From Candidatus Celerinatantimonas neptuna (GTDB lineage: Bacteria; Pseudomonadota; Gammaproteobacteria; Enterobacterales; Celerinatantimonadaceae), in assembly GCA_911810475.1 (NCBI GenBank), contig OU461276.1:1145501-1209500 (forward strand): a DNA stretch of 64,000 nucleotides. The letters are read 5' to 3'. The position numbers and the translations under genes are program-made. Each line of letters opens with the position of its first letter. The stretch's first letter is position 1. This document shows positions 1 through 64,000 of the stretch, one piece after another. Below the pieces are notes generated by a model. It was not told the DNA's origin, searched no databases, and saw nothing but the letters and a program-made list of their open reading frames with translations.

Positions 1-458
1 GTCTGGTTCTGACCAATAGAACCAGGAGCGCGGTGGCTCAAAGAGTTACCATGAGTCATATCTTGGGTACGGAAGTTCCAGCGTTTTACACCACCCTGGA
101 AGCCTTTACCTTTAGAAGTACCGGTAACGTCCACTTTTTTCACTTCATTGAACAGATCGACTTTCAGTTCACCACCGATGTCAATCCCTTCACCTTCTTC
201 GCTGTTTAAGCGAAATTCCCACAGGCCTCGACCCGCTTCAACACCAGCTTTGGCAAATTGGCCAGCTTGAGGTTTGTTGATGCGGTTCGCTTTTTTAGTG
301 CCAGTGGTCACTTGCAGAGCGCGATAACCGTCGCTTTCTTCGGAGATCACCCGAGTCACACGGTTTGGCTCACATTCGATGACGGTAACTGGAATTGAAA
401 CACCATCTTCAGTGAAGATGCGAGTCATTCCAACTTTACGACCGACTAGACCAATCAT
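1..458 (-). CDS. rplC: 50S ribosomal protein L3, 3' end outside window
   Basis: Large-subunit protein L3, which binds 23S rRNA early in assembly. The minus-strand translation from ATG at 458 begins [15 protein letters not shown] and continues through the family blocks [32 protein letters not shown] and GSIGQNQ, the last being the loop whose glutamine is methylated in E. coli. About 152 of roughly 209 residues are inside the window; the C-terminus lies before base 1. It follows rpsJ by 30 bases in the usual S10-operon order, so it should share that promoter and leader. Confidence 0.97.
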
Positions 459-488
459 TGTAAAAACCTCTTATCTTTCCAGCTCTGC

Positions 489-974
<486 letters not shown>

Positions 975-980
975 TGCGTT

Positions 981-1008
981 ATTATACGTATTGGCGAATA
1001 AAACACAA
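981..1008 (-). promoter_or_regulatory. Sigma-70 promoter of the S10 operon
   Basis: Read on the minus strand there is TTGTGT (1008-1003), a 16-base spacer, and a perfect TATAAT (986-981). Transcription should start near 974, giving a leader of the length expected for this operon. Confidence 0.7.
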
Positions 1009-1102
1009 GCAAAAATGAGGGAAAAACAATCAATCCTTCTTTAAAAACGAAATCAGCGGCATGATTTAAACCTAATCTAAAAAATGCTCTAAAATGGCCT
1101 TT

Positions 1103-1138
1103 AAATTTGAACTCAGCCCGAAAGCTGCGTTCAAATTT
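1103..1138 (-). terminator. Terminator-like hairpin after argH
   Basis: AAATTTGAAC (1103-1112) pairs perfectly with GTTCAAATTT (1129-1138), with an inner CAGC/GCTG stem. On the minus strand it comes 13 bases after the argH stop and is followed by T-rich sequence. It separates the arginine operon from the S10 promoter. Confidence 0.65.
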
Positions 1139-1150
1139 ATATTACAGCTT

Positions 1151-3031
1151 CTATGCAACCTGTTGCTTATAAATCAGTGATCGTTGATAGGGAATCAGAT
1201 ACTCCAAAGCCACCTCATCACATGCATGCTGTCTTGGGCAAACATCACAATCTTTCATCACTTTTTCAGGCAAAAAAGATTTAGATGTTGGACTAAAACC
1301 CATTTTCATAAAGAATTCAGGCACCCGCGTCAGTACGAAAACTTTATCAAGCGCCATTCTCTGTGCTTTTTTAACCATAAACTCGACCAAAGCCTTGCCT
1401 TGGCCCCCCCTTTGGAATTCAGGATTCACACCTAATGAGCGGATCTCAGCAAGCCCAGTGTCATAAAGATATAACGATGCACAGCCGGTCACTCGCCCTG
1501 CCTGCTCGGTCACAGCAAATTCACCAATGGATTTAGTCAACTCACGCCGCGGTCTTGGCAGATTCTCTCCAACATCAGACCAATAATTCACCAAAGACTG
1601 AATGCCATCCAAATCAGTCATCCTCGCAGCACGAACATACAGACCTGGAATATCACGACCATCGAGTCGTTTTTCAGCCTGATTTAACGCGTATTCAATC
1701 TGTTCAGGTGCTACACCACCGAGCGCATTTCGTTTCGCTAGTGTCGATTCTAAAGACAAGTTTGGATAAACATCTTCTTCAATTTCTGATGCTAATGCCT
1801 TAAATTCACTCAAACTTAACGCTTCAAGAGGCACACCTTTATCAATTGCCTGAACAACAGCAATACCAACAATATGATGAGCTTCTCTGAAAGGAATACC
1901 TTTGCTCACTAAATAATCAGCCAACTCAGTTGCGTTAGAATATCCACCTTTAGCTGCTTCTTCAGTTGTCTGCTGATGGACATTCATATCATGAAGGACC
2001 AGCTCAGCCATTGCCAGGCAATGCTCCCAGGTATCCAACGCATCAAACAAACCTTCTTTATCTTCCTGCATATCTTTGTTATAAGCCAAGGGCAATGCTT
2101 TAAGAGTCATCATCATGCCACTTAAAGCACCATAAACACGGCCAGCTTTACCACGAATCAGCTCCAATGCATCCGGGTTTTTCTTTTGAGGCATCAATGA
2201 TGAACCCGATGTCACCTGATCAGAGAGCTCTAAAAAAGCTGATTCACCTGAATTATAAAAAATCAGATCTTCTGACATCCGTGAAAGATGCAACATCGAT
2301 AATGCTGCTGTTGAAATCAGTTCAACTACATGGTCTCGATCAGAGACGCTATCCAGGCTATTTCTTGTTGCACGGCGAAATCCCAAATCATGTGCGAGTT
2401 TCTGTCTATCCATTGGATAAGCTGTCCCAGCTAAAGCCCCACACCCCAAAGGACAAGTATCAAGACGTTTTAATGCATCACTTAACCGAGAATAATCACG
2501 TTCATACATCTCAACATAGGCCAGACACCAATGAGCAAAGGTTACCGGTTGGGCCCGTTGTAAATGGGTATAACCCGGTAAAACAGTATGTTGTTGTTCA
2601 CGGGCTAAACGGACCAGCTTCTGTTGTAAGACATCTAACTGTCCGAGTAAAACCATTCCTTCTTTTTTACACCAAAGCTTTAAGTCCGTTGCAACCTGGT
2701 CATTACGGCTTCGCCCCGTATGTAGCTTTTTGCCCAAATCACCAACACGCTGAATCAGCTGCGATTCGACCCAACTATGAATGTCTTCAGCATCGGAACC
2801 TAAAATCTGTTGCGGATTTTCCGACACAAGATTCGCCAACTCACCCAGAGCCTGTTCTAATTGTAATTGTTCATTCTCAGTTAAAACACCAACTGAAACC
2901 AACTCCTTAGACCAGGCGATCGAGCCGATAATGTCTTGTTCGGCCAATCGATAATCAAAACGCAGCGAATCATTGAACTGTTTAAATCTATCATCTGCCG
3001 CCTGACTGAAACGTCCGCCCCACAATGCCAT
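1151..3031 (-). CDS. argH: Argininosuccinate lyase fused to ArgA-like N-acetyltransferase
   Basis: Bifunctional arginine enzyme of 626 residues. Residues 1-458 are argininosuccinate lyase, which splits argininosuccinate to arginine and fumarate: TGRSRNDQ at 105-112, [10 protein letters not shown] at 153-162, and the superfamily signature [11 protein letters not shown] at 276-286. Residues 465-612 form a GNAT acetyltransferase with an acetyl-CoA loop (QRGGQGKAL, 540-548) and a cysteine-bearing tail ([10 protein letters not shown]). This matches the ArgH(A) fusions of Moritella and Vibrio, where the tail supplies N-acetylglutamate synthase activity. E. coli ArgH is about 457 residues. The start at 3031 gives the canonical MALWGGRF and has AAGGG upstream. 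Last gene of the operon. Confidence 0.96.
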
Positions 3032-3059
3032 TTGTCTGTACCCTTATTGAACATACCAA

Positions 3060-3081
3060 AAATGCCGGATATCCGGCATTT
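3060..3081 (-). terminator. Perfect palindrome with T-run between argG and argH
   Basis: AAATGCCGGAT followed directly by ATCCGGCATTT makes a 22-base perfect palindrome. Read on the minus strand it ends in TTTTT, so it looks like a partial intrinsic terminator or processing site between argG and argH. It could lower argH expression relative to argG. Confidence 0.5.
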
Positions 3082-3127
3082 GTTCATTAATACTAAGAAT
3101 TGACGCGTAACTCTCGCGACATATTAC

Positions 3128-4330
3128 TTACTTCTTACCTAATGCCCGAATCCGACTTGACAATGAATACAGTCGAATAAAGCCTTCAGCATGTTTTTGA
3201 TCATACACATCATCTTCGCCAAAAGTAGCGAAAGCTTCAGAATAAAGGCTATTTGGTGAACGTTTTTGCAATGCACTCACCTGACCTTTATAGAGTTTGA
3301 GCACGACATCCCCACTGAGATCATCAGATAATGCTGTTACTGCTGCCAACAGAGAATCTTTCAGCGGAGTAAACCAGCGACCATCGTAAACCAGATGTGC
3401 AAATTGCTGGCCTACGGTTTCACGCCACTCCCGGGTCCGTTTATCATAAACCAACTCCTCCATCGCCCGAATAGCTGCAACCATAATGGTTCCTCCAGGA
3501 GTTTCATAGCAACCCCGGGATTTCATACCGACTAACCGGTTTTCAACAATATCAACCCGGCCGACACCATGTTTAGCACCCATTTTATTTAAAGCTGTAA
3601 TCACCTGATAAGGGCTCAGTGACTTACCATCAATCGCAACAACTTCACCTTTTTCTAAAGTCAGCGTAATTTTTTGTGCTTCATCTGGTGCACTTTCAGG
3701 TGAATTAGTCCAAGTCCAGACATTATCAGAAGGTTCATTCCACGGATCTTCTAACTCGCCACCTTCAGTTGAGATGTGCCAAACATTTGCATCACGGCTA
3801 TAGATTTTGGTCAACGAAGCCGAACAGGGAATATCACGCTCAGCCAAATACGCCAATAGCTCTTCCCGAGAACGCATAGTCCACTCACGCCATGGTGCTA
3901 TCACTTCCAAATCAGGTGCCAGCGCAGCAAAGCAACCTTCAAAACGAATTTGGTCATTACCTTTACCGGTACACCCATGGCATAAAGCATCTGCACCCAC
4001 TTTTCGGGCAACAGCAACCTGAGCTTTAGCTATAACCGGGCGAGCCATTGAAGTACCTAATAAATAAGTACCTTCATAGACAGCCCCAGTTTTCAACGTC
4101 GGATAAATATACTCAGCAGCAAACTCATCTTTTAAATCAACGACATGACATTCACTTGCACCAGAAGCGAGGGCTTTCTCCTCAACGCCTTTGATCTCAT
4201 CAGCCCCTTGACCGACATCAGCACAAAATGCAACGACTTCACAACCATAGGTCTCTTTTAGCCATGGGATAATAGCTGAGGTATCTAGGCCACCGGAATA
4301 TGCAAGAACAACTTTGTTAAACTTAGCCAT
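3128..4330 (-). CDS. argG: Argininosuccinate synthase
   Basis: Joins citrulline and aspartate with ATP to form argininosuccinate, the penultimate arginine step. The 400-residue protein is the normal length for the bacterial type-1 enzyme and starts [18 protein letters not shown], with the N-type ATP-pyrophosphatase loop SGGLDTS at 12-18. Further conserved blocks are [14 protein letters not shown] and [16 protein letters not shown] lies about 11 bases before the ATG. It lies 14 bases after argF, so the two are co-transcribed; a hairpin follows before argH. Confidence 0.97.
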
Positions 4331-4344
4331 AATATTGATAATCC

Positions 4345-5265
4345 TTAAATTTTATTAATAAGTGAAACCAGCACCGCATTTTGTGCGTGCATCCGGTTTT
4401 CAGCCTGATCAAAAATAATTGACTGAGGCCCATCCATTACTTCAGAAGTAATTTCCAATTCTCGATGGGCAGGTTGACAATGGAGTACATGCTTGATGCC
4501 GTAACGCTCCATCATCTGCTGATTAATCTGATAAGGGATAAAGCGCTCTTTAACTGAATCAAGGGACGTATCATCCCCCATTGACACCCACGTATCACCG
4601 TAAACGACATCATAGCCATCTAGTGCGTCAAGTGAATTGCTTACAACAATCCGACTACCACTTGATTTAGCCAATTCTTTCGCTTTAAGAACAATTTGAG
4701 CATCTGGGCTGGAACCAATAGGACAAACAGCGGCAACATCCATTCCAAGAACAGCACCACCTAACATCAGTGAATGAGTCACATTATTGCCATCACCAAC
4801 ATAGGCCAATTTAACCTGACTTAAATCATCATAATTTTCAGCAATGGTCAAAAAGTCTGCAAGTGCCTGACAAGGATGATAAAGATCACATAAAGCATTC
4901 ACAACAGGCACATCCGCATACTCACGAAACTCTTGGAGTGTTTTATGGCTAAATACACGAGCCACAATCGCATCACACCAGCGACTTAAATTTTTTGCAT
5001 AATCTTCGATAGATTCGCGTTGACCGATTTGACCGTTCTGCTGATCCAGATAAACAGCATGTCCACCGAGGCGACTAACACCAATGTCAAAAGTTACACG
5101 AGTCCGAAGTGACGGTTTCTCAAATAAAGTCACCACACTTTTGCCATCCAGGGCTTTTGCATAAGCAGCTCGATCAGATTTAATTTTTTTGGCCAGATCA
5201 AGCACTACTAAAATCTGCTCACGACTGAGATCCTGTAATGTCAGCAGATGGTTAAATTCTGTCAT
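4345..5265 (-). CDS. argF: Ornithine carbamoyltransferase
   Basis: Transfers the carbamoyl group of carbamoyl phosphate to ornithine, giving citrulline. At 306 residues it has the carbamoyl-phosphate motif as SLRTR (52-56; STRTR in many homologues) and the YHPCQ block near residue 130. The ornithine-loop motif near residue 264 reads HCQPAHR, where most enzymes have HCLPA. AAAGGAGA precedes the ATG. It sits 18 bases after argB and 14 before argG. Specificity for plain ornithine, rather than an acylated form, is inferred from the argB/argC/argG/argH company. Confidence 0.93.
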
Positions 5266-5283
5266 ATCTCTCCTTTATATTGT

Positions 5284-6060
5284 TTACTCTTCGTTCGCTA
5301 TGACCCGAGTACCCCATTTTTCACCAGCCAATAATCGAGAAAGTCCCTCAACATCTTTCCAACCGGCTAAAATAACCGCTTGCTGAAGTCGTTTCGCTGC
5401 TTCCAATGCAGCTTTCACTTTCACGGCCATTCCGCCATGGATTACGCCCAGTGTGATCAATTTTTCCGCCAATTGAGGCGTTAATTCCTCGATCAGCACA
5501 CCATTCTCATCAAGTACTCCCGGAACATCAGACAACAATACCAGTGGCCCCTCAACCATCGTAGCAACAGCCAAAGCCGCTTCATCAGCATTGATATTGT
5601 ATAACTGACCTTCTTCACTAATTCCGATCGAACTAACCACTGGTAAATAATGCTGTTCTAAAAGACTGGTGATTAAATCAGGATCGCCTGGCTGACAGTG
5701 ACCGACATAACCAAAACGGGTATCCAGTGGCATCACCCGGCAAAGTCCACCATCTCCCAAACATAATCCGACGGCTGCCCGCCCATGGCGAAGTACTGCT
5801 CCGGTTAATTTTTTATTGGCGGTGCCCGCCAGAGCACCAGTCACTAAATCAATCTGATCCGCAGGCGTAATCCTCAGCCCTTCAATTTTCTGGCTCGTCA
5901 TCCCCAGACGAGATAACAGTGTTTCAACGATAATTCCACCACCATGAATAAGAACTAACGGACGCTCCTGAACCAGTGCTAAAGCACGGCACAAATTATC
6001 CAGTGCCTGAGGATTTTCGAAAATAGCACCACCTAGCTTAACGACAAGAGGCTCTAGCAT
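5284..6060 (-). CDS. argB: Acetylglutamate kinase
   Basis: Phosphorylates N-acetylglutamate, the second step of arginine synthesis. The 258-residue protein starts [16 protein letters not shown], with the glycine-rich VKLGGA block and LIHGGG (38-43) of the amino-acid kinase family. This is the length of the short, arginine-insensitive E. coli type. Its start overlaps the end of argC by 7 bases, indicating translational coupling. Confidence 0.96.
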
Positions 6061-7100
6061 GAGGCCCCCTCAATTAAAGCCGTTTCGATGGCAAACCCAT
6101 AACGCATGTTAAAACACTGGACGGCCTGAGCAGACGCGCCTTTAAGCAGGTTATCTTCAGCTGCAAACACAATCAGATGGTCCCCCTGTTTAGACCAATT
6201 TAAATCCACAAAAGGAGTATTGACAACTGACTTAATCGAAGGCCAGACCTGCTTCGGAAGTAACCGCACAAAAGGTTTACCGGCATAAGCCTTCTGGTAT
6301 GCCTGAGCCACATCCTCATCGGTCACACCTAATTTCAGATCAACATGAATTGTCGCCAAAATTCCCCGGGGGAAACTTCCCAGATGAGGAGTAAAAATAA
6401 CATCTCTTCCCAAATGGGCACTAATCTCAGGCTGATGGCGATGTGTTCCAACGCCATAAGGATTCAAGCTCACTTCACAAAAGTTGCTGGTTACAGACGC
6501 TTTACGACCTGCGCCACTGACACCGCTGGTTGCATCAATTAAAGGTTTATAACCATCTGCAATCAGATTATTTTCCTGCAGAGGTTTTAATGCAGATAAA
6601 GACGCTGTTGGATAACACCCGGGTAGAGCAATCAGCTGAACAGATTCATCAAGAGCACCATCTCGCCATTCGGCCAATCCATAAACAGCCTGTTCCAACA
6701 GATCAGGATACTCATGTGTAAAACCATAATATTTTGGATAAAAGTCAACCTGATTAACCCTAAATGCCCCTGACAAATCAAAAACCTGGCATCCGCACTC
6801 TAAAAACTTAGAAGCGAGATTATGACTCACATGATGGGCTGTTGCTAAGAAAACACAATCAATCTGAGTAAATAGAGCCGGATTAAAATTCGCAGACAAT
6901 GGCTGTAAGGGTAAATCCACAACTCCACGAAGTTGCCCATACAACTCACTGATAACTTTATGAGCATCCACACTTTGTTCTGACACATAAAGACCGCATA
7001 GATCAGCTTGTGGATGACGCTGTAAAATTGCCGCAAGTTCTGCCCCAGCATAACCACTGGCTCCAACAATCACTGCTCGTAATTTGTTACTTTCTTTCAT
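6054..7100 (-). CDS. argC: N-acetyl-gamma-glutamyl-phosphate reductase
   Basis: Reduces acetylglutamyl phosphate with NADPH to the semialdehyde. It has 348 residues; the Rossmann motif GASGYAGAE is at 13-21 and the catalytic cysteine is C162 in [13 protein letters not shown] stands immediately upstream of the start at 7100. First gene of argCBFGH(A). Its promoter should lie in the 655-base gap towards ppc, which holds candidate ArgR-type sites. No argE lies beside it, unlike E. coli and Vibrio. Confidence 0.96.
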
Positions 7101-7229
7101 TTATCCCTCAAAAAGCGTCTGATTCTAGTCATTCAGATCCATCAAACTGATGACTCTATCTACCAGTATAAAATGACGAATAATATAGATAATATCGAGA
7201 ATACCACGAGCATTTATTTATGCAAATAT

Positions 7230-7247
7230 TTTGAATTTATATCTATT
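7230..7247. promoter_or_regulatory. Candidate ARG box (ArgR operator)
   Basis: TGAATTTATATCTA matches the ArgR half-site pattern TGAAT-WWWW-ATTCA completely in the left half and spacer, and at three of five positions in the right half. It lies about 130 bases upstream of argC. Inferred from consensus only. Confidence 0.35.
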
Positions 7248-7339
7248 AAAAAATAATCTAACCGGACTAAATTGTCCTCTGCCAACAGTTTTAAAAGTGC
7301 GGTCATATAGAAACGAAAGTTCGAAATATATCTAAATGA

Positions 7340-7382
7340 TTTATGCAAAAAAAGGCATAGTTCATGCTAGTTTTTGCATAAA
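7340..7382. promoter_or_regulatory. Compound palindrome, two ATGC-N8-GCAT units
   Basis: Outer arms TTTATGCAAAAA (7340-7351) and TTTTTGCATAAA (7371-7382) are exact inverted repeats around 19 bases. Inside are two palindromes of the form ATGC-N8-GCAT (7343-7358 and 7364-7379) with centres 21 bases apart. The spacing equals that of paired ArgR boxes, but the half-site sequence fits the consensus only partly. It could also fold as one hairpin. Confidence 0.5.
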
Positions 7383-7755
7383 ATGTCCTAAAACACCTCC
7401 CAATTGATCCATTATGAAAAAAAATTACCAAATTTTGTCCAATTCAGGGTTGAAACTGGTAAGTTAACATCATATAACGAAGCGTCACTGTTAAAGACCG
7501 TTGGCTTTCGGTTTTCATTTTATTTCTCGTTATGCTTTGTTTCTTTCAAAAAACGAAATGAATAAAAACATATAAATGAAAGTACCTTGATTTATGATTA
7601 ATTATCCATTGCATTATAACTGATGCAGGTATTCAGAGAATCTGGCGACATTCTGTTATGGTTTGAATATGGTCGACGGGAAGCAAAAGCAAAGTTAACG
7701 GTTTATCAAATTTTGGAGCAGCCTTAAATTTCGGGGCAAATACAGGAACAACAAC

Positions 7756-10386
7756 ATGAACGATAAAAACGGAGCGTTACGAAGCAACGTCAGTTTTCTC
7801 GGTCAACTTCTGGGTAAAACAATAAAAAACCACCTGGGTGAACCATTTTTAGAGAAAATAGAATCCATTCGATTATTAGCTAAAGCATCAAGGAAGGAGG
7901 ACAAGGAAGCCCGGCAAGAACTTCTAAAAACACTGCGTAATTTATCCGATGAAGAACTATTACCCGTCACCAGGGCATTTAGTCAATTTCTAAACCTGGC
8001 AAATATAGCCGAACAGTTCCATACAATTTCTCGTTCTACAAAGCAAAATCTCCATGAAACAGACCCAATACAAAGCTTAATTACTCGACTCAAAAAAGAG
8101 AATCTGAATGAACAGGCCATTCAGGATGCCGTTACATCACTTAACATTGAACTGGTTTTGACGGCCCACCCAACCGAAGTAACACGACGGACCATGATCG
8201 CGAAATACGTCCGCATTAATGAATGCTTAGACTTTTTAGAGTTAGGAAACTTGACAGATCGTGAACGTCGGATTATCAATCATCGCTTAGAACAGCTGAT
8301 TAACCAATCATGGTACACCGATGAAATTCGAAAAATCCGTCCAACGCCAGTAGAAGAAGCTCGTTGGGGATTCGCCGTTATCGAAAGTTCATTATGGAAA
8401 GCGGTTCCTGATTTTCTACGCTTGTTGGATGAACAATTACATGAAAATCTGGGTATTAATCTGCCACTAAATAGTCATATCGTAACACTAACCTCCTGGA
8501 TGGGGGGCGACAGAGACGGAAACCCATTTGTCACATCAGAAGTAACCGAAGAAGTACTGCTCTCCAGTCGTTGGGTTGCAACCGACTTGTATCTGAAAGA
8601 TTTAGATCTACTCGTCAGTGAATTATCGATGAGTGAATGCAGTGATGAACTTCGCAACCTAGTTGGTCATAATGTTGAAGAGCCTTATCGAAAACTCCTG
8701 AAAAAACTTCGTATCGAGATGCGGGAAACTCGTGATTTTCTCACGGCCAAGCTTCAACACCATTATAGTGATGCCCAAGATGTTATCACCGCCACAGAAC
8801 AACTTCGCCGGCCCCTCGACTTATGCTATCGCTCATTGAAAGAGTGCGGCATGGATATGATTGCAGATGGCAACCTGCTGGATATGCTTCGTCGTCTGTC
8901 ATGCTTTGGTATCCATCTGGTTCATTTGGATATCCGCCAGGACAGCAGCCGACACACTGAAGTATTTTCAGAGTTAACCCGTTATCTCGGCATGGGCGAC
9001 TATGCTCAGTGGAGCGAAGAAGACAAACAGAGCTTCTTGTTATCTGAGCTAACAAGTAAACGCCCATTAATTCCCCATAATTGGAAACCCTCTGAGAATG
9101 TTCAGGAAGTTCTGGATACCTGTCAGGTTATTGCCAAACAGCGCCGTGAGTCATTGGGGATCTACAATATTTCAATGGCAAGTGAACCTTCTGATGTATT
9201 AGCGGTACAGTTACTACTCAAAGAAAGTGGTTGCCCATTTATGCTGCCCGTTTCGCCACTTTTTGAAACACTCGATGATCTCAACAAAGCAGCGACAACT
9301 ATCCGCAAACTATTATCACTTGATTGGTACCGGGGTATCACCAAAAATATCCAATACGTTATGATTGGTTACTCTGATTCGGCGAAAGATGCCGGCGTAT
9401 TAGCATCTTCCTGGGCACAATACCGGGCCATGGAAGAACTCGTGCAGATATGTGAAGAACAAGATGTCAAATTGATTCTATTCCATGGCCGCGGAGGAAC
9501 AATTGGCCGTGGCGGAGCACCGGCTCACGCAGCATTATTGTCACAGCCACCCCGTTCATTAAAAGGAGGATTACGGGTCACCGAGCAAGGTGAGATGATC
9601 CGCTTTAAACTGGGCTTAGATAAAGTGGCTGTTGAAAGCTTATCCATGTACGCTAGTGCCGTTTTGGAAGCAAATCTCTTACCGCCTATCGACCCCAAAC
9701 CACAATGGCGACAAATCATGGATGAATTAGCCGAGAGTTCATGCAAAGTCTACCGGAAAGTTGTCCGGGAAAATGAAGATTTTGTTCCTTATTTCCGTGC
9801 TGCAACACCAGAACAAGAATTAGGTAAGTTGCCACTGGGAAGTCGTCCGGCGAAACGTAACCCCAAAGGTGGTGTTGAAAGCTTACGCGCTATTCCATGG
9901 ATTTTTGCCTGGAGTCAAAATCGGCTCCTCCTACCTGCCTGGCTCGGTGCAGGAGAGGCACTGGCCGAACAACTTGAAAATGGACATAAAGAGATCATCA
10001 CACAGATGTGCCAATGGCCTTTCTTCATTAATCGTCTGGCAATGCTTGAAATGCTCTTTATGAAAACCGACACCTGGCTCTCAGAAATCTATGACAAAGA
10101 ACTGGTTCCTGAACACTTGCAACATTTAGGAGATGAACTGCGTCAACAGTTACAGCTAACAGAGCAAGCTGTCAAAACATTGGTGCCCAAAGCCAATTCT
10201 CTAGCTAATGATGAATGGGTTGGGGAATCAATTGGATTACGTAACCCTTATATTGATCCGCTTAATGTCATGCAGGTTGAATTACTGCGACGCTCAAGAA
10301 AGTCGGAGAAAGTATCCCCTGTTGTTAACCAGGCTTTGATGGTCAGTATCGCCGGTGTTGCAGCGGGTATGCGCAATACAGGTTAG
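7756..10386 (+). CDS. ppc: Phosphoenolpyruvate carboxylase
   Basis: Anaplerotic enzyme that carboxylates phosphoenolpyruvate to oxaloacetate. At 876 residues it is close to E. coli Ppc (883). The N-terminus ([14 protein letters not shown]) matches the family. The catalytic-histidine block LTAHPTEV lies near 135-142, [10 protein letters not shown] near 537, and the glycine-rich loop [14 protein letters not shown] near 576-589. It ends in the conserved RNTG. AGGAACAACAAC precedes the ATG. It is divergent from argC; in E. coli ppc is also beside the arg genes, but with argE between. Confidence 0.98.
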
Positions 10387-10396
10387 ATTGAATCAC

Positions 10397-10416
10397 GCCG
10401 GGGCTTTCGCTCCGGC
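10397..10416 (+). terminator. Hairpin after ppc
   Basis: GCCGGGG (10397-10403) pairs with CTCCGGC (10410-10416), one pair being G-U, around CTTTCG, starting 11 bases after the ppc stop. No T-run follows, so termination efficiency is doubtful. Confidence 0.4.
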
Positions 10417-10443
10417 ACATTTCTGGCGTCATATCCACATTAT

Positions 10444-11235
10444 CTATGATCCAAAACGAAGATGATGCTCATACAGATAATGACGAACAATAGACTGATA
10501 ACTTCCATCCTGATGCATCTTTTTCAAAGTTCTTCGTAACCGAATAACCAGTCTTAAACTACTGCGCTTACTTAGGCCCAAATAAAGAACCGGATATTTG
10601 TCAGGTTTGAATCCAAATAACCGGTAAAGCCGGGATTTGCCGTTATTCTCGGGATAAACATGTTGAAGAATATATTGCATTGAAAAATCACTGATAGGTA
10701 ATAAATCAATCCGGTTATTCAGCAGCTTTCTGACATTCTGTGGATAATCATTCACACTAAAGAGATTAACTTCCCGACGAAATCCCCTTTGCCTTAAAAC
10801 ATTCTCAACATAAACCTGATTTACTGCCCCGACCCGCAACTTAGTTTTTGGATTGAGCCAGCTAATACGCTTTTTCAATTTGTGGTCAGTCGCATATACC
10901 GACATGGGATATGGAGCGACAACCCCGATCCAATAGAACTTATCATCTCGGCTATGAGTGCGCTTCATGGGAAACAGCCCCATATTTGGCCTATCTAATA
11001 CACTACGGTAAGCACGGATCCAAGGTTGTGGCTCTATGTTCACATTCAAACCTGCACGCAACATAAGTTCTCGAACAATCCGAACAGCAATTCCATCGAT
11101 ATGACCGAAGCGCTGATAACTATAAGGAGGAAAGTCACTCTCTGTTAAAAAAGTTAGATCAGGTGCCGATTGTGCAATAACGCACCGGCTCATGAACAAA
11201 GTGCAAAAAGCTAATATACATCTTGCAAAAGTCAC
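10444..11235 (-). CDS. Periplasmic solute-binding protein, family 3-like
   Basis: Predicted periplasmic binding protein of the amino-acid ABC transporter type (SBP_bac_3). The 263-residue product has a signal peptide ending near VIAQSA (about residue 23), then the domain opening LTFLTESDFPPYSY followed by GHIDGIAVRIVRELMLRAG. No permease or ATPase gene is adjacent, so it is either an orphan binding protein or a sensor-like protein; the ligand cannot be named. The start is a GTG with no clear Shine-Dalgarno, so the exact N-terminus is uncertain. Convergent with ppc. Confidence 0.75.
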   Translation of the reverse strand: MTFARCILAFCTLFMSRCVIAQSAPDLTFLTESDFPPYSYQRFGHIDGIAVRIVRELMLRAGLNVNIEPQPWIRAYRSVLDRPNMGLFPMKRTHSRDDKFYWIGVVAPYPMSVYATDHKLKKRISWLNPKTKLRVGAVNQVYVENVLRQRGFRREVNLFSVNDYPQNVRKLLNNRIDLLPISDFSMQYILQHVYPENNGKSRLYRLFGFKPDKYPVLYLGLSKRSSLRLVIRLRRTLKKMHQDGSYQSIVRHYLYEHHLRFGS

Positions 11236-11413
11236 GGAGTACCATCAACAATTAGAGTAATGATTAAACAAGAAGCTAGGGAGCCGCCGCCTCAGCAAAA
11301 ATCTGATATAAACCTAACGGAAAAACAAGTGAGATAAAACGCTTAAGGAAAATTAATTAATGAAGGCCAATTTACTGTTATCGTTTTTTAAACATCATAC
11401 TTCAAATAAAATG

Positions 11414-11437
11414 ACGAAGCGGCTTCTTCCGCTTCGT
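11414..11437 (-). terminator. Intrinsic terminator after ribA
   Basis: ACGAAGCGG (11414-11422) and CCGCTTCGT (11429-11437) form a perfect 9-base-pair stem with a 6-base loop. On the minus strand it is followed by CATTTTATTT. It lies 31 bases beyond the ribA stop. Confidence 0.75.
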
Positions 11438-11467
11438 ATCTGATAACGGTTTGTCTGAGATACCAAA

Positions 11468-12073
11468 TCACGCTTTTTCATCATCCAGCTTCAACAGATG
11501 TCCCATCTGTTTCGCCTTCGTTTGCAGGTAAAAATGATTATGAGGGTTGTCCCCCACTTCAATAGCCACCCGTTCAACGACATCGATCCCGGCTTCTTTC
11601 ATTGCTTTGATTTTTGCCGGATTATTCGTCATTAATAAAACCCGGGAAATACCAAGATGATCTAACATCGGTTTACAAATCGAAAAGTCCCGCAAATCAG
11701 CAGCAAACCCTAGTTTATGATTTGCCGCCACCGTATCGTATCCCTGATCTTGTAAAGAATACGCCTTGATTTTATTGATTAAGCCGATTCCACGCCCTTC
11801 CTGACGAAGATAGAGAATGAAACCACGGCCTGCTTCACTGATTCTGCGCATTGCAGTTTCGAGTTGATACCCACAATCACAACGCTGACTAAATAGAGCA
11901 TCTCCCGTCAAGCATTCAGAATGGATCCGCCCTAAAATAGGCTGTCCTTCTTCCCAATCGCCCAAAGTCAAAGCAACATGTTCTTTACCCGTTTCAGGAA
12001 TAATAAATCCGTGCATCCTAAACGTTCCCCACCGGGTCGGCAAAGATGAAGAAGCTACATACTTAATTGACAT
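11468..12073 (-). CDS. ribA: GTP cyclohydrolase II
   Basis: Opens the imidazole ring of GTP in the first committed step of riboflavin synthesis. The 201-residue, single-domain enzyme has the zinc cysteines C54, C65 and C67 ([17 protein letters not shown]), the catalytic block RQEGRGIGL, and the later NNPAKI motif. It lacks the DHBP-synthase domain found in fused RibBA proteins. GGA lies 6 bases before the ATG. It stands alone between metF and its own terminator, with no rib genes nearby. Confidence 0.96.
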
Positions 12074-12135
12074 ATCTATTCCACTTCATGAAGAATCAGG
12101 CTGAGATTAAATATCAATCTCAAAAACACCCCATT

Positions 12136-13053
<918 letters not shown>

Positions 13054-13055
13054 CT

Positions 13056-13095
13056 ACACATTGAGACATATAGCCATCTACACGGCTTGATGTAT
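13056..13095 (-). promoter_or_regulatory. MetJ operator (tandem met boxes)
   Basis: Read on the minus strand, five abutting octamers resemble AGACGTCT: ATACATCA (5/8), AGCCGTGT (6/8), AGATGGCT (6/8), ATATGTCT (6/8) and CAATGTGT (4/8). They end about 27 bases before the metF start codon. Contiguous octamers in exact phase are characteristic of MetJ operators. Confidence 0.7.
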
Positions 13096-13493
13096 AGAAT
13101 GCTATAGGATAGCGTTACAAAGTAAACACAAATTCAATTCTTTTTTAATCATAATGAAAAATATTCATTATCGTATTTATCACCCTACTTTTTCCCACCC
13201 AAGAATAGAATCCAGATAAAACCCGTACAAACTTTGCTCTCTGATTCTATACGTTGTATTCAGACTAAATCACATAATGCCGTTCAAAATTCTAAACCAG
13301 AACATTTTTTCAAAGCACTCTTTCAACATACAATTCAGCAGATTCAATTATTTATTGACAATTAAATCCATTAACGAACTGGATAAATAATAAACACATG
13401 TTATAGTTTAAATAGGTATAAGGAGAATAGGCTCTAAAAAACGGGAAAAACATTGCAACATGGTGTAGATGACTGAGGTGAATGGGGTAAAAA
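13096..13493. other. Gap between metF and the first orphan gene
   Basis: About 400 AT-rich bases holding the metF upstream region. No supported gene. A GGGG six bases before 13494 is the ribosome-binding site of the next gene. Confidence 0.6.
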
Positions 13494-14306
13494 ATGGTAG
13501 ATAGTGTCCCCTCATTAACAGGCCAACAACGCAGCATAAAACAGGTTGTAAAACCCATACTGCAAGCGGCCCGGGCTCCAGATAATCGAGCTTTTCAGCA
13601 GCAACAGCTTAATTCGCTAGCTCGTGCCAGTGCACCTTTACCGATCGTTCAAGTATCAGGTGCATTACCAATGGAGGGTCAGTCGGCAATCGATCCCCGC
13701 CGATCAGATAAACCCACATATGCACCGCAAAAACCGAATAGCTATAAGCAGCCACCCAGTCAGAAAGAAGAGCAACGTGAACATTGGCAAAGTGTCCCTC
13801 AAAGCAGTGAAACATCGGTTACTTTATCCGAACCATTAAGTGTTATGATCCAAAGAATCGCAAAACCGGTCACAGTAAAAGAAATCACCAATACCATTGC
13901 ACAACCGACTGAACAGCCGACGAAACGAACAACTCAGCCGCAAAATACTCAGAATATCCCCAAAAACCAACCCAGAGAAACATCAGTAAATTCAACTACA
14001 GACCAATCTCAAGAGAAACAAGATGCCAATCGACCCGAAGTTGCGACACAGAGACAGGAAAAAGCAGCTCAGCGACAACCAACAAATGATGCAGCTCGAC
14101 AACCAGATAGTAAACAGAGTCAGCCTCATCAGCGGATCACTCAGGCTGCAATCAGAGCACAGGGACGAGCCCGGGATATCGTAATGAATGTCAACTATGC
14201 TGTTGCCATATCGATGCACTCAAAACGGCAACGACTCATGCAACATGTAGCAACGCAGGAATCTGTCTCAAATTCCAAACAAACTCAGCTGCAACAAACT
14301 ATTTAA
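13494..14306 (+). CDS. Unrecognised Gln/Pro-rich protein
   Basis: I do not recognise this 270-residue protein. It has GGGG six bases before the ATG. There is no signal peptide and no membrane segment. Residues 1-75 are moderately ordered (Gln-rich, with PIVQVSGALP), and residues 75-215 are low-complexity, rich in Gln, Thr, Pro, Ser and Lys (for example TEQPTKRTTQPQNTQ). The last 55 form a basic, probably helical tail (AAIRAQGRARDIVMNVNYAV). The composition suggests a disordered linker between two short ordered ends. It lies 66 bases before another unknown gene on the same strand. Confidence 0.6.
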   Translation: MVDSVPSLTGQQRSIKQVVKPILQAARAPDNRAFQQQQLNSLARASAPLPIVQVSGALPMEGQSAIDPRRSDKPTYAPQKPNSYKQPPSQKEEQREHWQSVPQSSETSVTLSEPLSVMIQRIAKPVTVKEITNTIAQPTEQPTKRTTQPQNTQNIPKNQPRETSVNSTTDQSQEKQDANRPEVATQRQEKAAQRQPTNDAARQPDSKQSQPHQRITQAAIRAQGRARDIVMNVNYAVAISMHSKRQRLMQHVATQESVSNSKQTQLQQTI

Positions 14307-14372
14307 GCAACTAAACTCAAAATGTAATTTTTGGATACTTAACACACAGAATGGTAGGTAAAGGATGTGACC

Positions 14373-14621
14373 ATGAGTGAATTAAAATATGGATATGAAG
14401 TCATGCAAATGATGCTGGAACACGATGGACTGGTCACAACAACTGTTCTCAATGAACTGGTCAATGAACAATTTAATCCCGGTCGACACGTCTACCAACG
14501 ACTAACTCATGCCATAGCTGTTATGCAATTTTTTGAACATCTCGAAGAACAGCGCAAATCGATAGTACAAAATGCCCCTCAGTCGAATGCCAAAGCTCAA
14601 CAATTAACACCAGATAATTAA
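14373..14621 (+). CDS. Unrecognised small helical protein
   Basis: An 82-residue protein of unknown function. The start is taken as ATG at 14373, with AAGGA seven bases upstream; a GTG two codons earlier is too close to that site. The first 65 residues look mostly alpha-helical (MSELKYGYEVMQMM, then LNELVNEQF, then HAIAVMQFFEHLEEQ), and the tail is polar. No signal peptide or membrane segment. It follows the Gln-rich gene by 66 bases and may form an operon with it; both lie between metF and the MarC-type gene. Confidence 0.55.
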   Translation: MSELKYGYEVMQMMLEHDGLVTTTVLNELVNEQFNPGRHVYQRLTHAIAVMQFFEHLEEQRKSIVQNAPQSNAKAQQLTPDN

Positions 14622-14778
14622 CTTCATTCTGGACAAATACGGGTTACTCTTTGTTGCTGTTCATTCACCTGAAATGCTAAGCTTCACGCCCTAGCTCAAA
14701 CCACCGCTGACCGGATCAACCAAACTCATTCGGTCAATACGCGCTACATACATGAGCACTAATGGAAAAAGGTATTTT

Positions 14779-15387
14779 ATGAGTATTCTCTCCGCAACAT
14801 TGATGCTGTTTCTAATTATGGATCCTCTTGGAAACACCCCCGTTTTCATGTCGATCATGAAGCACATTGATCCCAAACGGCAAAGGAAAATCCTGATTAG
14901 GGAACTATTCTTTGCATTATTAGTGATGATGGCATTTCTTTGGGCGGGAGAACAAATATTAGGATTTTTAAATCTCAAGCAAGAATCTGTAAGTATTGCC
15001 GGAGGAATCATTTTATTTCTTATTGCTTTAAAAATGATCTTCCCCGGAGAAGGTGGTGTAGCGGGGTTAGCTGCCGGAGATGAACCTTTTTTAGTCCCGA
15101 TGGCCATTCCCATGATTGCCGGACCATCCATTCTGGCCACCTTAATGCTGATGGCTCATCAGGACCCACATAAAATGGGACAACTCAGTTTAGCTCTTAT
15201 TTTAGCATGGGGCGCAACATCAGCCATCTTAATCTGCAGTGCTTCACTCACCCGTTTTCTAGGAGAGAGAGGGTTAACTGCAATTGAACGGCTGATGGGA
15301 ATGCTACTGATCATGCTATCCGTACAGATGTTTTTAGATGGCATAGCCAACTACCTTCACAATACAGCATCCCTGGTTCAGTCATAA
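14779..15387 (+). CDS. yhgN: MarC/YhgN-family inner-membrane protein
   Basis: Multi-spanning inner-membrane protein of the MarC (UPF0056) family; the substrate is not established. From ATG at 14779 (AAAAAGG upstream) the protein has 202 residues, with about six hydrophobic segments and the family motifs LFLIMDPLGNTPVFMS near the N-terminus and VPMAIPMIAGPSILATLML in the middle. The sequence follows E. coli YhgN closely. An ATG 27 bases earlier would add a polar nonapeptide and lacks a ribosome-binding site. It converges with yhhL, the stop codons overlapping. Confidence 0.88.
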   Translation: MSILSATLMLFLIMDPLGNTPVFMSIMKHIDPKRQRKILIRELFFALLVMMAFLWAGEQILGFLNLKQESVSIAGGIILFLIALKMIFPGEGGVAGLAAGDEPFLVPMAIPMIAGPSILATLMLMAHQDPHKMGQLSLALILAWGATSAILICSASLTRFLGERGLTAIERLMGMLLIMLSVQMFLDGIANYLHNTASLVQS

Positions 15388-15651
15388 CTTCTCGTGCTGT
15401 GTCATACGCTGGCGCAGCACTAACAAGCCAAATACCCCAAAAAGAACTAACTGATAGCCATCTCCCGACTTCCACAATCCGTTAGCCCGCAATGTATATC
15501 GCATCAATAACATCTGTAGACAATGTAAGATCAACACTAAGGCTCCTGCAGCTAAAATCAATGGGTAAACCGGCGCTAAAGGAGACCAGGGAGACGAAAT
15601 AATCACAATCCAGAGGATCACCATTAAACCACGTCCGATATTCATTAACAT
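15382..15651 (-). CDS. yhhL: DUF1145 membrane protein (YhhL-like)
   Basis: Small inner-membrane protein of 89 residues with two or three hydrophobic helices (GLMVILWIVIISSPW, LILAAGALVLILHCLQMLL, LVLFGVFGLLVL), matching the DUF1145 family and the E. coli gene beside rsmD. The start is ATG at 15651, seven bases after GGAG; a GTG farther upstream would put that site inside the gene. One base separates the rsmD stop from this ATG, so translation is coupled. Function unknown. Confidence 0.8.
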   Translation of the reverse strand: MLMNIGRGLMVILWIVIISSPWSPLAPVYPLILAAGALVLILHCLQMLLMRYTLRANGLWKSGDGYQLVLFGVFGLLVLRQRMTQHEKL

Positions 15652-15652
15652 T

Positions 15653-16252
15653 TTACTCTCCACTGACTTGATATAACTGATAGCAAACCTGGCCAGCTTG
15701 CTTAGCTTTAAGCAACGTCCAGGGAATATTCAACTCGGGGGCATCTTGTTCTTGTTCCACATAAACCAGGCATTGTGGTGAAAGCCAACCATTGTGAATC
15801 AATAACTGGCAACAAGGCCCCACTAAACCTTGATGAAAAGGCGGATCAATAAACACTAAATCAAATGGCCGCTCTGGCGAACGATTTAAAAAATCCAGCG
15901 TATCTACACACTCGATTACAAATTGTTCTTCTGTTAAACCTAACGATAAACTATTTTTCTTTAGTTGAACTGTTACATATTTAGCCAATTCCAGACTCTG
16001 CACAAAACCGGCCTGTCTGGATAATGCTTCAAACGATAAACTGCCACTTCCAGCAAATAGATCAAGACAACGCCGAGAGGCAATACGACCTTGTAACCAG
16101 TTAAACAGAGTTTCTTTCACCCGATCAGTCGTTGGTCTTAAACCGTCACTATCAGGAACAGGAAGCTTTCGCCCCCTCCATTGTCCCCCGATAATTCGAA
16201 TGAACCCTTTCCCTTTTACGGATTTTCTCTTAGGTTCTCGTACCTTATTCAT
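15653..16252 (-). CDS. rsmD: 16S rRNA m2G966 methyltransferase
   Basis: Methylates G966 of 16S rRNA on the assembled 30S subunit using S-adenosylmethionine. The 199-residue Rossmann methyltransferase has the early motif IRIIGGQWRGRKLPVP, SAM-binding DLFAGSGSLSFEALSR, and the catalytic DPPF (in FDLVFIDPPF). The length equals E. coli RsmD. It is divergent from ftsY and coupled to yhhL, the same arrangement as in E. coli. Confidence 0.95.
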   Translation of the reverse strand: MNKVREPKRKSVKGKGFIRIIGGQWRGRKLPVPDSDGLRPTTDRVKETLFNWLQGRIASRRCLDLFAGSGSLSFEALSRQAGFVQSLELAKYVTVQLKKNSLSLGLTEEQFVIECVDTLDFLNRSPERPFDLVFIDPPFHQGLVGPCCQLLIHNGWLSPQCLVYVEQEQDAPELNIPWTLLKAKQAGQVCYQLYQVSGE

Positions 16253-16584
16253 TTAGCCTGCCAGTTAATAATGATACTATTTAATCTCAATTTGGGATAA
16301 TCAAGTCTTTATGATGGCTATTTTGCCCGATTTCATTGCTAAATCAGCAGGTAATAGCATCACAATTACCAACTGAATCACCTTGAATTCGAACAAAATC
16401 GACCATCTTAAGCCGATAGTCATCTAAAATCATAAATGTCAGAATGTGATTGACTCATACGACGACTGTTTATCTCAACTTAAGATTATTTATACGATAT
16501 GCGCAGCATTGTACCAGTGTTATGCGAATCGCTGAAAATCATTTCAGCCAACCATATTGCTACGTTGTAAAGGTTCAAGATCTA
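16253..16584. other. rsmD-ftsY divergent promoter gap
   Basis: 332 bases between the two start codons. An open frame continues upstream of ftsY from 16450, but it is not supported by conservation. No clear operator or repeat was seen. Confidence 0.6.
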
Positions 16585-17925
16585 ATGGCAAAGAAAAAAG
16601 GCTTATTCTCCTGGTTCAAAAAAGATAAAGAAAAAACAACGTCTGAAGAAAACCCAGACGTAGTTCAAAACGAGACAACAGATAGCGAAGCACCAAAACA
16701 AGTCAAAGCTGAGACTTCTGAAAAAGCCCATCTTGAAGAGCGGGCTAAAACCGAAGCCGCTGAAAAAGCTCGTCTTGAAGAACAAGTTAAAGCAGAAACC
16801 GCTGAAAAAGCTCGTCTTGAAGAACAAGCTAAAGCAGATGCCGCTGAAAAAGCTCGTCTTGAAGAACAAGTTAAAGCAGAAACCGCTGAAAAAGCCTGTC
16901 TTGAAGAACAGGCTAAAGCCGAAACCGCTGAAAAAGCTCGTCTTGAAGAACAGGCTAAAGCCGAAACCGCTGAAAAGACATCTATTGGAAAACCGGCTAA
17001 ACGCCCCAGCTTATTAGCCCGACTGCGTCAAGGACTCAAACGAACACGAGGCAATATCGGCAATGGCTTTTTAAGCTTGTTCAGCGGCAAAAAAATCGAT
17101 GATGATTTATTTGAAGAACTCGAAGAACAACTTATTATCGCCGATGTTGGTGTTGAAACAACCCAGAAAATCATCAAGCATTTAACGGATACCTCCAGCC
17201 GGCGCGCACTCAAAGATGGTGAAGCTCTGTATGAATTACTTCAAGAGCAAATGGGGAGTATGTTAAGAGAAGTTGAACAGCCACTAAAACCTGAAGCTGA
17301 TGGTCCGTTTGTGATCCTGATGGTCGGTGTCAACGGTGTCGGTAAAACAACAACGATCGGCAAACTGGCAAAACAATTTCAAGAACAGGGTAAATCAGTC
17401 ATACTGGCCGCTGGTGATACATTCAGGGCTGCGGCTGTCGAACAATTACAGGTTTGGGGGGAACGTAATCAAATTCCCGTCATTGCTCAGCATACCGGTG
17501 CCGATAGCGCATCAGTATTGTTTGACGCCTATAGCTCAGCTAAAGCCCGAAATGTCGATATATTAATAGCAGATACTGCCGGACGTTTACAAAATAAAGC
17601 AAACCTCATGGAAGAGCTGAAAAAAATTGTCCGCGTCATGAAAAAGATCGATGAGACTGCACCTCATGAAATTATGCTCACTATCGATGCAGGTACCGGG
17701 CAAAATGCCATAAGCCAGGCCAAACTATTCAATGAAGCCATCGGACTATCTGGGATTACATTGACTAAACTGGATGGGACCGCTAAAGGTGGTGTTATTT
17801 TTGCGGTTGCCGATCAATTCAAACTACCCATTCGTTATATCGGTGTAGGAGAAAGAATCGATGACCTTCGCCCATTTGAAGCACAACCGTTTGTCGAAGC
17901 ACTCTTTACACAAGAGCAGGACTAA
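16585..17925 (+). CDS. ftsY: Signal recognition particle receptor FtsY
   Basis: GTPase that docks the SRP-ribosome complex at the membrane. From ATG at 16585 (MAKKKGLFSWFKK, an amphipathic membrane-targeting start) the protein has 446 residues. The N-terminal acidic A domain holds six full copies and one decayed copy of a 14-residue repeat of the type KAETAEKARLEEQ. The NG domain follows, with the P-loop GVNGVGKTTT, DTFRAAA, DTAGR and TKLDGTAKGG. First gene of ftsYEX. A longer frame from 16450 is not conserved. Confidence 0.96.
   Translation: MAKKKGLFSWFKKDKEKTTSEENPDVVQNETTDSEAPKQVKAETSEKAHLEERAKTEAAEKARLEEQVKAETAEKARLEEQAKADAAEKARLEEQVKAETAEKACLEEQAKAETAEKARLEEQAKAETAEKTSIGKPAKRPSLLARLRQGLKRTRGNIGNGFLSLFSGKKIDDDLFEELEEQLIIADVGVETTQKIIKHLTDTSSRRALKDGEALYELLQEQMGSMLREVEQPLKPEADGPFVILMVGVNGVGKTTTIGKLAKQFQEQGKSVILAAGDTFRAAAVEQLQVWGERNQIPVIAQHTGADSASVLFDAYSSAKARNVDILIADTAGRLQNKANLMEELKKIVRVMKKIDETAPHEIMLTIDAGTGQNAISQAKLFNEAIGLSGITLTKLDGTAKGGVIFAVADQFKLPIRYIGVGERIDDLRPFEAQPFVEALFTQEQD
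16702..16995 (+). repeat. 42-bp in-frame tandem repeat in ftsY
   Basis: Seven consecutive 42-base units (16702, 16744, 16786, 16828, 16870, 16912, 16954), the last decayed after nine codons. Each encodes [AV]-K-[AT]-[ED]-x-[AS]-E-K-A-x-L-E-E-[QR], a charged helical or coiled-coil pattern. The units are nearly identical at DNA level, so copy number may vary between strains. Confidence 0.9.
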
Positions 17926-17958
17926 CCGGATAATCAGGGGCTATCTGAGGAAAGGCGT

Positions 17959-18621
17959 ATGATCCGATTTCAACAAGTCAGTAAAGTTTATCCTGGACGC
18001 CATCAGGCTCTTCAGAAAATAGATTTTGAGCTAAAACATGGCGAAATGGCTTTTTTAACAGGACATTCAGGCGCAGGGAAAAGTACACTACTACGTCTGG
18101 CCACAGCCATGGAGAGAGCTAGTACCGGAACCATTGAATTCGGAGGGGAAGACATCACACGGCTACCCAAACGCCGGATTCCTTTTTTACGGCGCAATAT
18201 TGGGGTTGTCTTTCAGGACTATAAGTTACTGATGGAGCGAAGCGTCTTCGAAAACGTCGCGTTACCACTCATTATTGAAGGATATTCACTGAATAATATT
18301 AAACCAAGAGTCTTCGCCGCTTTAGACAAAGTAGGACTCATCGATAAATACTCAAGTTTGCCTTCAGTACTCTCTGGCGGTGAGCAACAACGGGTTGGCA
18401 TTGCCCGGGCTGTTGTCAATAAGCCCCCTTTATTGATAGCCGATGAACCGACAGGCAACCTTGATCCCGAATTGTCACTTGAAATTCTCAAACTATTTAG
18501 CGAATTTAATGACACGGGCGTCACAGTATTGATTGCCACCCATGATTTAGGGCTGATAAGCCGGATGAATTACCGTACATTCACCCTTGAACATGGCAAA
18601 CTGACTAGCAAAGAGCAATGA
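17959..18621 (+). CDS. ftsE: Cell-division ABC ATPase FtsE
   Basis: ATPase of the FtsEX complex, which regulates peptidoglycan amidases through EnvC at the division septum. The 220-residue protein has Walker A GHSGAGKST, Q-loop VFQDYKLL, signature LSGGEQQRVGIARA, Walker B LLIADEPTGNLDPE and the switch histidine in IATHDLG. It starts 33 bases after ftsY and ends 3 bases before ftsX, consistent with one operon. Confidence 0.97.
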   Translation: MIRFQQVSKVYPGRHQALQKIDFELKHGEMAFLTGHSGAGKSTLLRLATAMERASTGTIEFGGEDITRLPKRRIPFLRRNIGVVFQDYKLLMERSVFENVALPLIIEGYSLNNIKPRVFAALDKVGLIDKYSSLPSVLSGGEQQRVGIARAVVNKPPLLIADEPTGNLDPELSLEILKLFSEFNDTGVTVLIATHDLGLISRMNYRTFTLEHGKLTSKEQ

Positions 18622-18624
18622 CAG

Positions 18625-19581
18625 ATGAACTTTGGAGCCTCACAACGAAGTAAACGTCCACGAAAACTCAGTGGCTTTGGAATTCGCCATTTGCAGCAGG
18701 GAACCGCTAGCCTGGGAGAAATTTGGCGAACACCAACCAGTTCTATGATGACTATCGCGGTCATTGGCGTATGTCTGGCTTTACTCGTCACCTTTCATCT
18801 GGCCATTAAAAATGTCAGAGATGCAGCCCCAAGCTGGCAAAAGAGTGCACAGATCAATGTATTTGTCAGCTCTGGGACCAATGAAATGGAACGAACTCAA
18901 TTAGAAGATCAAATCCGCCAAATCAACGGCGTCAGCCAGGTTCGCCTTATCGATAAAGCACAAGGATTAGCCGAATTTAAACAAGATTCAGGATTTGGCA
19001 ACGCACTTGACTTACTCGGTGAAAATCCCCTTCCGGATCTACTGATCGTAACACCTGAACTGAGCCAGCAAGAGCAGGGACAACTGCAATTGTTACAAAG
19101 TAAGTTAAATCAATTACCACATGTTGGGCAGGTTCGGTTAAATTTAGAATGGGTCAAACAGCTAAGTGGTATTCTCAATGTTGTAAACCAATCCGTCCGA
19201 TTATTAATTGGCTTACTATTAATCTCAATTATCTTAACCATCGGCAATACCATCCGACTCAATGTTCTATCTCAAAAAGACGAGATCGAAGTTATGAAAT
19301 TAGTCGGAGCCACCAATGCCTTTATTCAGCGCCCTTTTCTCTATACCGGTTTTTGGTACGGTTTCATTGGCGGGCTGTTAGCATGGATCTTGAGTAATAT
19401 TCTGATGCTCTGGCTTGGCAGCGCCGTGGGCGATCTCGCCAATCTCTATCAACAAAGTATCTACCTGGAAGGATTAAGTTTCTCAGGTTTTCTCACTTTA
19501 ATGGGATTTTCATCATTACTTGGCCTGATGTCATCCTGGTTCTCCGTGAACCATTATGTGAAGAAAATAGAACCACGCTAA
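18625..19581 (+). CDS. ftsX: Cell-division membrane protein FtsX
   Basis: Membrane partner of FtsE, carrying conformational signals across the inner membrane. The 318-residue protein has a polar N-terminus, a first membrane helix near residue 40 (MMTIAVIGVCLALLVTFHLA), a periplasmic loop containing INVFVSSGTNEME, and three C-terminal membrane helices (LLIGLLLISIILTIGNTI and later). In many gammaproteobacteria rpoH follows; here a convergent ygiD does. Confidence 0.96.
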   Translation: MNFGASQRSKRPRKLSGFGIRHLQQGTASLGEIWRTPTSSMMTIAVIGVCLALLVTFHLAIKNVRDAAPSWQKSAQINVFVSSGTNEMERTQLEDQIRQINGVSQVRLIDKAQGLAEFKQDSGFGNALDLLGENPLPDLLIVTPELSQQEQGQLQLLQSKLNQLPHVGQVRLNLEWVKQLSGILNVVNQSVRLLIGLLLISIILTIGNTIRLNVLSQKDEIEVMKLVGATNAFIQRPFLYTGFWYGFIGGLLAWILSNILMLWLGSAVGDLANLYQQSIYLEGLSFSGFLTLMGFSSLLGLMSSWFSVNHYVKKIEPR

Positions 19582-19644
19582 TCGCTTTTCATAACATCAA
19601 TATCAATGCGCCTGAACAAAAGTCATGTGCATTAAATACGAGCT

Positions 19645-20439
19645 CTAATCAAATCGATAACTTGAAACAGTAATCCCGCCAAAGAAGTCATGTTGGCGAT
19701 AAAATGTATCAACCGAGCCATCACTTGCCGCTCCCAGAGCGACCCACAAAGGCATTAAATGATCTTCTCTAGGCTGTGCTATCCGGGCACTGGGAGCCAG
19801 CTCCCACTGATCCAACTGACGATGCCTTTGCTGCTCTGGTAACTCCAGTGTTTGTTTGAGCCACTGGTCAAATTCTTGTGATGGTTTTTGCGCCGAAGCA
19901 CTAAAGCGACGTAAATTATGATATGTCAGACCACTACCGATAATTAAAATACCTTCATCACGAAACGGACGAAGCACTTCTCCTACAGCAAAATGAGTTT
20001 TCAAATCAAAGTCACTACGAATCGATAACTGAACGACTGGAATATCGGCATCAGGATAAATCACGGCTAAAGGTGTAAATGTTCCATGATCATAGCCCCT
20101 TTTTGAATCAAGACCGGCCTCAATACCAGCTTTATCTAATTGCTCGGCAACACGATTGGCCAACTGCGGATCACCGGGAGCAGAATAATGAACCCGATAG
20201 GTATGTTCAGGAAAGCCGTAATAATCATATAACATCCCAGGATGCTCAGCCGATGAAACGGTAAAATGAGATGCTTCCCAGTGTGCGGTAACAACTAATA
20301 TCGCTTTAGGTGTTTCAGGTAACGATTGCGGAATTTGCGCAAATGACTCAGCCATCTGAGCATATACATCACCATATTCACTCATCCATGGCCAAGGGCC
20401 GCCTCCGTGTGAAAGAAAAAATGTGGGTAACCGACTCAT
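19645..20439 (-). CDS. ygiD: 4,5-DOPA-extradiol-dioxygenase-like protein (YgiD family)
   Basis: LigB-superfamily extradiol dioxygenase, a non-haem metal enzyme; E. coli YgiD opens DOPA, but the native substrate is uncertain. The 264-residue protein starts MSRLPTFFLSHGGGP, whose HGGG carries a metal histidine, and has AHWEAS and RGYDHGTFTPL blocks with further histidines. The start is ATG at 20439, nine bases after GAGG; a TTG upstream is discarded because it overlaps that site. Convergent with ftsX and divergent from manA. Confidence 0.9.
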   Translation of the reverse strand: MSRLPTFFLSHGGGPWPWMSEYGDVYAQMAESFAQIPQSLPETPKAILVVTAHWEASHFTVSSAEHPGMLYDYYGFPEHTYRVHYSAPGDPQLANRVAEQLDKAGIEAGLDSKRGYDHGTFTPLAVIYPDADIPVVQLSIRSDFDLKTHFAVGEVLRPFRDEGILIIGSGLTYHNLRRFSASAQKPSQEFDQWLKQTLELPEQQRHRQLDQWELAPSARIAQPREDHLMPLWVALGAASDGSVDTFYRQHDFFGGITVSSYRFD

Positions 20440-20682
20440 AATATTTGTCCTCAAATCGTTTGATGTTAAAAATAACGTTTAATAACTCTCAATTCAGCTC
20501 TGAAATATTGAACAATGAGTTCAATGTGCATAAACGTTTATCGACAACACTTTCCACAATAAGCAAATAAGTAGCACCATCAAGACCTATGGCCGCTCCA
20601 AATCATTCACATCAAATTGTAAATTGCTTATAGTCGTCATATTTACCAACTTATTTCGGATTAGCATCAAAGGATGAGCCCA

Positions 20683-21879
20683 ATGGATAACCGACCACTT
20701 CCCCGATTTTTAACCATGCAAAACCCAATACAGCATTATGCCTGGGGTAGCACATCCGCTTTAAAGACCTTATTTGGTATCCCTAATCCAGAACATCAAC
20801 CTCAAGCGGAAATTTGGATGGGAGCCCATCCTAAAGCCAGCTCCTGTGTCACCGTTGGTGGACGAACAATCTCGCTTAATGAATTTATTGCTCAAAATCC
20901 ACAAACCATTCTGGGCGAACAAACAGCCAAAGAATTCGGTGAGCTGCCTTATCTGTTTAAAGTTCTCTGTGCAGCTAAAGCGCTTTCAGTTCAGGTTCAC
21001 CCAAGTAAAGAACAGGCAGAAAAAGGATTTCAAAGGGAACAACAATCTGGAATTCCGCTTAACTCAGCACAGAGAAACTACAAGGACCCTAACCACAAGC
21101 CTGAACTTGTCTATGCATTAACACCATACCAGGCTATGAATGGATTCCGCTCTATCGATGAAATCGTTACACTGTTTAATGAATGCCAGTTAAGTGAAAT
21201 TAAACCGGCAATTGCAGCCCTGGAGAATGATCCGACACCTCAGTCGCTCGCTACATTTTTTAAAGCCGTGCTTTCTTTAGAAGGTGAAGTTCGCAGCCAC
21301 ACACTGAGTCAACTCCACTTACACAGCCAAAAACATCTCGATGAACCGCATTACGCTCTCATCGACGAGTTATTTAAACAATACCCGGATGATATAGGCG
21401 TATTAGCCCCACTAATGCTTAATGTCGTTTTACTCCAACCAGGTGAAGCCATGTTCCTGTATGCCGGAACCCCTCATGCATATGTCAAAGGAACCGGCTT
21501 AGAAATTATGGCTAATTCCGATAATGTATTACGGGCCGGATTAACCCCCAAACATATCGATATCGATGAATTACAAGCTAATACCCGGTTCGAAACGCAC
21601 CCTATCGATGCAATCCGCTTAGCCGGTCAGCCAATAAAAGATGGCTATGACTACCCTACTCCGGTAGATGATTTTTGTTTTTCACACTTTAGCAAACCGT
21701 CAGTGACCATCAAAACCCGCGGCGCCGAGATCATCTTCGCCATCGATCAGGATATCACCTTACAATACAAAGGCGCAGAGCAACTGATTATCCATCGCGG
21801 TGAATCAGCATTTATTCCAGCCACCACCGATGAATATCGGTTGCAAAGTCAGGGACAGGTTGCAAGAGCCTATAACTAA
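20683..21879 (+). CDS. manA: Mannose-6-phosphate isomerase, class I
   Basis: Interconverts mannose 6-phosphate and fructose 6-phosphate. The 398-residue zinc enzyme has the N-terminal block IQHYAWGS, zinc ligands in SVQVHPSKEQA, the glutamate in HKPELVYAL and the histidine in GTPHAYVKG. ATG at 20683 is nine bases after AAAGG; an ATG at 20674 directly abuts that site, so the later one is preferred. No mannose PTS or capsule genes are adjacent. Confidence 0.94.
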   Translation: MDNRPLPRFLTMQNPIQHYAWGSTSALKTLFGIPNPEHQPQAEIWMGAHPKASSCVTVGGRTISLNEFIAQNPQTILGEQTAKEFGELPYLFKVLCAAKALSVQVHPSKEQAEKGFQREQQSGIPLNSAQRNYKDPNHKPELVYALTPYQAMNGFRSIDEIVTLFNECQLSEIKPAIAALENDPTPQSLATFFKAVLSLEGEVRSHTLSQLHLHSQKHLDEPHYALIDELFKQYPDDIGVLAPLMLNVVLLQPGEAMFLYAGTPHAYVKGTGLEIMANSDNVLRAGLTPKHIDIDELQANTRFETHPIDAIRLAGQPIKDGYDYPTPVDDFCFSHFSKPSVTIKTRGAEIIFAIDQDITLQYKGAEQLIIHRGESAFIPATTDEYRLQSQGQVARAYN

Positions 21880-21899
21880 TTCCCTGTTTTTTCTAAAGA

Positions 21900-21929
21900 G
21901 TCGGCATACGCTCATACGCCTATGCCGAC
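21900..21929 (+). terminator. Hairpin after manA
   Basis: GTCGGCATA (21900-21908) pairs exactly with TATGCCGAC (21921-21929), starting 21 bases beyond the manA stop. No T-run follows, so it may be a processing or weak termination site. Confidence 0.45.
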
Positions 21930-22023
21930 GACGATAGCGATCTACCTGGTGTTCATAACCTTAAACAGAACAGTCGCACTTCCCCACATGCGCTATTACT
22001 GTACATTCAGTTAAAAAAATAAC

Positions 22024-22040
22024 CGCACCAATATGGCGCA
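22024..22040 (+). promoter_or_regulatory. NtrC enhancer site 1 (amtB)
   Basis: CGCACCA-ATA-TGGCGCA matches the NtrC palindrome TGCACCA-N3-TGGTGCA at 12 of 14 positions. It is centred about 175 bases before the predicted sigma-54 start. Confidence 0.65.
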
Positions 22041-22057
22041 CAAAGATGAGACACAAG

Positions 22058-22074
22058 TGCATTAATTGAGTGCA
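22058..22074 (+). promoter_or_regulatory. NtrC enhancer site 2 (amtB)
   Basis: TGCATTA-ATT-GAGTGCA matches the NtrC palindrome at 10 of 14 positions. Its centre is 34 bases from site 1, about three helical turns, as in the paired glnA enhancers. Confidence 0.55.
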
Positions 22075-22181
22075 GTATGTTTTCATACTACATTGCAATT
22101 CCTATCGACAAACTAAGATTTCTTTCCATAAATCTATATTTTCCAATAGATAACAAAAGGTTAATAAAAAATAATTGATTC

Positions 22182-22196
22182 TGGCATATGTTTTGC
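22182..22196 (+). promoter_or_regulatory. Sigma-54 promoter of amtB
   Basis: TGGCATATGTTTTGC has the invariant GG and GC separated by exactly ten bases, matching TGGCAC-N5-TTGC closely. Transcription should begin near 22208, leaving a leader of about 180 bases before amtB that contains no glnK. Confidence 0.75.
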
Positions 22197-22389
22197 GAAA
22201 GTTTCAGCGATGAATAATAAATGACTTTGAGACTTGCCCATTCGCGTCGGTCAAAACGTTAAATGAAAAGGTATTTCAAGGTCATAGGCCTGTTTAGTCA
22301 CACACTTTATTACCAAACGGCCACTGGTTCCCAATACGGCAACCAGCAATGCTACCATTGAACTCAATATAAAAGATGGATGAATTTAT

Positions 22390-23673
22390 ATGATGAAACT
22401 CTTAGCCAAGTCGACCTTAGCGGCTATCGCACTATTGCCAGCCATGGCAATGGCGGGTACTGCCACCGCAAGCGGTGCAGACAACGCCTTTATGATGATT
22501 TGTACTGCACTGGTTCTATTTATGACTGTACCGGGTATTGCACTTTTTTATGGTGGATTGCTTCGCTCAAAAAATGTCTTATCGATGTTAGCCCAAGTCA
22601 TGGTGACATTCGCCTTAATCTGTGTGCTCTGGTTCGTTTACGGATACAGTCTGGCATTTACCACCGGAGGCTCTTTCTTCGGTAGCTTCGATGCATTCTT
22701 ACTCAAAGGAATCACACCTGATTCAGTTTCAGGCTCGATTTATGAGTTTATTTTCGTTGCATTCCAATGCTCATTCGCCACAATTACCGTTGCATTGATC
22801 GTTGGATCATTTGCTGAACGAATCCGCTTCTCGGCTGTGCTGATTTTTGCTGCATTATGGTTCACTTTTGCCTACCTGCCAATTGCTCATATGGTTTGGG
22901 GGGGAGGTTATCTGGCCAATGACGGAGCCCTTGATTTTGCAGGCGGAACAGTCGTTCATATTAATGCAGCAACAGCAGGTCTGGTTGGCGCTTATTTAGT
23001 TGGTAAACGAACTGGCTTTGGTAAAGATTCATTCAAACCTCATAACCTGCCAATGGTCTTCATTGGTGCAAGTATCCTCTATATCGGTTGGTTCGGCTTC
23101 AATGCAGGAAGTGCCGTATCAGCAAATGCAATTGCGGGCTTAGCTTTCCTTAATACCGTCATTGCAACTGCCGGAGCGATTCTTTCATGGATCTTCGCTG
23201 AATGGTTCATCCGCCAGAAACCTTCATTACTGGGTGCTTGCTCTGGCTGTATCGCAGGTCTGGTTGCGGTTACACCAGCGGCAGGATTTGTCGGTGTCGG
23301 TGGGGCTCTGATTATTGGTTTAGTTGCAGGTGTTGCCGGCTTCTGGGGCGTTACTACCTTGAAAAAATGGCTCAAAGCGGACGATTCATGTGACGTCTTC
23401 GGTTGCCATGGTGTTTGTGGTATCGTCGGCTGTATCTTAACAGGTGTCTTTACTTCATCTTCACTGGGTGGTACCGGTTATGCAACCGGCGTAACTATGG
23501 CTCATCAGGTTGGCGTCCAGATCTTCAGTGTCTGTGTTACGTTAGTCTGGTCTGGTGTAGTCAGCTTCATCGCTCTTAAAATTGCTGACATGCTAGTTGG
23601 TTTGCGAATTGAAAAAGATAAAGAACAAGAAGGGCTGGATCTTAACAGCCACGGCGAAAACGCCTACAACTAA
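22390..23673 (+). CDS. amtB: Ammonium transporter
   Basis: Trimeric ammonium channel of the inner membrane. The 427-residue protein has a cleavable-type N-terminus (MMKLLAKSTLAAIALLPAMAMA) and eleven expected membrane segments. D182 lies in the substrate-site block NDGALDFAGG, and the pore twin histidines are H190 (TVVHINA) and H340 (DVFGCHGVCG). Transcription is evidently sigma-54/NtrC dependent. No glnK is adjacent, although the two genes are paired in most bacteria. Confidence 0.97.
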   Translation: MMKLLAKSTLAAIALLPAMAMAGTATASGADNAFMMICTALVLFMTVPGIALFYGGLLRSKNVLSMLAQVMVTFALICVLWFVYGYSLAFTTGGSFFGSFDAFLLKGITPDSVSGSIYEFIFVAFQCSFATITVALIVGSFAERIRFSAVLIFAALWFTFAYLPIAHMVWGGGYLANDGALDFAGGTVVHINAATAGLVGAYLVGKRTGFGKDSFKPHNLPMVFIGASILYIGWFGFNAGSAVSANAIAGLAFLNTVIATAGAILSWIFAEWFIRQKPSLLGACSGCIAGLVAVTPAAGFVGVGGALIIGLVAGVAGFWGVTTLKKWLKADDSCDVFGCHGVCGIVGCILTGVFTSSSLGGTGYATGVTMAHQVGVQIFSVCVTLVWSGVVSFIALKIADMLVGLRIEKDKEQEGLDLNSHGENAYN

Positions 23674-23695
23674 TCTATACGATTAATCTGTCTTT

Positions 23696-23725
23696 GAAGC
23701 CGGCATTATTGTCGGCTTCTTTTTA
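23696..23725 (+). terminator. Intrinsic terminator after amtB
   Basis: GAAGCCG (23696-23702) pairs with CGGCTTC (23713-23719) and is followed by TTTTTA. It starts 22 bases after the amtB stop. Confidence 0.85.
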
Positions 23726-23772
23726 TTGGGGATAACGACATTATTCCATGCGATTCAAAAACACGTCCTTAT

Positions 23773-24666
23773 CTATTCATCTTCCTGTTTCAGATACTCA
23801 GCAAACTCATTAATAAACTGACGCGCTCTCACTGATAACTGTTGTCTATTCGGATAAACCGCATGAATCGGTGCATAACCAAACTGATACTCAGGCAATA
23901 CCAGCTCCAACTGCCCAGCCTCTAAATACTCTTTAACCGCAAAATAAGGACATAACGCAAATCCAACTCCGCTACATGCCAGCTGCGCACTGGCACTTGC
24001 ACTGTTGATATAAACCGCAGGACGAAGATCTAGCACATACTCTTGCTGATCATTATAACAAGTCCAACGCTGTCGCTCCCCCCGAAGATTGGTATCAAAA
24101 ATCATTGGCATTCCCTTGAGATCATCCGGGGAATGAAACTCACCATCGCCAAGTAGCTTTCGCGAAGCGACAACAACAGTTTTACTCTGACCAATCTCTT
24201 TGGCAATCATGGTCGAATCCTGTAAAAGTCCAATCCGAATCGCTAAATCAAAACCCTGATTAATCAAATCAACAAACTGATCTGCCAGCATGACCTCAAT
24301 ATTCATCTTCGGATAACGCTGCATGAACTCTCCCATAAAGCCCATCATCACCCGTTCACCAAAGGTATTCGGAACAGATAATCGTAACCGACCAGCCATC
24401 TGCTGCTCTCCTTCAAGAAGACCAGCCTCTAGTTCACTGATTTCATCAATAATCTTCCGAGCCTGATGATAATAACTCATCCCCGCTTCAGTCAGCATAA
24501 ATCCCCGGGTAGAGCGGGAAATCAACCGAATATCCAACACTTCTTCGAGCTGGCGAACATGCGTACTCATGAGCGCTTTAGTCTTATTCAGTTTTGCAGC
24601 TGCCGCCGTATAAGACTTCAACTCGGCAACATGTACAAAACTATTCATCAGGTTCAGTTTGTCCAT
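23773..24666 (-). CDS. LysR-family transcriptional regulator
   Basis: DNA-binding regulator of 297 residues. The N-terminal winged helix-turn-helix reads NSFVHVAELKSYTAAAAKLNKTKALMSTHVRQLE in sections, followed by the linker helix and an effector domain from about residue 90. The start is ATG at 24666; the TTG three codons earlier is less likely. It is transcribed divergently from yqjG, so yqjG and itself are the likely targets, through the perfect palindrome at 24712-24728. The effector cannot be inferred. Confidence 0.9.
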   Translation of the reverse strand: MDKLNLMNSFVHVAELKSYTAAAAKLNKTKALMSTHVRQLEEVLDIRLISRSTRGFMLTEAGMSYYHQARKIIDEISELEAGLLEGEQQMAGRLRLSVPNTFGERVMMGFMGEFMQRYPKMNIEVMLADQFVDLINQGFDLAIRIGLLQDSTMIAKEIGQSKTVVVASRKLLGDGEFHSPDDLKGMPMIFDTNLRGERQRWTCYNDQQEYVLDLRPAVYINSASASAQLACSGVGFALCPYFAVKEYLEAGQLELVLPEYQFGYAPIHAVYPNRQQLSVRARQFINEFAEYLKQEDE

Positions 24667-24711
24667 TTTGTTCAATAATCCTAAACATTCATTTTATAAA
24701 AGCGGTCATTG

Positions 24712-24728
24712 TTCAATATTATATTGAA
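24712..24728. promoter_or_regulatory. Palindrome in the LysR-yqjG divergent region
   Basis: TTCAATAT-T-ATATTGAA is a perfect 17-base palindrome 46 bases upstream of the regulator's start codon. A role as its operator is inferred from position. Confidence 0.5.
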
Positions 24729-24935
24729 TGTAGACTGATATTTAATCGTCGTATATCTGGTGATCGTAAAAATCACCAAAACATCATCTCAAGGACAGCT
24801 AAAGATCGGCCGTCTTAACATCACGATGAATGGTCATCGAGCACGACTTTGGTACACGGAGCAGACACCGTTCATCATTTTTAATCCAGTACACAGTGGA
24901 ACGATCATTCTGATTTATCAAGGGGAAATAGAACA

Positions 24936-25877
24936 ATGTTAGTGAACGGGCAATGGCAGAAAAATTGGGACCCAGTCCAAAAATCCGATGAAAAAGGCCG
25001 CTTCATTCGCCAAACCAGCTCGTTTCGAACCCGGTTAAGTAAACACGAGGCAAAAGCACTGGCCGATGGTGAAAAACCATTGACACTTTATGCGGGTCTT
25101 ATCTGCCCCTGGGCCACCCGCACGCTGATTGCCCGTTCACTCTTTGGCTTAGAGAGATACCTGCCAGTTAAGATTGTAGCCCCCATCATCACGGATTATG
25201 GCTGGCAATTTACTGATTATTCTGACTCAACACCGCGATCAGAAGTCCAGTTCGATTATGCCCATCAGTTATACGTTAAAAGTGATGAAAAATTCACTGG
25301 CCGGGCAACCATTCCATTCTTATGGGATGACACAGAGCAACGTATTATCAATAACGAATCGGCTGACATTCTACAAATCTTCAACGACGATCTGAGGGTC
25401 ATTCACAACAGTCACTATCAGCTTCGTCCGCAGCAACATCTGGATGAAATCGGAACATTAAACAAAGCAATCTATGAACGTTTGAATAATGGTGTCTATC
25501 AGGCAGGATTTGCCATCACCGAAGAAGCCTATCAGGAAGCCTATGAACATGTATTTAGCATGCTAGACGAACTAGAGAACAGACTAGAAGGGCAACGCTA
25601 TTTATTTGGAGAGAATCTCAGCGAAACAGATATTCGGTTATTTGTCACACTGGTTCGCTTTGACGTAGCTTACTATGGGATCTTCAAAACAAATAAAAAA
25701 CGGATCAGCGATTATTGCAATCTGAGCCGTTATCTGGACAGCTTGCTGCAAATCGAGGCATTTGCCAAAAATACCAATATTAAGCATATCAAAGCGGGAT
25801 ACTATTCCATTAAAGCACTTAATCCCAACCAGATCGCCCCTAAAGGGCCTGAATTAGACTGGTTTAAATACCTATAA
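24936..25877 (+). CDS. yqjG: Glutathionyl-hydroquinone reductase (xi-class GST)
   Basis: Reduces glutathionyl-hydroquinones using glutathione. The 313-residue protein has the xi-class active-site cysteine in LICPWATRT (near residue 55), with a conserved N-terminal arm (FIRQTSSFRTRL) and a GST C-terminal domain (YLFGENLSETDIRLFVTLVRFD). GGGGAAATAGAACA precedes the ATG. The divergent LysR gene is the probable regulator. Confidence 0.93.
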   Translation: MLVNGQWQKNWDPVQKSDEKGRFIRQTSSFRTRLSKHEAKALADGEKPLTLYAGLICPWATRTLIARSLFGLERYLPVKIVAPIITDYGWQFTDYSDSTPRSEVQFDYAHQLYVKSDEKFTGRATIPFLWDDTEQRIINNESADILQIFNDDLRVIHNSHYQLRPQQHLDEIGTLNKAIYERLNNGVYQAGFAITEEAYQEAYEHVFSMLDELENRLEGQRYLFGENLSETDIRLFVTLVRFDVAYYGIFKTNKKRISDYCNLSRYLDSLLQIEAFAKNTNIKHIKAGYYSIKALNPNQIAPKGPELDWFKYL

Positions 25878-25891
25878 AACGGATGAGCAGA

Positions 25892-25925
25892 ATGGAACGA
25901 TTTGACAGCATTCGAATCGTTCCAT
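25892..25925. terminator. Convergent hairpin between yqjG and the DUF805 gene
   Basis: ATGGAACGATT (25892-25902) and AATCGTTCCAT (25915-25925) are exact inverted repeats with a 12-base loop, placed between convergent genes. There is no T-run on either side; it may still serve both strands. Confidence 0.5.
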
Positions 25926-25948
25926 CTATCTCAAAACGCGAGACAACT

Positions 25949-26350
25949 CTAAAAGCTTTTCAGCCCATCCATTGAAATCGGCTCAGCCAGTTTAGGATCC
26001 TTACCAAACCGGTTTAATCCTTTATTGCCATCTTTACACATCATGATCAAAAAAATGATATTTCCAATCACCAATAAAAAATTCAGGAGATACCACCAAC
26101 CACTATAGCCAATATCATGTAGACGTCTTACCGAAACAGCAATGCTGGGTATCAAAGTCAGCCACGGATACACCATAAAAAGAAATAATAGCAGACGATT
26201 GATATCCCCTGAAACAGAAGAACTCATTAATGCGATCTGTAAAACTACAATAATCAATAGATTGATGAATAAAAACATCCAATATTCTTTTCGCCTGGCC
26301 CGGCCAGAAAACACAAAATATTTCTTTAATACATCCCAATACCAACGCAT
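25949..26350 (-). CDS. DUF805 membrane protein
   Basis: Inner-membrane protein of 133 residues with the DUF805 layout. An N-terminal FSGRARRKEYWMF motif is followed by a hydrophobic helix (LFINLLIIVVLQIALM), then a second pair with LTLIPSIAVSVRRLHDIGYSGW between them, and a final helix (LLVIGNIIFLIMM) before GNKGLNRFG. E. coli YhaH and YhaI belong to this family. Function is not established. It converges with yqjG. Confidence 0.88.
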   Translation of the reverse strand: MRWYWDVLKKYFVFSGRARRKEYWMFLFINLLIIVVLQIALMSSSVSGDINRLLLFLFMVYPWLTLIPSIAVSVRRLHDIGYSGWWYLLNFLLVIGNIIFLIMMCKDGNKGLNRFGKDPKLAEPISMDGLKSF

Positions 26351-26495
26351 AACTCATCCCTAAGTTTATTTCTGATGACAGCATTTGCCGCAAAAAACAC
26401 CCGCCCAAGGTAAACAGCCCCCAGAACACTCATTTTTCCAGTCAAACGCTCATTATGCACAGACAAATCTGAAAAAATATCCCCCAAAAGAGCGA

Positions 26496-28316
26496 TTATT
26501 CACTTAACCGATTTGCTAATCCCGAAAAACGGGTCGTACAATGCTGACAGGCCCGCTTAAAACTCACTTCATCGGCAATCAGTGAAAACTGATTTCGGGC
26601 GCGCGTGATACCCGTATAAAGTAACTCACGACTGGGACTCCCGGCCCCATTCGGCGGCAATAACATCAAGACCCGGGTAAATTCAGATCCCTGACTCTTA
26701 TGAACCGTCATGGCAAAGACACTTTGATGCTCCGGCAGACGACTCGGCAAAACCCAACGGATCCCCTGTTCAGCTTCGCTGTCTTCAAATGCCACCATTA
26801 AGGTTCCATTGGTATGTTCGGCCATAATTCCAATATCCCCATTATAGAGCTGCTGATGATGATCATTACTTTCGACCATTAACGGCAACCCCACACACCA
26901 TCCAGTTGGTGCCTGAAGCAGACCTCGTTGATATAATTGCCGTTGTAAGCGCTGGTTGATCCCTTCTACACCAAAATCACCCTGACGCAAAGCCACCAAC
27001 AATTGAAACTGTTTAAACAACGAAAAGACTTCACTCATCGATGCACCGCGATAAAGCGCATCCAGATATAACTGACAGGACTGTTCAGAACTATCGAGCG
27101 CATAACGATAACTTTCTTCAGAAAGAGGATGCCAGTCGATATCGCTATACTGATCGTTATTGAGATAACGTAAGCCTTTGGAAGGCTCGCCCTGATTGAC
27201 CGCTCTGGCAAGCTGCCCAATCCCCGAACGCTCAGAAAAACGATAACTCTTTCTCAGCATCACCAGATTATCAGCTATCGGTAATGCTTTCACTTTTGCC
27301 TCTTGGGCACAAGGTGCGCCGCAACGCTGTAAATAATCTACCAATTTAGGGCTTTGTCCCTGATCGATAAACTGACAGATATCCGCCAATACAGCCCCGG
27401 CATCCACCGATGCCAACTGATCCCGGTCTCCTAACAACACCACGCGAGTTGTTGGAGTCAACGCATCGAATAACCGAGCCATCAACGGTAAATCAATCAT
27501 CGATGCTTCATCCACCACCAGCAAATCCAGCAATAATGGATTATGAGCATCATGGCGAAATTCCTGGCGGCCGGGAATCACCCCCAGCAAACGATGAATG
27601 GTACTCGCTCTGGCCGGAATCACCTGCCGGGCTTCTTCAGAACAATTTAACTCCATACGGGCTTTTAAGATCGACTCACTCAGGCGTGCAGCCGCTTTGC
27701 CTGTTGGTGCCACCAGCGCAATCTCTAATGCACGGCCCTGTTCTTTCAGAGATAGTTCCTGAAGCAGTGCCAAAAGGCGTGTTACCGTCGTGGTTTTACC
27801 ACAGCCCGGGCCACCACTAATCACCAACAGCCGCTGACAACAGGCCTGAGCAACCGCTACCCGCTGCCAGTCAACCTCGCCTTCCGTCTCTTTGCCAAAC
27901 AACCGGTTTAAGATCGGTTTCACTTTTGACGGTGCTGGAGGGCGAGCCAACCCCGTCACCGTCAGGCGATCCGCCAGCGCTTTTTCAAACTGCCAATAAC
28001 GATTGAGATAAATACGCGCTTTATCAAACACCAATGGCTGATGCTCGCCCACACAACATGATGGGCTCAGCGCATCGCTCCAGTTCATTTGTACGGGACA
28101 GTCTAATTCCTGCAATTTTTGTTCAAGCGCGAAAAGAGGCAGGCAGCTATGCCCGACACTGAGTGCGGCACTGGTCAACGCCCCAGCTAAAACCACCTCT
28201 TCACTGGCCCCACACCCGGCTAATAACTTGGCAAAATGCCAATCCAGAGCCCGCAACTGCCCCTCTTCACGCCATTGCGAAAGCATTTCCCAAAGCAGTG
28301 ATTTTTCACGAGCCAT
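26496..28316 (-). CDS. recD: Exonuclease V alpha subunit RecD
   Basis: 5'-to-3' helicase subunit of RecBCD, acting on double-strand breaks. From ATG at 28316 the protein has 606 residues, with Walker A in ISGGPGCGKTTTV, VVDEASMID, GDRDQLASV and the C-terminal VHKSQGSEF helicase motif. AGGGG sits six bases upstream of this ATG, whereas an ATG at 28322 directly abuts it. The start overlaps the end of recB by 11 bases. Confidence 0.96.
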   Translation of the reverse strand: MAREKSLLWEMLSQWREEGQLRALDWHFAKLLAGCGASEEVVLAGALTSAALSVGHSCLPLFALEQKLQELDCPVQMNWSDALSPSCCVGEHQPLVFDKARIYLNRYWQFEKALADRLTVTGLARPPAPSKVKPILNRLFGKETEGEVDWQRVAVAQACCQRLLVISGGPGCGKTTTVTRLLALLQELSLKEQGRALEIALVAPTGKAAARLSESILKARMELNCSEEARQVIPARASTIHRLLGVIPGRQEFRHDAHNPLLLDLLVVDEASMIDLPLMARLFDALTPTTRVVLLGDRDQLASVDAGAVLADICQFIDQGQSPKLVDYLQRCGAPCAQEAKVKALPIADNLVMLRKSYRFSERSGIGQLARAVNQGEPSKGLRYLNNDQYSDIDWHPLSEESYRYALDSSEQSCQLYLDALYRGASMSEVFSLFKQFQLLVALRQGDFGVEGINQRLQRQLYQRGLLQAPTGWCVGLPLMVESNDHHQQLYNGDIGIMAEHTNGTLMVAFEDSEAEQGIRWVLPSRLPEHQSVFAMTVHKSQGSEFTRVLMLLPPNGAGSPSRELLYTGITRARNQFSLIADEVSFKRACQHCTTRFSGLANRLSE

Positions 28317-31300
28317 CGACATCCCCTATTAGCATGTCCAGTTGATGAAGAAATGCTTCATCGGGTCTTGCAAAATAGACCCCTGTATCGAGATCATTCT
28401 GCCCGGTCATTCCCCGGATAAATAAATAATAAACTCCGCCAAAATGCCGTTCATACTCAAAATCAGGCAACCGCAGTCGCAGCAGGCGGAGTAGCGCAAC
28501 CGAATAAAGCTGATACTGAAAATCATAGCGGTGCTCAATCATCGCCTGCTCCATCGCCGGACGATTGTAATCATCATAGCTATCCCCAAGATGGTTCGAT
28601 TTATAGTCCAACACGTAATAACGCCCATCCACACAACAAATCAGGTCGATAAACCCTTTAAGCATCCCTTCTATCTGCTCAAACCGCAGTGGCGGCGCTT
28701 TTGCGCTTAATGGATCGTTCGCCTGTAAAAAGGGATTCAGCGTTTTAGTCGAAAGCCCGGCCAGCGGCATCGCAAACTCCATCTCAGCCAGTCTCTGCTC
28801 TGAAGCGACTTTGGCCAGACAAAATGCTTCACGAACGCCGCCATCGCTAAGAGGTGCCTCAAGAACCTGTGAGCGAAGCTGAATGACCACGTCAAGCCAC
28901 TGCTCGTCATACCCTGCTCTTGCCAGTAGCTCCGCCATCTGTATCCGAACCTCTTGCCTTGATGCCTGAAAATCAATCAACTCAAACACACTATGCAAAA
29001 AAGTCCCGGCTTTAGCGCCACGGGCAAAATGGAAAGGATCTAAAACCGTTTCATCCGCTCCGTGAGCCTCAATAACCACCTGATCCAACCAAGACATCTC
29101 ATCCGATGCATCATAATGTTGACGCTGACGGGATAAAGATGAGTAACTGGTCAGCGACCAGCGATGCGGCACACCACGCTGTATTAAACGGCAATTTAAT
29201 GTATCAGACGGCGCCGGCAATGATGGCAGTGGTTCAGGCCAGTCTGCAATAGCCATCTCCCAGCCAATCACCGGATACCGGGCCGTTAGCGCTTCCAGAG
29301 CATCAGTCAGTTGCTGTTTATGACCCGCTTGCGCATGCTGTAACAGAAAACCTAACGCGCTCTGATGGACCGTCGTTTTTTTTGCGCTGGACGTTCGGGC
29401 CAACGGGGCAACCCCCAGGGCACAGTGATATTTAGCCCGGGTCAGCGCAACATAAAGCAGCCTTAAGTCTTCCCCGAGCCGCTCTTCTTTGGCCTGTTCT
29501 TTCGCTTCATCACGACCATCTAAAGCCAGTGTCAAACGCCCGTCCCGATGATATATCGCCTCACTGGATTCACGAAAACTAAACGCGAACGGAACTAAAA
29601 CTAACGGGTATTCCAGCCCTTTACTTTTATGAATCGTGACGATCTGGACTAACCGGTCATCGCTCTCTAAACGTAACTGCTGTTCGTCTGCATCAACATC
29701 CGGTTCCAGTAACTGACGGGCAAACCAACGCAATAAAGCCGCTTCGCCATCTAACTGCTGACTCTGCTGCTGGAGTAATTCGCCAAGATGCAACAAATTG
29801 GTCAGTTGCCGCTCACCGGCCCGATCCCGTAACAGATGTCCTGCCATATCCTTCTGTTCTAACCAATGATACAACAGAGGTAACACCCCCCGTCTCCGCC
29901 AAATCCGCTGATAGCGCTGATACGTTTCCACACAAGCCTGCCAGCGCATCTCATCATGGCCAATCGTTTCTAATTCGACAAGGGAATACCCCAGTAACGG
30001 AGAGGCTAAAGCAGCATGGAGTAAGCGTTCATTAGTCGGTTGCAAAGCTGCGGCCAACTGCAAATACCACTGGTACCCTTCATCACTGGCAAACACACTA
30101 TCGCGACTGGCCCGCAATACATAAGGAATCGCTAATTGTCTGAGCGCCTGGGCAATCAACTGCCCTTCACGGTTGGTTCTCACCAGCACCGCAATATCAG
30201 CCGGAACCACAGCCCGGATGCCCCGGCAGCCTTCATCCAGCTGCCCGTCACAAAGCCAGGCCCTGATCCGTGCGGCACAATCTTTTGCCTGCATTGACCG
30301 GTAATCGCGGGATGTCAGCGCGTTAGTTGAACTCTCAGCCAATACGAAATTCAGTGCATTCTGGCTCTTGCCTTCCACCATTAATCCGGCCCGTTCCCGA
30401 AGCGAAGGGGCACTTTCAACCGGTGTAAACTGAATAGCATCCCGATAGATAAACGGATTTTCATACCAGCTAAACAACCCGTTAACCGCATCGACCATCG
30501 CACCGGATGAGCGATAATTAACCGGCAGCGTATAATGCGCACTGACTTGCTGTCGGGCCTGCATATAGGTGAAGATATCGGCTCCCCTGAAACCATAAAT
30601 CGCCTGTTTCGGATCGCCGATTAAAAAGAGCGCATGATCCTTATTGTCAGAGTGCCCATAGACGGTATCAAAAATGCGATATTGTTGCGGATCAGTATCC
30701 TGAAATTCATCAATCATCGCCACCGGATAATGGCTACGAATCGAGGTTGCCAGCACACCATCACTTTGATCATTAAGCGCCTCGGCCAACATACTTAAGA
30801 GATCATCAAAGCCAAGCTGTTGCTGCTGGGTTTTCAATTCGCCAAAACGGCCCCGGATCTGACGAATAAGCGGCCCCATAAGAATCGCTTTCAGATCACC
30901 ACCACCTTCTAGCAATGCATCAGTGGCCGTAATCAGAGGATGACGGGCCATCTCCCCCGATTTTGTTTTCGCCGAAAGCATATCAGAGCCAAAACGGCTC
31001 AGATTCTTCGGCAACGTTTCATCAACCGTATCATTTCGGGCAAACAATTCGATCTCATGAAGCCATTTAGGCAAATTGCTTTTTGAATAGCTGCGTTTGT
31101 CTAAATCGCTTTGCGAGAGCGCCTGGGCCAGGGTATCGCTTTGCGCCTGCCACTGTTGTTTAAATGCATCAATTTGCGCTAAGCGCTTCATAAACCATGT
31201 GACGGGGTCAACATCCAACGCGCTTTCGAGCTGAAGCTGCGGCTGGGCTAACACGCCCTGCAACTGGTCTAGCAACGCTTTAGGTTCATGCCAGAAGCTC

Positions 31301-31836
31301 ATGACTCTGGCGACCATGGCTTCAGGCAATGGATAAAACTTTTGACGCCAGCAATCTTCAACAGCACGCAGTTTCAGACTGTATTCAGACGTTAAAAATT
31401 CACTTTCAAACGCCATTCCACTTTCAAACGCATGCTCTTTGAGCATTCGCTGGCAAAAACCATGAATAGTAAATACCGAAGCCTGATCCATATTCTGCTC
31501 TGCCACCAAAAGGCGCTCAGCATCAACCTTTGGATCAGGGCTTTGGGATAATAAAAAATGGATGAGCGGATCACTGGATTGCCCACGCAAAAAATCGATC
31601 CGGGCCTGATGAATACGCAGCCGGATTCGGGCCCGAAGCTCCGCGGTTGCAGCTTCAGTAAACGTCACCACTAAAATCTGTTCAATCGCTAATGGTTCAC
31701 GGGCCGGTTCATCAACACCCAGCAACAAACGAAGCACCAGCGCACTAATCGTAAACGTTTTGCCCGTTCCGGCACTGGCTTCAATCAGCCGAACGCCGCG
31801 CAGCGGAAAGCTCTCAAGCTCAAGTCGTTCACTCAT
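28306..31836 (-). CDS. recB: Exonuclease V beta subunit RecB
   Basis: 3'-to-5' helicase and nuclease subunit of RecBCD. From ATG at 31836 the protein has 1,176 residues: UvrD-type Walker A EASAGTGKTFT near the N-terminus, DEFQDTDPQQYRIF, VTIHKSKGLEYPLV, and a C-terminal nuclease domain with GTFLHSVFELIDF and the catalytic YYVLDYKSNHLG. GGAGG inside the end of recC precedes two consecutive ATGs; the second has the better spacing. It overlaps recC by 8 bases. No ptrA lies between recC and recB. Confidence 0.97.
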   Translation of the reverse strand: MSERLELESFPLRGVRLIEASAGTGKTFTISALVLRLLLGVDEPAREPLAIEQILVVTFTEAATAELRARIRLRIHQARIDFLRGQSSDPLIHFLLSQSPDPKVDAERLLVAEQNMDQASVFTIHGFCQRMLKEHAFESGMAFESEFLTSEYSLKLRAVEDCWRQKFYPLPEAMVARVMSFWHEPKALLDQLQGVLAQPQLQLESALDVDPVTWFMKRLAQIDAFKQQWQAQSDTLAQALSQSDLDKRSYSKSNLPKWLHEIELFARNDTVDETLPKNLSRFGSDMLSAKTKSGEMARHPLITATDALLEGGGDLKAILMGPLIRQIRGRFGELKTQQQQLGFDDLLSMLAEALNDQSDGVLATSIRSHYPVAMIDEFQDTDPQQYRIFDTVYGHSDNKDHALFLIGDPKQAIYGFRGADIFTYMQARQQVSAHYTLPVNYRSSGAMVDAVNGLFSWYENPFIYRDAIQFTPVESAPSLRERAGLMVEGKSQNALNFVLAESSTNALTSRDYRSMQAKDCAARIRAWLCDGQLDEGCRGIRAVVPADIAVLVRTNREGQLIAQALRQLAIPYVLRASRDSVFASDEGYQWYLQLAAALQPTNERLLHAALASPLLGYSLVELETIGHDEMRWQACVETYQRYQRIWRRRGVLPLLYHWLEQKDMAGHLLRDRAGERQLTNLLHLGELLQQQSQQLDGEAALLRWFARQLLEPDVDADEQQLRLESDDRLVQIVTIHKSKGLEYPLVLVPFAFSFRESSEAIYHRDGRLTLALDGRDEAKEQAKEERLGEDLRLLYVALTRAKYHCALGVAPLARTSSAKKTTVHQSALGFLLQHAQAGHKQQLTDALEALTARYPVIGWEMAIADWPEPLPSLPAPSDTLNCRLIQRGVPHRWSLTSYSSLSRQRQHYDASDEMSWLDQVVIEAHGADETVLDPFHFARGAKAGTFLHSVFELIDFQASRQEVRIQMAELLARAGYDEQWLDVVIQLRSQVLEAPLSDGGVREAFCLAKVASEQRLAEMEFAMPLAGLSTKTLNPFLQANDPLSAKAPPLRFEQIEGMLKGFIDLICCVDGRYYVLDYKSNHLGDSYDDYNRPAMEQAMIEHRYDFQYQLYSVALLRLLRLRLPDFEYERHFGGVYYLFIRGMTGQNDLDTGVYFARPDEAFLHQLDMLIGDVDGS

Positions 31837-34800
31837 CATCTGCCTCCGCCAGATACCGTAATGGTGGCAACAGCAATTGTTCCACCCAGGGGTCCAGAAA
31901 CGCCCAGTGGGATTCAAGAGAATCGCCTAAAGATTGATACAAATAACGGTTGGTCACCTCACCATACTCTCCCTGATAATAAAGCTGCGCCTTATCCCGG
32001 GCACTTTTCAACTGGCCGCTGTCCTGGCTTAACTGCCCCGTTGTCTCATCCCAGGCCGTCGACGCATACATCCAGAGCGCTTCAATGGGAAGTGGCAAAG
32101 GCGAGCACCAAGCGTAGTTCATGGCATCAAGCCAACGATTCAGATAATCACGGGCCAGTTTTGCATCAACGCTCTGCCAGCTAACGGCTTCATCAATACC
32201 CAACAATAAACTCTCACCCGGCACTTCATCCAACTGACAGGCAATTAAGTAATCAATCCAGCTCAGGAGCTTATCCTTCGCCCGCAGTTTCCCGGGGCGA
32301 AACTGCAATAAAACCGACGAGCTTTCACTGGTTAGCCAGCCTTTGAGTGCCGCAAGACCCTGCTCTTCGCAGCCGGGAAACTGGAAGGCCCAGCGGCTCA
32401 CCGATAATTCCGGTAACTGAGCGAGCCGGTCGATGAGCGGATCAAGCGCATGCCAGCGTTGCAGCAGCGTAATATCGCCAAAAGCCCCGTGAGGAAGCTG
32501 GCCACTGGCTGATAATCGTGCACTGAGCTCATCGAACACTTGTCCACCCAAACGGGCCTGCAGTAAAGTAACATCTAACTGATAACGATTGAGCCCTGAC
32601 AACGTGAAATTTTCAGCTTCAACCGATTGCTCCTCAAGCTCTGGGTAATAGATATTTAACCGGCGTTTGTACAGCCACTCCCCCGGGGCCCGGATAAACT
32701 GCTGAAAATCGGTATATTCAACTGATTCCATCATGCCATCCCGGCTGAGTGATTCAGCCGGTTTCTCAGCCGGGGCATCTCCTCCAGATTGCAGTGCACA
32801 GGCCGCCCCAAGCCAGCGCGGGTTATAACTAAATAGCCGGGAGCTTTCCTGAAAGTACACCGGACTAAATGGCTGCAACGGATGCTCGGTCGTGATCGCT
32901 GCCAGCAGCCGTTGCCCAGACGTATCACTGTCAAGCGCCTCATCTGAGTTGATACAAAAGCTCTGCGCCAGATAATCGGTCAGCTCACTCACCAGTACCG
33001 AGGGCTCAAGTGGGTTATTATCCTGTGCGCTGCGCCCGACATAGCTAATATACAGCCGTTCACCAGCCGCCAACACCGCTTCTAAAAACAGATAACGATC
33101 ATCTTCACGCCGGCTCCGGTCGCCGCGTTGCATGGGCTGCTGTGCCATTAAATCAAACCCGAGCGACGGCGCCGTGCGCGGATAATCCGCATCGTTCATT
33201 CCCAAAAGGCATACCACTTTAAATGGAATCGCCCGCATCGGCAGCAATGTACAAAAGTTCACGGGGCCGGCCAGAAACCGCTGAGCCCCCTGCTGGCCGG
33301 ACAATTGACGCCGGCAATAATCATACATCACCATGGGATCAATCGCCTGCTGATAATCACATTCCTCCGCCATTTCATAAAGATGGGCAATCATCTGATA
33401 CAGATGTTGTTGCTCGCCCACTTCCTCTGCATCAAAATCATAAAAATTATCCAGTAGCGTTAGCAGCCGATGTTGCCACTTAACGGCATCAGCGGGTGTT
33501 TGCAAGGCATCACGTAAATCAATCAGCGCTTCGACAAAGTCAGCCAGATAGCCAATCAGTGTCGCTTCCATTCCCTGACTTTGCTGATAAGGCAGTATCC
33601 CGGCGACCAGCCCTTGCTGTTCATCCTGCGCATAACCGAGCAGCATCCGTTTTAAGCCAAACAGCCATGAGTTAAGCTCACCACTATCTGGCAAAGACCA
33701 GCGCTGCAAATCCTCTCCATCCAATCCCCAGCGAATACCCGACTCAATCACCCATTGGCGCAGCCGCTCCTGCTGGCCAGGCTCTATCGCAAAACGCCGG
33801 CGAATCGCCGGAACATCCAGCAGGCTCAAAACGCCACTGGCACTACTGCGGCTCAGCGGTAAGGCTAAAAGCTCGATAAAACTCTGTAGTAACGGGCTCT
33901 CTTCGCACGCCCCGCGATCTGAAATCGCATAAGGGATCCAATGCGTTTCACCGGCAGAGCCAAACACTGCAGCGATGGCCGGGCTATACCGGTTAATATC
34001 CGGCACCATGACAATGACATCGCGCGGTGTTAATTGTTCATCAGCTTCGAACATGGCCAGAAGCTGATCATGTAATACTTCCAGCTCGCGACGGGCGCTA
34101 TGGCAAATACTCAGCGAAATGCTGTGATCATCACGCGTCACGGCTCGTTTATGCTGGCTTGATTCCCAGGCCAGCGGATCGATAGGATTTTCCAGCTCTA
34201 AAACGTCCCTCTGTAACTGATGCAACATGGAGTCGCCCTGCGCTGGCACAAACAAGTCAATATCCAGTTCTTGTTTTTCCACCTCAGCCAACATCGACAG
34301 ATAATCCCGCCCCAGCTTACCCATCGACGCCAGCAAAGGATTGCCTGAAAATGTTAAATCATCGCGAACATCCCCCCAATAGGCCTGGCTTGGGTTACCA
34401 AATAACAGATGAATATCGAGATGCTGCGCCAGTGCTTCAAGAGCCCGTAAATAAGCGGGGGGTAATGCTGAAATACCGAAGATAAAAATCCGCTCGGGAA
34501 GTCCAGCAACAGGCGTTCCAATACTCAAACGCTCGATAAAATCAGCAAATAAATTTCCGCGGTGATAAGGCTGAGCGATCGTGGTCACAGTGTCATCCAC
34601 CAGTAATCGCCACAGTTTAGGTTGCCAGCCCTGATGCGCTGTAATCTCCGGCAAATCATGCCCGGCTTCCCACTCGCTCATCCAGTGTGGACGGTACACC
34701 AGATACTGATCGAACAAGTCAGCAATTTTCTGACAAAGCTGCCAGAGTTTTCGGGCCTGTGTCGACTCCTCAATCCCCAGATATTCAAAAAGAGGTGCGA

Positions 34801-35122
34801 AATCATCGTCAGAGCGTTGCTGAGGTAAAAGCCGCATCAGCCGCCAGGCCATAGCCTCTTTACTAAATGGCGTTTGCTCAGGAATATCATCGAGTACCCG
34901 ATAAAACATCTGCCAGATAAAACTCGACGGCAGAGGAAACTCAATATTGGCACTTACCCCCAGTTGTTCAGCCAGCTCAAACTTAAGCCACTGAGCCATC
35001 CCCGGGCTCTGAACCAGAACCTGTTCAGCTATCAACGGATTAGATAATGGAGCCTGACGCATCAAAGGCCCAATCAATCCAGCTAAAACATCCAGTTGAT
35101 TACTCTGATAAAAATAGAACAT
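31829..35122 (-). CDS. recC: Exonuclease V gamma subunit RecC
   Basis: Chi-recognition subunit of RecBCD. From ATG at 35122 the protein has 1,097 residues and starts MFYFYQSNQLDVLAGLI, aligning with E. coli RecC (VYHSNRLDVL). Conserved early blocks are VQSPGMAQWLKFELAEQLG and NIEFPLPSSFIWQMF, and later MRAIPFKVVCLLGMNDADYPR. An ATG eight codons upstream is possible, but the extra residues are not family-like. Neither start has a strong ribosome-binding site. First gene of recCBD. Confidence 0.95.
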   Translation of the reverse strand: MFYFYQSNQLDVLAGLIGPLMRQAPLSNPLIAEQVLVQSPGMAQWLKFELAEQLGVSANIEFPLPSSFIWQMFYRVLDDIPEQTPFSKEAMAWRLMRLLPQQRSDDDFAPLFEYLGIEESTQARKLWQLCQKIADLFDQYLVYRPHWMSEWEAGHDLPEITAHQGWQPKLWRLLVDDTVTTIAQPYHRGNLFADFIERLSIGTPVAGLPERIFIFGISALPPAYLRALEALAQHLDIHLLFGNPSQAYWGDVRDDLTFSGNPLLASMGKLGRDYLSMLAEVEKQELDIDLFVPAQGDSMLHQLQRDVLELENPIDPLAWESSQHKRAVTRDDHSISLSICHSARRELEVLHDQLLAMFEADEQLTPRDVIVMVPDINRYSPAIAAVFGSAGETHWIPYAISDRGACEESPLLQSFIELLALPLSRSSASGVLSLLDVPAIRRRFAIEPGQQERLRQWVIESGIRWGLDGEDLQRWSLPDSGELNSWLFGLKRMLLGYAQDEQQGLVAGILPYQQSQGMEATLIGYLADFVEALIDLRDALQTPADAVKWQHRLLTLLDNFYDFDAEEVGEQQHLYQMIAHLYEMAEECDYQQAIDPMVMYDYCRRQLSGQQGAQRFLAGPVNFCTLLPMRAIPFKVVCLLGMNDADYPRTAPSLGFDLMAQQPMQRGDRSRREDDRYLFLEAVLAAGERLYISYVGRSAQDNNPLEPSVLVSELTDYLAQSFCINSDEALDSDTSGQRLLAAITTEHPLQPFSPVYFQESSRLFSYNPRWLGAACALQSGGDAPAEKPAESLSRDGMMESVEYTDFQQFIRAPGEWLYKRRLNIYYPELEEQSVEAENFTLSGLNRYQLDVTLLQARLGGQVFDELSARLSASGQLPHGAFGDITLLQRWHALDPLIDRLAQLPELSVSRWAFQFPGCEEQGLAALKGWLTSESSSVLLQFRPGKLRAKDKLLSWIDYLIACQLDEVPGESLLLGIDEAVSWQSVDAKLARDYLNRWLDAMNYAWCSPLPLPIEALWMYASTAWDETTGQLSQDSGQLKSARDKAQLYYQGEYGEVTNRYLYQSLGDSLESHWAFLDPWVEQLLLPPLRYLAEADDE

Positions 35123-36072
35123 GGTCAATTTTGCCCAAGATGACATTCAATGAAATTGTATTAAGGGTAGCGTTTGTGTCATAGGGTGGAAAGAGGAATT
35201 AGCATTCTTAGCGATGAGAAACTCAAGAAATACACTCTGTTTAGTCCATTGATTAAACTGTAAATTAGATAGAGCAGACCAAGTTCCTCTAAGGAGTGTT
35301 GACGTTTGGCGATGGTTTTGCAGCTTTTTGCTGTTTATTGAGACAAGGCAGGTTCTGTGCCGTGTCATCTTCTTCACAATCAGGACCTAACATAGAATAA
35401 ATGAACAGTAGAGCAAATTCAGTGCATTTCATTGAACCAAAAAGGATTTCTTACTTCCTGATCACAATAAATCAAAAGAGGTAAAATAAATGTGGCGCTT
35501 TTTTCTAAAAATAGAGCGATATATGTTTGGCAAAACATCATCCGACAAACATCTGTGAAAAAATTCGGTGGGATGAAAAAATTGAGAGAAAGAATCAAGA
35601 ATATTAGTCACGCTCATAAGTTGAAATCGTTCTCTATTGGTCGCCCCCTGATTTTTATATTCTATCGGTTATCAGGGCGACAGCCTCAAAAATAGCATTT
35701 CATCAATAGATTGATGTTGTTTTTTCTGAATTTGGATGGATTGGCCAAATACCCCTTCATCAAGAGAACAAAACGGTTACCATTGCTTCAAATGCGTTTT
35801 TACAGGAAAAACTATAAAACCATAACCAGTTTTACTTGATCACTACACTTTAAGTCAGTCAGTTAAAGATATGCTCGCGCCCTGAAACAATCTACTCACC
35901 TGCATTTATAAGTCACTTACGCCTTCAATATATGCCATTCAAATAGAGAACATCATTGTAAAAACATACCCAATACCTACTCCAATTACCTATTTTAATT
36001 AACAAATATGACATACTCCATTGCTATCCTCATATTGAGGGCAATTAGTCAACTTTATGAAGGTCATTATCA
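35123..36072. other. Gap between recC and the ABC operon
   Basis: About 950 AT-rich bases with no recognised gene. Two very short candidate frames are noted: a 47-codon minus-strand frame (35289-35432, starting MKCTEFALLF) with a weak ribosome-binding site, and a 22-codon plus-strand frame (35490-35558, starting MWRFFLKIERYMF) with AAGAGG eight bases upstream. Neither can be assigned. The block looks like decayed sequence. Confidence 0.5.
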
Positions 36073-37217
36073 ATGGATAGACGTAAATTCATCAAAACAG
36101 CATCCGCCATATCAGGATTAGCCACACTCCAATCTTTTCCTATATTTGCTTTTGCAGCAGATAAAGTCATCAATGTTTATTCTGGATCAGACTCTAATAT
36201 TATTGATTTTTGGAACAACTTTATTCGTCCCGAATTCGAAAAAACCCATCCAGAATAAGAGTCATCGACGCAGGTAATCAAGGCGGCTTAATGGCTATAT
36301 CCGAGCGTGCCCTAGCCGCTCTTCAAACCCATAAAAATCCTAAAGCAGAGATGCTTGAAGGGTTTGATCCCCATCTACCACGCGGGGCTATGGAAAAAGG
36401 TCTTTGGGTCAACTTTAAAGAGGCGAAATTAAGCAACTATGCCCATGTAAATCCCATTGCCAAGCAGACAAATTATGGTCTTCCTTATCGAGGTTCACAA
36501 GTACTGCTGGCTTACGACAAGACCAAACTCAGTCAAAGCGATGTTCCCAAAACATGGAATACATTAACCAATTGGATTAAAAGCAACCCTGGACAATTTA
36601 TTTATAATCGTCCAGATAATGGCGGTTCTGGTGGAAATTTTGTACGTCGAGCCATCCTTGAAGCAAATGGACGTGATCCAAAACGTTTTACTATAGACAA
36701 CTATTCAGAATCTTACGCTAAAAAGACCCTTCCCCCTGCATGGACAATACTCAGAGACCTTGCCCCTTATTTGTATGGGAAAGGCTCTTATACAGCAGGG
36801 AACACACAATCGATTCAACTGCTTGCTCAAGGCGTGGTAACCATGGTGCCGGTCTGGTCAGATCAAGTATTACAATCATTGTCACAAGGGGGTCTACCAG
36901 AAACAACAGGCTTAGTACAATTAGACGATCTGGCATTTTGTGGAGGCATGTCTCAAATAACTGTTTTTACAAACGGTGAAAACAAACAAGCCACCTTAAA
37001 GCTTAGCGACTTCCTTTTATCATCCAACATCCAATCACAAATCATCGAAAAAATCGGCGGATTCCCTGCAATTTCTTGGGAATATATTGCTGATGATTTA
37101 CGTGAAAAATATAAGGACGTAGTACCTAAAAGCATTCCAACTTTCCCTAACGGGCCTTGGGATAACGCCATTAATAGTGGCTGGTATCGCAATGTAGTTC
37201 CAAACCTTAAGTCTTAA
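36073..37217 (+). pseudogene. ABC solute-binding protein, Tat signal, broken by one frameshift
   Basis: Periplasmic binding protein of an ABC importer (family-1 type). The first frame starts MDRRKFIKTASAISG, with a twin-arginine signal ending near FAFAADK, and stops after FEKTHPE at 36258. The rest continues in the -1 frame from RIRVIDAGNQGGLM to the stop at 37217. Restoring one base near 36250 gives a normal protein of about 381 residues. Six adenines at 36239-36244 lie just before the break. It is the first gene of the operon; the permeases and ATPase behind it are intact. A sequencing error is possible. Confidence 0.85.
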
Positions 37218-37242
37218 AAGTACATAAAATACAAGGTTTTTT

Positions 37243-38112
37243 ATGTCGAAAAAGTTTAATCATTCAAAAAAGCAAGGCTATCAGAAAAGTTTGATAGGCT
37301 TGCTTTTAGTCATTATTCCCGTACTGCTATTAGCTTGTTTAATTATTTACCCAATTATATCAGCGATAATCAGCACTCTAATCAATGATCAAAAGAATGG
37401 GCTAGTGTTATCGCTTAAAGCATACCGATTTTTCTTTACCGATGAGTTCAGTTTAAATAGCCTACGGTTTACCTTATGGACAACTTTAGTCTCCGTACTA
37501 TTACTCTTGATCATAGGTATGCCTATCGCAATTTACCTACGCTTTTCTAGTGGGAAAATGGCCTCTTACGTACAAACCTTAACGGTGTTCCCGATGTTTG
37601 TACCGTCGATTATTCTCTCTTATGCATTAATCCGAACTATTGGGCCAAATGGTACGCTAGACATTGTCTTACATCACATTGGATTACCTCAAATACCATC
37701 CCCTTATTTAACACCATGGGGACCAGTGATTGCACTAGTGTGGGATAACCTCCCAATAACCGTACTCATGCTGACGGCAGGTCTGAGTGCCATTTCTAAT
37801 AGCGCCATAGAAGCAGCTCGTGATGTTGGTGCAAATCCTTGGCAAGTCTTTTGGCATATTATCCTACCTAGAATGAGTAACTCTCTTTTAGTCACATCTT
37901 CTTTTGCTGTATTAGCTATTTTTTCAGCATTTACTTTACCTTATTTACTAGGGCCTACATCACCAGAAATGATGGGACCATTGATGCAACGTACTTTCGG
38001 CGACCTAAACGACCCACTGCAAGCCAAAACACAAGCGGTCATTAGCTTTGGGGTTTGTGTCTTTTTTGATGCTTTTTATGTCTATTCCATTGCAAAAAAT
38101 CGAGAAGGTTAA
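37243..38112 (+). CDS. ABC transporter permease 1
   Basis: Inner-membrane permease of a binding-protein-dependent importer of the spermidine/sulfate/iron type. The 289-residue protein has six expected membrane segments; the first is LIGLLLVIIPVLLLACLIIY. The coupling-loop EAA motif reads EAARDVGANPWQVFWHIILP. AAGG lies six bases before the ATG. It starts 25 bases after the binding-protein gene and ends 6 bases before the second permease. Confidence 0.92.
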   Translation: MSKKFNHSKKQGYQKSLIGLLLVIIPVLLLACLIIYPIISAIISTLINDQKNGLVLSLKAYRFFFTDEFSLNSLRFTLWTTLVSVLLLLIIGMPIAIYLRFSSGKMASYVQTLTVFPMFVPSIILSYALIRTIGPNGTLDIVLHHIGLPQIPSPYLTPWGPVIALVWDNLPITVLMLTAGLSAISNSAIEAARDVGANPWQVFWHIILPRMSNSLLVTSSFAVLAIFSAFTLPYLLGPTSPEMMGPLMQRTFGDLNDPLQAKTQAVISFGVCVFFDAFYVYSIAKNREG

Positions 38113-38118
38113 GCTGTA

Positions 38119-38976
38119 ATGCTAAAAGCAAATTCTCTTATAACAACGCGCTCGCGTTTAAGCATTTATCGCCTGTTAAAAGGAAACAGTGTTGGACTCA
38201 CCATTGGATTGCTACTCACTTTAGTTATTATTACACCTTTACTGGTCGTAGCAATTTGGTCTGTTACCGAAGTATGGCGTTACCCTGCTTTGATTCCACA
38301 AAAATTTGGGTTTCGTTTCTGGCATCAGATCCTTTCTCGCGCTGATGTTTGGCATTCTATTTTTCTTAGCATAAGCCTTGCTACGACAGTAACCTTAATT
38401 TCAGCCATTGTCTGCCTGCCTGCTGCCTATGCTTTTTCTAGAATATCGTTTCCCGGCCGTCGTATATTATTCTTATCTTTTCTCGCATCTCAAGCTTTTC
38501 CTAAATTTGGCTTATTAGTAACCATTGCCACCATTTTTTTAAAAGTAAACCTGATTGCCACATTCTGGGGAGTTGCTTTAATCCAACTAGTGGGAACTTT
38601 CATGCTAATGATATGGATACCCGCTTCTGCCTTTCAAAGTGTGGATCGTCGTATGGAAGAAGCGGCTCACGATGTAGGCGCTTCAAGTATGCGTGTATTT
38701 TGGTCCATTACACTTCCTCAGGCCATGCCTACAATTTCTGCTGCTCTTTTATTAACCTTCATTAGCACTTTTTATGAAACAGAGGGGGCTTGGCTTATTG
38801 GCGCCCCAGAAATTCGCACTATTCCTGTACTAATGATCAACTTCATCAATAACGAAGCCGTCATTCAATACGGGGCGGTGTTATCAATTATGCTCTGGGT
38901 TCCTTCTTTATTCGTCTTATTTTTCAGCCGTAAAGCACTCGGGTCAGGCATTTTTGCCAAAGGTTTTGGGGCTTAA
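38119..38976 (+). CDS. ABC transporter permease 2
   Basis: Second inner-membrane permease of the same importer. The 285-residue protein opens its membrane part with VGLTIGLLLTLVIITPLLVV. The EAA loop reads EEAAHDVGASSMRVFWSITLP. It has the usual six-segment layout and closes near SLFVLFFSRK. It lies 6 bases after permease 1 and 25 bases before the ATPase, so the heteromeric permease pair is co-transcribed. Confidence 0.92.
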   Translation: MLKANSLITTRSRLSIYRLLKGNSVGLTIGLLLTLVIITPLLVVAIWSVTEVWRYPALIPQKFGFRFWHQILSRADVWHSIFLSISLATTVTLISAIVCLPAAYAFSRISFPGRRILFLSFLASQAFPKFGLLVTIATIFLKVNLIATFWGVALIQLVGTFMLMIWIPASAFQSVDRRMEEAAHDVGASSMRVFWSITLPQAMPTISAALLLTFISTFYETEGAWLIGAPEIRTIPVLMINFINNEAVIQYGAVLSIMLWVPSLFVLFFSRKALGSGIFAKGFGA

Positions 38977-39001
38977 CAAAACACGAGATAGGTCTATTTT
39001 C

Positions 39002-40069
39002 ATGGCATGTTTAACAATTAAAGACATCACCAAATCTTTTGCTGGCACACTCGCTGTCGATAACGTCTCTCTTGATATCGAAGATGGCGAATTCATTTGC
39101 CTACTGGGCCCGTCAGGGTCTGGGAAGTCCACATTATTAAGAATACTAGGTGGTTTCGAAGCCCCAACCCACGGGCAAGTATTCATTGATAAAGTGAATG
39201 TTACTTCCCTGGCGCCAGAAAAACTCCCTACGGGAATGATTTTCCAAAGTCACGCCCTATGGAGTCATATGAATGTGTATCAAAACATTGCCTTTGGGCT
39301 CAAACTAAAGGGCTTATCTCGGCAAAATATTCGCAACAAAGTTGAGCATATACTCGAACTGGTTGGACTAAGTGGCTATGGAGAACGAATGACTTCACAG
39401 CTTTCCGGAGGACAACAACAACGTGTTGCCATCGCTCGATCACTCGTACTCGAACCTAAAATACTACTGCTTGACGAACCTTTCACCAGCTTAGATCAGC
39501 ATTTACGAGAGAAATTGCGTGAAGAAGTTCGCGAGATTCAACGACGTTTGAAAATCACCACCGTATTCGTTACTCACGGTCAAGATGAAGCGTTAGCCAT
39601 AGCGGATAGAATCGTCGTATTACGGAATGGCAAAGTAGAGCAAGTGGCTCGGGCAAACAAAATTTATCAAAGACCCGAAACACAATTTGTTGCTGGCTTT
39701 ATTGGGGCAATGAACTTTCTAGAAGGCGAGATAAAAGGGGGTCTATTCTGTCATCCTGCGCTAAACGTAGACATGCCAAATGTTGATGATGGCTTAGCTA
39801 CATTAGCAATTCGCCCAGAAGCGATTACCTTACAACCTGCTTTAGCAGAAGAAAACAGCCAAGGTACGATTCATCGAGTTACACATTTTGGTACTCACCT
39901 TATCTTCGATCTTACGCATCATCATGAACTCCAGCATATAAAAATCATGGCTCCTCCGATGGTATCCTTGCAAGAAGGTCAACGGGTTAATCTAACTATC
40001 AATGACTATCATCTATTTCGAAATAATCTCAAAATCGATCCAAGTCTGCCACAGGCAACGCATGTATAA
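39002..40069 (+). CDS. ABC transporter ATP-binding protein (PotA/UgpC type)
   Basis: Energises the two permeases. From ATG at 39002 the protein has 355 residues: Walker A GPSGSGKST, Q-loop MIFQSHALWSH, signature LSGGQQQRVAIARSLV, Walker B LLLDEPFTSLD, the switch histidine in VFVTHGQDEA, and a TOBE-like C-terminal region containing LAIRPEAITLQPA. An in-frame codon 16 positions earlier overlaps permease 2 and is not conserved. The following GDPD gene hints at a glycerophospho-compound as substrate, which is inference only. Confidence 0.92.
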   Translation: MACLTIKDITKSFAGTLAVDNVSLDIEDGEFICLLGPSGSGKSTLLRILGGFEAPTHGQVFIDKVNVTSLAPEKLPTGMIFQSHALWSHMNVYQNIAFGLKLKGLSRQNIRNKVEHILELVGLSGYGERMTSQLSGGQQQRVAIARSLVLEPKILLLDEPFTSLDQHLREKLREEVREIQRRLKITTVFVTHGQDEALAIADRIVVLRNGKVEQVARANKIYQRPETQFVAGFIGAMNFLEGEIKGGLFCHPALNVDMPNVDDGLATLAIRPEAITLQPALAEENSQGTIHRVTHFGTHLIFDLTHHHELQHIKIMAPPMVSLQEGQRVNLTINDYHLFRNNLKIDPSLPQATHV

Positions 40070-40108
40070 GACAAATATTATTCATAAAAAGAACAGAGAG
40101 ATAACACT

Positions 40109-40998
40109 GTGATAGGAAAAAACAGCTTGTTAAGTGACAAAAAAGGGCTTCGCATTAAACGGAATGCTCATGACACCTGGCTAAAATGGCACCGTGGATG
40201 TCGTTACTTAGCAGACATTCCTTTTGCTGCCAATCGAATTATTGAAGGCTGGTCTCTGGGAGCTTCGATGGAGATTGATTTGCAAAAGTATATGGAGATT
40301 GATTTGCAAAAGTATAATGGAGCAGGGTTTGTTATTTTGCACGACGAGATACTAGACAACTCGACCACAGGTCAGGGCAAACTCATCGATACTTGTGCAG
40401 AAGTCTTACAGACCCTATCTCTCAAAAACTCTAATGGAGAAGTGTCTAATCATCCAGTTCTACTGCTAAAAGCGTTGGCTAACCGCCTTGCACAAATACC
40501 TTGTCCAGCAAGCACAACTTTACAGCTAGATCTAAAATCAACCATAGAGTTGCTTAATAACGCAGATCGCCAAGCTTTTTGTCATGCGCTCGAGCCGATT
40601 GCTAACCACATTATTCTGTCGGGCGGTGATGCCCAAGCAGTTCAATATTTGGCAGACGCCTTACCATCAGCTAAATTAGGCTATGACCCATGTGAGCATA
40701 TACCATTTGACACATTTAAAACCAAAGAAGACTGGTACAATTTTGTATCCGGCACTTGTAAAACCATGCCAACAGCCACAATGATCTATTTAAACTACCA
40801 CATCATTTTATTGGCCGACAGACAGGGGGGGACCTCATTGCCGCATTCCATAACCAGCACAAACGTGTCGATGCTTGGACAATTAACAAAGCCGATACCA
40901 GCATACTGTCATCGGTTAACCGATTAATAGAACTTCATTGCGACCAAATCACCACAGATGAGCCTGTTGCATTACAAGCACTGATTGATAATCAATGA
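40109..40998 (+). pseudogene. Glycerophosphodiester phosphodiesterase, broken by one frameshift
   Basis: GDPD-family enzyme, which hydrolyses glycerophosphodiesters to glycerol 3-phosphate and an alcohol. The catalytic features are present: WHRG, the acidic pair in EIDLQKY, and ILHDEILDNSTTG. Two lesions are visible. A 24-base tandem duplication (40268-40315) repeats MEIDLQKY inside the active-site region. A -1 shift at a run of seven guanines (40825-40831) moves the conserved C-terminus (DLIAAFHNQHKRVDAW) to another frame, which ends at 40998. Last gene of the ABC operon. Decay is likely, but an assembly error cannot be excluded. Confidence 0.85.
40268..40315 (+). repeat. 24-bp tandem duplication in the GDPD gene
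   Basis: Two identical 24-base copies (40268-40291 and 40292-40315), each encoding MEIDLQKY. Homologues should have one copy because this block carries catalytic acidic residues. The duplication keeps the frame. Confidence 0.95.
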
Positions 40999-41822
40999 AA
41001 TCCTTCCAACAACCAATCGTGCACAGCACGATTACTGGCAACCAAAAGATCACCATGATCACCAATTACATCACCCAAAAAACCAGAAACAATACCACCG
41101 GCCTCCTGGACAATCAGAGCCGCTGCACCATAATCATGAATGGATAATCCATCTTCGAAAAAACCATCCAAACGACCACAAGCCACATACGAAATGGACA
41201 AAGAAGAAGCTCCCAAACGACGGACACCAGACGTACCTGCCATCGCTCGTTTCAACGCAGAAAAATATTTTTCTTCTTCAATCCTTTTTACTTGCCTGGG
41301 AACAGGTAACCCAGCTCCAATTAAAGTTTCCTTAACGCCTTCTTGGTTACTGGTGTGTAGTCGCTTTCCATTCATCCAGGCACCTTTTCCCAATTCAGCA
41401 CTAAATAACTCTCCCAGCATTGGGTCATATACTACCCCACAGACGACTTGTTTTTGCTCAATAACCGCAATAGTCATCCCAAAATGGGGTATACCCCATG
41501 CAAAATTCGTTGTTCCATCAATGGGGTCAATCACTATCATAGGCTTGCCTTCATCAGCGATTTTATTCGCCACCGCTTCTTCGCCTTTAAAACCATAATC
41601 AGGAAAATCGACTGTCAATAAATCAATGATTTTTCGTTCAACCTCACAGTCTATAACGGTCTGATAATCACGAGGACCTTTTATAGCTAACTCATCATTT
41701 TGATAACGACGTAATGACAAACGAGCATATTCTCCTACACTAACCACCGCTTGAGCGAGAGAGATTAATCTTAAAGAGGCTGCTGTCGGCAACAAATCCA
41801 AAGCGCTATTACTCGTAGTCAT
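40992..41822 (-). CDS. Inositol monophosphatase family protein
   Basis: Metal-dependent phosphatase of the IMPase/SuhB/CysQ superfamily; the substrate is uncertain. The 276-residue protein has the metal-site motifs GEE (YGFKGEEAV), DPIDGTTNFAWGIPHFG, and HDYGAAALIVQEAGG, where the usual WD is HD. Its 3' end overlaps the end of the convergent GDPD gene by 7 bases. It may belong functionally with the ABC/GDPD cluster, but this rests on position alone. Confidence 0.9.
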   Translation of the reverse strand: MTTSNSALDLLPTAASLRLISLAQAVVSVGEYARLSLRRYQNDELAIKGPRDYQTVIDCEVERKIIDLLTVDFPDYGFKGEEAVANKIADEGKPMIVIDPIDGTTNFAWGIPHFGMTIAVIEQKQVVCGVVYDPMLGELFSAELGKGAWMNGKRLHTSNQEGVKETLIGAGLPVPRQVKRIEEEKYFSALKRAMAGTSGVRRLGASSLSISYVACGRLDGFFEDGLSIHDYGAAALIVQEAGGIVSGFLGDVIGDHGDLLVASNRAVHDWLLEGFH

Positions 41823-42597
41823 TTTTTCTCCCCAAAAAAACCATACCGTAAATCTAACAATCTTTTATGACCACTTTATAAAAATATTCAAATGTATTTA
41901 AAAATGAGATAGTTAAAAAATGACGTGAATGAAATTAAATAGAGGAGCCTGGCCATGCACAGTAAGTATCACTAGTGATATTAACAACCGTACCGAAAGA
42001 AAATACACCACTGAAATAGAACATCATGGCAACATAGACACATTGGACGATCGTGGCTGTCAAAGAGCCTTTTCTTTATCGCTTGGCACCATTGAAGAAA
42101 ACAGACTACGCTGCGGTGATCTGTTTGATGATAGGCGTTAAGAAACCATCTTTGCCTGTCAGATCTTGCCCTGACTGAAGAGCTTTAATGGCTTGTTCTA
42201 GGTCGAAGTCTTTGGTCATGTGTCATTCCTGTTTTGTATATTCTACTGAAATGACAGAGATTTCTAAACACTACCTAAATATGACTAAAAAACATTCATT
42301 ATTTTACCCTGAGTCTTCTATGAAAGTAATGCCAAGAAATACAACTTTGAGAATTTTTAGTTTCCTATGATAAGTTAGCAGGTGACTGCCATCGAATAGG
42401 TACAGACTTAAATATAAATTCGTGGGCGACATATATGATTGTTTTAACATGTCCAGAAACAGCTATGGTAATATTCGAAAAACTTCAATCAGTAAGCTAT
42501 GTCAAACAAACATGATTTCAGATCACGCCATTAAAGTACATGGCCTGTGTCATTGTAGATATTTAACAAATAGAGAACAATTGCAAAAGGAAATCGC
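41823..42597. other. Gap with transposase remnant upstream of the yjeH-like gene
   Basis: 775 AT-rich bases. They contain the 5' stump of an IS256-like transposase (42105-42219, minus). The remaining sequence yields only short frames with no recognised family. AAGG seven bases before 42598 is the ribosome-binding site of the exporter gene. Confidence 0.6.
42105..42219 (-). mobile_element. IS256-family transposase N-terminal remnant
   Basis: From ATG at 42219 the minus strand encodes MTKDFDLEQAIKALQSGQ and then LTGKDGFLTPIIKQIT before a stop. This resembles the N-terminus of IS256-family transposases, where GKDGVLTPLIKQLTEAAL is common. Only about 37 of roughly 400 codons remain and no terminal inverted repeat was found, so this is a dead fragment. 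Confidence 0.6.
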
Positions 42598-43860
42598 ATG
42601 TCTAAATTAACAGGAGGATTAAACCTTTATCAAGGTATCGGTTTTCTTGTTTCGACTCTTTTGGGATCTGGAGTCTTTATTGTTCCATCAATGGTGGCCA
42701 GTATTACTGGCCATATATCCTGGTTACCATGGTTACTAATGACTGTACTTATTTTGCCAGTCATTTTTGTGTTTTCCTGGCTTGGAAAGAAATATCCACA
42801 CAATGCCGGAACAGCCCATTTTGTTGAACTAGCCTTCGGGGAAACGTGTAGTAAGAGTATATCTTTACTTTATTTAGCAATAACACCTGTAGGACCACCA
42901 GTAGTTATTATTACAGGAGCAAATTATTTAGCTTTTTGCTTTGGCTTATCTGAATTATCAGGTATTTATTTTGCGTTATTAATGATAGCAATCATATTTA
43001 TTATAAATTTTTTTAATATCGCAATTGCTGGGCGAATACAGTTCTTGTCGGTTATTGTAACGACTATAATTCTCGGATTAGTCATTTCCTCAGGATTTTT
43101 TACTACGTTAGCATATAGAACGCCATCTGACAGCGGTGCTATAGCCACTTTATCAGATATAGCTCAGGCTATGGGGGTCATATTTTGGTGTTTTGTTGGT
43201 ATTGAAGCCGTAACACATATTGCTCCAGAATTTAAAAATCCCAAAAAGGACTTTCCTCTCACTATTTATATTTCTGTTTTTATCGTTGTCTTGCTTTACT
43301 CACTATTATGTTATTCTGTTTTAAACTTCCATGCATATGGAACTGAAGCAAAAAATATTTCATCATTACCTTTTATCATTCAACAAACTTTTGGACGAAA
43401 AGGAGCAATCCTCATAGGGTTTATGGGGTTCATAACTTGTTTAGGGGCTGTAAATCTTTATATTTTAAGTTTAGCCAGGCTATTAGTTAGCCTTAGTAAA
43501 GATAAGGTACTACCGGCAATTTTTTCTCACCAAAATCAGAGTAATGTTCCGGTCATATCCACAATTACGGTCATATTAGTCGTATTATGTACAGTGCTGC
43601 TAAAAAGTGAGTTCAAGTTTACGTTACAAAACCTTATAACATGTGCTGATGGTGTCTTTTCTCTAATTTATCTTGCATCATCTTTAGCAGCGTTTAAATT
43701 AATGCCCCATCGTAAAAAAATTCTAGGATTTACAGCCAGTCTTTTTTGTTTAGTGGTTACCTTTTGCCTGGGAAGAGAAATGATTTATGCATCTATTATA
43801 TTTACAATAGGGTTATTATTCCCGATGGTGAAAAAAATTCCTTTATACATCCATAATTAA
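42598..43860 (+). CDS. yjeH: YjeH-like L-methionine/branched-chain amino-acid exporter
   Basis: Amino-acid/polyamine-type (APC) transporter. E. coli YjeH exports methionine and branched-chain amino acids. The 420-residue protein has about twelve membrane segments and the YjeH-like blocks QGIGFLVSTLLGSGVFIVPS, NAGTAHFVELAFG, and FWCFVGIEAVTHIAPEFKNPKKDFP. AAGG lies seven bases before the ATG. The codons are noticeably AT-rich. The gene stands alone and ends in its own terminator. Confidence 0.85.
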   Translation: MSKLTGGLNLYQGIGFLVSTLLGSGVFIVPSMVASITGHISWLPWLLMTVLILPVIFVFSWLGKKYPHNAGTAHFVELAFGETCSKSISLLYLAITPVGPPVVIITGANYLAFCFGLSELSGIYFALLMIAIIFIINFFNIAIAGRIQFLSVIVTTIILGLVISSGFFTTLAYRTPSDSGAIATLSDIAQAMGVIFWCFVGIEAVTHIAPEFKNPKKDFPLTIYISVFIVVLLYSLLCYSVLNFHAYGTEAKNISSLPFIIQQTFGRKGAILIGFMGFITCLGAVNLYILSLARLLVSLSKDKVLPAIFSHQNQSNVPVISTITVILVVLCTVLLKSEFKFTLQNLITCADGVFSLIYLASSLAAFKLMPHRKKILGFTASLFCLVVTFCLGREMIYASIIFTIGLLFPMVKKIPLYIHN

Positions 43861-43872
43861 AACAGACTAAAC

Positions 43873-43902
43873 AGCCTGTTTTGCAAATGCTTCAGGCTTT
43901 TT
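43873..43902 (+). terminator. Intrinsic terminator after the yjeH-like gene
   Basis: AGCCTG (43873-43878) pairs with CAGGCT (43893-43898), followed by TTTTTA, starting 12 bases after the stop. Confidence 0.7.
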
Positions 43903-43997
43903 ATTCATAATGCTTGATAAAAGCTGAGTGGGTCATTAGTAAACCTATCACTTTTCCCTGATAAAAATATCAACTATCTATTGACCGGACATACACC

Positions 43998-44942
43998 TTA
44001 GTTACAATTGATGATTTCCATATACTCAGAAACACCTTCAGCAACTGTTTTAAATTGAATTTGACATCCGGCATGACGTAATTTAGTCAGGTCAGCCTGG
44101 GTAAACTCCTGATACGATCCCATTAAATGCTCAGGGAAAGGAATCGTTTCAATCTCACCTTTTCCATGATGTCGGATAACCGCTTTTGCAACTTCATCAA
44201 ACGATTCCGATTTGCCTGTCCCTACATTGAATATCCCTGACTTGCCATTTTGCCAAAACCATAAATTCACAGCCGCAACATCACCGACATAAACAAAGTC
44301 CCTTCGAAAGTTCTTGCTACCTTTAAATAATTTAGGATTTTCATTCGCATGTATTTGCCTGTTCAGATGAAATGCAACCGATGCCATACTGCCTTTATGA
44401 TCTTCACGAGGACCATACACATTAAAATAACGAAAACCGGTTATTTGAGACAACATTTTGCGATGCGCTTTCGCATCATTCCATATACGACGAACATAGT
44501 TATCAAATTGCAGTTTTGCATAGCCATAGACATTTAACGCTCCCTCACAGGCCTTCTCCTCTACGAAAACATCTGTTTTTCCATAAGTAACGCCGGAGGA
44601 TGCATACAAAAAGGGAATTTCTCTTTCCAGACAATAGTGAAGCAGCTCTTTTGAGTATTCATAATTGTTTTTCATGATGTACTCGCCATTCCACTCTGTC
44701 GTAGAAGAACATGCACCCTCATGGAATATAGCTTCAACTGAACCGAAATCTTCACCGGCTAACACTTTCATCAAAAAATCTTCCCGATCCATGTAATCGG
44801 CAATATCGAGGTCGACCAGATTTTTAAATTTTTTCCCATTCTTTAAGTGATCGACAACCAAAATATCAACATAACCTTGCTCATTTAGCGCCTTCACAAG
44901 GTTACTGCCAATCATGCCAGCACCACCAGTAACAATGATCAT
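43998..44942 (-). CDS. hldD: ADP-L-glycero-D-manno-heptose 6-epimerase
   Basis: Last enzyme of nucleotide-activated heptose synthesis for the LPS inner core. The 314-residue short-chain epimerase starts [20 protein letters not shown], with the NADP-binding GGAGMIGS. It has [11 protein letters not shown] and the YGYAK catalytic pair (Y and K), plus the family block [20 protein letters not shown] lies ten bases before the ATG. It follows galE on the same strand but is separated by 187 bases, so co-transcription is uncertain. No waa genes are adjacent. Confidence 0.95.
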
Positions 44943-45129
44943 TATCGAAAAACTCCTTATAAATTATCGAGTTTTAGAGGTAATACAACCTAACAAACCT
45001 GAATAAAAATGAAGAACGCAGGCTGGTTGTACAATAAACTAATCCAGGCAAAGCTACCTCAGTTCACTTCAGCGATAACCCAAAATCAGATATCTGCGAC
45101 AAGGAATAACATATTCCTCTTTTTTCATA

Positions 45130-46152
45130 TTATTGGTACCCATTCGGGTTATTTGATTGCCAGCGCCATGAATCAAGTGCCATATCATTGATGTCTCTTT
45201 TGGCTTTCCACCCCAACTTAAGCTCAGCATTTTCAGTAATAGCCCAGCATTCTGCGACATCGCCCGCTCTGCGTTCACAAAACTCATAAGGAATTTGTTT
45301 GCCACTTACTTTAGAGAAGGCTTCAATCACCTCTAAAACACTGCTATTAACACCCGTACTCAAATTGTAAATATGAACACCCATTTCATTAGAAAGCGTT
45401 TTTAACGCTGCAACATGTCCATCAGCTAAATCCATCACGTGAATATAGTCCCTGACCCCAGTACCGTCTTTAGTTGGATAATCATTTCCGAATACAGATA
45501 CTTTTTCACGAACACCTACGGCAACCTGGGCAATATATGGCATCAGGTTATTTGGAATTCCCTTAGGATCTTCCCCCATTTTCCCTGACGGATGCGCACC
45601 AACAGGATTAAAATATCTTAATAAACTAAGACTCCAGTCATTTTCAGCAACAAACAGATCCTGCAGACACTTTTCTATCATCAATTTACTGGTCGCGTAT
45701 GGATTGGTCGTTCCGCCAATTGGCGAGCTTTCACTAATTGGCATAACTTCGGTTTTTCCATATACAGTGGCAGAAGAACTGAAAATCAGTTTTTTAACAC
45801 CAGCCGATCGCATTGCCTGAGTCAACACTAACGTACTGTATATGTTATTATCATAATACTCTAAGGGCTTTTCGACTGATTCCCCTACAGCTTTATAACC
45901 CGCGAAATGAATAACAGCATCAATCTTATTTGTCACAAAAATGTTATCTAAAAGATCTCTATCTCTAACATCTCCATTATAAAAGATGGGCCTGACACCT
46001 GTAAGTTCTTCTATTCTATCAAGAACTATCTGGCTACTATTGGATAAATTATCGATTATAATGGGTGTATATTTAGATTTGATTAACTGTACTGCGGTGT
46101 GACTTCCAATATATCCTAAACCACCTGTGATTAGTATATTTATGCTGTTCAT
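45130..46152 (-). CDS. galE: UDP-glucose 4-epimerase
   Basis: Interconverts UDP-glucose and UDP-galactose using bound NAD. The 340-residue protein has the Rossmann motif TGGLGYIGSHTAVQL, SSSATVYG, and the catalytic YATSK, then LRYFNPVGAHPSG. The length matches E. coli GalE (338). It lies upstream of hldD on the same strand. No Leloir-pathway genes (galK, galT) are nearby, so a role in surface polysaccharide is more likely than galactose catabolism. Confidence 0.95.
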   Translation of the reverse strand: MNSINILITGGLGYIGSHTAVQLIKSKYTPIIIDNLSNSSQIVLDRIEELTGVRPIFYNGDVRDRDLLDNIFVTNKIDAVIHFAGYKAVGESVEKPLEYYDNNIYSTLVLTQAMRSAGVKKLIFSSSATVYGKTEVMPISESSPIGGTTNPYATSKLMIEKCLQDLFVAENDWSLSLLRYFNPVGAHPSGKMGEDPKGIPNNLMPYIAQVAVGVREKVSVFGNDYPTKDGTGVRDYIHVMDLADGHVAALKTLSNEMGVHIYNLSTGVNSSVLEVIEAFSKVSGKQIPYEFCERRAGDVAECWAITENAELKLGWKAKRDINDMALDSWRWQSNNPNGYQ

Positions 46153-46398
46153 TCAAAGAATCCGATAATATTACATAGATTATATTTATAAATTAAATTC
46201 ATTATAATAACCTATCAATACTAAATTATATAAAATATTATTCTGATAAAATACCTATATCTACTAAATAAATATTGTAAAAATCCGCCAAACCTCATCA
46301 AAACATAATATTAAATCTATCAAATAAAACAATTTACATAAACATGGTTATTTGATATACCTATAATTATTCCCTGCTAATGTTATGGCTCATCGGAT
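46153..46398. other. AT-rich divergent gap
   Basis: 246 very AT-rich bases between divergent galE and the CMD-family gene. They must hold both promoters; no clear operator stands out. Confidence 0.5.
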
Positions 46399-46815
46399 AT
46401 GAAAGAAGAAAATGATGATGTCAAATCATCACTCGAAAATGAATTTGGAATTCAAAATGCCAAATTATTATTTGGACCGAAAGCTGCTTCAGATTTAATT
46501 GACATTTGGTCTGGGATTGACCAAACCTTTGCAAAAGATATATGTAATTATTCATATGGTTCTATTTATTCCAGGAAGGTTCTTCCTACAAAAACTCGTG
46601 AACTTTGTGCTGTTATGACTTTAACCGCTATGGATAAGCAGAGTGCTCTTGCTTTTCATGTTAAAGCTTCACTTCGTAGTGGATCTTCTGTAGAAGAGGT
46701 ACAAGAAGCAATACTCCAGGCTCATTTATACGCCGGAATACCTTGTGTAATGAATGCCCTGAAAACTCTAAATAAAATATTAGAGGAAGAAGAATTTAAT
46801 CTGAAATCTATCTAA
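46399..46815 (+). CDS. Carboxymuconolactone decarboxylase family protein
   Basis: Small CMD/AhpD-superfamily protein of 138 residues. The family region runs through KTRELCAVMTLTAMDKQSAL, AFHVKASLRSGSSVEEVQEAI and HLYAGIPCVMNAL, resembling PcaC-type proteins. The C-x-x-C redox pair of AhpD peroxidases is not present. Reaction and substrate are unknown. The start lacks a good ribosome-binding site. It converges with an AraC-type regulator 19 bases away; both are AT-rich, suggesting joint acquisition. Confidence 0.8.
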   Translation: MKEENDDVKSSLENEFGIQNAKLLFGPKAASDLIDIWSGIDQTFAKDICNYSYGSIYSRKVLPTKTRELCAVMTLTAMDKQSALAFHVKASLRSGSSVEEVQEAILQAHLYAGIPCVMNALKTLNKILEEEEFNLKSI

Positions 46816-46834
46816 TAATTATTAGAAGTGCTAA

Positions 46835-47647
46835 TTATAAAGGATAAATACTATTGCTATAGTGATTAAGCTCATAATTTAATTCGTTAAAATATTTACC
46901 AGGGGTAAGACCAGTTAACTTTTTAAAATGTTTAATATAATGTGACTGATCATAATACCCCTTTTCTAAGGCAATATTAGTATAATTTAAAGTTGGATTT
47001 GATAATGCTTCTTTTAAAGATAACTGGAATATTGCGTTTTTTTCAAATGATTTGGCATCAGTACCTGTATATATTTTAAATTTTCTCTGAAATGTTCGTT
47101 CACTGATATCTATTTCTTTATATATATTGGATATATTACCTTTATACTTCTGGTAATAGATCTCATCAATGAGATGACTCATTGATCCATCCGTATTTAA
47201 TCGACTACTGTCTATTTTTTTTAGCATCCAATTCTCTAAAATTAAAACTATATCGGAAAACATTAGTGTATCCGTTATTTTCTCAATCATAGTGTTTGGA
47301 ATAATATTGGCAACATCAACTATATCATCAGCAACATGAGTAAGAGGTAAACCAAAGATCCGAAAAAATCCTGTTGATCTAAATCTAACTGAGAATAATT
47401 GACTTACTCCTGTAGATTTAGCTCGAAACATTGTCTTTCTTGGACATATAACGATTGCCTGCCCCGTATTTAATATTCTTTTTTCAGGTCTACAAATAAT
47501 GATTGGATCACCTAAATTGAATAATAATTCTACTCCGGTCCCCTGAAAAATATCGGGTAATATCCTTGTTGGAGATAATTTCCAATACCAGTACTGAGCT
47601 ATATAACCAGATAACAAGTTCATAGGCCTTGCAACGAAACAACTCAC
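46835..47647 (-). CDS. AraC-family transcriptional regulator
   Basis: DNA-binding regulator of 270 residues. The C-terminal double helix-turn-helix includes ISERTFQRKFKIYTG and IALEKGYYDQSHYIKHFKKLTGLTPGKYF. The N-terminus (residues 1-120) is a sensor-like domain opening MSCFVARPMNLLSGYIAQYWYW, of the type found in many small AraC regulators. The gene is AT-rich. It converges with the CMD-family gene, which is a plausible target but not a proven one. Confidence 0.88.
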   Translation of the reverse strand: MSCFVARPMNLLSGYIAQYWYWKLSPTRILPDIFQGTGVELLFNLGDPIIICRPEKRILNTGQAIVICPRKTMFRAKSTGVSQLFSVRFRSTGFFRIFGLPLTHVADDIVDVANIIPNTMIEKITDTLMFSDIVLILENWMLKKIDSSRLNTDGSMSHLIDEIYYQKYKGNISNIYKEIDISERTFQRKFKIYTGTDAKSFEKNAIFQLSLKEALSNPTLNYTNIALEKGYYDQSHYIKHFKKLTGLTPGKYFNELNYELNHYSNSIYPL

Positions 47648-48006
47648 AATCGCACCTATTTTTTATCAAATTTATATATTATTAAATCTTAAGTTTTAGC
47701 TATCCTTGAAGATTGTATAAATCCGTCACCATTTTTTAAAGATAATTTTTCAGTAACGATGTCAGAAACTGTTAATTTTTAGTGATTAAATTTTATAAAA
47801 ATTAACAGTTTATTTAGAAAAATCAGGATGTAACGCCATATACAACCACAACAAAAATGCACCCTCCACCGCTGAATCCGCTATACACCGCCATTCATCT
47901 ATATGTCGCAATAAATACAATGAAGAAAACAGTAACGCAGAAACTCTGCTTATCATCAAACCTTCAATTGACATCAGATATTCATTCAACAAATAAGCTT
48001 AAACGT
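47648..48006. other. AT-rich gap before the MetE-like gene terminator
   Basis: About 360 bases upstream of the AraC gene. A 60-codon minus-strand frame at 47810-47992 has no recognisable family and is not called. No repeat or operator seen. Confidence 0.5.
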
Positions 48007-48034
48007 AAACAGGCCAACGGATGTTGGCCTGTTT
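48007..48034 (-). terminator. Intrinsic terminator after the MetE-like gene
   Basis: AAACAGGCCAAC (48007-48018) and GTTGGCCTGTTT (48023-48034) form a perfect 12-base-pair stem with a 4-base loop. On the minus strand it lies 23 bases after the stop and continues into TTTACGTTT. Confidence 0.8.
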
Positions 48035-48057
48035 TATCAATGAAGAGCCAGGTTTGC

Positions 48058-49224
48058 CTATTCCCAGACTTGCGTTGCAATGTCCTGAACCAGTTTGATT
48101 TTGGCCCATTGCTGTTCCTGAGTTAATTCATTACCTTCTTCGGTTGATGCGAATCCGCACTGAGTGCTTAAACATAGGCGTTCCAGTGGAATATATTGAG
48201 TGGCTTCTTTGATCCGAGCAATCACCGCCTGGGGATCTTCAAGTTCCCCTGTTTTTGATGAGATAAGCCCAAGCACTACTTTTTTATCGCCTGAAACCTT
48301 AGCCAGAGGTGAAAAATCTCCAGAACGTTCACTATCAAACTCCAGATAGTATGCACTAACATTTTCCCGGGCAAATAAAACATCAGCAATCGGCTGATAA
48401 CCACCACTGGATGCCCATGTGGACCGATAATTGCCCCGACAGACATGGCTGGTGAGAATCAGCCCCTGAGGCGCTTTCGCTATCGCTGCATTATTAACAC
48501 TCAGGTAGCGCTCAGCAATATCAGCGATTTTTTCAGCATGGCTGATCTCATGAGTATGACTACATCCACAAGATGATTTAGTCTCAGCTTCAGCAGCTCC
48601 AGATGCAAATTTTGGATCAACCAACATACCCCAGGTACAATCATCGAACTGTAAATTACGGCAACCTGCTTCAAACAACTCATTCATAAAAGTTTGATAC
48701 GCGCTTGCAATATCATCTATCAGGCCATCTAAATTCGGATAAAATGATTCAGTTTTCTGGCGATTATCACCACGAAGCAGCTCGGCTAAAAACTGGGCTG
48801 GGGCAGGTACAGTCAGACGAGGAACAATACCTTCCTCCGCAAATTGCAAAAGAAATTTGAAATGTTCAATAAATGGATGATTTTCACCAGAAACTTTACC
48901 GGTAAGGTGCGCACTTTCAGCTCTAGTTTCCATTTTTGCAAACAGGTAACCTTTATTAATAGTGCATTTCTCAACGCCACCAAGACCCCACATAAAATCA
49001 AGGTGCCACCAGCTCCTGCGAAACTCGCCGTCGGTGATCACGTTAAGCCCTATGTTTTTTTGTTTTTCAACTAACTCGGTAATGGCTCTGTCTTCTACTT
49101 TTTTTAATGCTTCAGCACTAATTTTATGATCAGCAAACTGCTGGCGGGCATCATGCAAATATTGCGGACGTAAATAACTGCCGACAACATCAGCATGAAA
49201 CGGAGGGAGTAATGATGTAGACAT
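48058..49224 (-). CDS. MetE-like cobalamin-independent methionine synthase family protein
   Basis: Methyltransferase of the MetE C-terminal domain family (YxjG/YxjH type), 388 residues. It lacks the N-terminal half of true MetE. Zinc-ligand candidates are the histidine and cysteine of LTSHVCRGNYRS (near 261-267) and the cysteine of LSTQCGFAS (near 353); ITDGEFRRSWWHLDF near residue 65 is typical. A metal-ligand-rich insert (SSCGCSHTHEISH) sits in the middle. The methyl donor and acceptor cannot be told from sequence. AGAG precedes the ATG. Confidence 0.88.
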   Translation of the reverse strand: MSTSLLPPFHADVVGSYLRPQYLHDARQQFADHKISAEALKKVEDRAITELVEKQKNIGLNVITDGEFRRSWWHLDFMWGLGGVEKCTINKGYLFAKMETRAESAHLTGKVSGENHPFIEHFKFLLQFAEEGIVPRLTVPAPAQFLAELLRGDNRQKTESFYPNLDGLIDDIASAYQTFMNELFEAGCRNLQFDDCTWGMLVDPKFASGAAEAETKSSCGCSHTHEISHAEKIADIAERYLSVNNAAIAKAPQGLILTSHVCRGNYRSTWASSGGYQPIADVLFARENVSAYYLEFDSERSGDFSPLAKVSGDKKVVLGLISSKTGELEDPQAVIARIKEATQYIPLERLCLSTQCGFASTEEGNELTQEQQWAKIKLVQDIATQVWE

Positions 49225-49456
49225 TGTGTTCTCTTTGTTCGTTCAATTTAGTAAATAATAATGAGGCTAACACAATCAATAACGTATCAATGATGAATTG
49301 TTTTCATAATCACTAGATCCGCCACAACAGCAAAACTCTTTCAGGAAAACATGATGATGGTATGCTGTATCACTGTTCGAATAACCTCACCACAGAATAA
49401 GAGCGTTTTTTTTAATAGGGATTGATTTCCAATTATAAATATAAGAGGACAAAATC

Positions 49457-49864
49457 ATGCAGAATTATCACACAATCTACACCGGACGCTGCTTATGTGG
49501 AGAAACTTGCTTTGAAATCAACGCAGAACCGATTGAACCCCATTTGTGCTCCTGCAATATGTGTCGGCTATGGGCAGGTTCAGCAACTGTCCCTTGGATT
49601 TCTTTCCCAGTTGAAAAATTCAAACTCACCGGAAAGCATAAACAATTAAATTATTACCACTCATCAGAAAAAACCCAGCGCGGCCGTTGTAAGGTATGTG
49701 GCAGCCCAATTTGCGCAGTTAATGATGGCGATCCCCTGATAGGACTGGTTCTTACAACCATTGATGAGCCGATGTTAAGCCAGATAGTCCCTCATCACTG
49801 GCATAATGAAGCCAGCCATGTTCCATTATGGTGGGATCTGTCGCTTAATCAAAGTTCTGAATAA
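49457..49864 (+). CDS. GFA-family (CENP-V/GFA domain) protein
   Basis: Zinc-binding protein of the glutathione-dependent formaldehyde-activating-enzyme family, 135 residues. The cysteine pattern is clear: GRCLCGETCFEI, LCSCNMCRLWAG and RGRCKVCGSPI. The family was named for Gfa, but most members have no confirmed reaction. AGAGGACAAAATC precedes the ATG. It stands alone on the plus strand and converges with a GNAT gene. Confidence 0.9.
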   Translation: MQNYHTIYTGRCLCGETCFEINAEPIEPHLCSCNMCRLWAGSATVPWISFPVEKFKLTGKHKQLNYYHSSEKTQRGRCKVCGSPICAVNDGDPLIGLVLTTIDEPMLSQIVPHHWHNEASHVPLWWDLSLNQSSE

Positions 49865-49928
49865 TTCTGACAAAATGGCCCTGCTCAACCATCAGATTTT
49901 TATCATCAAAATACGGTGATAATCATTG

Positions 49929-50744
49929 CTATGATTCAGATAATGCATCCCACTGATAACGGATATTATGACAATATTCAGCAAATCCGATCTTCTGATA
50001 AAGAGGGAAACCAACACTTGAGGCTTGAAGAATAGCCACCCGGTATCCGGCATCCAACGCATCTTTGAGGATAGAATCCATCATGCCCCGGCCAATGCCC
50101 CGCCCCCTGAATTCAGTTAATGTTGAAACCCAATAGATCCCCACCACACCATCACTAAAAAAGCAGGTTGCTGTGGCAACAGGTTTATCATGATATATCC
50201 CGAGATAGTTTTTGACCGGATACTGAAAGCCGGCATCGGTCAAAATTTTCCGGTACATATTCTTTTGACGTTGACCTAACTGAAAACCTTCGATGAGCGT
50301 ATTGACCCATAACGCCAACTCATCAGCATGACTCACCTGTCGGATATTCAGTTTTTCAAGCTTAGGGGCCGCCCACTTCATCGAGGTCAGATCAACAGCC
50401 ATTCCCGGACTCTTTGATGCAACACGTAACCCCAAATGTTCCAGTAAGTTCTTTAAATTGGGGGGAGATGAGGATGCCCAGACTTTCCAACTGAATACAT
50501 CAACCTTCGATTTTAATTGCTCTAACATGTCAAGAATAAGTGTTTCTGGATTATCTTGTCTGATCGTCGTTTCGAGAACACCATTAAACATCGAACCGGG
50601 GTTACTACTTTGCATCCATATAAATTGGTCATTTTTCTCCAAGGTAATCCCCTCAGAGCGTTCCAGATACAAATCATAAGACAACTGATTTTTATCAATA
50701 ACCATGGGCACGCTTTGTTCATCAAAATCTTCAATAAATTGCAT
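49929..50744 (-). CDS. GNAT-family N-acetyltransferase
   Basis: Acetyl-CoA-dependent acetyltransferase of unknown substrate. The preferred start is ATG at 50744, preceded by GGGGAGA at ideal spacing, giving 271 residues; a longer start at 50804 has only a weak site. The GNAT core is C-terminal: VATATCFFSDGVVGIYWVST, then the acetyl-CoA loop RGRGIGRGMM, then LYQKIGFAEY. The N-terminal 140 residues are a less conserved half, as in other two-domain GNAT proteins. Confidence 0.85.
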   Translation of the reverse strand: MQFIEDFDEQSVPMVIDKNQLSYDLYLERSEGITLEKNDQFIWMQSSNPGSMFNGVLETTIRQDNPETLILDMLEQLKSKVDVFSWKVWASSSPPNLKNLLEHLGLRVASKSPGMAVDLTSMKWAAPKLEKLNIRQVSHADELALWVNTLIEGFQLGQRQKNMYRKILTDAGFQYPVKNYLGIYHDKPVATATCFFSDGVVGIYWVSTLTEFRGRGIGRGMMDSILKDALDAGYRVAILQASSVGFPLYQKIGFAEYCHNIRYQWDALSES

Positions 50745-50841
50745 GATATCTCTCCCCGCCTTTAACACAGCACCACATGAATCAATATAATTTTTAAAAG
50801 ACATTGTTCCCAATAGTAAAATAGGCGAAATATTTCAGCAG

Positions 50842-51009
50842 TCATGGGGAGGCAGAACATTTGATTATGACAATACCGCTTACCTGTTGTACCACTCAGG
50901 GCAGACTTATAACCCATACAACCATAACACCTCTAATCAGGTGGCCAAATTCAATCTACCACTACATGTTGTTTTATATAGTAAAAACTACTACAGTCAT
51001 TATCCGTAG
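50842..51009 (+). pseudogene. Peptide ABC solute-binding protein, C-terminal fragment
   Basis: An open segment without a start encodes SWGGRTFDYDNTAYLLYHSG followed by QTYNPYNHNT, typical of the C-terminal part of dipeptide/oligopeptide-binding proteins (SBP_bac_5). It then runs into unrelated residues and a stop at 51007-51009. About 33 recognisable codons remain. It immediately precedes a permease fragment, so a former dpp-like operon has been lost. Confidence 0.7.
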
Positions 51010-51395
51010 TAGTCGTCGTCATCACCTTATTGGTTGCATGGGCCATTCGTCTATCAGGCGATCCGGCCGTCATGCTGGCCGCTATTAATGTCCATCTGGT
51101 ACGAACCTCCATGCTTGAAACACTCAAGAGTCAATATATTCTGGTTGCGGGGGGTAAAAGGATTAGCGAGTGGAAGGTGCTGCTTTGCCATGCGTTACGT
51201 AATGCTGCCATACCTTTGATCACCTATATTGGGCTGCAGTTTGGAAATCTGATTGGAGGCATTGTCGTCATTGAACAGGTCACCGGGCTTTCGCTAACAA
51301 TATTGATGTTAGGCATCGTCTGTAAAAACGCGAGAGCAGATGTAGCTGTAAAAAAAAAGTCGCCAAGGTTGCAACTTCTTTTAATTTATTTTTAG
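51006..51395 (+). pseudogene. DppB/GsiC-type peptide permease, internally deleted
   Basis: The frame VVVVVITLLVAWAIRLSGDPAVMLA matches the first membrane segment of peptide ABC permeases. It then jumps directly, near 51085, to HLVRTSMLETLKSQYILVAGG and the EAA-type loop HALRNAAIPLITYIGLQFG from the second half. Roughly half the permease is missing, and the C-terminus after EQVTGL is replaced by unrelated sequence. Frame continuity across the deletion leaves a 121-codon open frame, but it is not a working permease. Confidence 0.8.
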
Positions 51396-51408
51396 TTCCG
51401 CGGCTCAT
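51280..51408 (-). CDS. Candidate small or truncated gene, 42 codons
   Basis: A minus-strand frame starts MSRGTKNKLKEVATLA, with GAGAGGAG six bases before the ATG, a strong initiation signal. After residue 17 it crosses nine thymines and continues as LQLHLLSRFYRR to a stop, antisense to the permease fragment. It looks like the 5' end of a gene cut off by rearrangement. I do not recognise the family. Confidence 0.3.
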   Translation of the reverse strand: MSRGTKNKLKEVATLATFFLQLHLLSRFYRRCLTSILLAKAR

Positions 51409-51713
51409 AATTAACTCCTCTCGTAATCTATGTCACATATCATAACGGAGGGTTAAATTGGTATGTAATATTTCATGAACTGAGTCACAAAAATATTATT
51501 TTAAATAACAAAATAATTTCATTTAAAAATATTTCCTATTGAATTTAAACAAAAATCATATAATTAAATATATTATACCAATTTATCACTCTTAACAGTC
51601 AGATATAAACCTACCTCTAAATCCTTTCAAAATACTTTTCCGATCATTTAAGAGGCTCGCTATACTCAAAACAAAGGCTGCTTAACTTTTCGTCCAAAGA
51701 GGTGTAATCGCCT
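51409..51713. other. AT-rich gap before the small hypothetical gene
   Basis: 305 very AT-rich bases. TATACT at 51661-51666 is a possible -10 box for the next gene, with TTCCGA 17 bases upstream as a weak -35. Nothing else is supported. Confidence 0.4.
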
Positions 51714-52052
51714 ATGAATGAAACAAGTATTGTCCCTCTTCATCTGTTGATGCGTATAGAACCAGGATGCTTAGGCCCTAACGGCCCTCTGCATGTAAAA
51801 CAGTTTTGTCAATTCGCGACCGCGCCATTTAATCGACTTGGTGGCCAGGCTATTCACTGGGCATTAGAACCTCGCTTTGATAAAACGCTTCCCGAAGTCG
51901 AATACTATCTCAATGATCACAAACTAACGCATGTACAGGCTGAACGTTATTTACAAATGTCAAAATTAGATCTCAAAGAGCAGGAACAACAGGCAAGTGA
52001 TCTTCTCAGTGAATTGATTGATGTCTTTTTCGAGGAGCCCCCCAAAGAATAA
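51714..52052 (+). CDS. Hypothetical protein upstream of comM
   Basis: A 112-residue cytoplasmic protein that I do not recognise. The first 50 residues contain LMRIEPGCLGPNGPLHVKQFC and HWALEPRFDKTLPEVEYYL. A helical, charged C-terminus follows (LDLKEQEQQASDLLSELIDVF). There is no signal peptide or membrane segment. It is 103 bases before comM on the same strand. The regular composition and isolated position suggest a real conserved gene. Confidence 0.65.
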   Translation: MNETSIVPLHLLMRIEPGCLGPNGPLHVKQFCQFATAPFNRLGGQAIHWALEPRFDKTLPEVEYYLNDHKLTHVQAERYLQMSKLDLKEQEQQASDLLSELIDVFFEEPPKE

Positions 52053-52154
52053 GCTCATGCAGATTCGACAATAGTTTCTACATATGAGACTTGACGATGG
52101 TCGCCATCCACACAGTATAATTAACATATAAATCAATTATACTGTACGGAGTTT

Positions 52155-53675
52155 ATGGAAAAACTAGCTGTCGTCCACTCACGAGCCTGTATCGGTTTAA
52201 ACGCACCAGAGGTTACAATTGAAGTTCACCTTGCCAATGGCATCCCCGCATTCAATTTAGTCGGGCTTCCCGAAGCATCCGTCAGAGAAGCCAGGGAGCG
52301 GGTTCGAAGTGCATTGTTAACCGGTGGATTTGACTTCCCTGCAGCCCGAATTACTGTCAATCTGGCTCCTGCTGATCTTCCTAAAGAAGGAGGGCGATTC
52401 GACCTGGCTATTGCAATAGGCATCTTAGTAGCCTCAGGCCAAATCCCCGAGCAGGCACTCTCATCTTTAGAATTCCTCGGAGAACTAGCGCTATCAGGAG
52501 AGATTCGCCATATTCCCGGAGCGATTAGTGCAGCAATGGCAACAGCACAAGCAGGCCATAAATTAGTCATTCCGCCAGTCGATGCCATGATAGCGGCCAG
52601 GGTTAAGAAAGCCGAAGTGATAGCACCGGCCAGCTTAACGGAATTAGTTGCATGGTTACTCGGTCAGCAATCCTTAAGCATCGTCACACCTGAAACATTG
52701 CCCGATGCATCTATGTGGCAATGCGGCGATTTTAGTGAAGTCATTGGACAAAGCGGAGCCAAGCGAGCCATGCTGATTGCAGCCGCCGCCAGACATAATT
52801 TACTGATGCTCGGTCCCCCCGGGACAGGTAAAACCATGTTAGCCAGCCGACTCCCTGGAATCTTACCTCCTCTTAGCCAACAACAAGCCATTGACGTTGC
52901 AGCAGTCTACTCGCTTAGTGATGAGCTAAGGCCGCCATCTAATTGGCTCATTTCGCCATTTCGAAGTCCTCATCACAGTGCATCAGCAGTTGCACTGGTC
53001 GGCGGAGGTAGTAAACCCAGACCAGGTGAAATATCACTGGCTCATCATGGCGTTCTTTTTTTAGATGAAATGAGTGAATTTCCCCGCTCGGTTTTAGATG
53101 CTTTACGCCAGCCACTTGAATCAGGTGAAGTACATATTGCCAGAGCCAGTCAACAGGTGTGTTTCCCGGCTGACTTTCAGCTAATTGGGGCTCTGAATCC
53201 AAGTCCAAGCGGCTATTATCAGGGACATCAGGCTCGAAATAATGTTGACCAAATTTTACGCTATCTCAACCGGCTCTCTGGTCCATTTTTAGATCGTTTC
53301 GATTTAAGTGTCGAAGTCACCACATTACCGCTGGGTAGTTTAAGCCAGCCACAAAGCGGACCGACTACAGCACAAATGCGCCAGCAGGTTCATGAGGCCC
53401 AATTCCGGCAATATGACCGACAAGGATGCCTGAATAGTCAACTTCCTGGGTCAAAACTTAAATTGTTTGGACCATTATCTTCTAATAATGAGCAATTTTT
53501 AGAACAGGCGATTCAACAATTGGGATTATCCATCCGCGCTTATCATCGTATTTGGAAAGTCGCACTCACAATTGCCGATCTGGCAGCAGAGACCATAGAC
53601 AAACCTCATTTAATTGAAGCACTCGGATATCGGGCTATGGATAGGTTACTCAACCGGCTAACTCAGACCGTTTAA
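52155..53675 (+). CDS. comM: ComM/YifB AAA+ helicase
   Basis: Mg-chelatase-like AAA+ protein. In Vibrio and other competent bacteria, ComM promotes branch migration during natural transformation. The 506-residue protein has an N-terminal Lon-like fold (NLVGLPEASVREARERV), Walker A GPPGTGKTM near residue 222, FRSPHHSASAVALVGGG, Walker B GVLFLDEMSEF and a C-terminal Mg-chelatase domain (IRAYHRIWKVALTIADL). It is full length, so a competence-related function is likely retained. Confidence 0.95.
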   Translation: MEKLAVVHSRACIGLNAPEVTIEVHLANGIPAFNLVGLPEASVREARERVRSALLTGGFDFPAARITVNLAPADLPKEGGRFDLAIAIGILVASGQIPEQALSSLEFLGELALSGEIRHIPGAISAAMATAQAGHKLVIPPVDAMIAARVKKAEVIAPASLTELVAWLLGQQSLSIVTPETLPDASMWQCGDFSEVIGQSGAKRAMLIAAAARHNLLMLGPPGTGKTMLASRLPGILPPLSQQQAIDVAAVYSLSDELRPPSNWLISPFRSPHHSASAVALVGGGSKPRPGEISLAHHGVLFLDEMSEFPRSVLDALRQPLESGEVHIARASQQVCFPADFQLIGALNPSPSGYYQGHQARNNVDQILRYLNRLSGPFLDRFDLSVEVTTLPLGSLSQPQSGPTTAQMRQQVHEAQFRQYDRQGCLNSQLPGSKLKLFGPLSSNNEQFLEQAIQQLGLSIRAYHRIWKVALTIADLAAETIDKPHLIEALGYRAMDRLLNRLTQTV

Positions 53676-53955
53676 TAAAACGGTAAACCATTTACTATTT
53701 ACATAATTTTACGCCACTGATACGTTGCTTTGGTATAGATATGATAAGTTTATTAGGGCGATTAAGCCCAATTCGTCGGGAAATGACCTGTTATGGCCTA
53801 GCAGCTCCAGTTTTCCACGTATTGGGCAAAATCGCTCACCAGAAATGTTTCTGGCTGAACGGACAATCAAATCGGATTAAATATTCCGTAAAAGTCTGTT
53901 CCCGATAAAAGCAACAAAACCATTAAATATCTTAAAACAAATGGAGATACGCGTG
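53676..53955. other. Gap between comM and the secreted-protein gene
   Basis: 280 bases. A CCAGAAA/TTTCTGG inverted repeat at 53839-53854 with a 2-base gap is the only structure noted. No gene. Confidence 0.4.
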
Positions 53956-54459
53956 ATGTTTTCATTTTCTCACCGAAAATTATATGCGACTTCATTGATA
54001 AGTCTGATGACTCTGTGTTCAGTGCTATTCACTCTCCCTGCAAACGCCCATCCCCCTGGCCCACATTCTGGCTGGTTTTGGGACGGCCCGGGTCATGGCC
54101 ATGGCCCGTTTTTGCCTGATGGAGTAGCTTTTGCAGTGATTGCAGGAATTACTTATGCGATTGTCGATGGACAGTATTACCGTCATCAGGGCAATCAATA
54201 TATTTATGTTGGCGACAAACCAACCCAGCCATCCCAGACGACTGTTGTATTCAATTCGTCAAACAATAATACGCATTCTATAACAACCACAGACACCAAT
54301 GACCAAGACACACTATTTTCCCCCGGCACTATCGTAAGTGAGCTTCCGGGAAAATCAAAAAAAGTGACGATTAATCATCGTCAATATTTCGTCAGCCATC
54401 ACACATGGTTTGTTAAACTGGCCAGCCCGGGATATGTTGTCGTTAAAGCGCAGCTCTAA
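53956..54459 (+). CDS. Small secreted protein of unknown function
   Basis: A 167-residue exported protein. ATG at 53956 is nine bases after GGAG. The signal peptide ends near TLPANA. A His/Pro/Gly-rich stretch follows (HPPGPHSGWFWDGPGHGHG), then VAFAVIAGITYAIVDGQYYRHQGNQYIYVG and a C-terminal portion ending SPGYVVVKAQL. The YYR-x-GN-x-YIYV pattern resembles DUF6515-like periplasmic proteins, but this is tentative. The histidine cluster could bind metal. Confidence 0.7.
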   Translation: MFSFSHRKLYATSLISLMTLCSVLFTLPANAHPPGPHSGWFWDGPGHGHGPFLPDGVAFAVIAGITYAIVDGQYYRHQGNQYIYVGDKPTQPSQTTVVFNSSNNNTHSITTTDTNDQDTLFSPGTIVSELPGKSKKVTINHRQYFVSHHTWFVKLASPGYVVVKAQL

Positions 54460-55022
54460 CGAAAGAACAACTTACAATACATGACTTATGAATTATGTAC
54501 TTAAATGTATTTAGATAACCCATAGAACCGCGTTTACTATTCATTTAATTTACCATTAGGTCCTGATTTATATTGATAACGACACAGGATCTGCCATACC
54601 TAAACCAACAATAAAAAACGATAAAATCACCACAAAAGTAGCATCCTAATCCCCAGCATCTGTTAAATACTTCTAGATAAGCACATGCGAGGCCCTGAGC
54701 GATTATTGATAATCTAAACCGAAATAGCATTTTGATTTATCATAAAGCCATCAAAGCGACACACTTGAATTACTCCACATAAAAAATTTTCGAATTTTAC
54801 GAATATAATGATTCGACAATCTTTCGGCATTTTTAAAGTTATCTCATTCAACAATTAGCAACATATGCCACTTTTTAACATTTTTTTGATTTTTATCACT
54901 GAGGAATCAACTCGCCAGAGCAACGACTTCAAACTTTGTGAAAAATTTGCACTTGCACTCTCTATTCAAGCTGTGATATTCCTTATTGCATTAAATGCAA
55001 ACAACAGCTCGCTAACCGAAAA
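54460..55022. other. Gap upstream of ilvL
   Basis: 563 AT-rich bases with no gene. A weak promoter candidate is TTGCAC (54953-54958), 16 bases, then GATATT (54975-54980) preceded by TG, which would start transcription about 35 bases before the leader peptide. Confidence 0.4.
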
Positions 55023-55112
55023 ATGAAACTCGTTGCTCAAGTCATTAACGTCGTCGTCCTGGTCGTGATTATTCACACGCCTGGGGGGCGTTTGTCGTTG
55101 CAACGAGCATAA
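55023..55112 (+). CDS. ilvL: ilv operon leader peptide
   Basis: A 29-residue peptide starting [18 protein letters not shown]. It contains seven valine, three isoleucine and four leucine codons, largely clustered at residues 3-17. This is the hallmark of an attenuation peptide sensing Ile/Val/Leu-tRNA charging. It ends 15 bases before the attenuator stem. The sequence differs from E. coli IlvL, but position and composition match. Confidence 0.9.
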
Positions 55113-55127
55113 GACAAGCGAAGTTAG

Positions 55128-55159
55128 AACCCCCGCACCGCAAGGTCCGGGGGTTTTTT
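55128..55159 (+). terminator. ilv attenuator
   Basis: AACCCCCG (55128-55135) pairs with CGGGGGTT (55148-55155), with an inner ACC-GCAA-GGT stem-loop and six thymines at 55154-55159. It sits between the ilvL stop and ilvG. Stalling on Val/Ile/Leu codons in ilvL should prevent its formation. Confidence 0.92.
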
Positions 55160-55177
55160 CATATAAGGACAATATTC

Positions 55178-56827
55178 ATGAATGGTGCTCAGTTAATTGT
55201 TCAATCTCTGAAAGCCCATCAGGTTAATCAGGTCTTTGGCTACCCCGGTGGTGCCATCATGCCTCTTTATGATGCCCTTTACGATGGTGGGGTTGCCCAT
55301 CAATTAACTCGCCATGAACAAGGTGCAGCAATCGCAGCGCTGGGGTATGCCAGAGCCAGCACAAAAGTCGGTGTCTGTATTGCGACATCAGGCCCCGGGG
55401 CAACCAATCTTATTACGGGTTTGGCCGATGCCTTACTAGACTCTATCCCCCTGGTTGCGATCACAGGCCAGGTAGCCCGTTCAGTGATAGGGACAGATGC
55501 CTTTCAGGAAGTCGATGTATTAGGACTATCTCTGGCCTGCACCAAACATAGCTTTTTAGTCACAGACCCAAACCAGTTACAAGCCACTATAGACGAAGCA
55601 TTTGATATTGCCTGTAGTGGCCGACCTGGCCCGGTTCTTATCGATATTCCCAAAGATATCCAACTTGCTGAAATGCAGCCTCAACCAGCCTATACAAGTG
55701 CTATTCCCCGACCTCAGGCTCCGCAGGAATCGTTAATCCATCAGGCCCGTGAGTTACTGACACAGTCTGAACACCCGGTGCTTTATGTTGGGGGTGGAGT
55801 CATCATGGCAAATGCCATCGATGAACTTCGAGACTTCATCGATACAACCTCTATCCCCAGTGTCACAACCCTTAAAGGAATTGGCACTATTTTACCAGAC
55901 ACACCTGGATTTCTCGGGATGATCGGGATGCATGGTACCAAAGCTGCCAATATTGCGGTACAAGAATGCGATTTACTGGTCGTTGCCGGCGCCCGCTTTG
56001 ATGACCGGGTTACCGGCAAGCTCGACACATTTGCTCTCCATGCCAAAGTGATTCATATCGATATCGATGCAGCCGAAATAGGTAAACTTCGCCAGCCAGA
56101 CATCGCAATTAGTGATGATCTGGGTCTGTCTCTTAAAGCACTGCAGACACCGCTTGATATTGGTAGATGGCACGACCAAATCACCACATTACAAACACAA
56201 TATGCCTGGAATTATCAACATCCCGGTGAAGCCATTTACGCACCAGCACTGCTTCATCAGTTAAGCCAGAGGCTCCCCAAGCGACATGTTATTGCCAGTG
56301 ATGTAGGCCAACATCAGATGTGGGTTGCGCAACATATGCGCTTTAACCATCCCAGCGATCATCTGTCCAGTTCTGGTCTGGGAACAATGGGATTTGGTTT
56401 ACCCGCAGCAATAGGAGCCCAGTTTGCCCGCCCAGATGAAACCGTGGTTGCTGTTAGTGGTGATGGATCATTCATGATGAACGTCCAGGAATTAACGACA
56501 ATAAAACGAGCGAAGCTCCCTATAAAAATCGTACTCCTTGATAATCAACGTTTAGGCATGGTCCGACAGTGGCAGGATTTATTCTTTAACGGTCGGCTCA
56601 GTGAAACCATTCTCGATGACAACCCTGATTTTCTGACCCTTGCTAAGGCATTTAATATTCCTGGCGAATCTATTTCGAATAAATCTCAAATCGACGAAGC
56701 ACTCCAGCGATTACTCGCATCAAAAGGCCCGTATCTGCTTCATGTTTCGATCGATGATCAAGAAAACGTCTGGCCGCTGGTTCCACCAGGCGCCGCAAAC
56801 CATCAAATGCTGGAGGCTAATAAATGA
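55178..56827 (+). CDS. ilvG: Acetolactate synthase II large subunit
   Basis: Thiamine-diphosphate enzyme that condenses pyruvate with pyruvate or 2-oxobutyrate, first common step of Val/Ile/Leu synthesis. The 549-residue protein is full length and unbroken, unlike the E. coli K-12 pseudogene. The catalytic glutamate is E47 in [17 protein letters not shown] precedes it, and the TPP motif [14 protein letters not shown] lies near residue 427. AAGGA is eight bases before the ATG. It overlaps ilvM by 4 bases. Confidence 0.97.
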
Positions 56828-57081
56828 ATCAGCACACGCTGGAAATACAAACCCGGTCAAAACCCGATATTTTAGAAAGAATTCTGAGGGTCACGCGGCA
56901 CCGAGGTTTTCAGATCACAACGATGCAAATGCATGAAACTGATGATCATCAGCAATTAAAAGTTCAAGTAACCGTTTGCAGCGAACGGTCAATATCACTG
57001 CTTTACAATCAAATTGCCAAACTTGTCGATGTTGCACAAGTCAATCTACTCTGTGGCGAACAACAGCAAAAATGGGCGTAA
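56824..57081 (+). CDS. ilvM: Acetolactate synthase II small subunit
   Basis: Regulatory/stabilising subunit of acetolactate synthase II. The 85-residue ACT-domain protein reads [20 protein letters not shown], then ITTMQMHET and [26 protein letters not shown]. Its ATG overlaps the ilvG stop (ATGA), giving tight translational coupling. Its short length is typical of IlvM rather than of the longer IlvH or IlvN. Confidence 0.93.
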
Positions 57082-57099
57082 AGGAAAGGAAAACTAATC

Positions 57100-58026
57100 A
57101 TGTCTAACACGAAAAATTCGAAAATATGGTTTAACGGTCAACAAGTTCCAGAAGAGCAGGCTACCGTCAGCGTACTCAGCCATGCCTTACACTATGGTTC
57201 CTCAGTATTTGAGGGTATTCGTGCCTACAATACCCCAAATGGCACAGCAGTCTTTCGTCTGAAAGAACATGTCCAGCGTCTGTTCGATTCCGCTAAAATC
57301 TATCGTTTAAATATTCCTTACACCCAAGAAGAAATTAAACAGGCTATCCGTGACAATGTACGTGAAAATGGATTAGCCAGTGCTTATATTCGTCCATTAG
57401 TATTTGCTGGTAATGTTGGCTTAGGCGTTGCCGCCTGTCAGGGTAAAGATTGCGAAGTAATAGTAGCTTCAATGGAATGGGGAGCCTACTTAGGTGATGA
57501 AGCACTGGAACAGGGTATAGAAGTCTGCGTTACATCCTGGAACCGGATGGCGCCAAATACACTCCCAACAGGAGCAAAAGCAGGCGGTAACTATCTGTCA
57601 TCACAACTCATCTCTAACGAAGCTCACCGGCACGGTTATACCGAAGGGCTGGCACTGGATGTAAATGGTCTGCTCAGTGAAGGTGCCGGTGAAAATGTTT
57701 TCTTAATCAAAAACGGCAAACTCTACACTCCACCATTGAGTGCCTGCGTACTTCCTGGGATTACCCGTGATACCATCATCAATTTAGCAAGTCGTCAGGG
57801 TATCAAAACATGTGAACAGAATATTGCACGTGAAGCGCTCTATTTAGCCGATGAAGTATTCATGTGTGGCACCGCAGCTGAGGTCACACCCGTTCGCAGT
57901 ATTGACGGAATCCAGATCGGTGCAGGTAAACGAGGGCCGGTTACCGAAAAACTACAAAAAGCTTTCTTTGGACTCTTTAACGGAGAAACCGAAGACTCTG
58001 AAGGCTGGCTCGATTATATTCGTTAA
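57100..58026 (+). CDS. ilvE: Branched-chain amino-acid aminotransferase
   Basis: PLP enzyme that transfers the amino group to the 2-oxo acids of Ile, Val and Leu. The 308-residue fold-type IV protein has the N-terminal [15 protein letters not shown], the PLP lysine in [15 protein letters not shown] (near residue 159), [13 protein letters not shown] and [22 protein letters not shown] precedes the ATG. It lies 18 bases after ilvM; 83 bases containing a TGAAAGCT/AGCTTTCA inverted repeat (58041-58075) follow before ilvD. Confidence 0.97.
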
Positions 58027-58109
58027 AACCGATTCAACGATGAAAGCTCGACAATCTATCGTTGCCAAGCTTTCATGTGCTTTACAAAATACAATGATAA
58101 GGATTCGAT

Positions 58110-59948
58110 ATGCCTAAATTGCGCAGCGCCACTACCACTGAAGGCCGCAATATGGCGGGAGCAAGAGCGTTGTGGCGGGCAACCGGCACAAAAGAAGAAG
58201 ATTTTGGCAAGCCCATTATTGCTGTCGTCAACTCCTACACACAGTTTGTTCCCGGACATGTGCATCTTAAAGACTTAGGAACACTGGTCAGCGATGCAAT
58301 CTATGAAGCCGGCGGAATCGCCAAAGAATTCAATACAATTGCCATTGATGATGGCATTGCGATGGGACATGGCGGCATGCTCTATTCCCTGCCATCACGT
58401 GATTTGATTGCTGATTCTGTTGAATATATGGTCAATGCCCATTGCGCCGATGCAATGGTTTGTATTTCTAACTGTGACAAAATTACTCCGGGAATGTTAA
58501 TGGCATCCATGCGTTTGAACATTCCGGTCATTTTTGTATCCGGTGGCCCGATGGAAGCCGGTAAAACCAAATTATCAGACCAAATCATCAAATTGGACCT
58601 AGTCGATGCCATGGTCATGGCAGCCGATCATCAGGTCACCGATGAACAAAGCGAACAGGTTGAACGTAGTGCCTGTCCAACCTGCGGCAGCTGCTCTGGT
58701 ATGTTCACAGCCAACTCTATGAATTGTCTGACCGAAGCATTAGGTCTGTCACAACCTGGCAATGGCTCATTAGTTGCTACACATGCGGATCGTCGTGATC
58801 TGTTTGTTAATGCAGGCAAACGCATTGTCGAGCTGGCAAAACGTTATTATGAACAAGATGATGAATCGGTTCTGCCACGCCAAATTGCAAATCGCGCCGC
58901 ATTTGCTAATGCTATGTCACTGGATATTGCCATGGGCGGCTCAACCAATACGGTACTGCATCTGCTTGCAGTGGCTCAGGAAGCCTGTGTCGATTTCACC
59001 ATGAGTGATATGGATGCCCTTTCACGCAAGGTACCTCATCTGTGTAAAGTTGCCCCATCAAACCAGCTCTACCATATGGAAGATATCCATCGAGCCGGAG
59101 GCATCATCGGTTTGCTTGGCGAACTCGATAGAGCCGGATTGCTCGACACGTCAGTCACCAATGTTTTAGGTGAAACGCTTAAAGAAACACTTGATAAGTG
59201 GGATATCAGACGAACTGATGATGCGTCGGTCAAAACGTTCTATCAGGCAGGCCCTGCCGGTGTTCGCACAACTAAAGCCTTTAGTCAGGCCTGTCGGTGG
59301 CCTGAACTCGATCTCGACAGAGAAAACGGTTGTATCCGTGATGCAGAACATGCCTATAACCAAGAAGGTGGACTGGCTGTATTAAGCGGGAACTTGGCAC
59401 AAGACGGTTGTGTCGTCAAAACTGCAGGCGTTGATGAGTCTATTTTCAAATTTTCTGGCCCTGCGGTAATTTATGAGAGTCAAGAAGATGCTGTCGACGG
59501 GATCCTCAATGGTCAGATTAAAGCCGGTGATGTCGTCGTCATCCGTTATGAAGGGCCTAAAGGTGGCCCGGGTATGCAGGAAATGCTCTATCCGACCAGT
59601 TATCTGAAATCGGTCGGTCTCGGTAAAGACTGCGCATTAATCACCGATGGCCGTTTTTCTGGTGGAACATCAGGCCTGTCTATCGGTCATGTATCACCTG
59701 AAGCAGCCAGTGGCGGAACCATCGGTCTGGTGGAAACAGGGGATATTATCCGTATTGATATTCCAAATCGTAGCATTGTGCTCGATGTTGACGAACAAAC
59801 GTTGACAACCCGTCGTGCTGCCAAAGAAGCTCAGGGGTGGAAACCTCTCGACAGGGACCGTCAGGTCTCAGCAGCGTTGAAGATGTATGCTCATTTTGCA
59901 ACAAGTGCCGATAAAGGTGCTGTGCGAGATAAAAGCAAATTAGATTAA
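58110..59948 (+). CDS. ilvD: Dihydroxy-acid dehydratase
   Basis: Iron-sulfur dehydratase that forms the 2-oxo acid precursors of valine and isoleucine. The 612-residue protein starts [21 protein letters not shown]. The cluster cysteines are in [10 protein letters not shown] and [20 protein letters not shown], and the C-terminal block includes [25 protein letters not shown]. Part of ilvGMEDA. A strong hairpin follows directly after the stop. Confidence 0.97.
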
Positions 59949-59953
59949 TGAAA

Positions 59954-59977
59954 AAAGCTGGCCACATGGCCAGCTTT
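59954..59977 (+). terminator. Hairpin between ilvD and ilvA
   Basis: AAAGCTGGCC (59954-59963) and GGCCAGCTTT (59968-59977) make a perfect 10-base-pair stem with ACAT loop. No T-run follows, so it is more likely an mRNA-stability or partial-termination element within the operon. Confidence 0.55.
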
Positions 59978-60035
59978 AAGATCACTGTGACCTGGCTGAA
60001 TATTTAAATTCAATCAGCCCACAGCTGTCTTTGTG

Positions 60036-61586
60036 ATGAATTCGAGTACACTCACTATGCAAGACGAACCGGATGTTTCTACCAACGACTATTTACGTCG
60101 GATATTATTATCACCAGTCTACGAAGTAGCCCAATTTACCCCTTTACAAGTCATGAGCCGTTTGAGTCAGCGACTCGGTAATGAGATTTTCATCAAACGA
60201 GAAGATCGTCAGCCCGTCCACTCATTTAAGCTACGCGGTGCCTATAACAAAATTGCTCAGCTCAGTGCCCAGCAAAAAGCCCAGGGCGTAATCGCAGCTT
60301 CGGCCGGAAACCACGCACAAGGTGTCGCTCTGTCAGCAACCCGGCTGGAAATTCAGGCCACCATTGTTATGCCGGTCACAACACCAGATATCAAAGTCAG
60401 TGCCGTTCGCTCACTGGGGGCTCAGGTGGTGCTTAAAGGTGATAATTTTGATGAGGCTAGTCAATACTGTCAGGAATTAATGGAACAGCATGGTTATACC
60501 ATGGTACCGCCTTTCGATGATCCTGATGTTATTGCCGGACAAGGAACCATCGGAAAAGAACTGATTGATCAGGACAGCCATCTTGACGCAATTTTTGTCC
60601 CGGTTGGCGGAGGAGGACTTGCTGCCGGCATTGCGGTCTATATGAAGCAATTGCTCCCTCATATTAAGATCATTGCGGTTGAACCCAAAGAAAGTGCTTG
60701 TCTAAAAGCAGCTCTTGAATGCGGTGAGCCCACTACACTTGATCGAGTCGGCCTGTTTGCCGATGGCGTTGCTGTCAAGCGTATCGGCCAGGAAACGTTC
60801 CGGCTTTGCCAGAAATACATCGATGAAGTCGTCACAGTCAGCACAGATGAAATCTGCGCAGCTGTTCAGGATATATTTGATGACGTCAGGGCTATCTCTG
60901 AACCAGCAGGAGCCTTAGCATTAGCAGGCCTCAAGCATTATGTGAAGAAAAACAAACTCAAAGGAAGCCGACTCGCCTGTGTTTTGTCCGGAGCAAATGT
61001 TAATTTCCATAATCTGCGGTATGTTTCAGAGCGAAGTGAACTTGGGGAGAAAAAAGAAGCCATCTTAGCTGTGACCATCCCCGAACGCGTGGGTGCATAT
61101 CTGCAATTTGTTGAATATCTAGGTGGCCGGGCCATTACCGAATTCAACTATCGTTATGGAAACAGTGATCAAGCGAATATCTATGTCGGCCTGAAAGTGA
61201 CTAACCGCGAAACCGAGCTCCCCGAACTCATTGAAACTCTAAGACAAGCAGATTATAAAGTCGTTGATTTAAGTGATGATGAAATTGCAAAACTGCATGT
61301 CCGGCATATGGTCGGAGGCAAAGCGACCAAGCCATTAAAAGAACATATTTTCAGTTTCGAATTTGCAGAGCAACCCCGGGCTCTATTACGATTTTTACAA
61401 ACCCTGGGACCAAAATGGAATATCACTTTATTCCATTACCGAAATCACGGCGCTGCATACGGGCATGTACTTATCGGATTTGAAGATAACGGGCAGCCAT
61501 TATCTTCAATAACCCAATATTTCGATGAAATCGGCTTCAATTACCATTTTGAAACCAATAATCCAGCCTGTCAGTTCTTCCTTTAA
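60036..61586 (+). CDS. ilvA: Threonine ammonia-lyase, biosynthetic
   Basis: PLP enzyme that deaminates threonine to 2-oxobutyrate, the committed step to isoleucine. The protein has 516 residues; the PLP lysine is K65 in PVHSFKLRGAY, followed by SAGNHAQGVA and the glycine-rich VGGGGLAAG. Two C-terminal ACT-like regulatory domains (from about 335) account for the length, so isoleucine feedback is expected. The start is uncertain: ATG at 60036 or 60057, neither with a strong ribosome-binding site. It follows ilvD by 87 bases across a hairpin. Confidence 0.95.
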   Translation: MNSSTLTMQDEPDVSTNDYLRRILLSPVYEVAQFTPLQVMSRLSQRLGNEIFIKREDRQPVHSFKLRGAYNKIAQLSAQQKAQGVIAASAGNHAQGVALSATRLEIQATIVMPVTTPDIKVSAVRSLGAQVVLKGDNFDEASQYCQELMEQHGYTMVPPFDDPDVIAGQGTIGKELIDQDSHLDAIFVPVGGGGLAAGIAVYMKQLLPHIKIIAVEPKESACLKAALECGEPTTLDRVGLFADGVAVKRIGQETFRLCQKYIDEVVTVSTDEICAAVQDIFDDVRAISEPAGALALAGLKHYVKKNKLKGSRLACVLSGANVNFHNLRYVSERSELGEKKEAILAVTIPERVGAYLQFVEYLGGRAITEFNYRYGNSDQANIYVGLKVTNRETELPELIETLRQADYKVVDLSDDEIAKLHVRHMVGGKATKPLKEHIFSFEFAEQPRALLRFLQTLGPKWNITLFHYRNHGAAYGHVLIGFEDNGQPLSSITQYFDEIGFNYHFETNNPACQFFL

Positions 61587-61769
61587 AGATGGTCGATCCG
61601 GGATCCAGTGATATCTTTTTATCCCGGATTGATATACCTCTATATAATGCATGGAGAGCCTCACGCCATATGCTCTGCCTCCTTAACACGCACCATTTTT
61701 GATTTAAAACCACAGCACTCAGCACTCAATCGTGACAAAATAACAGAAACATCTAAAAAACCCACCCAT

Positions 61770-62285
61770 ATGACAAAAACATCATTAACCGATTTACTCA
61801 ATGCCAGAGAACATCGGTCAAATCTTTGCCAACAATGGCAACAACAATCAAAACAAAACACTTTAATTGTACTCACGCTGGTCATCCCCGGACCTGAAAA
61901 AGATTCCACGCGTTACAGACAACTCTTACGACTGGCTATCGAGAATCTGGAATCGCAGTTTGCAGACCAGAAATGGCATATTACCCGTAGTGAGAGTTTT
62001 TGGGAAATGACAGGCTCCTATCACCTCTGGCTTATTGATGCCTCCGCCAAGGCCGTTAAAAAACAATGTATTCAACTTGAACAATCCCATCCGCTAGGCC
62101 GGTTATGGGATATTGATGTACTTGATCAACAAGGCCGGCCAATCAGCCGTAAAGGTTTAAGTCTACCCGTACGTCAATGTTTGATCTGTGATCAAAGTGC
62201 CCGCCAATGCGCCAGAGGCCGAAGCCATACATTGAATGATCTTCTGGAACGTATCGATGAATTACTCACATCTGTCAATATTTAG
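61770..62285 (+). CDS. citX: CitX-like apo-citrate lyase phosphoribosyl-dephospho-CoA transferase
   Basis: Enzyme type that attaches the 2'-(5''-phosphoribosyl)-3'-dephospho-CoA group to the citrate lyase acyl-carrier subunit. From ATG at 61770 the protein has 171 residues; the CitX signature is GRLWDIDVLDQQGRPISRKG, then LPVRQCLICDQSARQCARGRSH. No Shine-Dalgarno is evident before this ATG, and the frame stays open upstream to 61608. No citrate lyase genes (citCDEFG) are in the window, so this is an isolated copy beside ilvA. Confidence 0.85.
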   Translation: MTKTSLTDLLNAREHRSNLCQQWQQQSKQNTLIVLTLVIPGPEKDSTRYRQLLRLAIENLESQFADQKWHITRSESFWEMTGSYHLWLIDASAKAVKKQCIQLEQSHPLGRLWDIDVLDQQGRPISRKGLSLPVRQCLICDQSARQCARGRSHTLNDLLERIDELLTSVNI

Positions 62286-62555
62286 TTCACCTCAACCTGG
62301 GATAAAAGAACTTTTTCAGCAAAATATTAAGCTTGATTGGGGTGTTAAATCTATTTGGCCCAAATGCTATGGCAGCGCAGATTAGTCTTAAACTGAAGCT
62401 TAATCCCCGATCAGAATAGCCCTGACACAACATAGATTAATTGAGACATATTATCCCAAGCTGAGATTCATGAATATGGTATACTCGCATTCATGTTGGA
62501 TTAAGATACGAACGCTTACTACAACATTTCTTATGACTAAATGGTGATACATACA
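62286..62555. other. Gap between citX and the small membrane-protein gene
   Basis: 270 bases. The only clear element is the extended -10 promoter listed separately. Confidence 0.5.
62477..62485 (+). promoter_or_regulatory. Extended -10 promoter
   Basis: TGGTATACT fits the extended -10 form TG-N-TATAAT. Transcription should begin near 62492, about 64 bases before the small membrane-protein gene. Confidence 0.5.
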
Positions 62556-62894
62556 ATGAAAAAAACCGTTGTAATTATGGTAGCGGTCTTGTTATTAGTT
62601 GGGCTCTGTATATCTGGATTCTGGAATCAACATTTCTTTTTCAATATGCAGACAATGCCCCATGCCTGGTCCTTTAGCGCTGGTGGCTGGCCTTTAACAC
62701 TGCTTGCTCTTTTGGTTTTTGGTATTTCGTCACTACTAATGATGGTCATTGCAACAAGTATCGGATTACTACTACTGGCAATCGCTGTCGTTTGTTTGAC
62801 GGCATTTACAGCGCCTTTTCTTCTGCCGATTGTATTATTAGTATTGATCATCTGGTGCATCTCACGCCTATTCAGGCAACCGACTTCATGCTAA
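62556..62894 (+). CDS. Small membrane protein of unknown function
   Basis: A 112-residue inner-membrane protein. ATG at 62556 is eight bases after GGTGA; an upstream ATG that includes that site is discarded. It has an N-terminal hydrophobic helix (VVIMVAVLLLVGLCISGF), a short aromatic periplasmic loop with FWNQHFFFNMQTMPHAW, then two or three long hydrophobic helices to the C-terminus (ending LFRQPTSC). No family is recognised. Confidence 0.65.
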   Translation: MKKTVVIMVAVLLLVGLCISGFWNQHFFFNMQTMPHAWSFSAGGWPLTLLALLVFGISSLLMMVIATSIGLLLLAIAVVCLTAFTAPFLLPIVLLVLIIWCISRLFRQPTSC

Positions 62895-62928
62895 TGAATA
62901 CCAGCCTGAAATAAAACTACATAACCAG

Positions 62929-63807
62929 TCATTTTATGGCTTTTCGTTTCGGATTCACATTCACCAGAACTAATGCTGCAATAATGGCGACAGCCCCTAA
63001 TGACTGCAAGGGGCTAAATCCCTGTCTTAAAACCAGATAGCCAAGAACACACGCCGATAACGGACTCAAAAAGCCTAAAAATGAGATAGTCACAGCCGGT
63101 AATCGTTCTATGCCACGAAACCACAGCATATAAGCACAAATAGACCCAACAACGCACAAATAGGAATAGCCAGCCACATTCTTCATCGACAGCTGACTGG
63201 GAATACCTTCATGCCAAATCGCCACCGGCAATAACACCATTCCACCAATCAATAACTGCCATCCGGTAAAGCCCAACAAAGAAACGCCTTTAGGCCTTCC
63301 CCATTGTTTTGTCAGTACAATACCAGCCGCCATAGAACACATACCTAATATTCCGGCAACAATCCCCTGCCAATGTAATACGGCAGATGAATTTAAAACT
63401 AATAACGCAATGCCAATGATCCCTAAGAGTGCGGACCAACAATGGATCTTCAAAAGAGGAACTTTAAAAACATAAAGGCTCAAAACCATGACAATAATCG
63501 GCTGACAAGCCATCACCAAAGCCGCTAAACCTCCTGGCAAATAATACGCTGCAACAAATAAGCAATAAAAAAAGAACCCGATATTTAAGATACCAAGAAG
63601 GAAAATTTTACCCCACCAACCTAAAGATAACCGGCTACGGCTGACTATCAGCAAAATAATTCCGGCAGGGAGAGCCCGAAGAGTGGATGCCCATAATGGC
63701 ATCGAAGGCGGTAATAACTGAGTTGTAACCAAATAGGTACTTCCCCAGACCAGTGGAGCAAATGCAGTAACCAACAGATCCCTGACTAAATTATTTTGTG
63801 GCATCAT
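62929..63807 (-). CDS. EamA/DMT-superfamily transporter
   Basis: Ten-helix inner-membrane exporter of the drug/metabolite transporter superfamily, 292 residues with two EamA repeats. The first opens LVTAFAPLVWGSTYLVTTQLLPP, and the second begins near residue 150 (GIVAGILGMCSMAAGIVLTKQWG). The C-terminus is basic (NPKRKAIK). The substrate is unknown. It is divergent from a MarR-like gene across a perfect palindrome, the classic arrangement of an exporter under a local repressor. Confidence 0.9.
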   Translation of the reverse strand: MMPQNNLVRDLLVTAFAPLVWGSTYLVTTQLLPPSMPLWASTLRALPAGIILLIVSRSRLSLGWWGKIFLLGILNIGFFFYCLFVAAYYLPGGLAALVMACQPIIVMVLSLYVFKVPLLKIHCWSALLGIIGIALLVLNSSAVLHWQGIVAGILGMCSMAAGIVLTKQWGRPKGVSLLGFTGWQLLIGGMVLLPVAIWHEGIPSQLSMKNVAGYSYLCVVGSICAYMLWFRGIERLPAVTISFLGFLSPLSACVLGYLVLRQGFSPLQSLGAVAIIAALVLVNVNPKRKAIK

Positions 63808-63842
63808 CTCTTGTCAATAGCCCTAATTTATGGTCATTTAAC

Positions 63843-63882
63843 TTGTAAAAAAGTATCTTTTTAAAAAGATACTTTTTTACAA
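63843..63882. promoter_or_regulatory. 40-bp perfect palindrome, candidate MarR operator
   Basis: The 20-base arm TTGTAAAAAAGTATCTTTTT is followed directly by its exact reverse complement. The core GTATCTTTTT/AAAAAGATAC resembles MarR-family operators. It lies 35 bases upstream of the exporter start and about 77 upstream of the MarR-like start, able to control both. Confidence 0.7.
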
Positions 63883-63958
63883 TATGCCTTCTTTCATCGA
63901 TAATCAAGTCATTCATTTAGCGCTAACACACCTTAAACGACACAAAGGAATAATGACC

Positions 63959-64000
63959 ATGAAACATGACCACATTGATCGAATCCTTCAACAATGGCAG
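63959..64000 (+). CDS. MarR-like regulator, 3' end outside window
   Basis: Only the first 14 codons (MKHDHIDRILQQWQ) are inside the window. The HIDRILQQW pattern matches the beginning of many MarR-family regulators. AAAGGA precedes the start; an in-frame ATG at 63953 is an alternative. Its divergent position beside an EamA exporter and the palindrome supports the call. Confidence 0.55.
   Translation, partial: MKHDHIDRILQQWQ

Follow-up and report, generated by a model that had tools for sequence, protein, structure and literature searches.

A gene pair of Candidatus Celerinatantimonas neptuna with a probable origin in a stand-alone flagellin relative and YecH

In a 64,000-nucleotide stretch of the Candidatus Celerinatantimonas neptuna genome (hereafter the window), two open reading frames follow one another on the + strand, at the positions where an earlier note on this DNA had placed them. 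The features of the locus are as follows.

13494–14306, + strand: large gene (270 aa), a probable derived relative of short orphan flagellin-like proteins
14373–14621, + strand: small gene (82 aa), probably YecH-derived, without the six His/Cys
13475–13487, + strand: purine-rich, ribosome-binding-like stretch 5′ of the large gene, read by eye
14360–14365, + strand: ribosome-binding-like AAAGGA 5′ of the small gene, read by eye
13494–13715, + strand: N-terminal segment of the large gene, 44% identical across the genus's two genomes
13719–14108, + strand: Q/P/T-rich middle of the large gene (residues 76–205), predicted to be disordered
14121–14300, + strand: C-terminal helix of the large gene (residues 210–269), predicted to be long by a structure model
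14373–14438, + strand: codons 1–22 of the small gene, where conservation with YecH and within the genus is highest

As the earlier note had remarked, each start has a ribosome-binding-like sequence ahead of it. The small-gene frame could open at GTG 14367 or at ATG 14373, and the homologues of the small protein begin near the codon that matches ATG 14373; with the start that they support, the genes lie 66 bases apart, the spacing given before. This gap, the common strand and the lack of terminator-like sites between 13000 and 14850 (0 found, where shuffles would lead one to expect only 1.9) suggest that both genes are carried on one transcript. Scans of the window found no Rfam family at gathering score and no tRNA.

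The small gene lies directly 5′ of a MarC gene (PF01914, E 8.1e-55; 14752–15387), the start of which is probably ATG 14779, where the opening sequence of its homologues matches. Two repeats were observed elsewhere in the window. At 16697–16976, inside the frame 16450–17925, a 42-base unit is present in about six copies and encodes KAETAEKARLEEQ-type repeats; the protein of this frame carries SRP54-type domains (PF00448, PF02881) and we take it to be FtsY. The other, at 40268–40331, is a 24-base tandem repeat of about 2.6 copies.

The genus was sampled by two genomes, the window's own and one other. In the latter both genes are intact, in the same order and between the same neighbours, with 38% (large) and 31% (small) identity to the window's; the two open reading frames are therefore real genes, more than chance. 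Among 40 genomes searched, with that of the window counted, 10 gave a match to the large protein and 9 to the small one, and every one of these belongs to the same family. The earlier note had raised the prospect of a degenerate region lacking homologues in related genomes; homologues were found in both the genus and the family. Between the two genus genomes, 14 neighbouring genes show 49–83% protein identity and the pair about 35% by the same measure, which makes the pair the fastest-changing among these 16 genes.

At the orthologous place, 10 of 10 family genomes of other genera encode a flagellin-like protein of 223–226 aa. All ten of these proteins match Flagellin_N (PF00669; best E 1.5e-13); when they are taken together with the two genus proteins, Flagellin_N is found in 10 of the 12 rows and Flagellin_C, weakly, in eight. 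A canonical YecH gene (TIGR03853/DUF2492) stands directly 3′ of the flagellin-like gene in 8 of the 10 genomes, and is missing in G004 and G006. Further afield, a MarC gene lies 3′ of yecH on the same strand in 11 of 36 YecH places examined, in four families (39 loci, three being second views of a place; these are mostly the best-scoring YecH places, with mostly ~1.5 kb seen). Because of their place in this gene order, together with partial homology, we consider it very probable that the two genes descend from a short stand-alone flagellin relative and YecH.

For the large protein, this homology is confined to one end. A profile search with the whole protein gave no substantial match in Pfam or NCBIfam, and a PHROGs search returned nothing. 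Specifically, the flagellin N-terminal region (PF00669) matches neither the window protein (E up to 10) nor its genus relative (E up to 1), and the flagellin C-terminal region (PF00700) does not match the window protein (E up to 10). When the C-terminal part (residues 196–270) was aligned with each of five family proteins, two of which (L059 and L060) are near-copies, 0 of 2000 shuffles reached the score; for the corresponding part of the genus relative, this was true of four family proteins, and 2 of 2000 shuffles reached the score against the fifth. Alignment of the two genus proteins with the ten family proteins by hhalign gave a single match, in the C-terminal block (E 3.7e-5), and it is residues 213–249 that combine conservation in the genus with homology to the flagellin-like C-terminus.

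The N-terminus shows no similarity to the family's flagellin-like proteins (633 to 1798 of 2000 shuffles reach the score), and that of the middle is unconvincing (49 to 1277 of 2000). By the shuffle test, the N-terminal flagellin signature (ASGKRINxAADDPAGLQIS type) is absent from the window protein. An alignment made by eye, in which 'APDNRA' would be a worn-down 'AADDPAG', was rejected, the score being reached by 949 of 2000 shuffles for the window against L058 and by 633 to 1443 of 2000 for the other four family proteins. In 273 other genomes of the class, a sample that evidently did not include the genus relative, the N-terminal segment is unmatched; the window is the sole match of 274. 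This segment, and a middle without convincing relatives, are what one would expect of a new and unrelated system of tether or scaffold type, found at this place by chance, but the C-terminal block and the small protein are homologous to a pair at the same place in relatives, and we regard such a coincidence as very unlikely.

The Gln/Thr/Pro-rich middle described in the earlier note is real, with 16% Q, 12% P and 12% T across residues 76–205. The ordered ends that were thought to flank it are borne out at the C-terminus only. An AlphaFold2 model built from five sequences (those of the window protein and four relatives) has low confidence over most of its length (mean pLDDT 47.6); it predicts a C-terminal helix over residues 210–269 (block pLDDT 63–82), and the first 50 residues (block pLDDT 36–55) do not appear as an ordered end.

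The small protein matches TIGR03853 (YecH) with E 2.6e-4 and DUF2492 (PF10678) with E 6.2e-4, its 21.4 and 20.4 bits falling below the curated cut-offs of 65.7 and 27. Its hhalign match to canonical YecH has E 5.3e-9 over 67 columns. In comparisons of the whole protein with three YecH proteins, two scores are reached by none of 2000 shuffles and the third by 2 of 2000; for the first 24 residues the count is 0 of 2000 with each of the three, and for the sequence after residue 24 it is 41 to 1642 of 2000. The view that neither gene belongs to a known family thus gives way, in the small protein to these sub-threshold matches and in the large one to the flagellin-like C-terminus. Six columns that are invariant in canonical YecH (HHHCCH in 7 of 7 rows) have become YYYRTD in the window's protein and GLTLDY in that of the genus relative. 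On these alignments, we identify the small protein as a YecH descendant that has lost all six invariant His/Cys, the putative metal ligands, in both genus genomes. The window genome has no YecH above the cut-off; the genus relative retains a canonical one elsewhere, on contig C1.

A low-confidence structure model of the small protein has three helices (mean pLDDT 53.9). The earlier picture of a two-gene unit, in which a protein with a disordered middle is accompanied by a small helical protein, is thereby supported, weakly as regards the helices. The PHROGs search with the small protein gave two weak matches (E 0.029 and 0.037). Canonical YecH at L058:4749–4994 matches phrog_26368, a PHROGs family without known function, with E 5.4e-26, so YecH has relatives among the viral or proviral proteins behind PHROGs. 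Candidate PDB relatives of YecH all had E 0.35 and above, and were set aside.

The flagellin-like proteins of the family have counterparts across the order. A profile of the family proteins, run against 197 genomes of the order, found 15 further short proteins outside the family (E 1.5e-46 to 2.8e-23), each matched over nearly its whole length; the next matches are partial, namely L093, a protein of another kind (E 3.6e-23), followed by proteins of flagellin size, the best of which has E 6.8e-20. A maximum-likelihood tree with 27 rows separates 17 short proteins, by a branch supported 99/98, from four ordinary flagellins and from two Alkalimonas-type and four Desulfuromonadales/Desulfobulbus-type flagellin-like proteins. 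The tree took 12 of the 15 short proteins outside the family and 5 of the 10 within it; the two genus proteins, L083 and L084 (near-copies) and L092 (stops) were left out, and two of four flagellin loci, L095 and L097, failed the motif filter. The short proteins (loci L058–L061 and L078–L092) also differ from ordinary flagellins at both ends. An LAQANQ-type end is present in 4 of 4 ordinary flagellins and 0 of 17 short proteins, and all 18 listed Flagellin_C matches of short proteins end at positions 65–78 of 86. All short proteins except L088 (16 of 17) carry an arm before the N-terminal signature that is more charged than the arms of the four flagellins. Sequence comparison thus gives good support to a separate clade of short flagellin relatives that lie away from flagellar genes and lack the ordinary C-terminal end.

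In G089, the short flagellin-like gene (L092) has two in-frame stops and is likely a decaying copy, which indicates that members of this clade can be lost. Flagellin-like proteins of yet another kind (263–272 aa) are encoded at L064:3974–4765 and L093:1063–1881, where they adjoin polysaccharide/nucleotide-sugar genes (PF02719, PF01041 and PF02348 beside L064; the neighbours at L093 were judged by eye). We presume that these sugar genes are perhaps of the kind that glycosylates flagellin. Among the titles and abstract openings listed by literature searches, none dealt with the gene pair or with a clade of short orphan flagellins.

A descendant of flagellin might still serve the flagellum, and we therefore consider the possibility of a minor part or regulator of the flagellum that is still treated or exported like a flagellin and that caps, doses or titrates filament assembly. 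FliG_C and ordinary flagellins are present in all 20 genomes checked that carry the short protein or its derivative (15 outside the family and 5 of the family), and the part retained in the window protein is the flagellin-type C-terminal block; both observations agree with such a role. The position of the genes argues against it. In the window genome FliG and the ordinary flagellins lie at 0.33 and 0.37 Mb respectively, but the gene pair is at 1.16 Mb. Outside the family, the short gene and FliG are on different contigs in 13 of 15 carriers and 0.48 and 0.78 Mb apart in the other two, and a tblastn search with 13 proteins from the flagellar stretch of the window genome matched the 15 short loci only on the short genes themselves, with no other flagellar gene beside them.

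The promoters point the same way. We scanned the 300 bases 5′ of 21 genes (19 short genes and the two genus genes; L083, L084, L092 and part of the family near-copies were left out), using single-base shuffles for comparison. No convincing sigma-28 site was found in any of the 21 regions, the best score, at L078, being reached by 32 of 300 shuffles and that of the window's large gene by 253; in contrast, the scores of the window genome's two ordinary flagellin genes were reached by 5 and 1 of 300. The sigma-54 scan of the same regions was likewise unconvincing (its best score, at L025, is reached by 22 of 300 shuffles, unremarkable among 21). As the short proteins also lack the ordinary flagellin C-terminal end, we judge a flagellar component of this kind to be quite unlikely.

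The partnership with YecH has a narrower range than the clade. A tblastn search with four YecH proteins found yecH at 0 of the 15 short loci outside the family, in flanks of mostly about 1.5 kb either way, which makes the pairing a family-specific one; in control loci, YecH was found in three of four as expected, the fourth being the flagellar stretch.

To what extent selection maintains the two genes can be read from codon positions, counted in ungapped blocks common to the two genus genomes, where the choice of the blocks from a protein alignment somewhat favours positions 1 and 2. In the large gene, matches at positions 1, 2 and 3 number 30, 39 and 16 of 52 in the N block (p 2.4e-5) and 29, 25 and 15 of 37 in the C block (p 9.7e-4). 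Because positions 1 and 2 match far more than position 3, both conserved blocks of this gene are under protein-level constraint. In the small gene, constraint is weakly indicated, and in the first 22 codons alone (16, 17 and 11 of 22, p 0.04); after codon 22 the counts are 21, 16 and 17 of 46 (p 0.43).

That both genes have been remade in parallel in one genus fits a functional tie between them, and fits a joint loss of constraint equally well. Under such a loss, both genes would be drifting out in the genus, the large protein being mostly disordered and the small gene nearly a relic. The small gene's missing codon-position signal after codon 22 and the disappearance of the six putative metal ligands from both genus genomes agree with this, and the stops in G089, a genome of another family, together with the absence of YecH from two family genomes indicate that both genes can be lost. 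However, the strong codon-position bias in the two blocks speaks for a functional large gene, and neither genome has a broken frame in either gene, although third positions of the large gene are only 0.32 identical. We consider relaxed constraint rather unlikely, though less so for the small gene.

The best explanation overall, to which we give a probability of about 0.5, is that of a remade pair, a helical adaptor that is not part of a filament and a co-transcribed partner that no longer binds metal. Both genes have very probably been remade in this genus from a flagellin-like gene followed by yecH. The large protein has kept the flagellin-like C-terminal block and carries a Q/P/T-rich linker as well as a different N-terminal segment that the genus conserves; the small one has kept the N-terminal region of YecH, its six putative metal ligands gone.

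How such a pair would act can be proposed only tentatively, and the scheme is somewhat less probable than its converse. We suppose that the large protein is no filament subunit, and that it may instead be a soluble or exported helical adaptor. Its flagellin-type C-terminal helix could bind a helical partner, which may be the protein itself, a flagellin or a flagellin-handling protein, and the N-terminal segment would be tethered to this helix via the flexible linker. The small protein, presumably translated from the same transcript, may modulate the large one without metal. A bolder and doubtful extension is that the order harbours a clade of stand-alone, non-filament flagellin relatives, one of which has in this genus, with a metal-less YecH, been rebuilt as a co-evolving two-protein helical assembly in which flagellin has become a tethered adaptor.

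A pair formerly regarded as unknown thus gains a traceable history, as a probable descendant, though a much altered one, of a known kind. The parent clade, that of the short stand-alone flagellins, may be a more interesting object than the pair itself, and together they raise a testable question: what role can a flagellin have outside the filament?

Comparison with known systems places the pair at some distance from each. A PDB search with the short clade matches the flagellin homolog of entries 3k8v and 3k8w, which we take to be p5, an alginate-binding protein on the surface of Sphingomonas sp. A1. On that identification, it is a flagellin relative whose role is not only that of a filament; it is longer than the short proteins and offers only a precedent. 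From bacterial flagellin itself (PF00669/PF00700, FliC/FlaA), the window protein's C-terminal block very probably descends by way of the short clade; unlike flagellin, the window protein has no Pfam match, N-terminal domain, LAQANQ-type end or convincing sigma-28 site, and its gene is far from the flagellar genes. The small protein shares with the YecH family (TIGR03853, PF10678/DUF2492) the homologous first 24 residues, the 67-column profile match and the place before MarC; it differs in scoring below both cut-offs, in the replacement of all six His/Cys and in a C-terminal part that is not recognisably related. Closest to the large protein are the short orphan flagellin-like proteins (223–233 aa) of Agarivorans, Aliagarivorans, Alginatibacterium and other families of the order, which within the family occupy the same gene position and whose C-terminal block, R-x-[ST]-Q-A-A-I-x-A-Q-x-x-A-R, is homologous to that of the window protein. 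In contrast to these, the window protein carries no flagellin N-terminal signature; its N-terminal segment is a different one, and a Q/P/T-rich linker is present.
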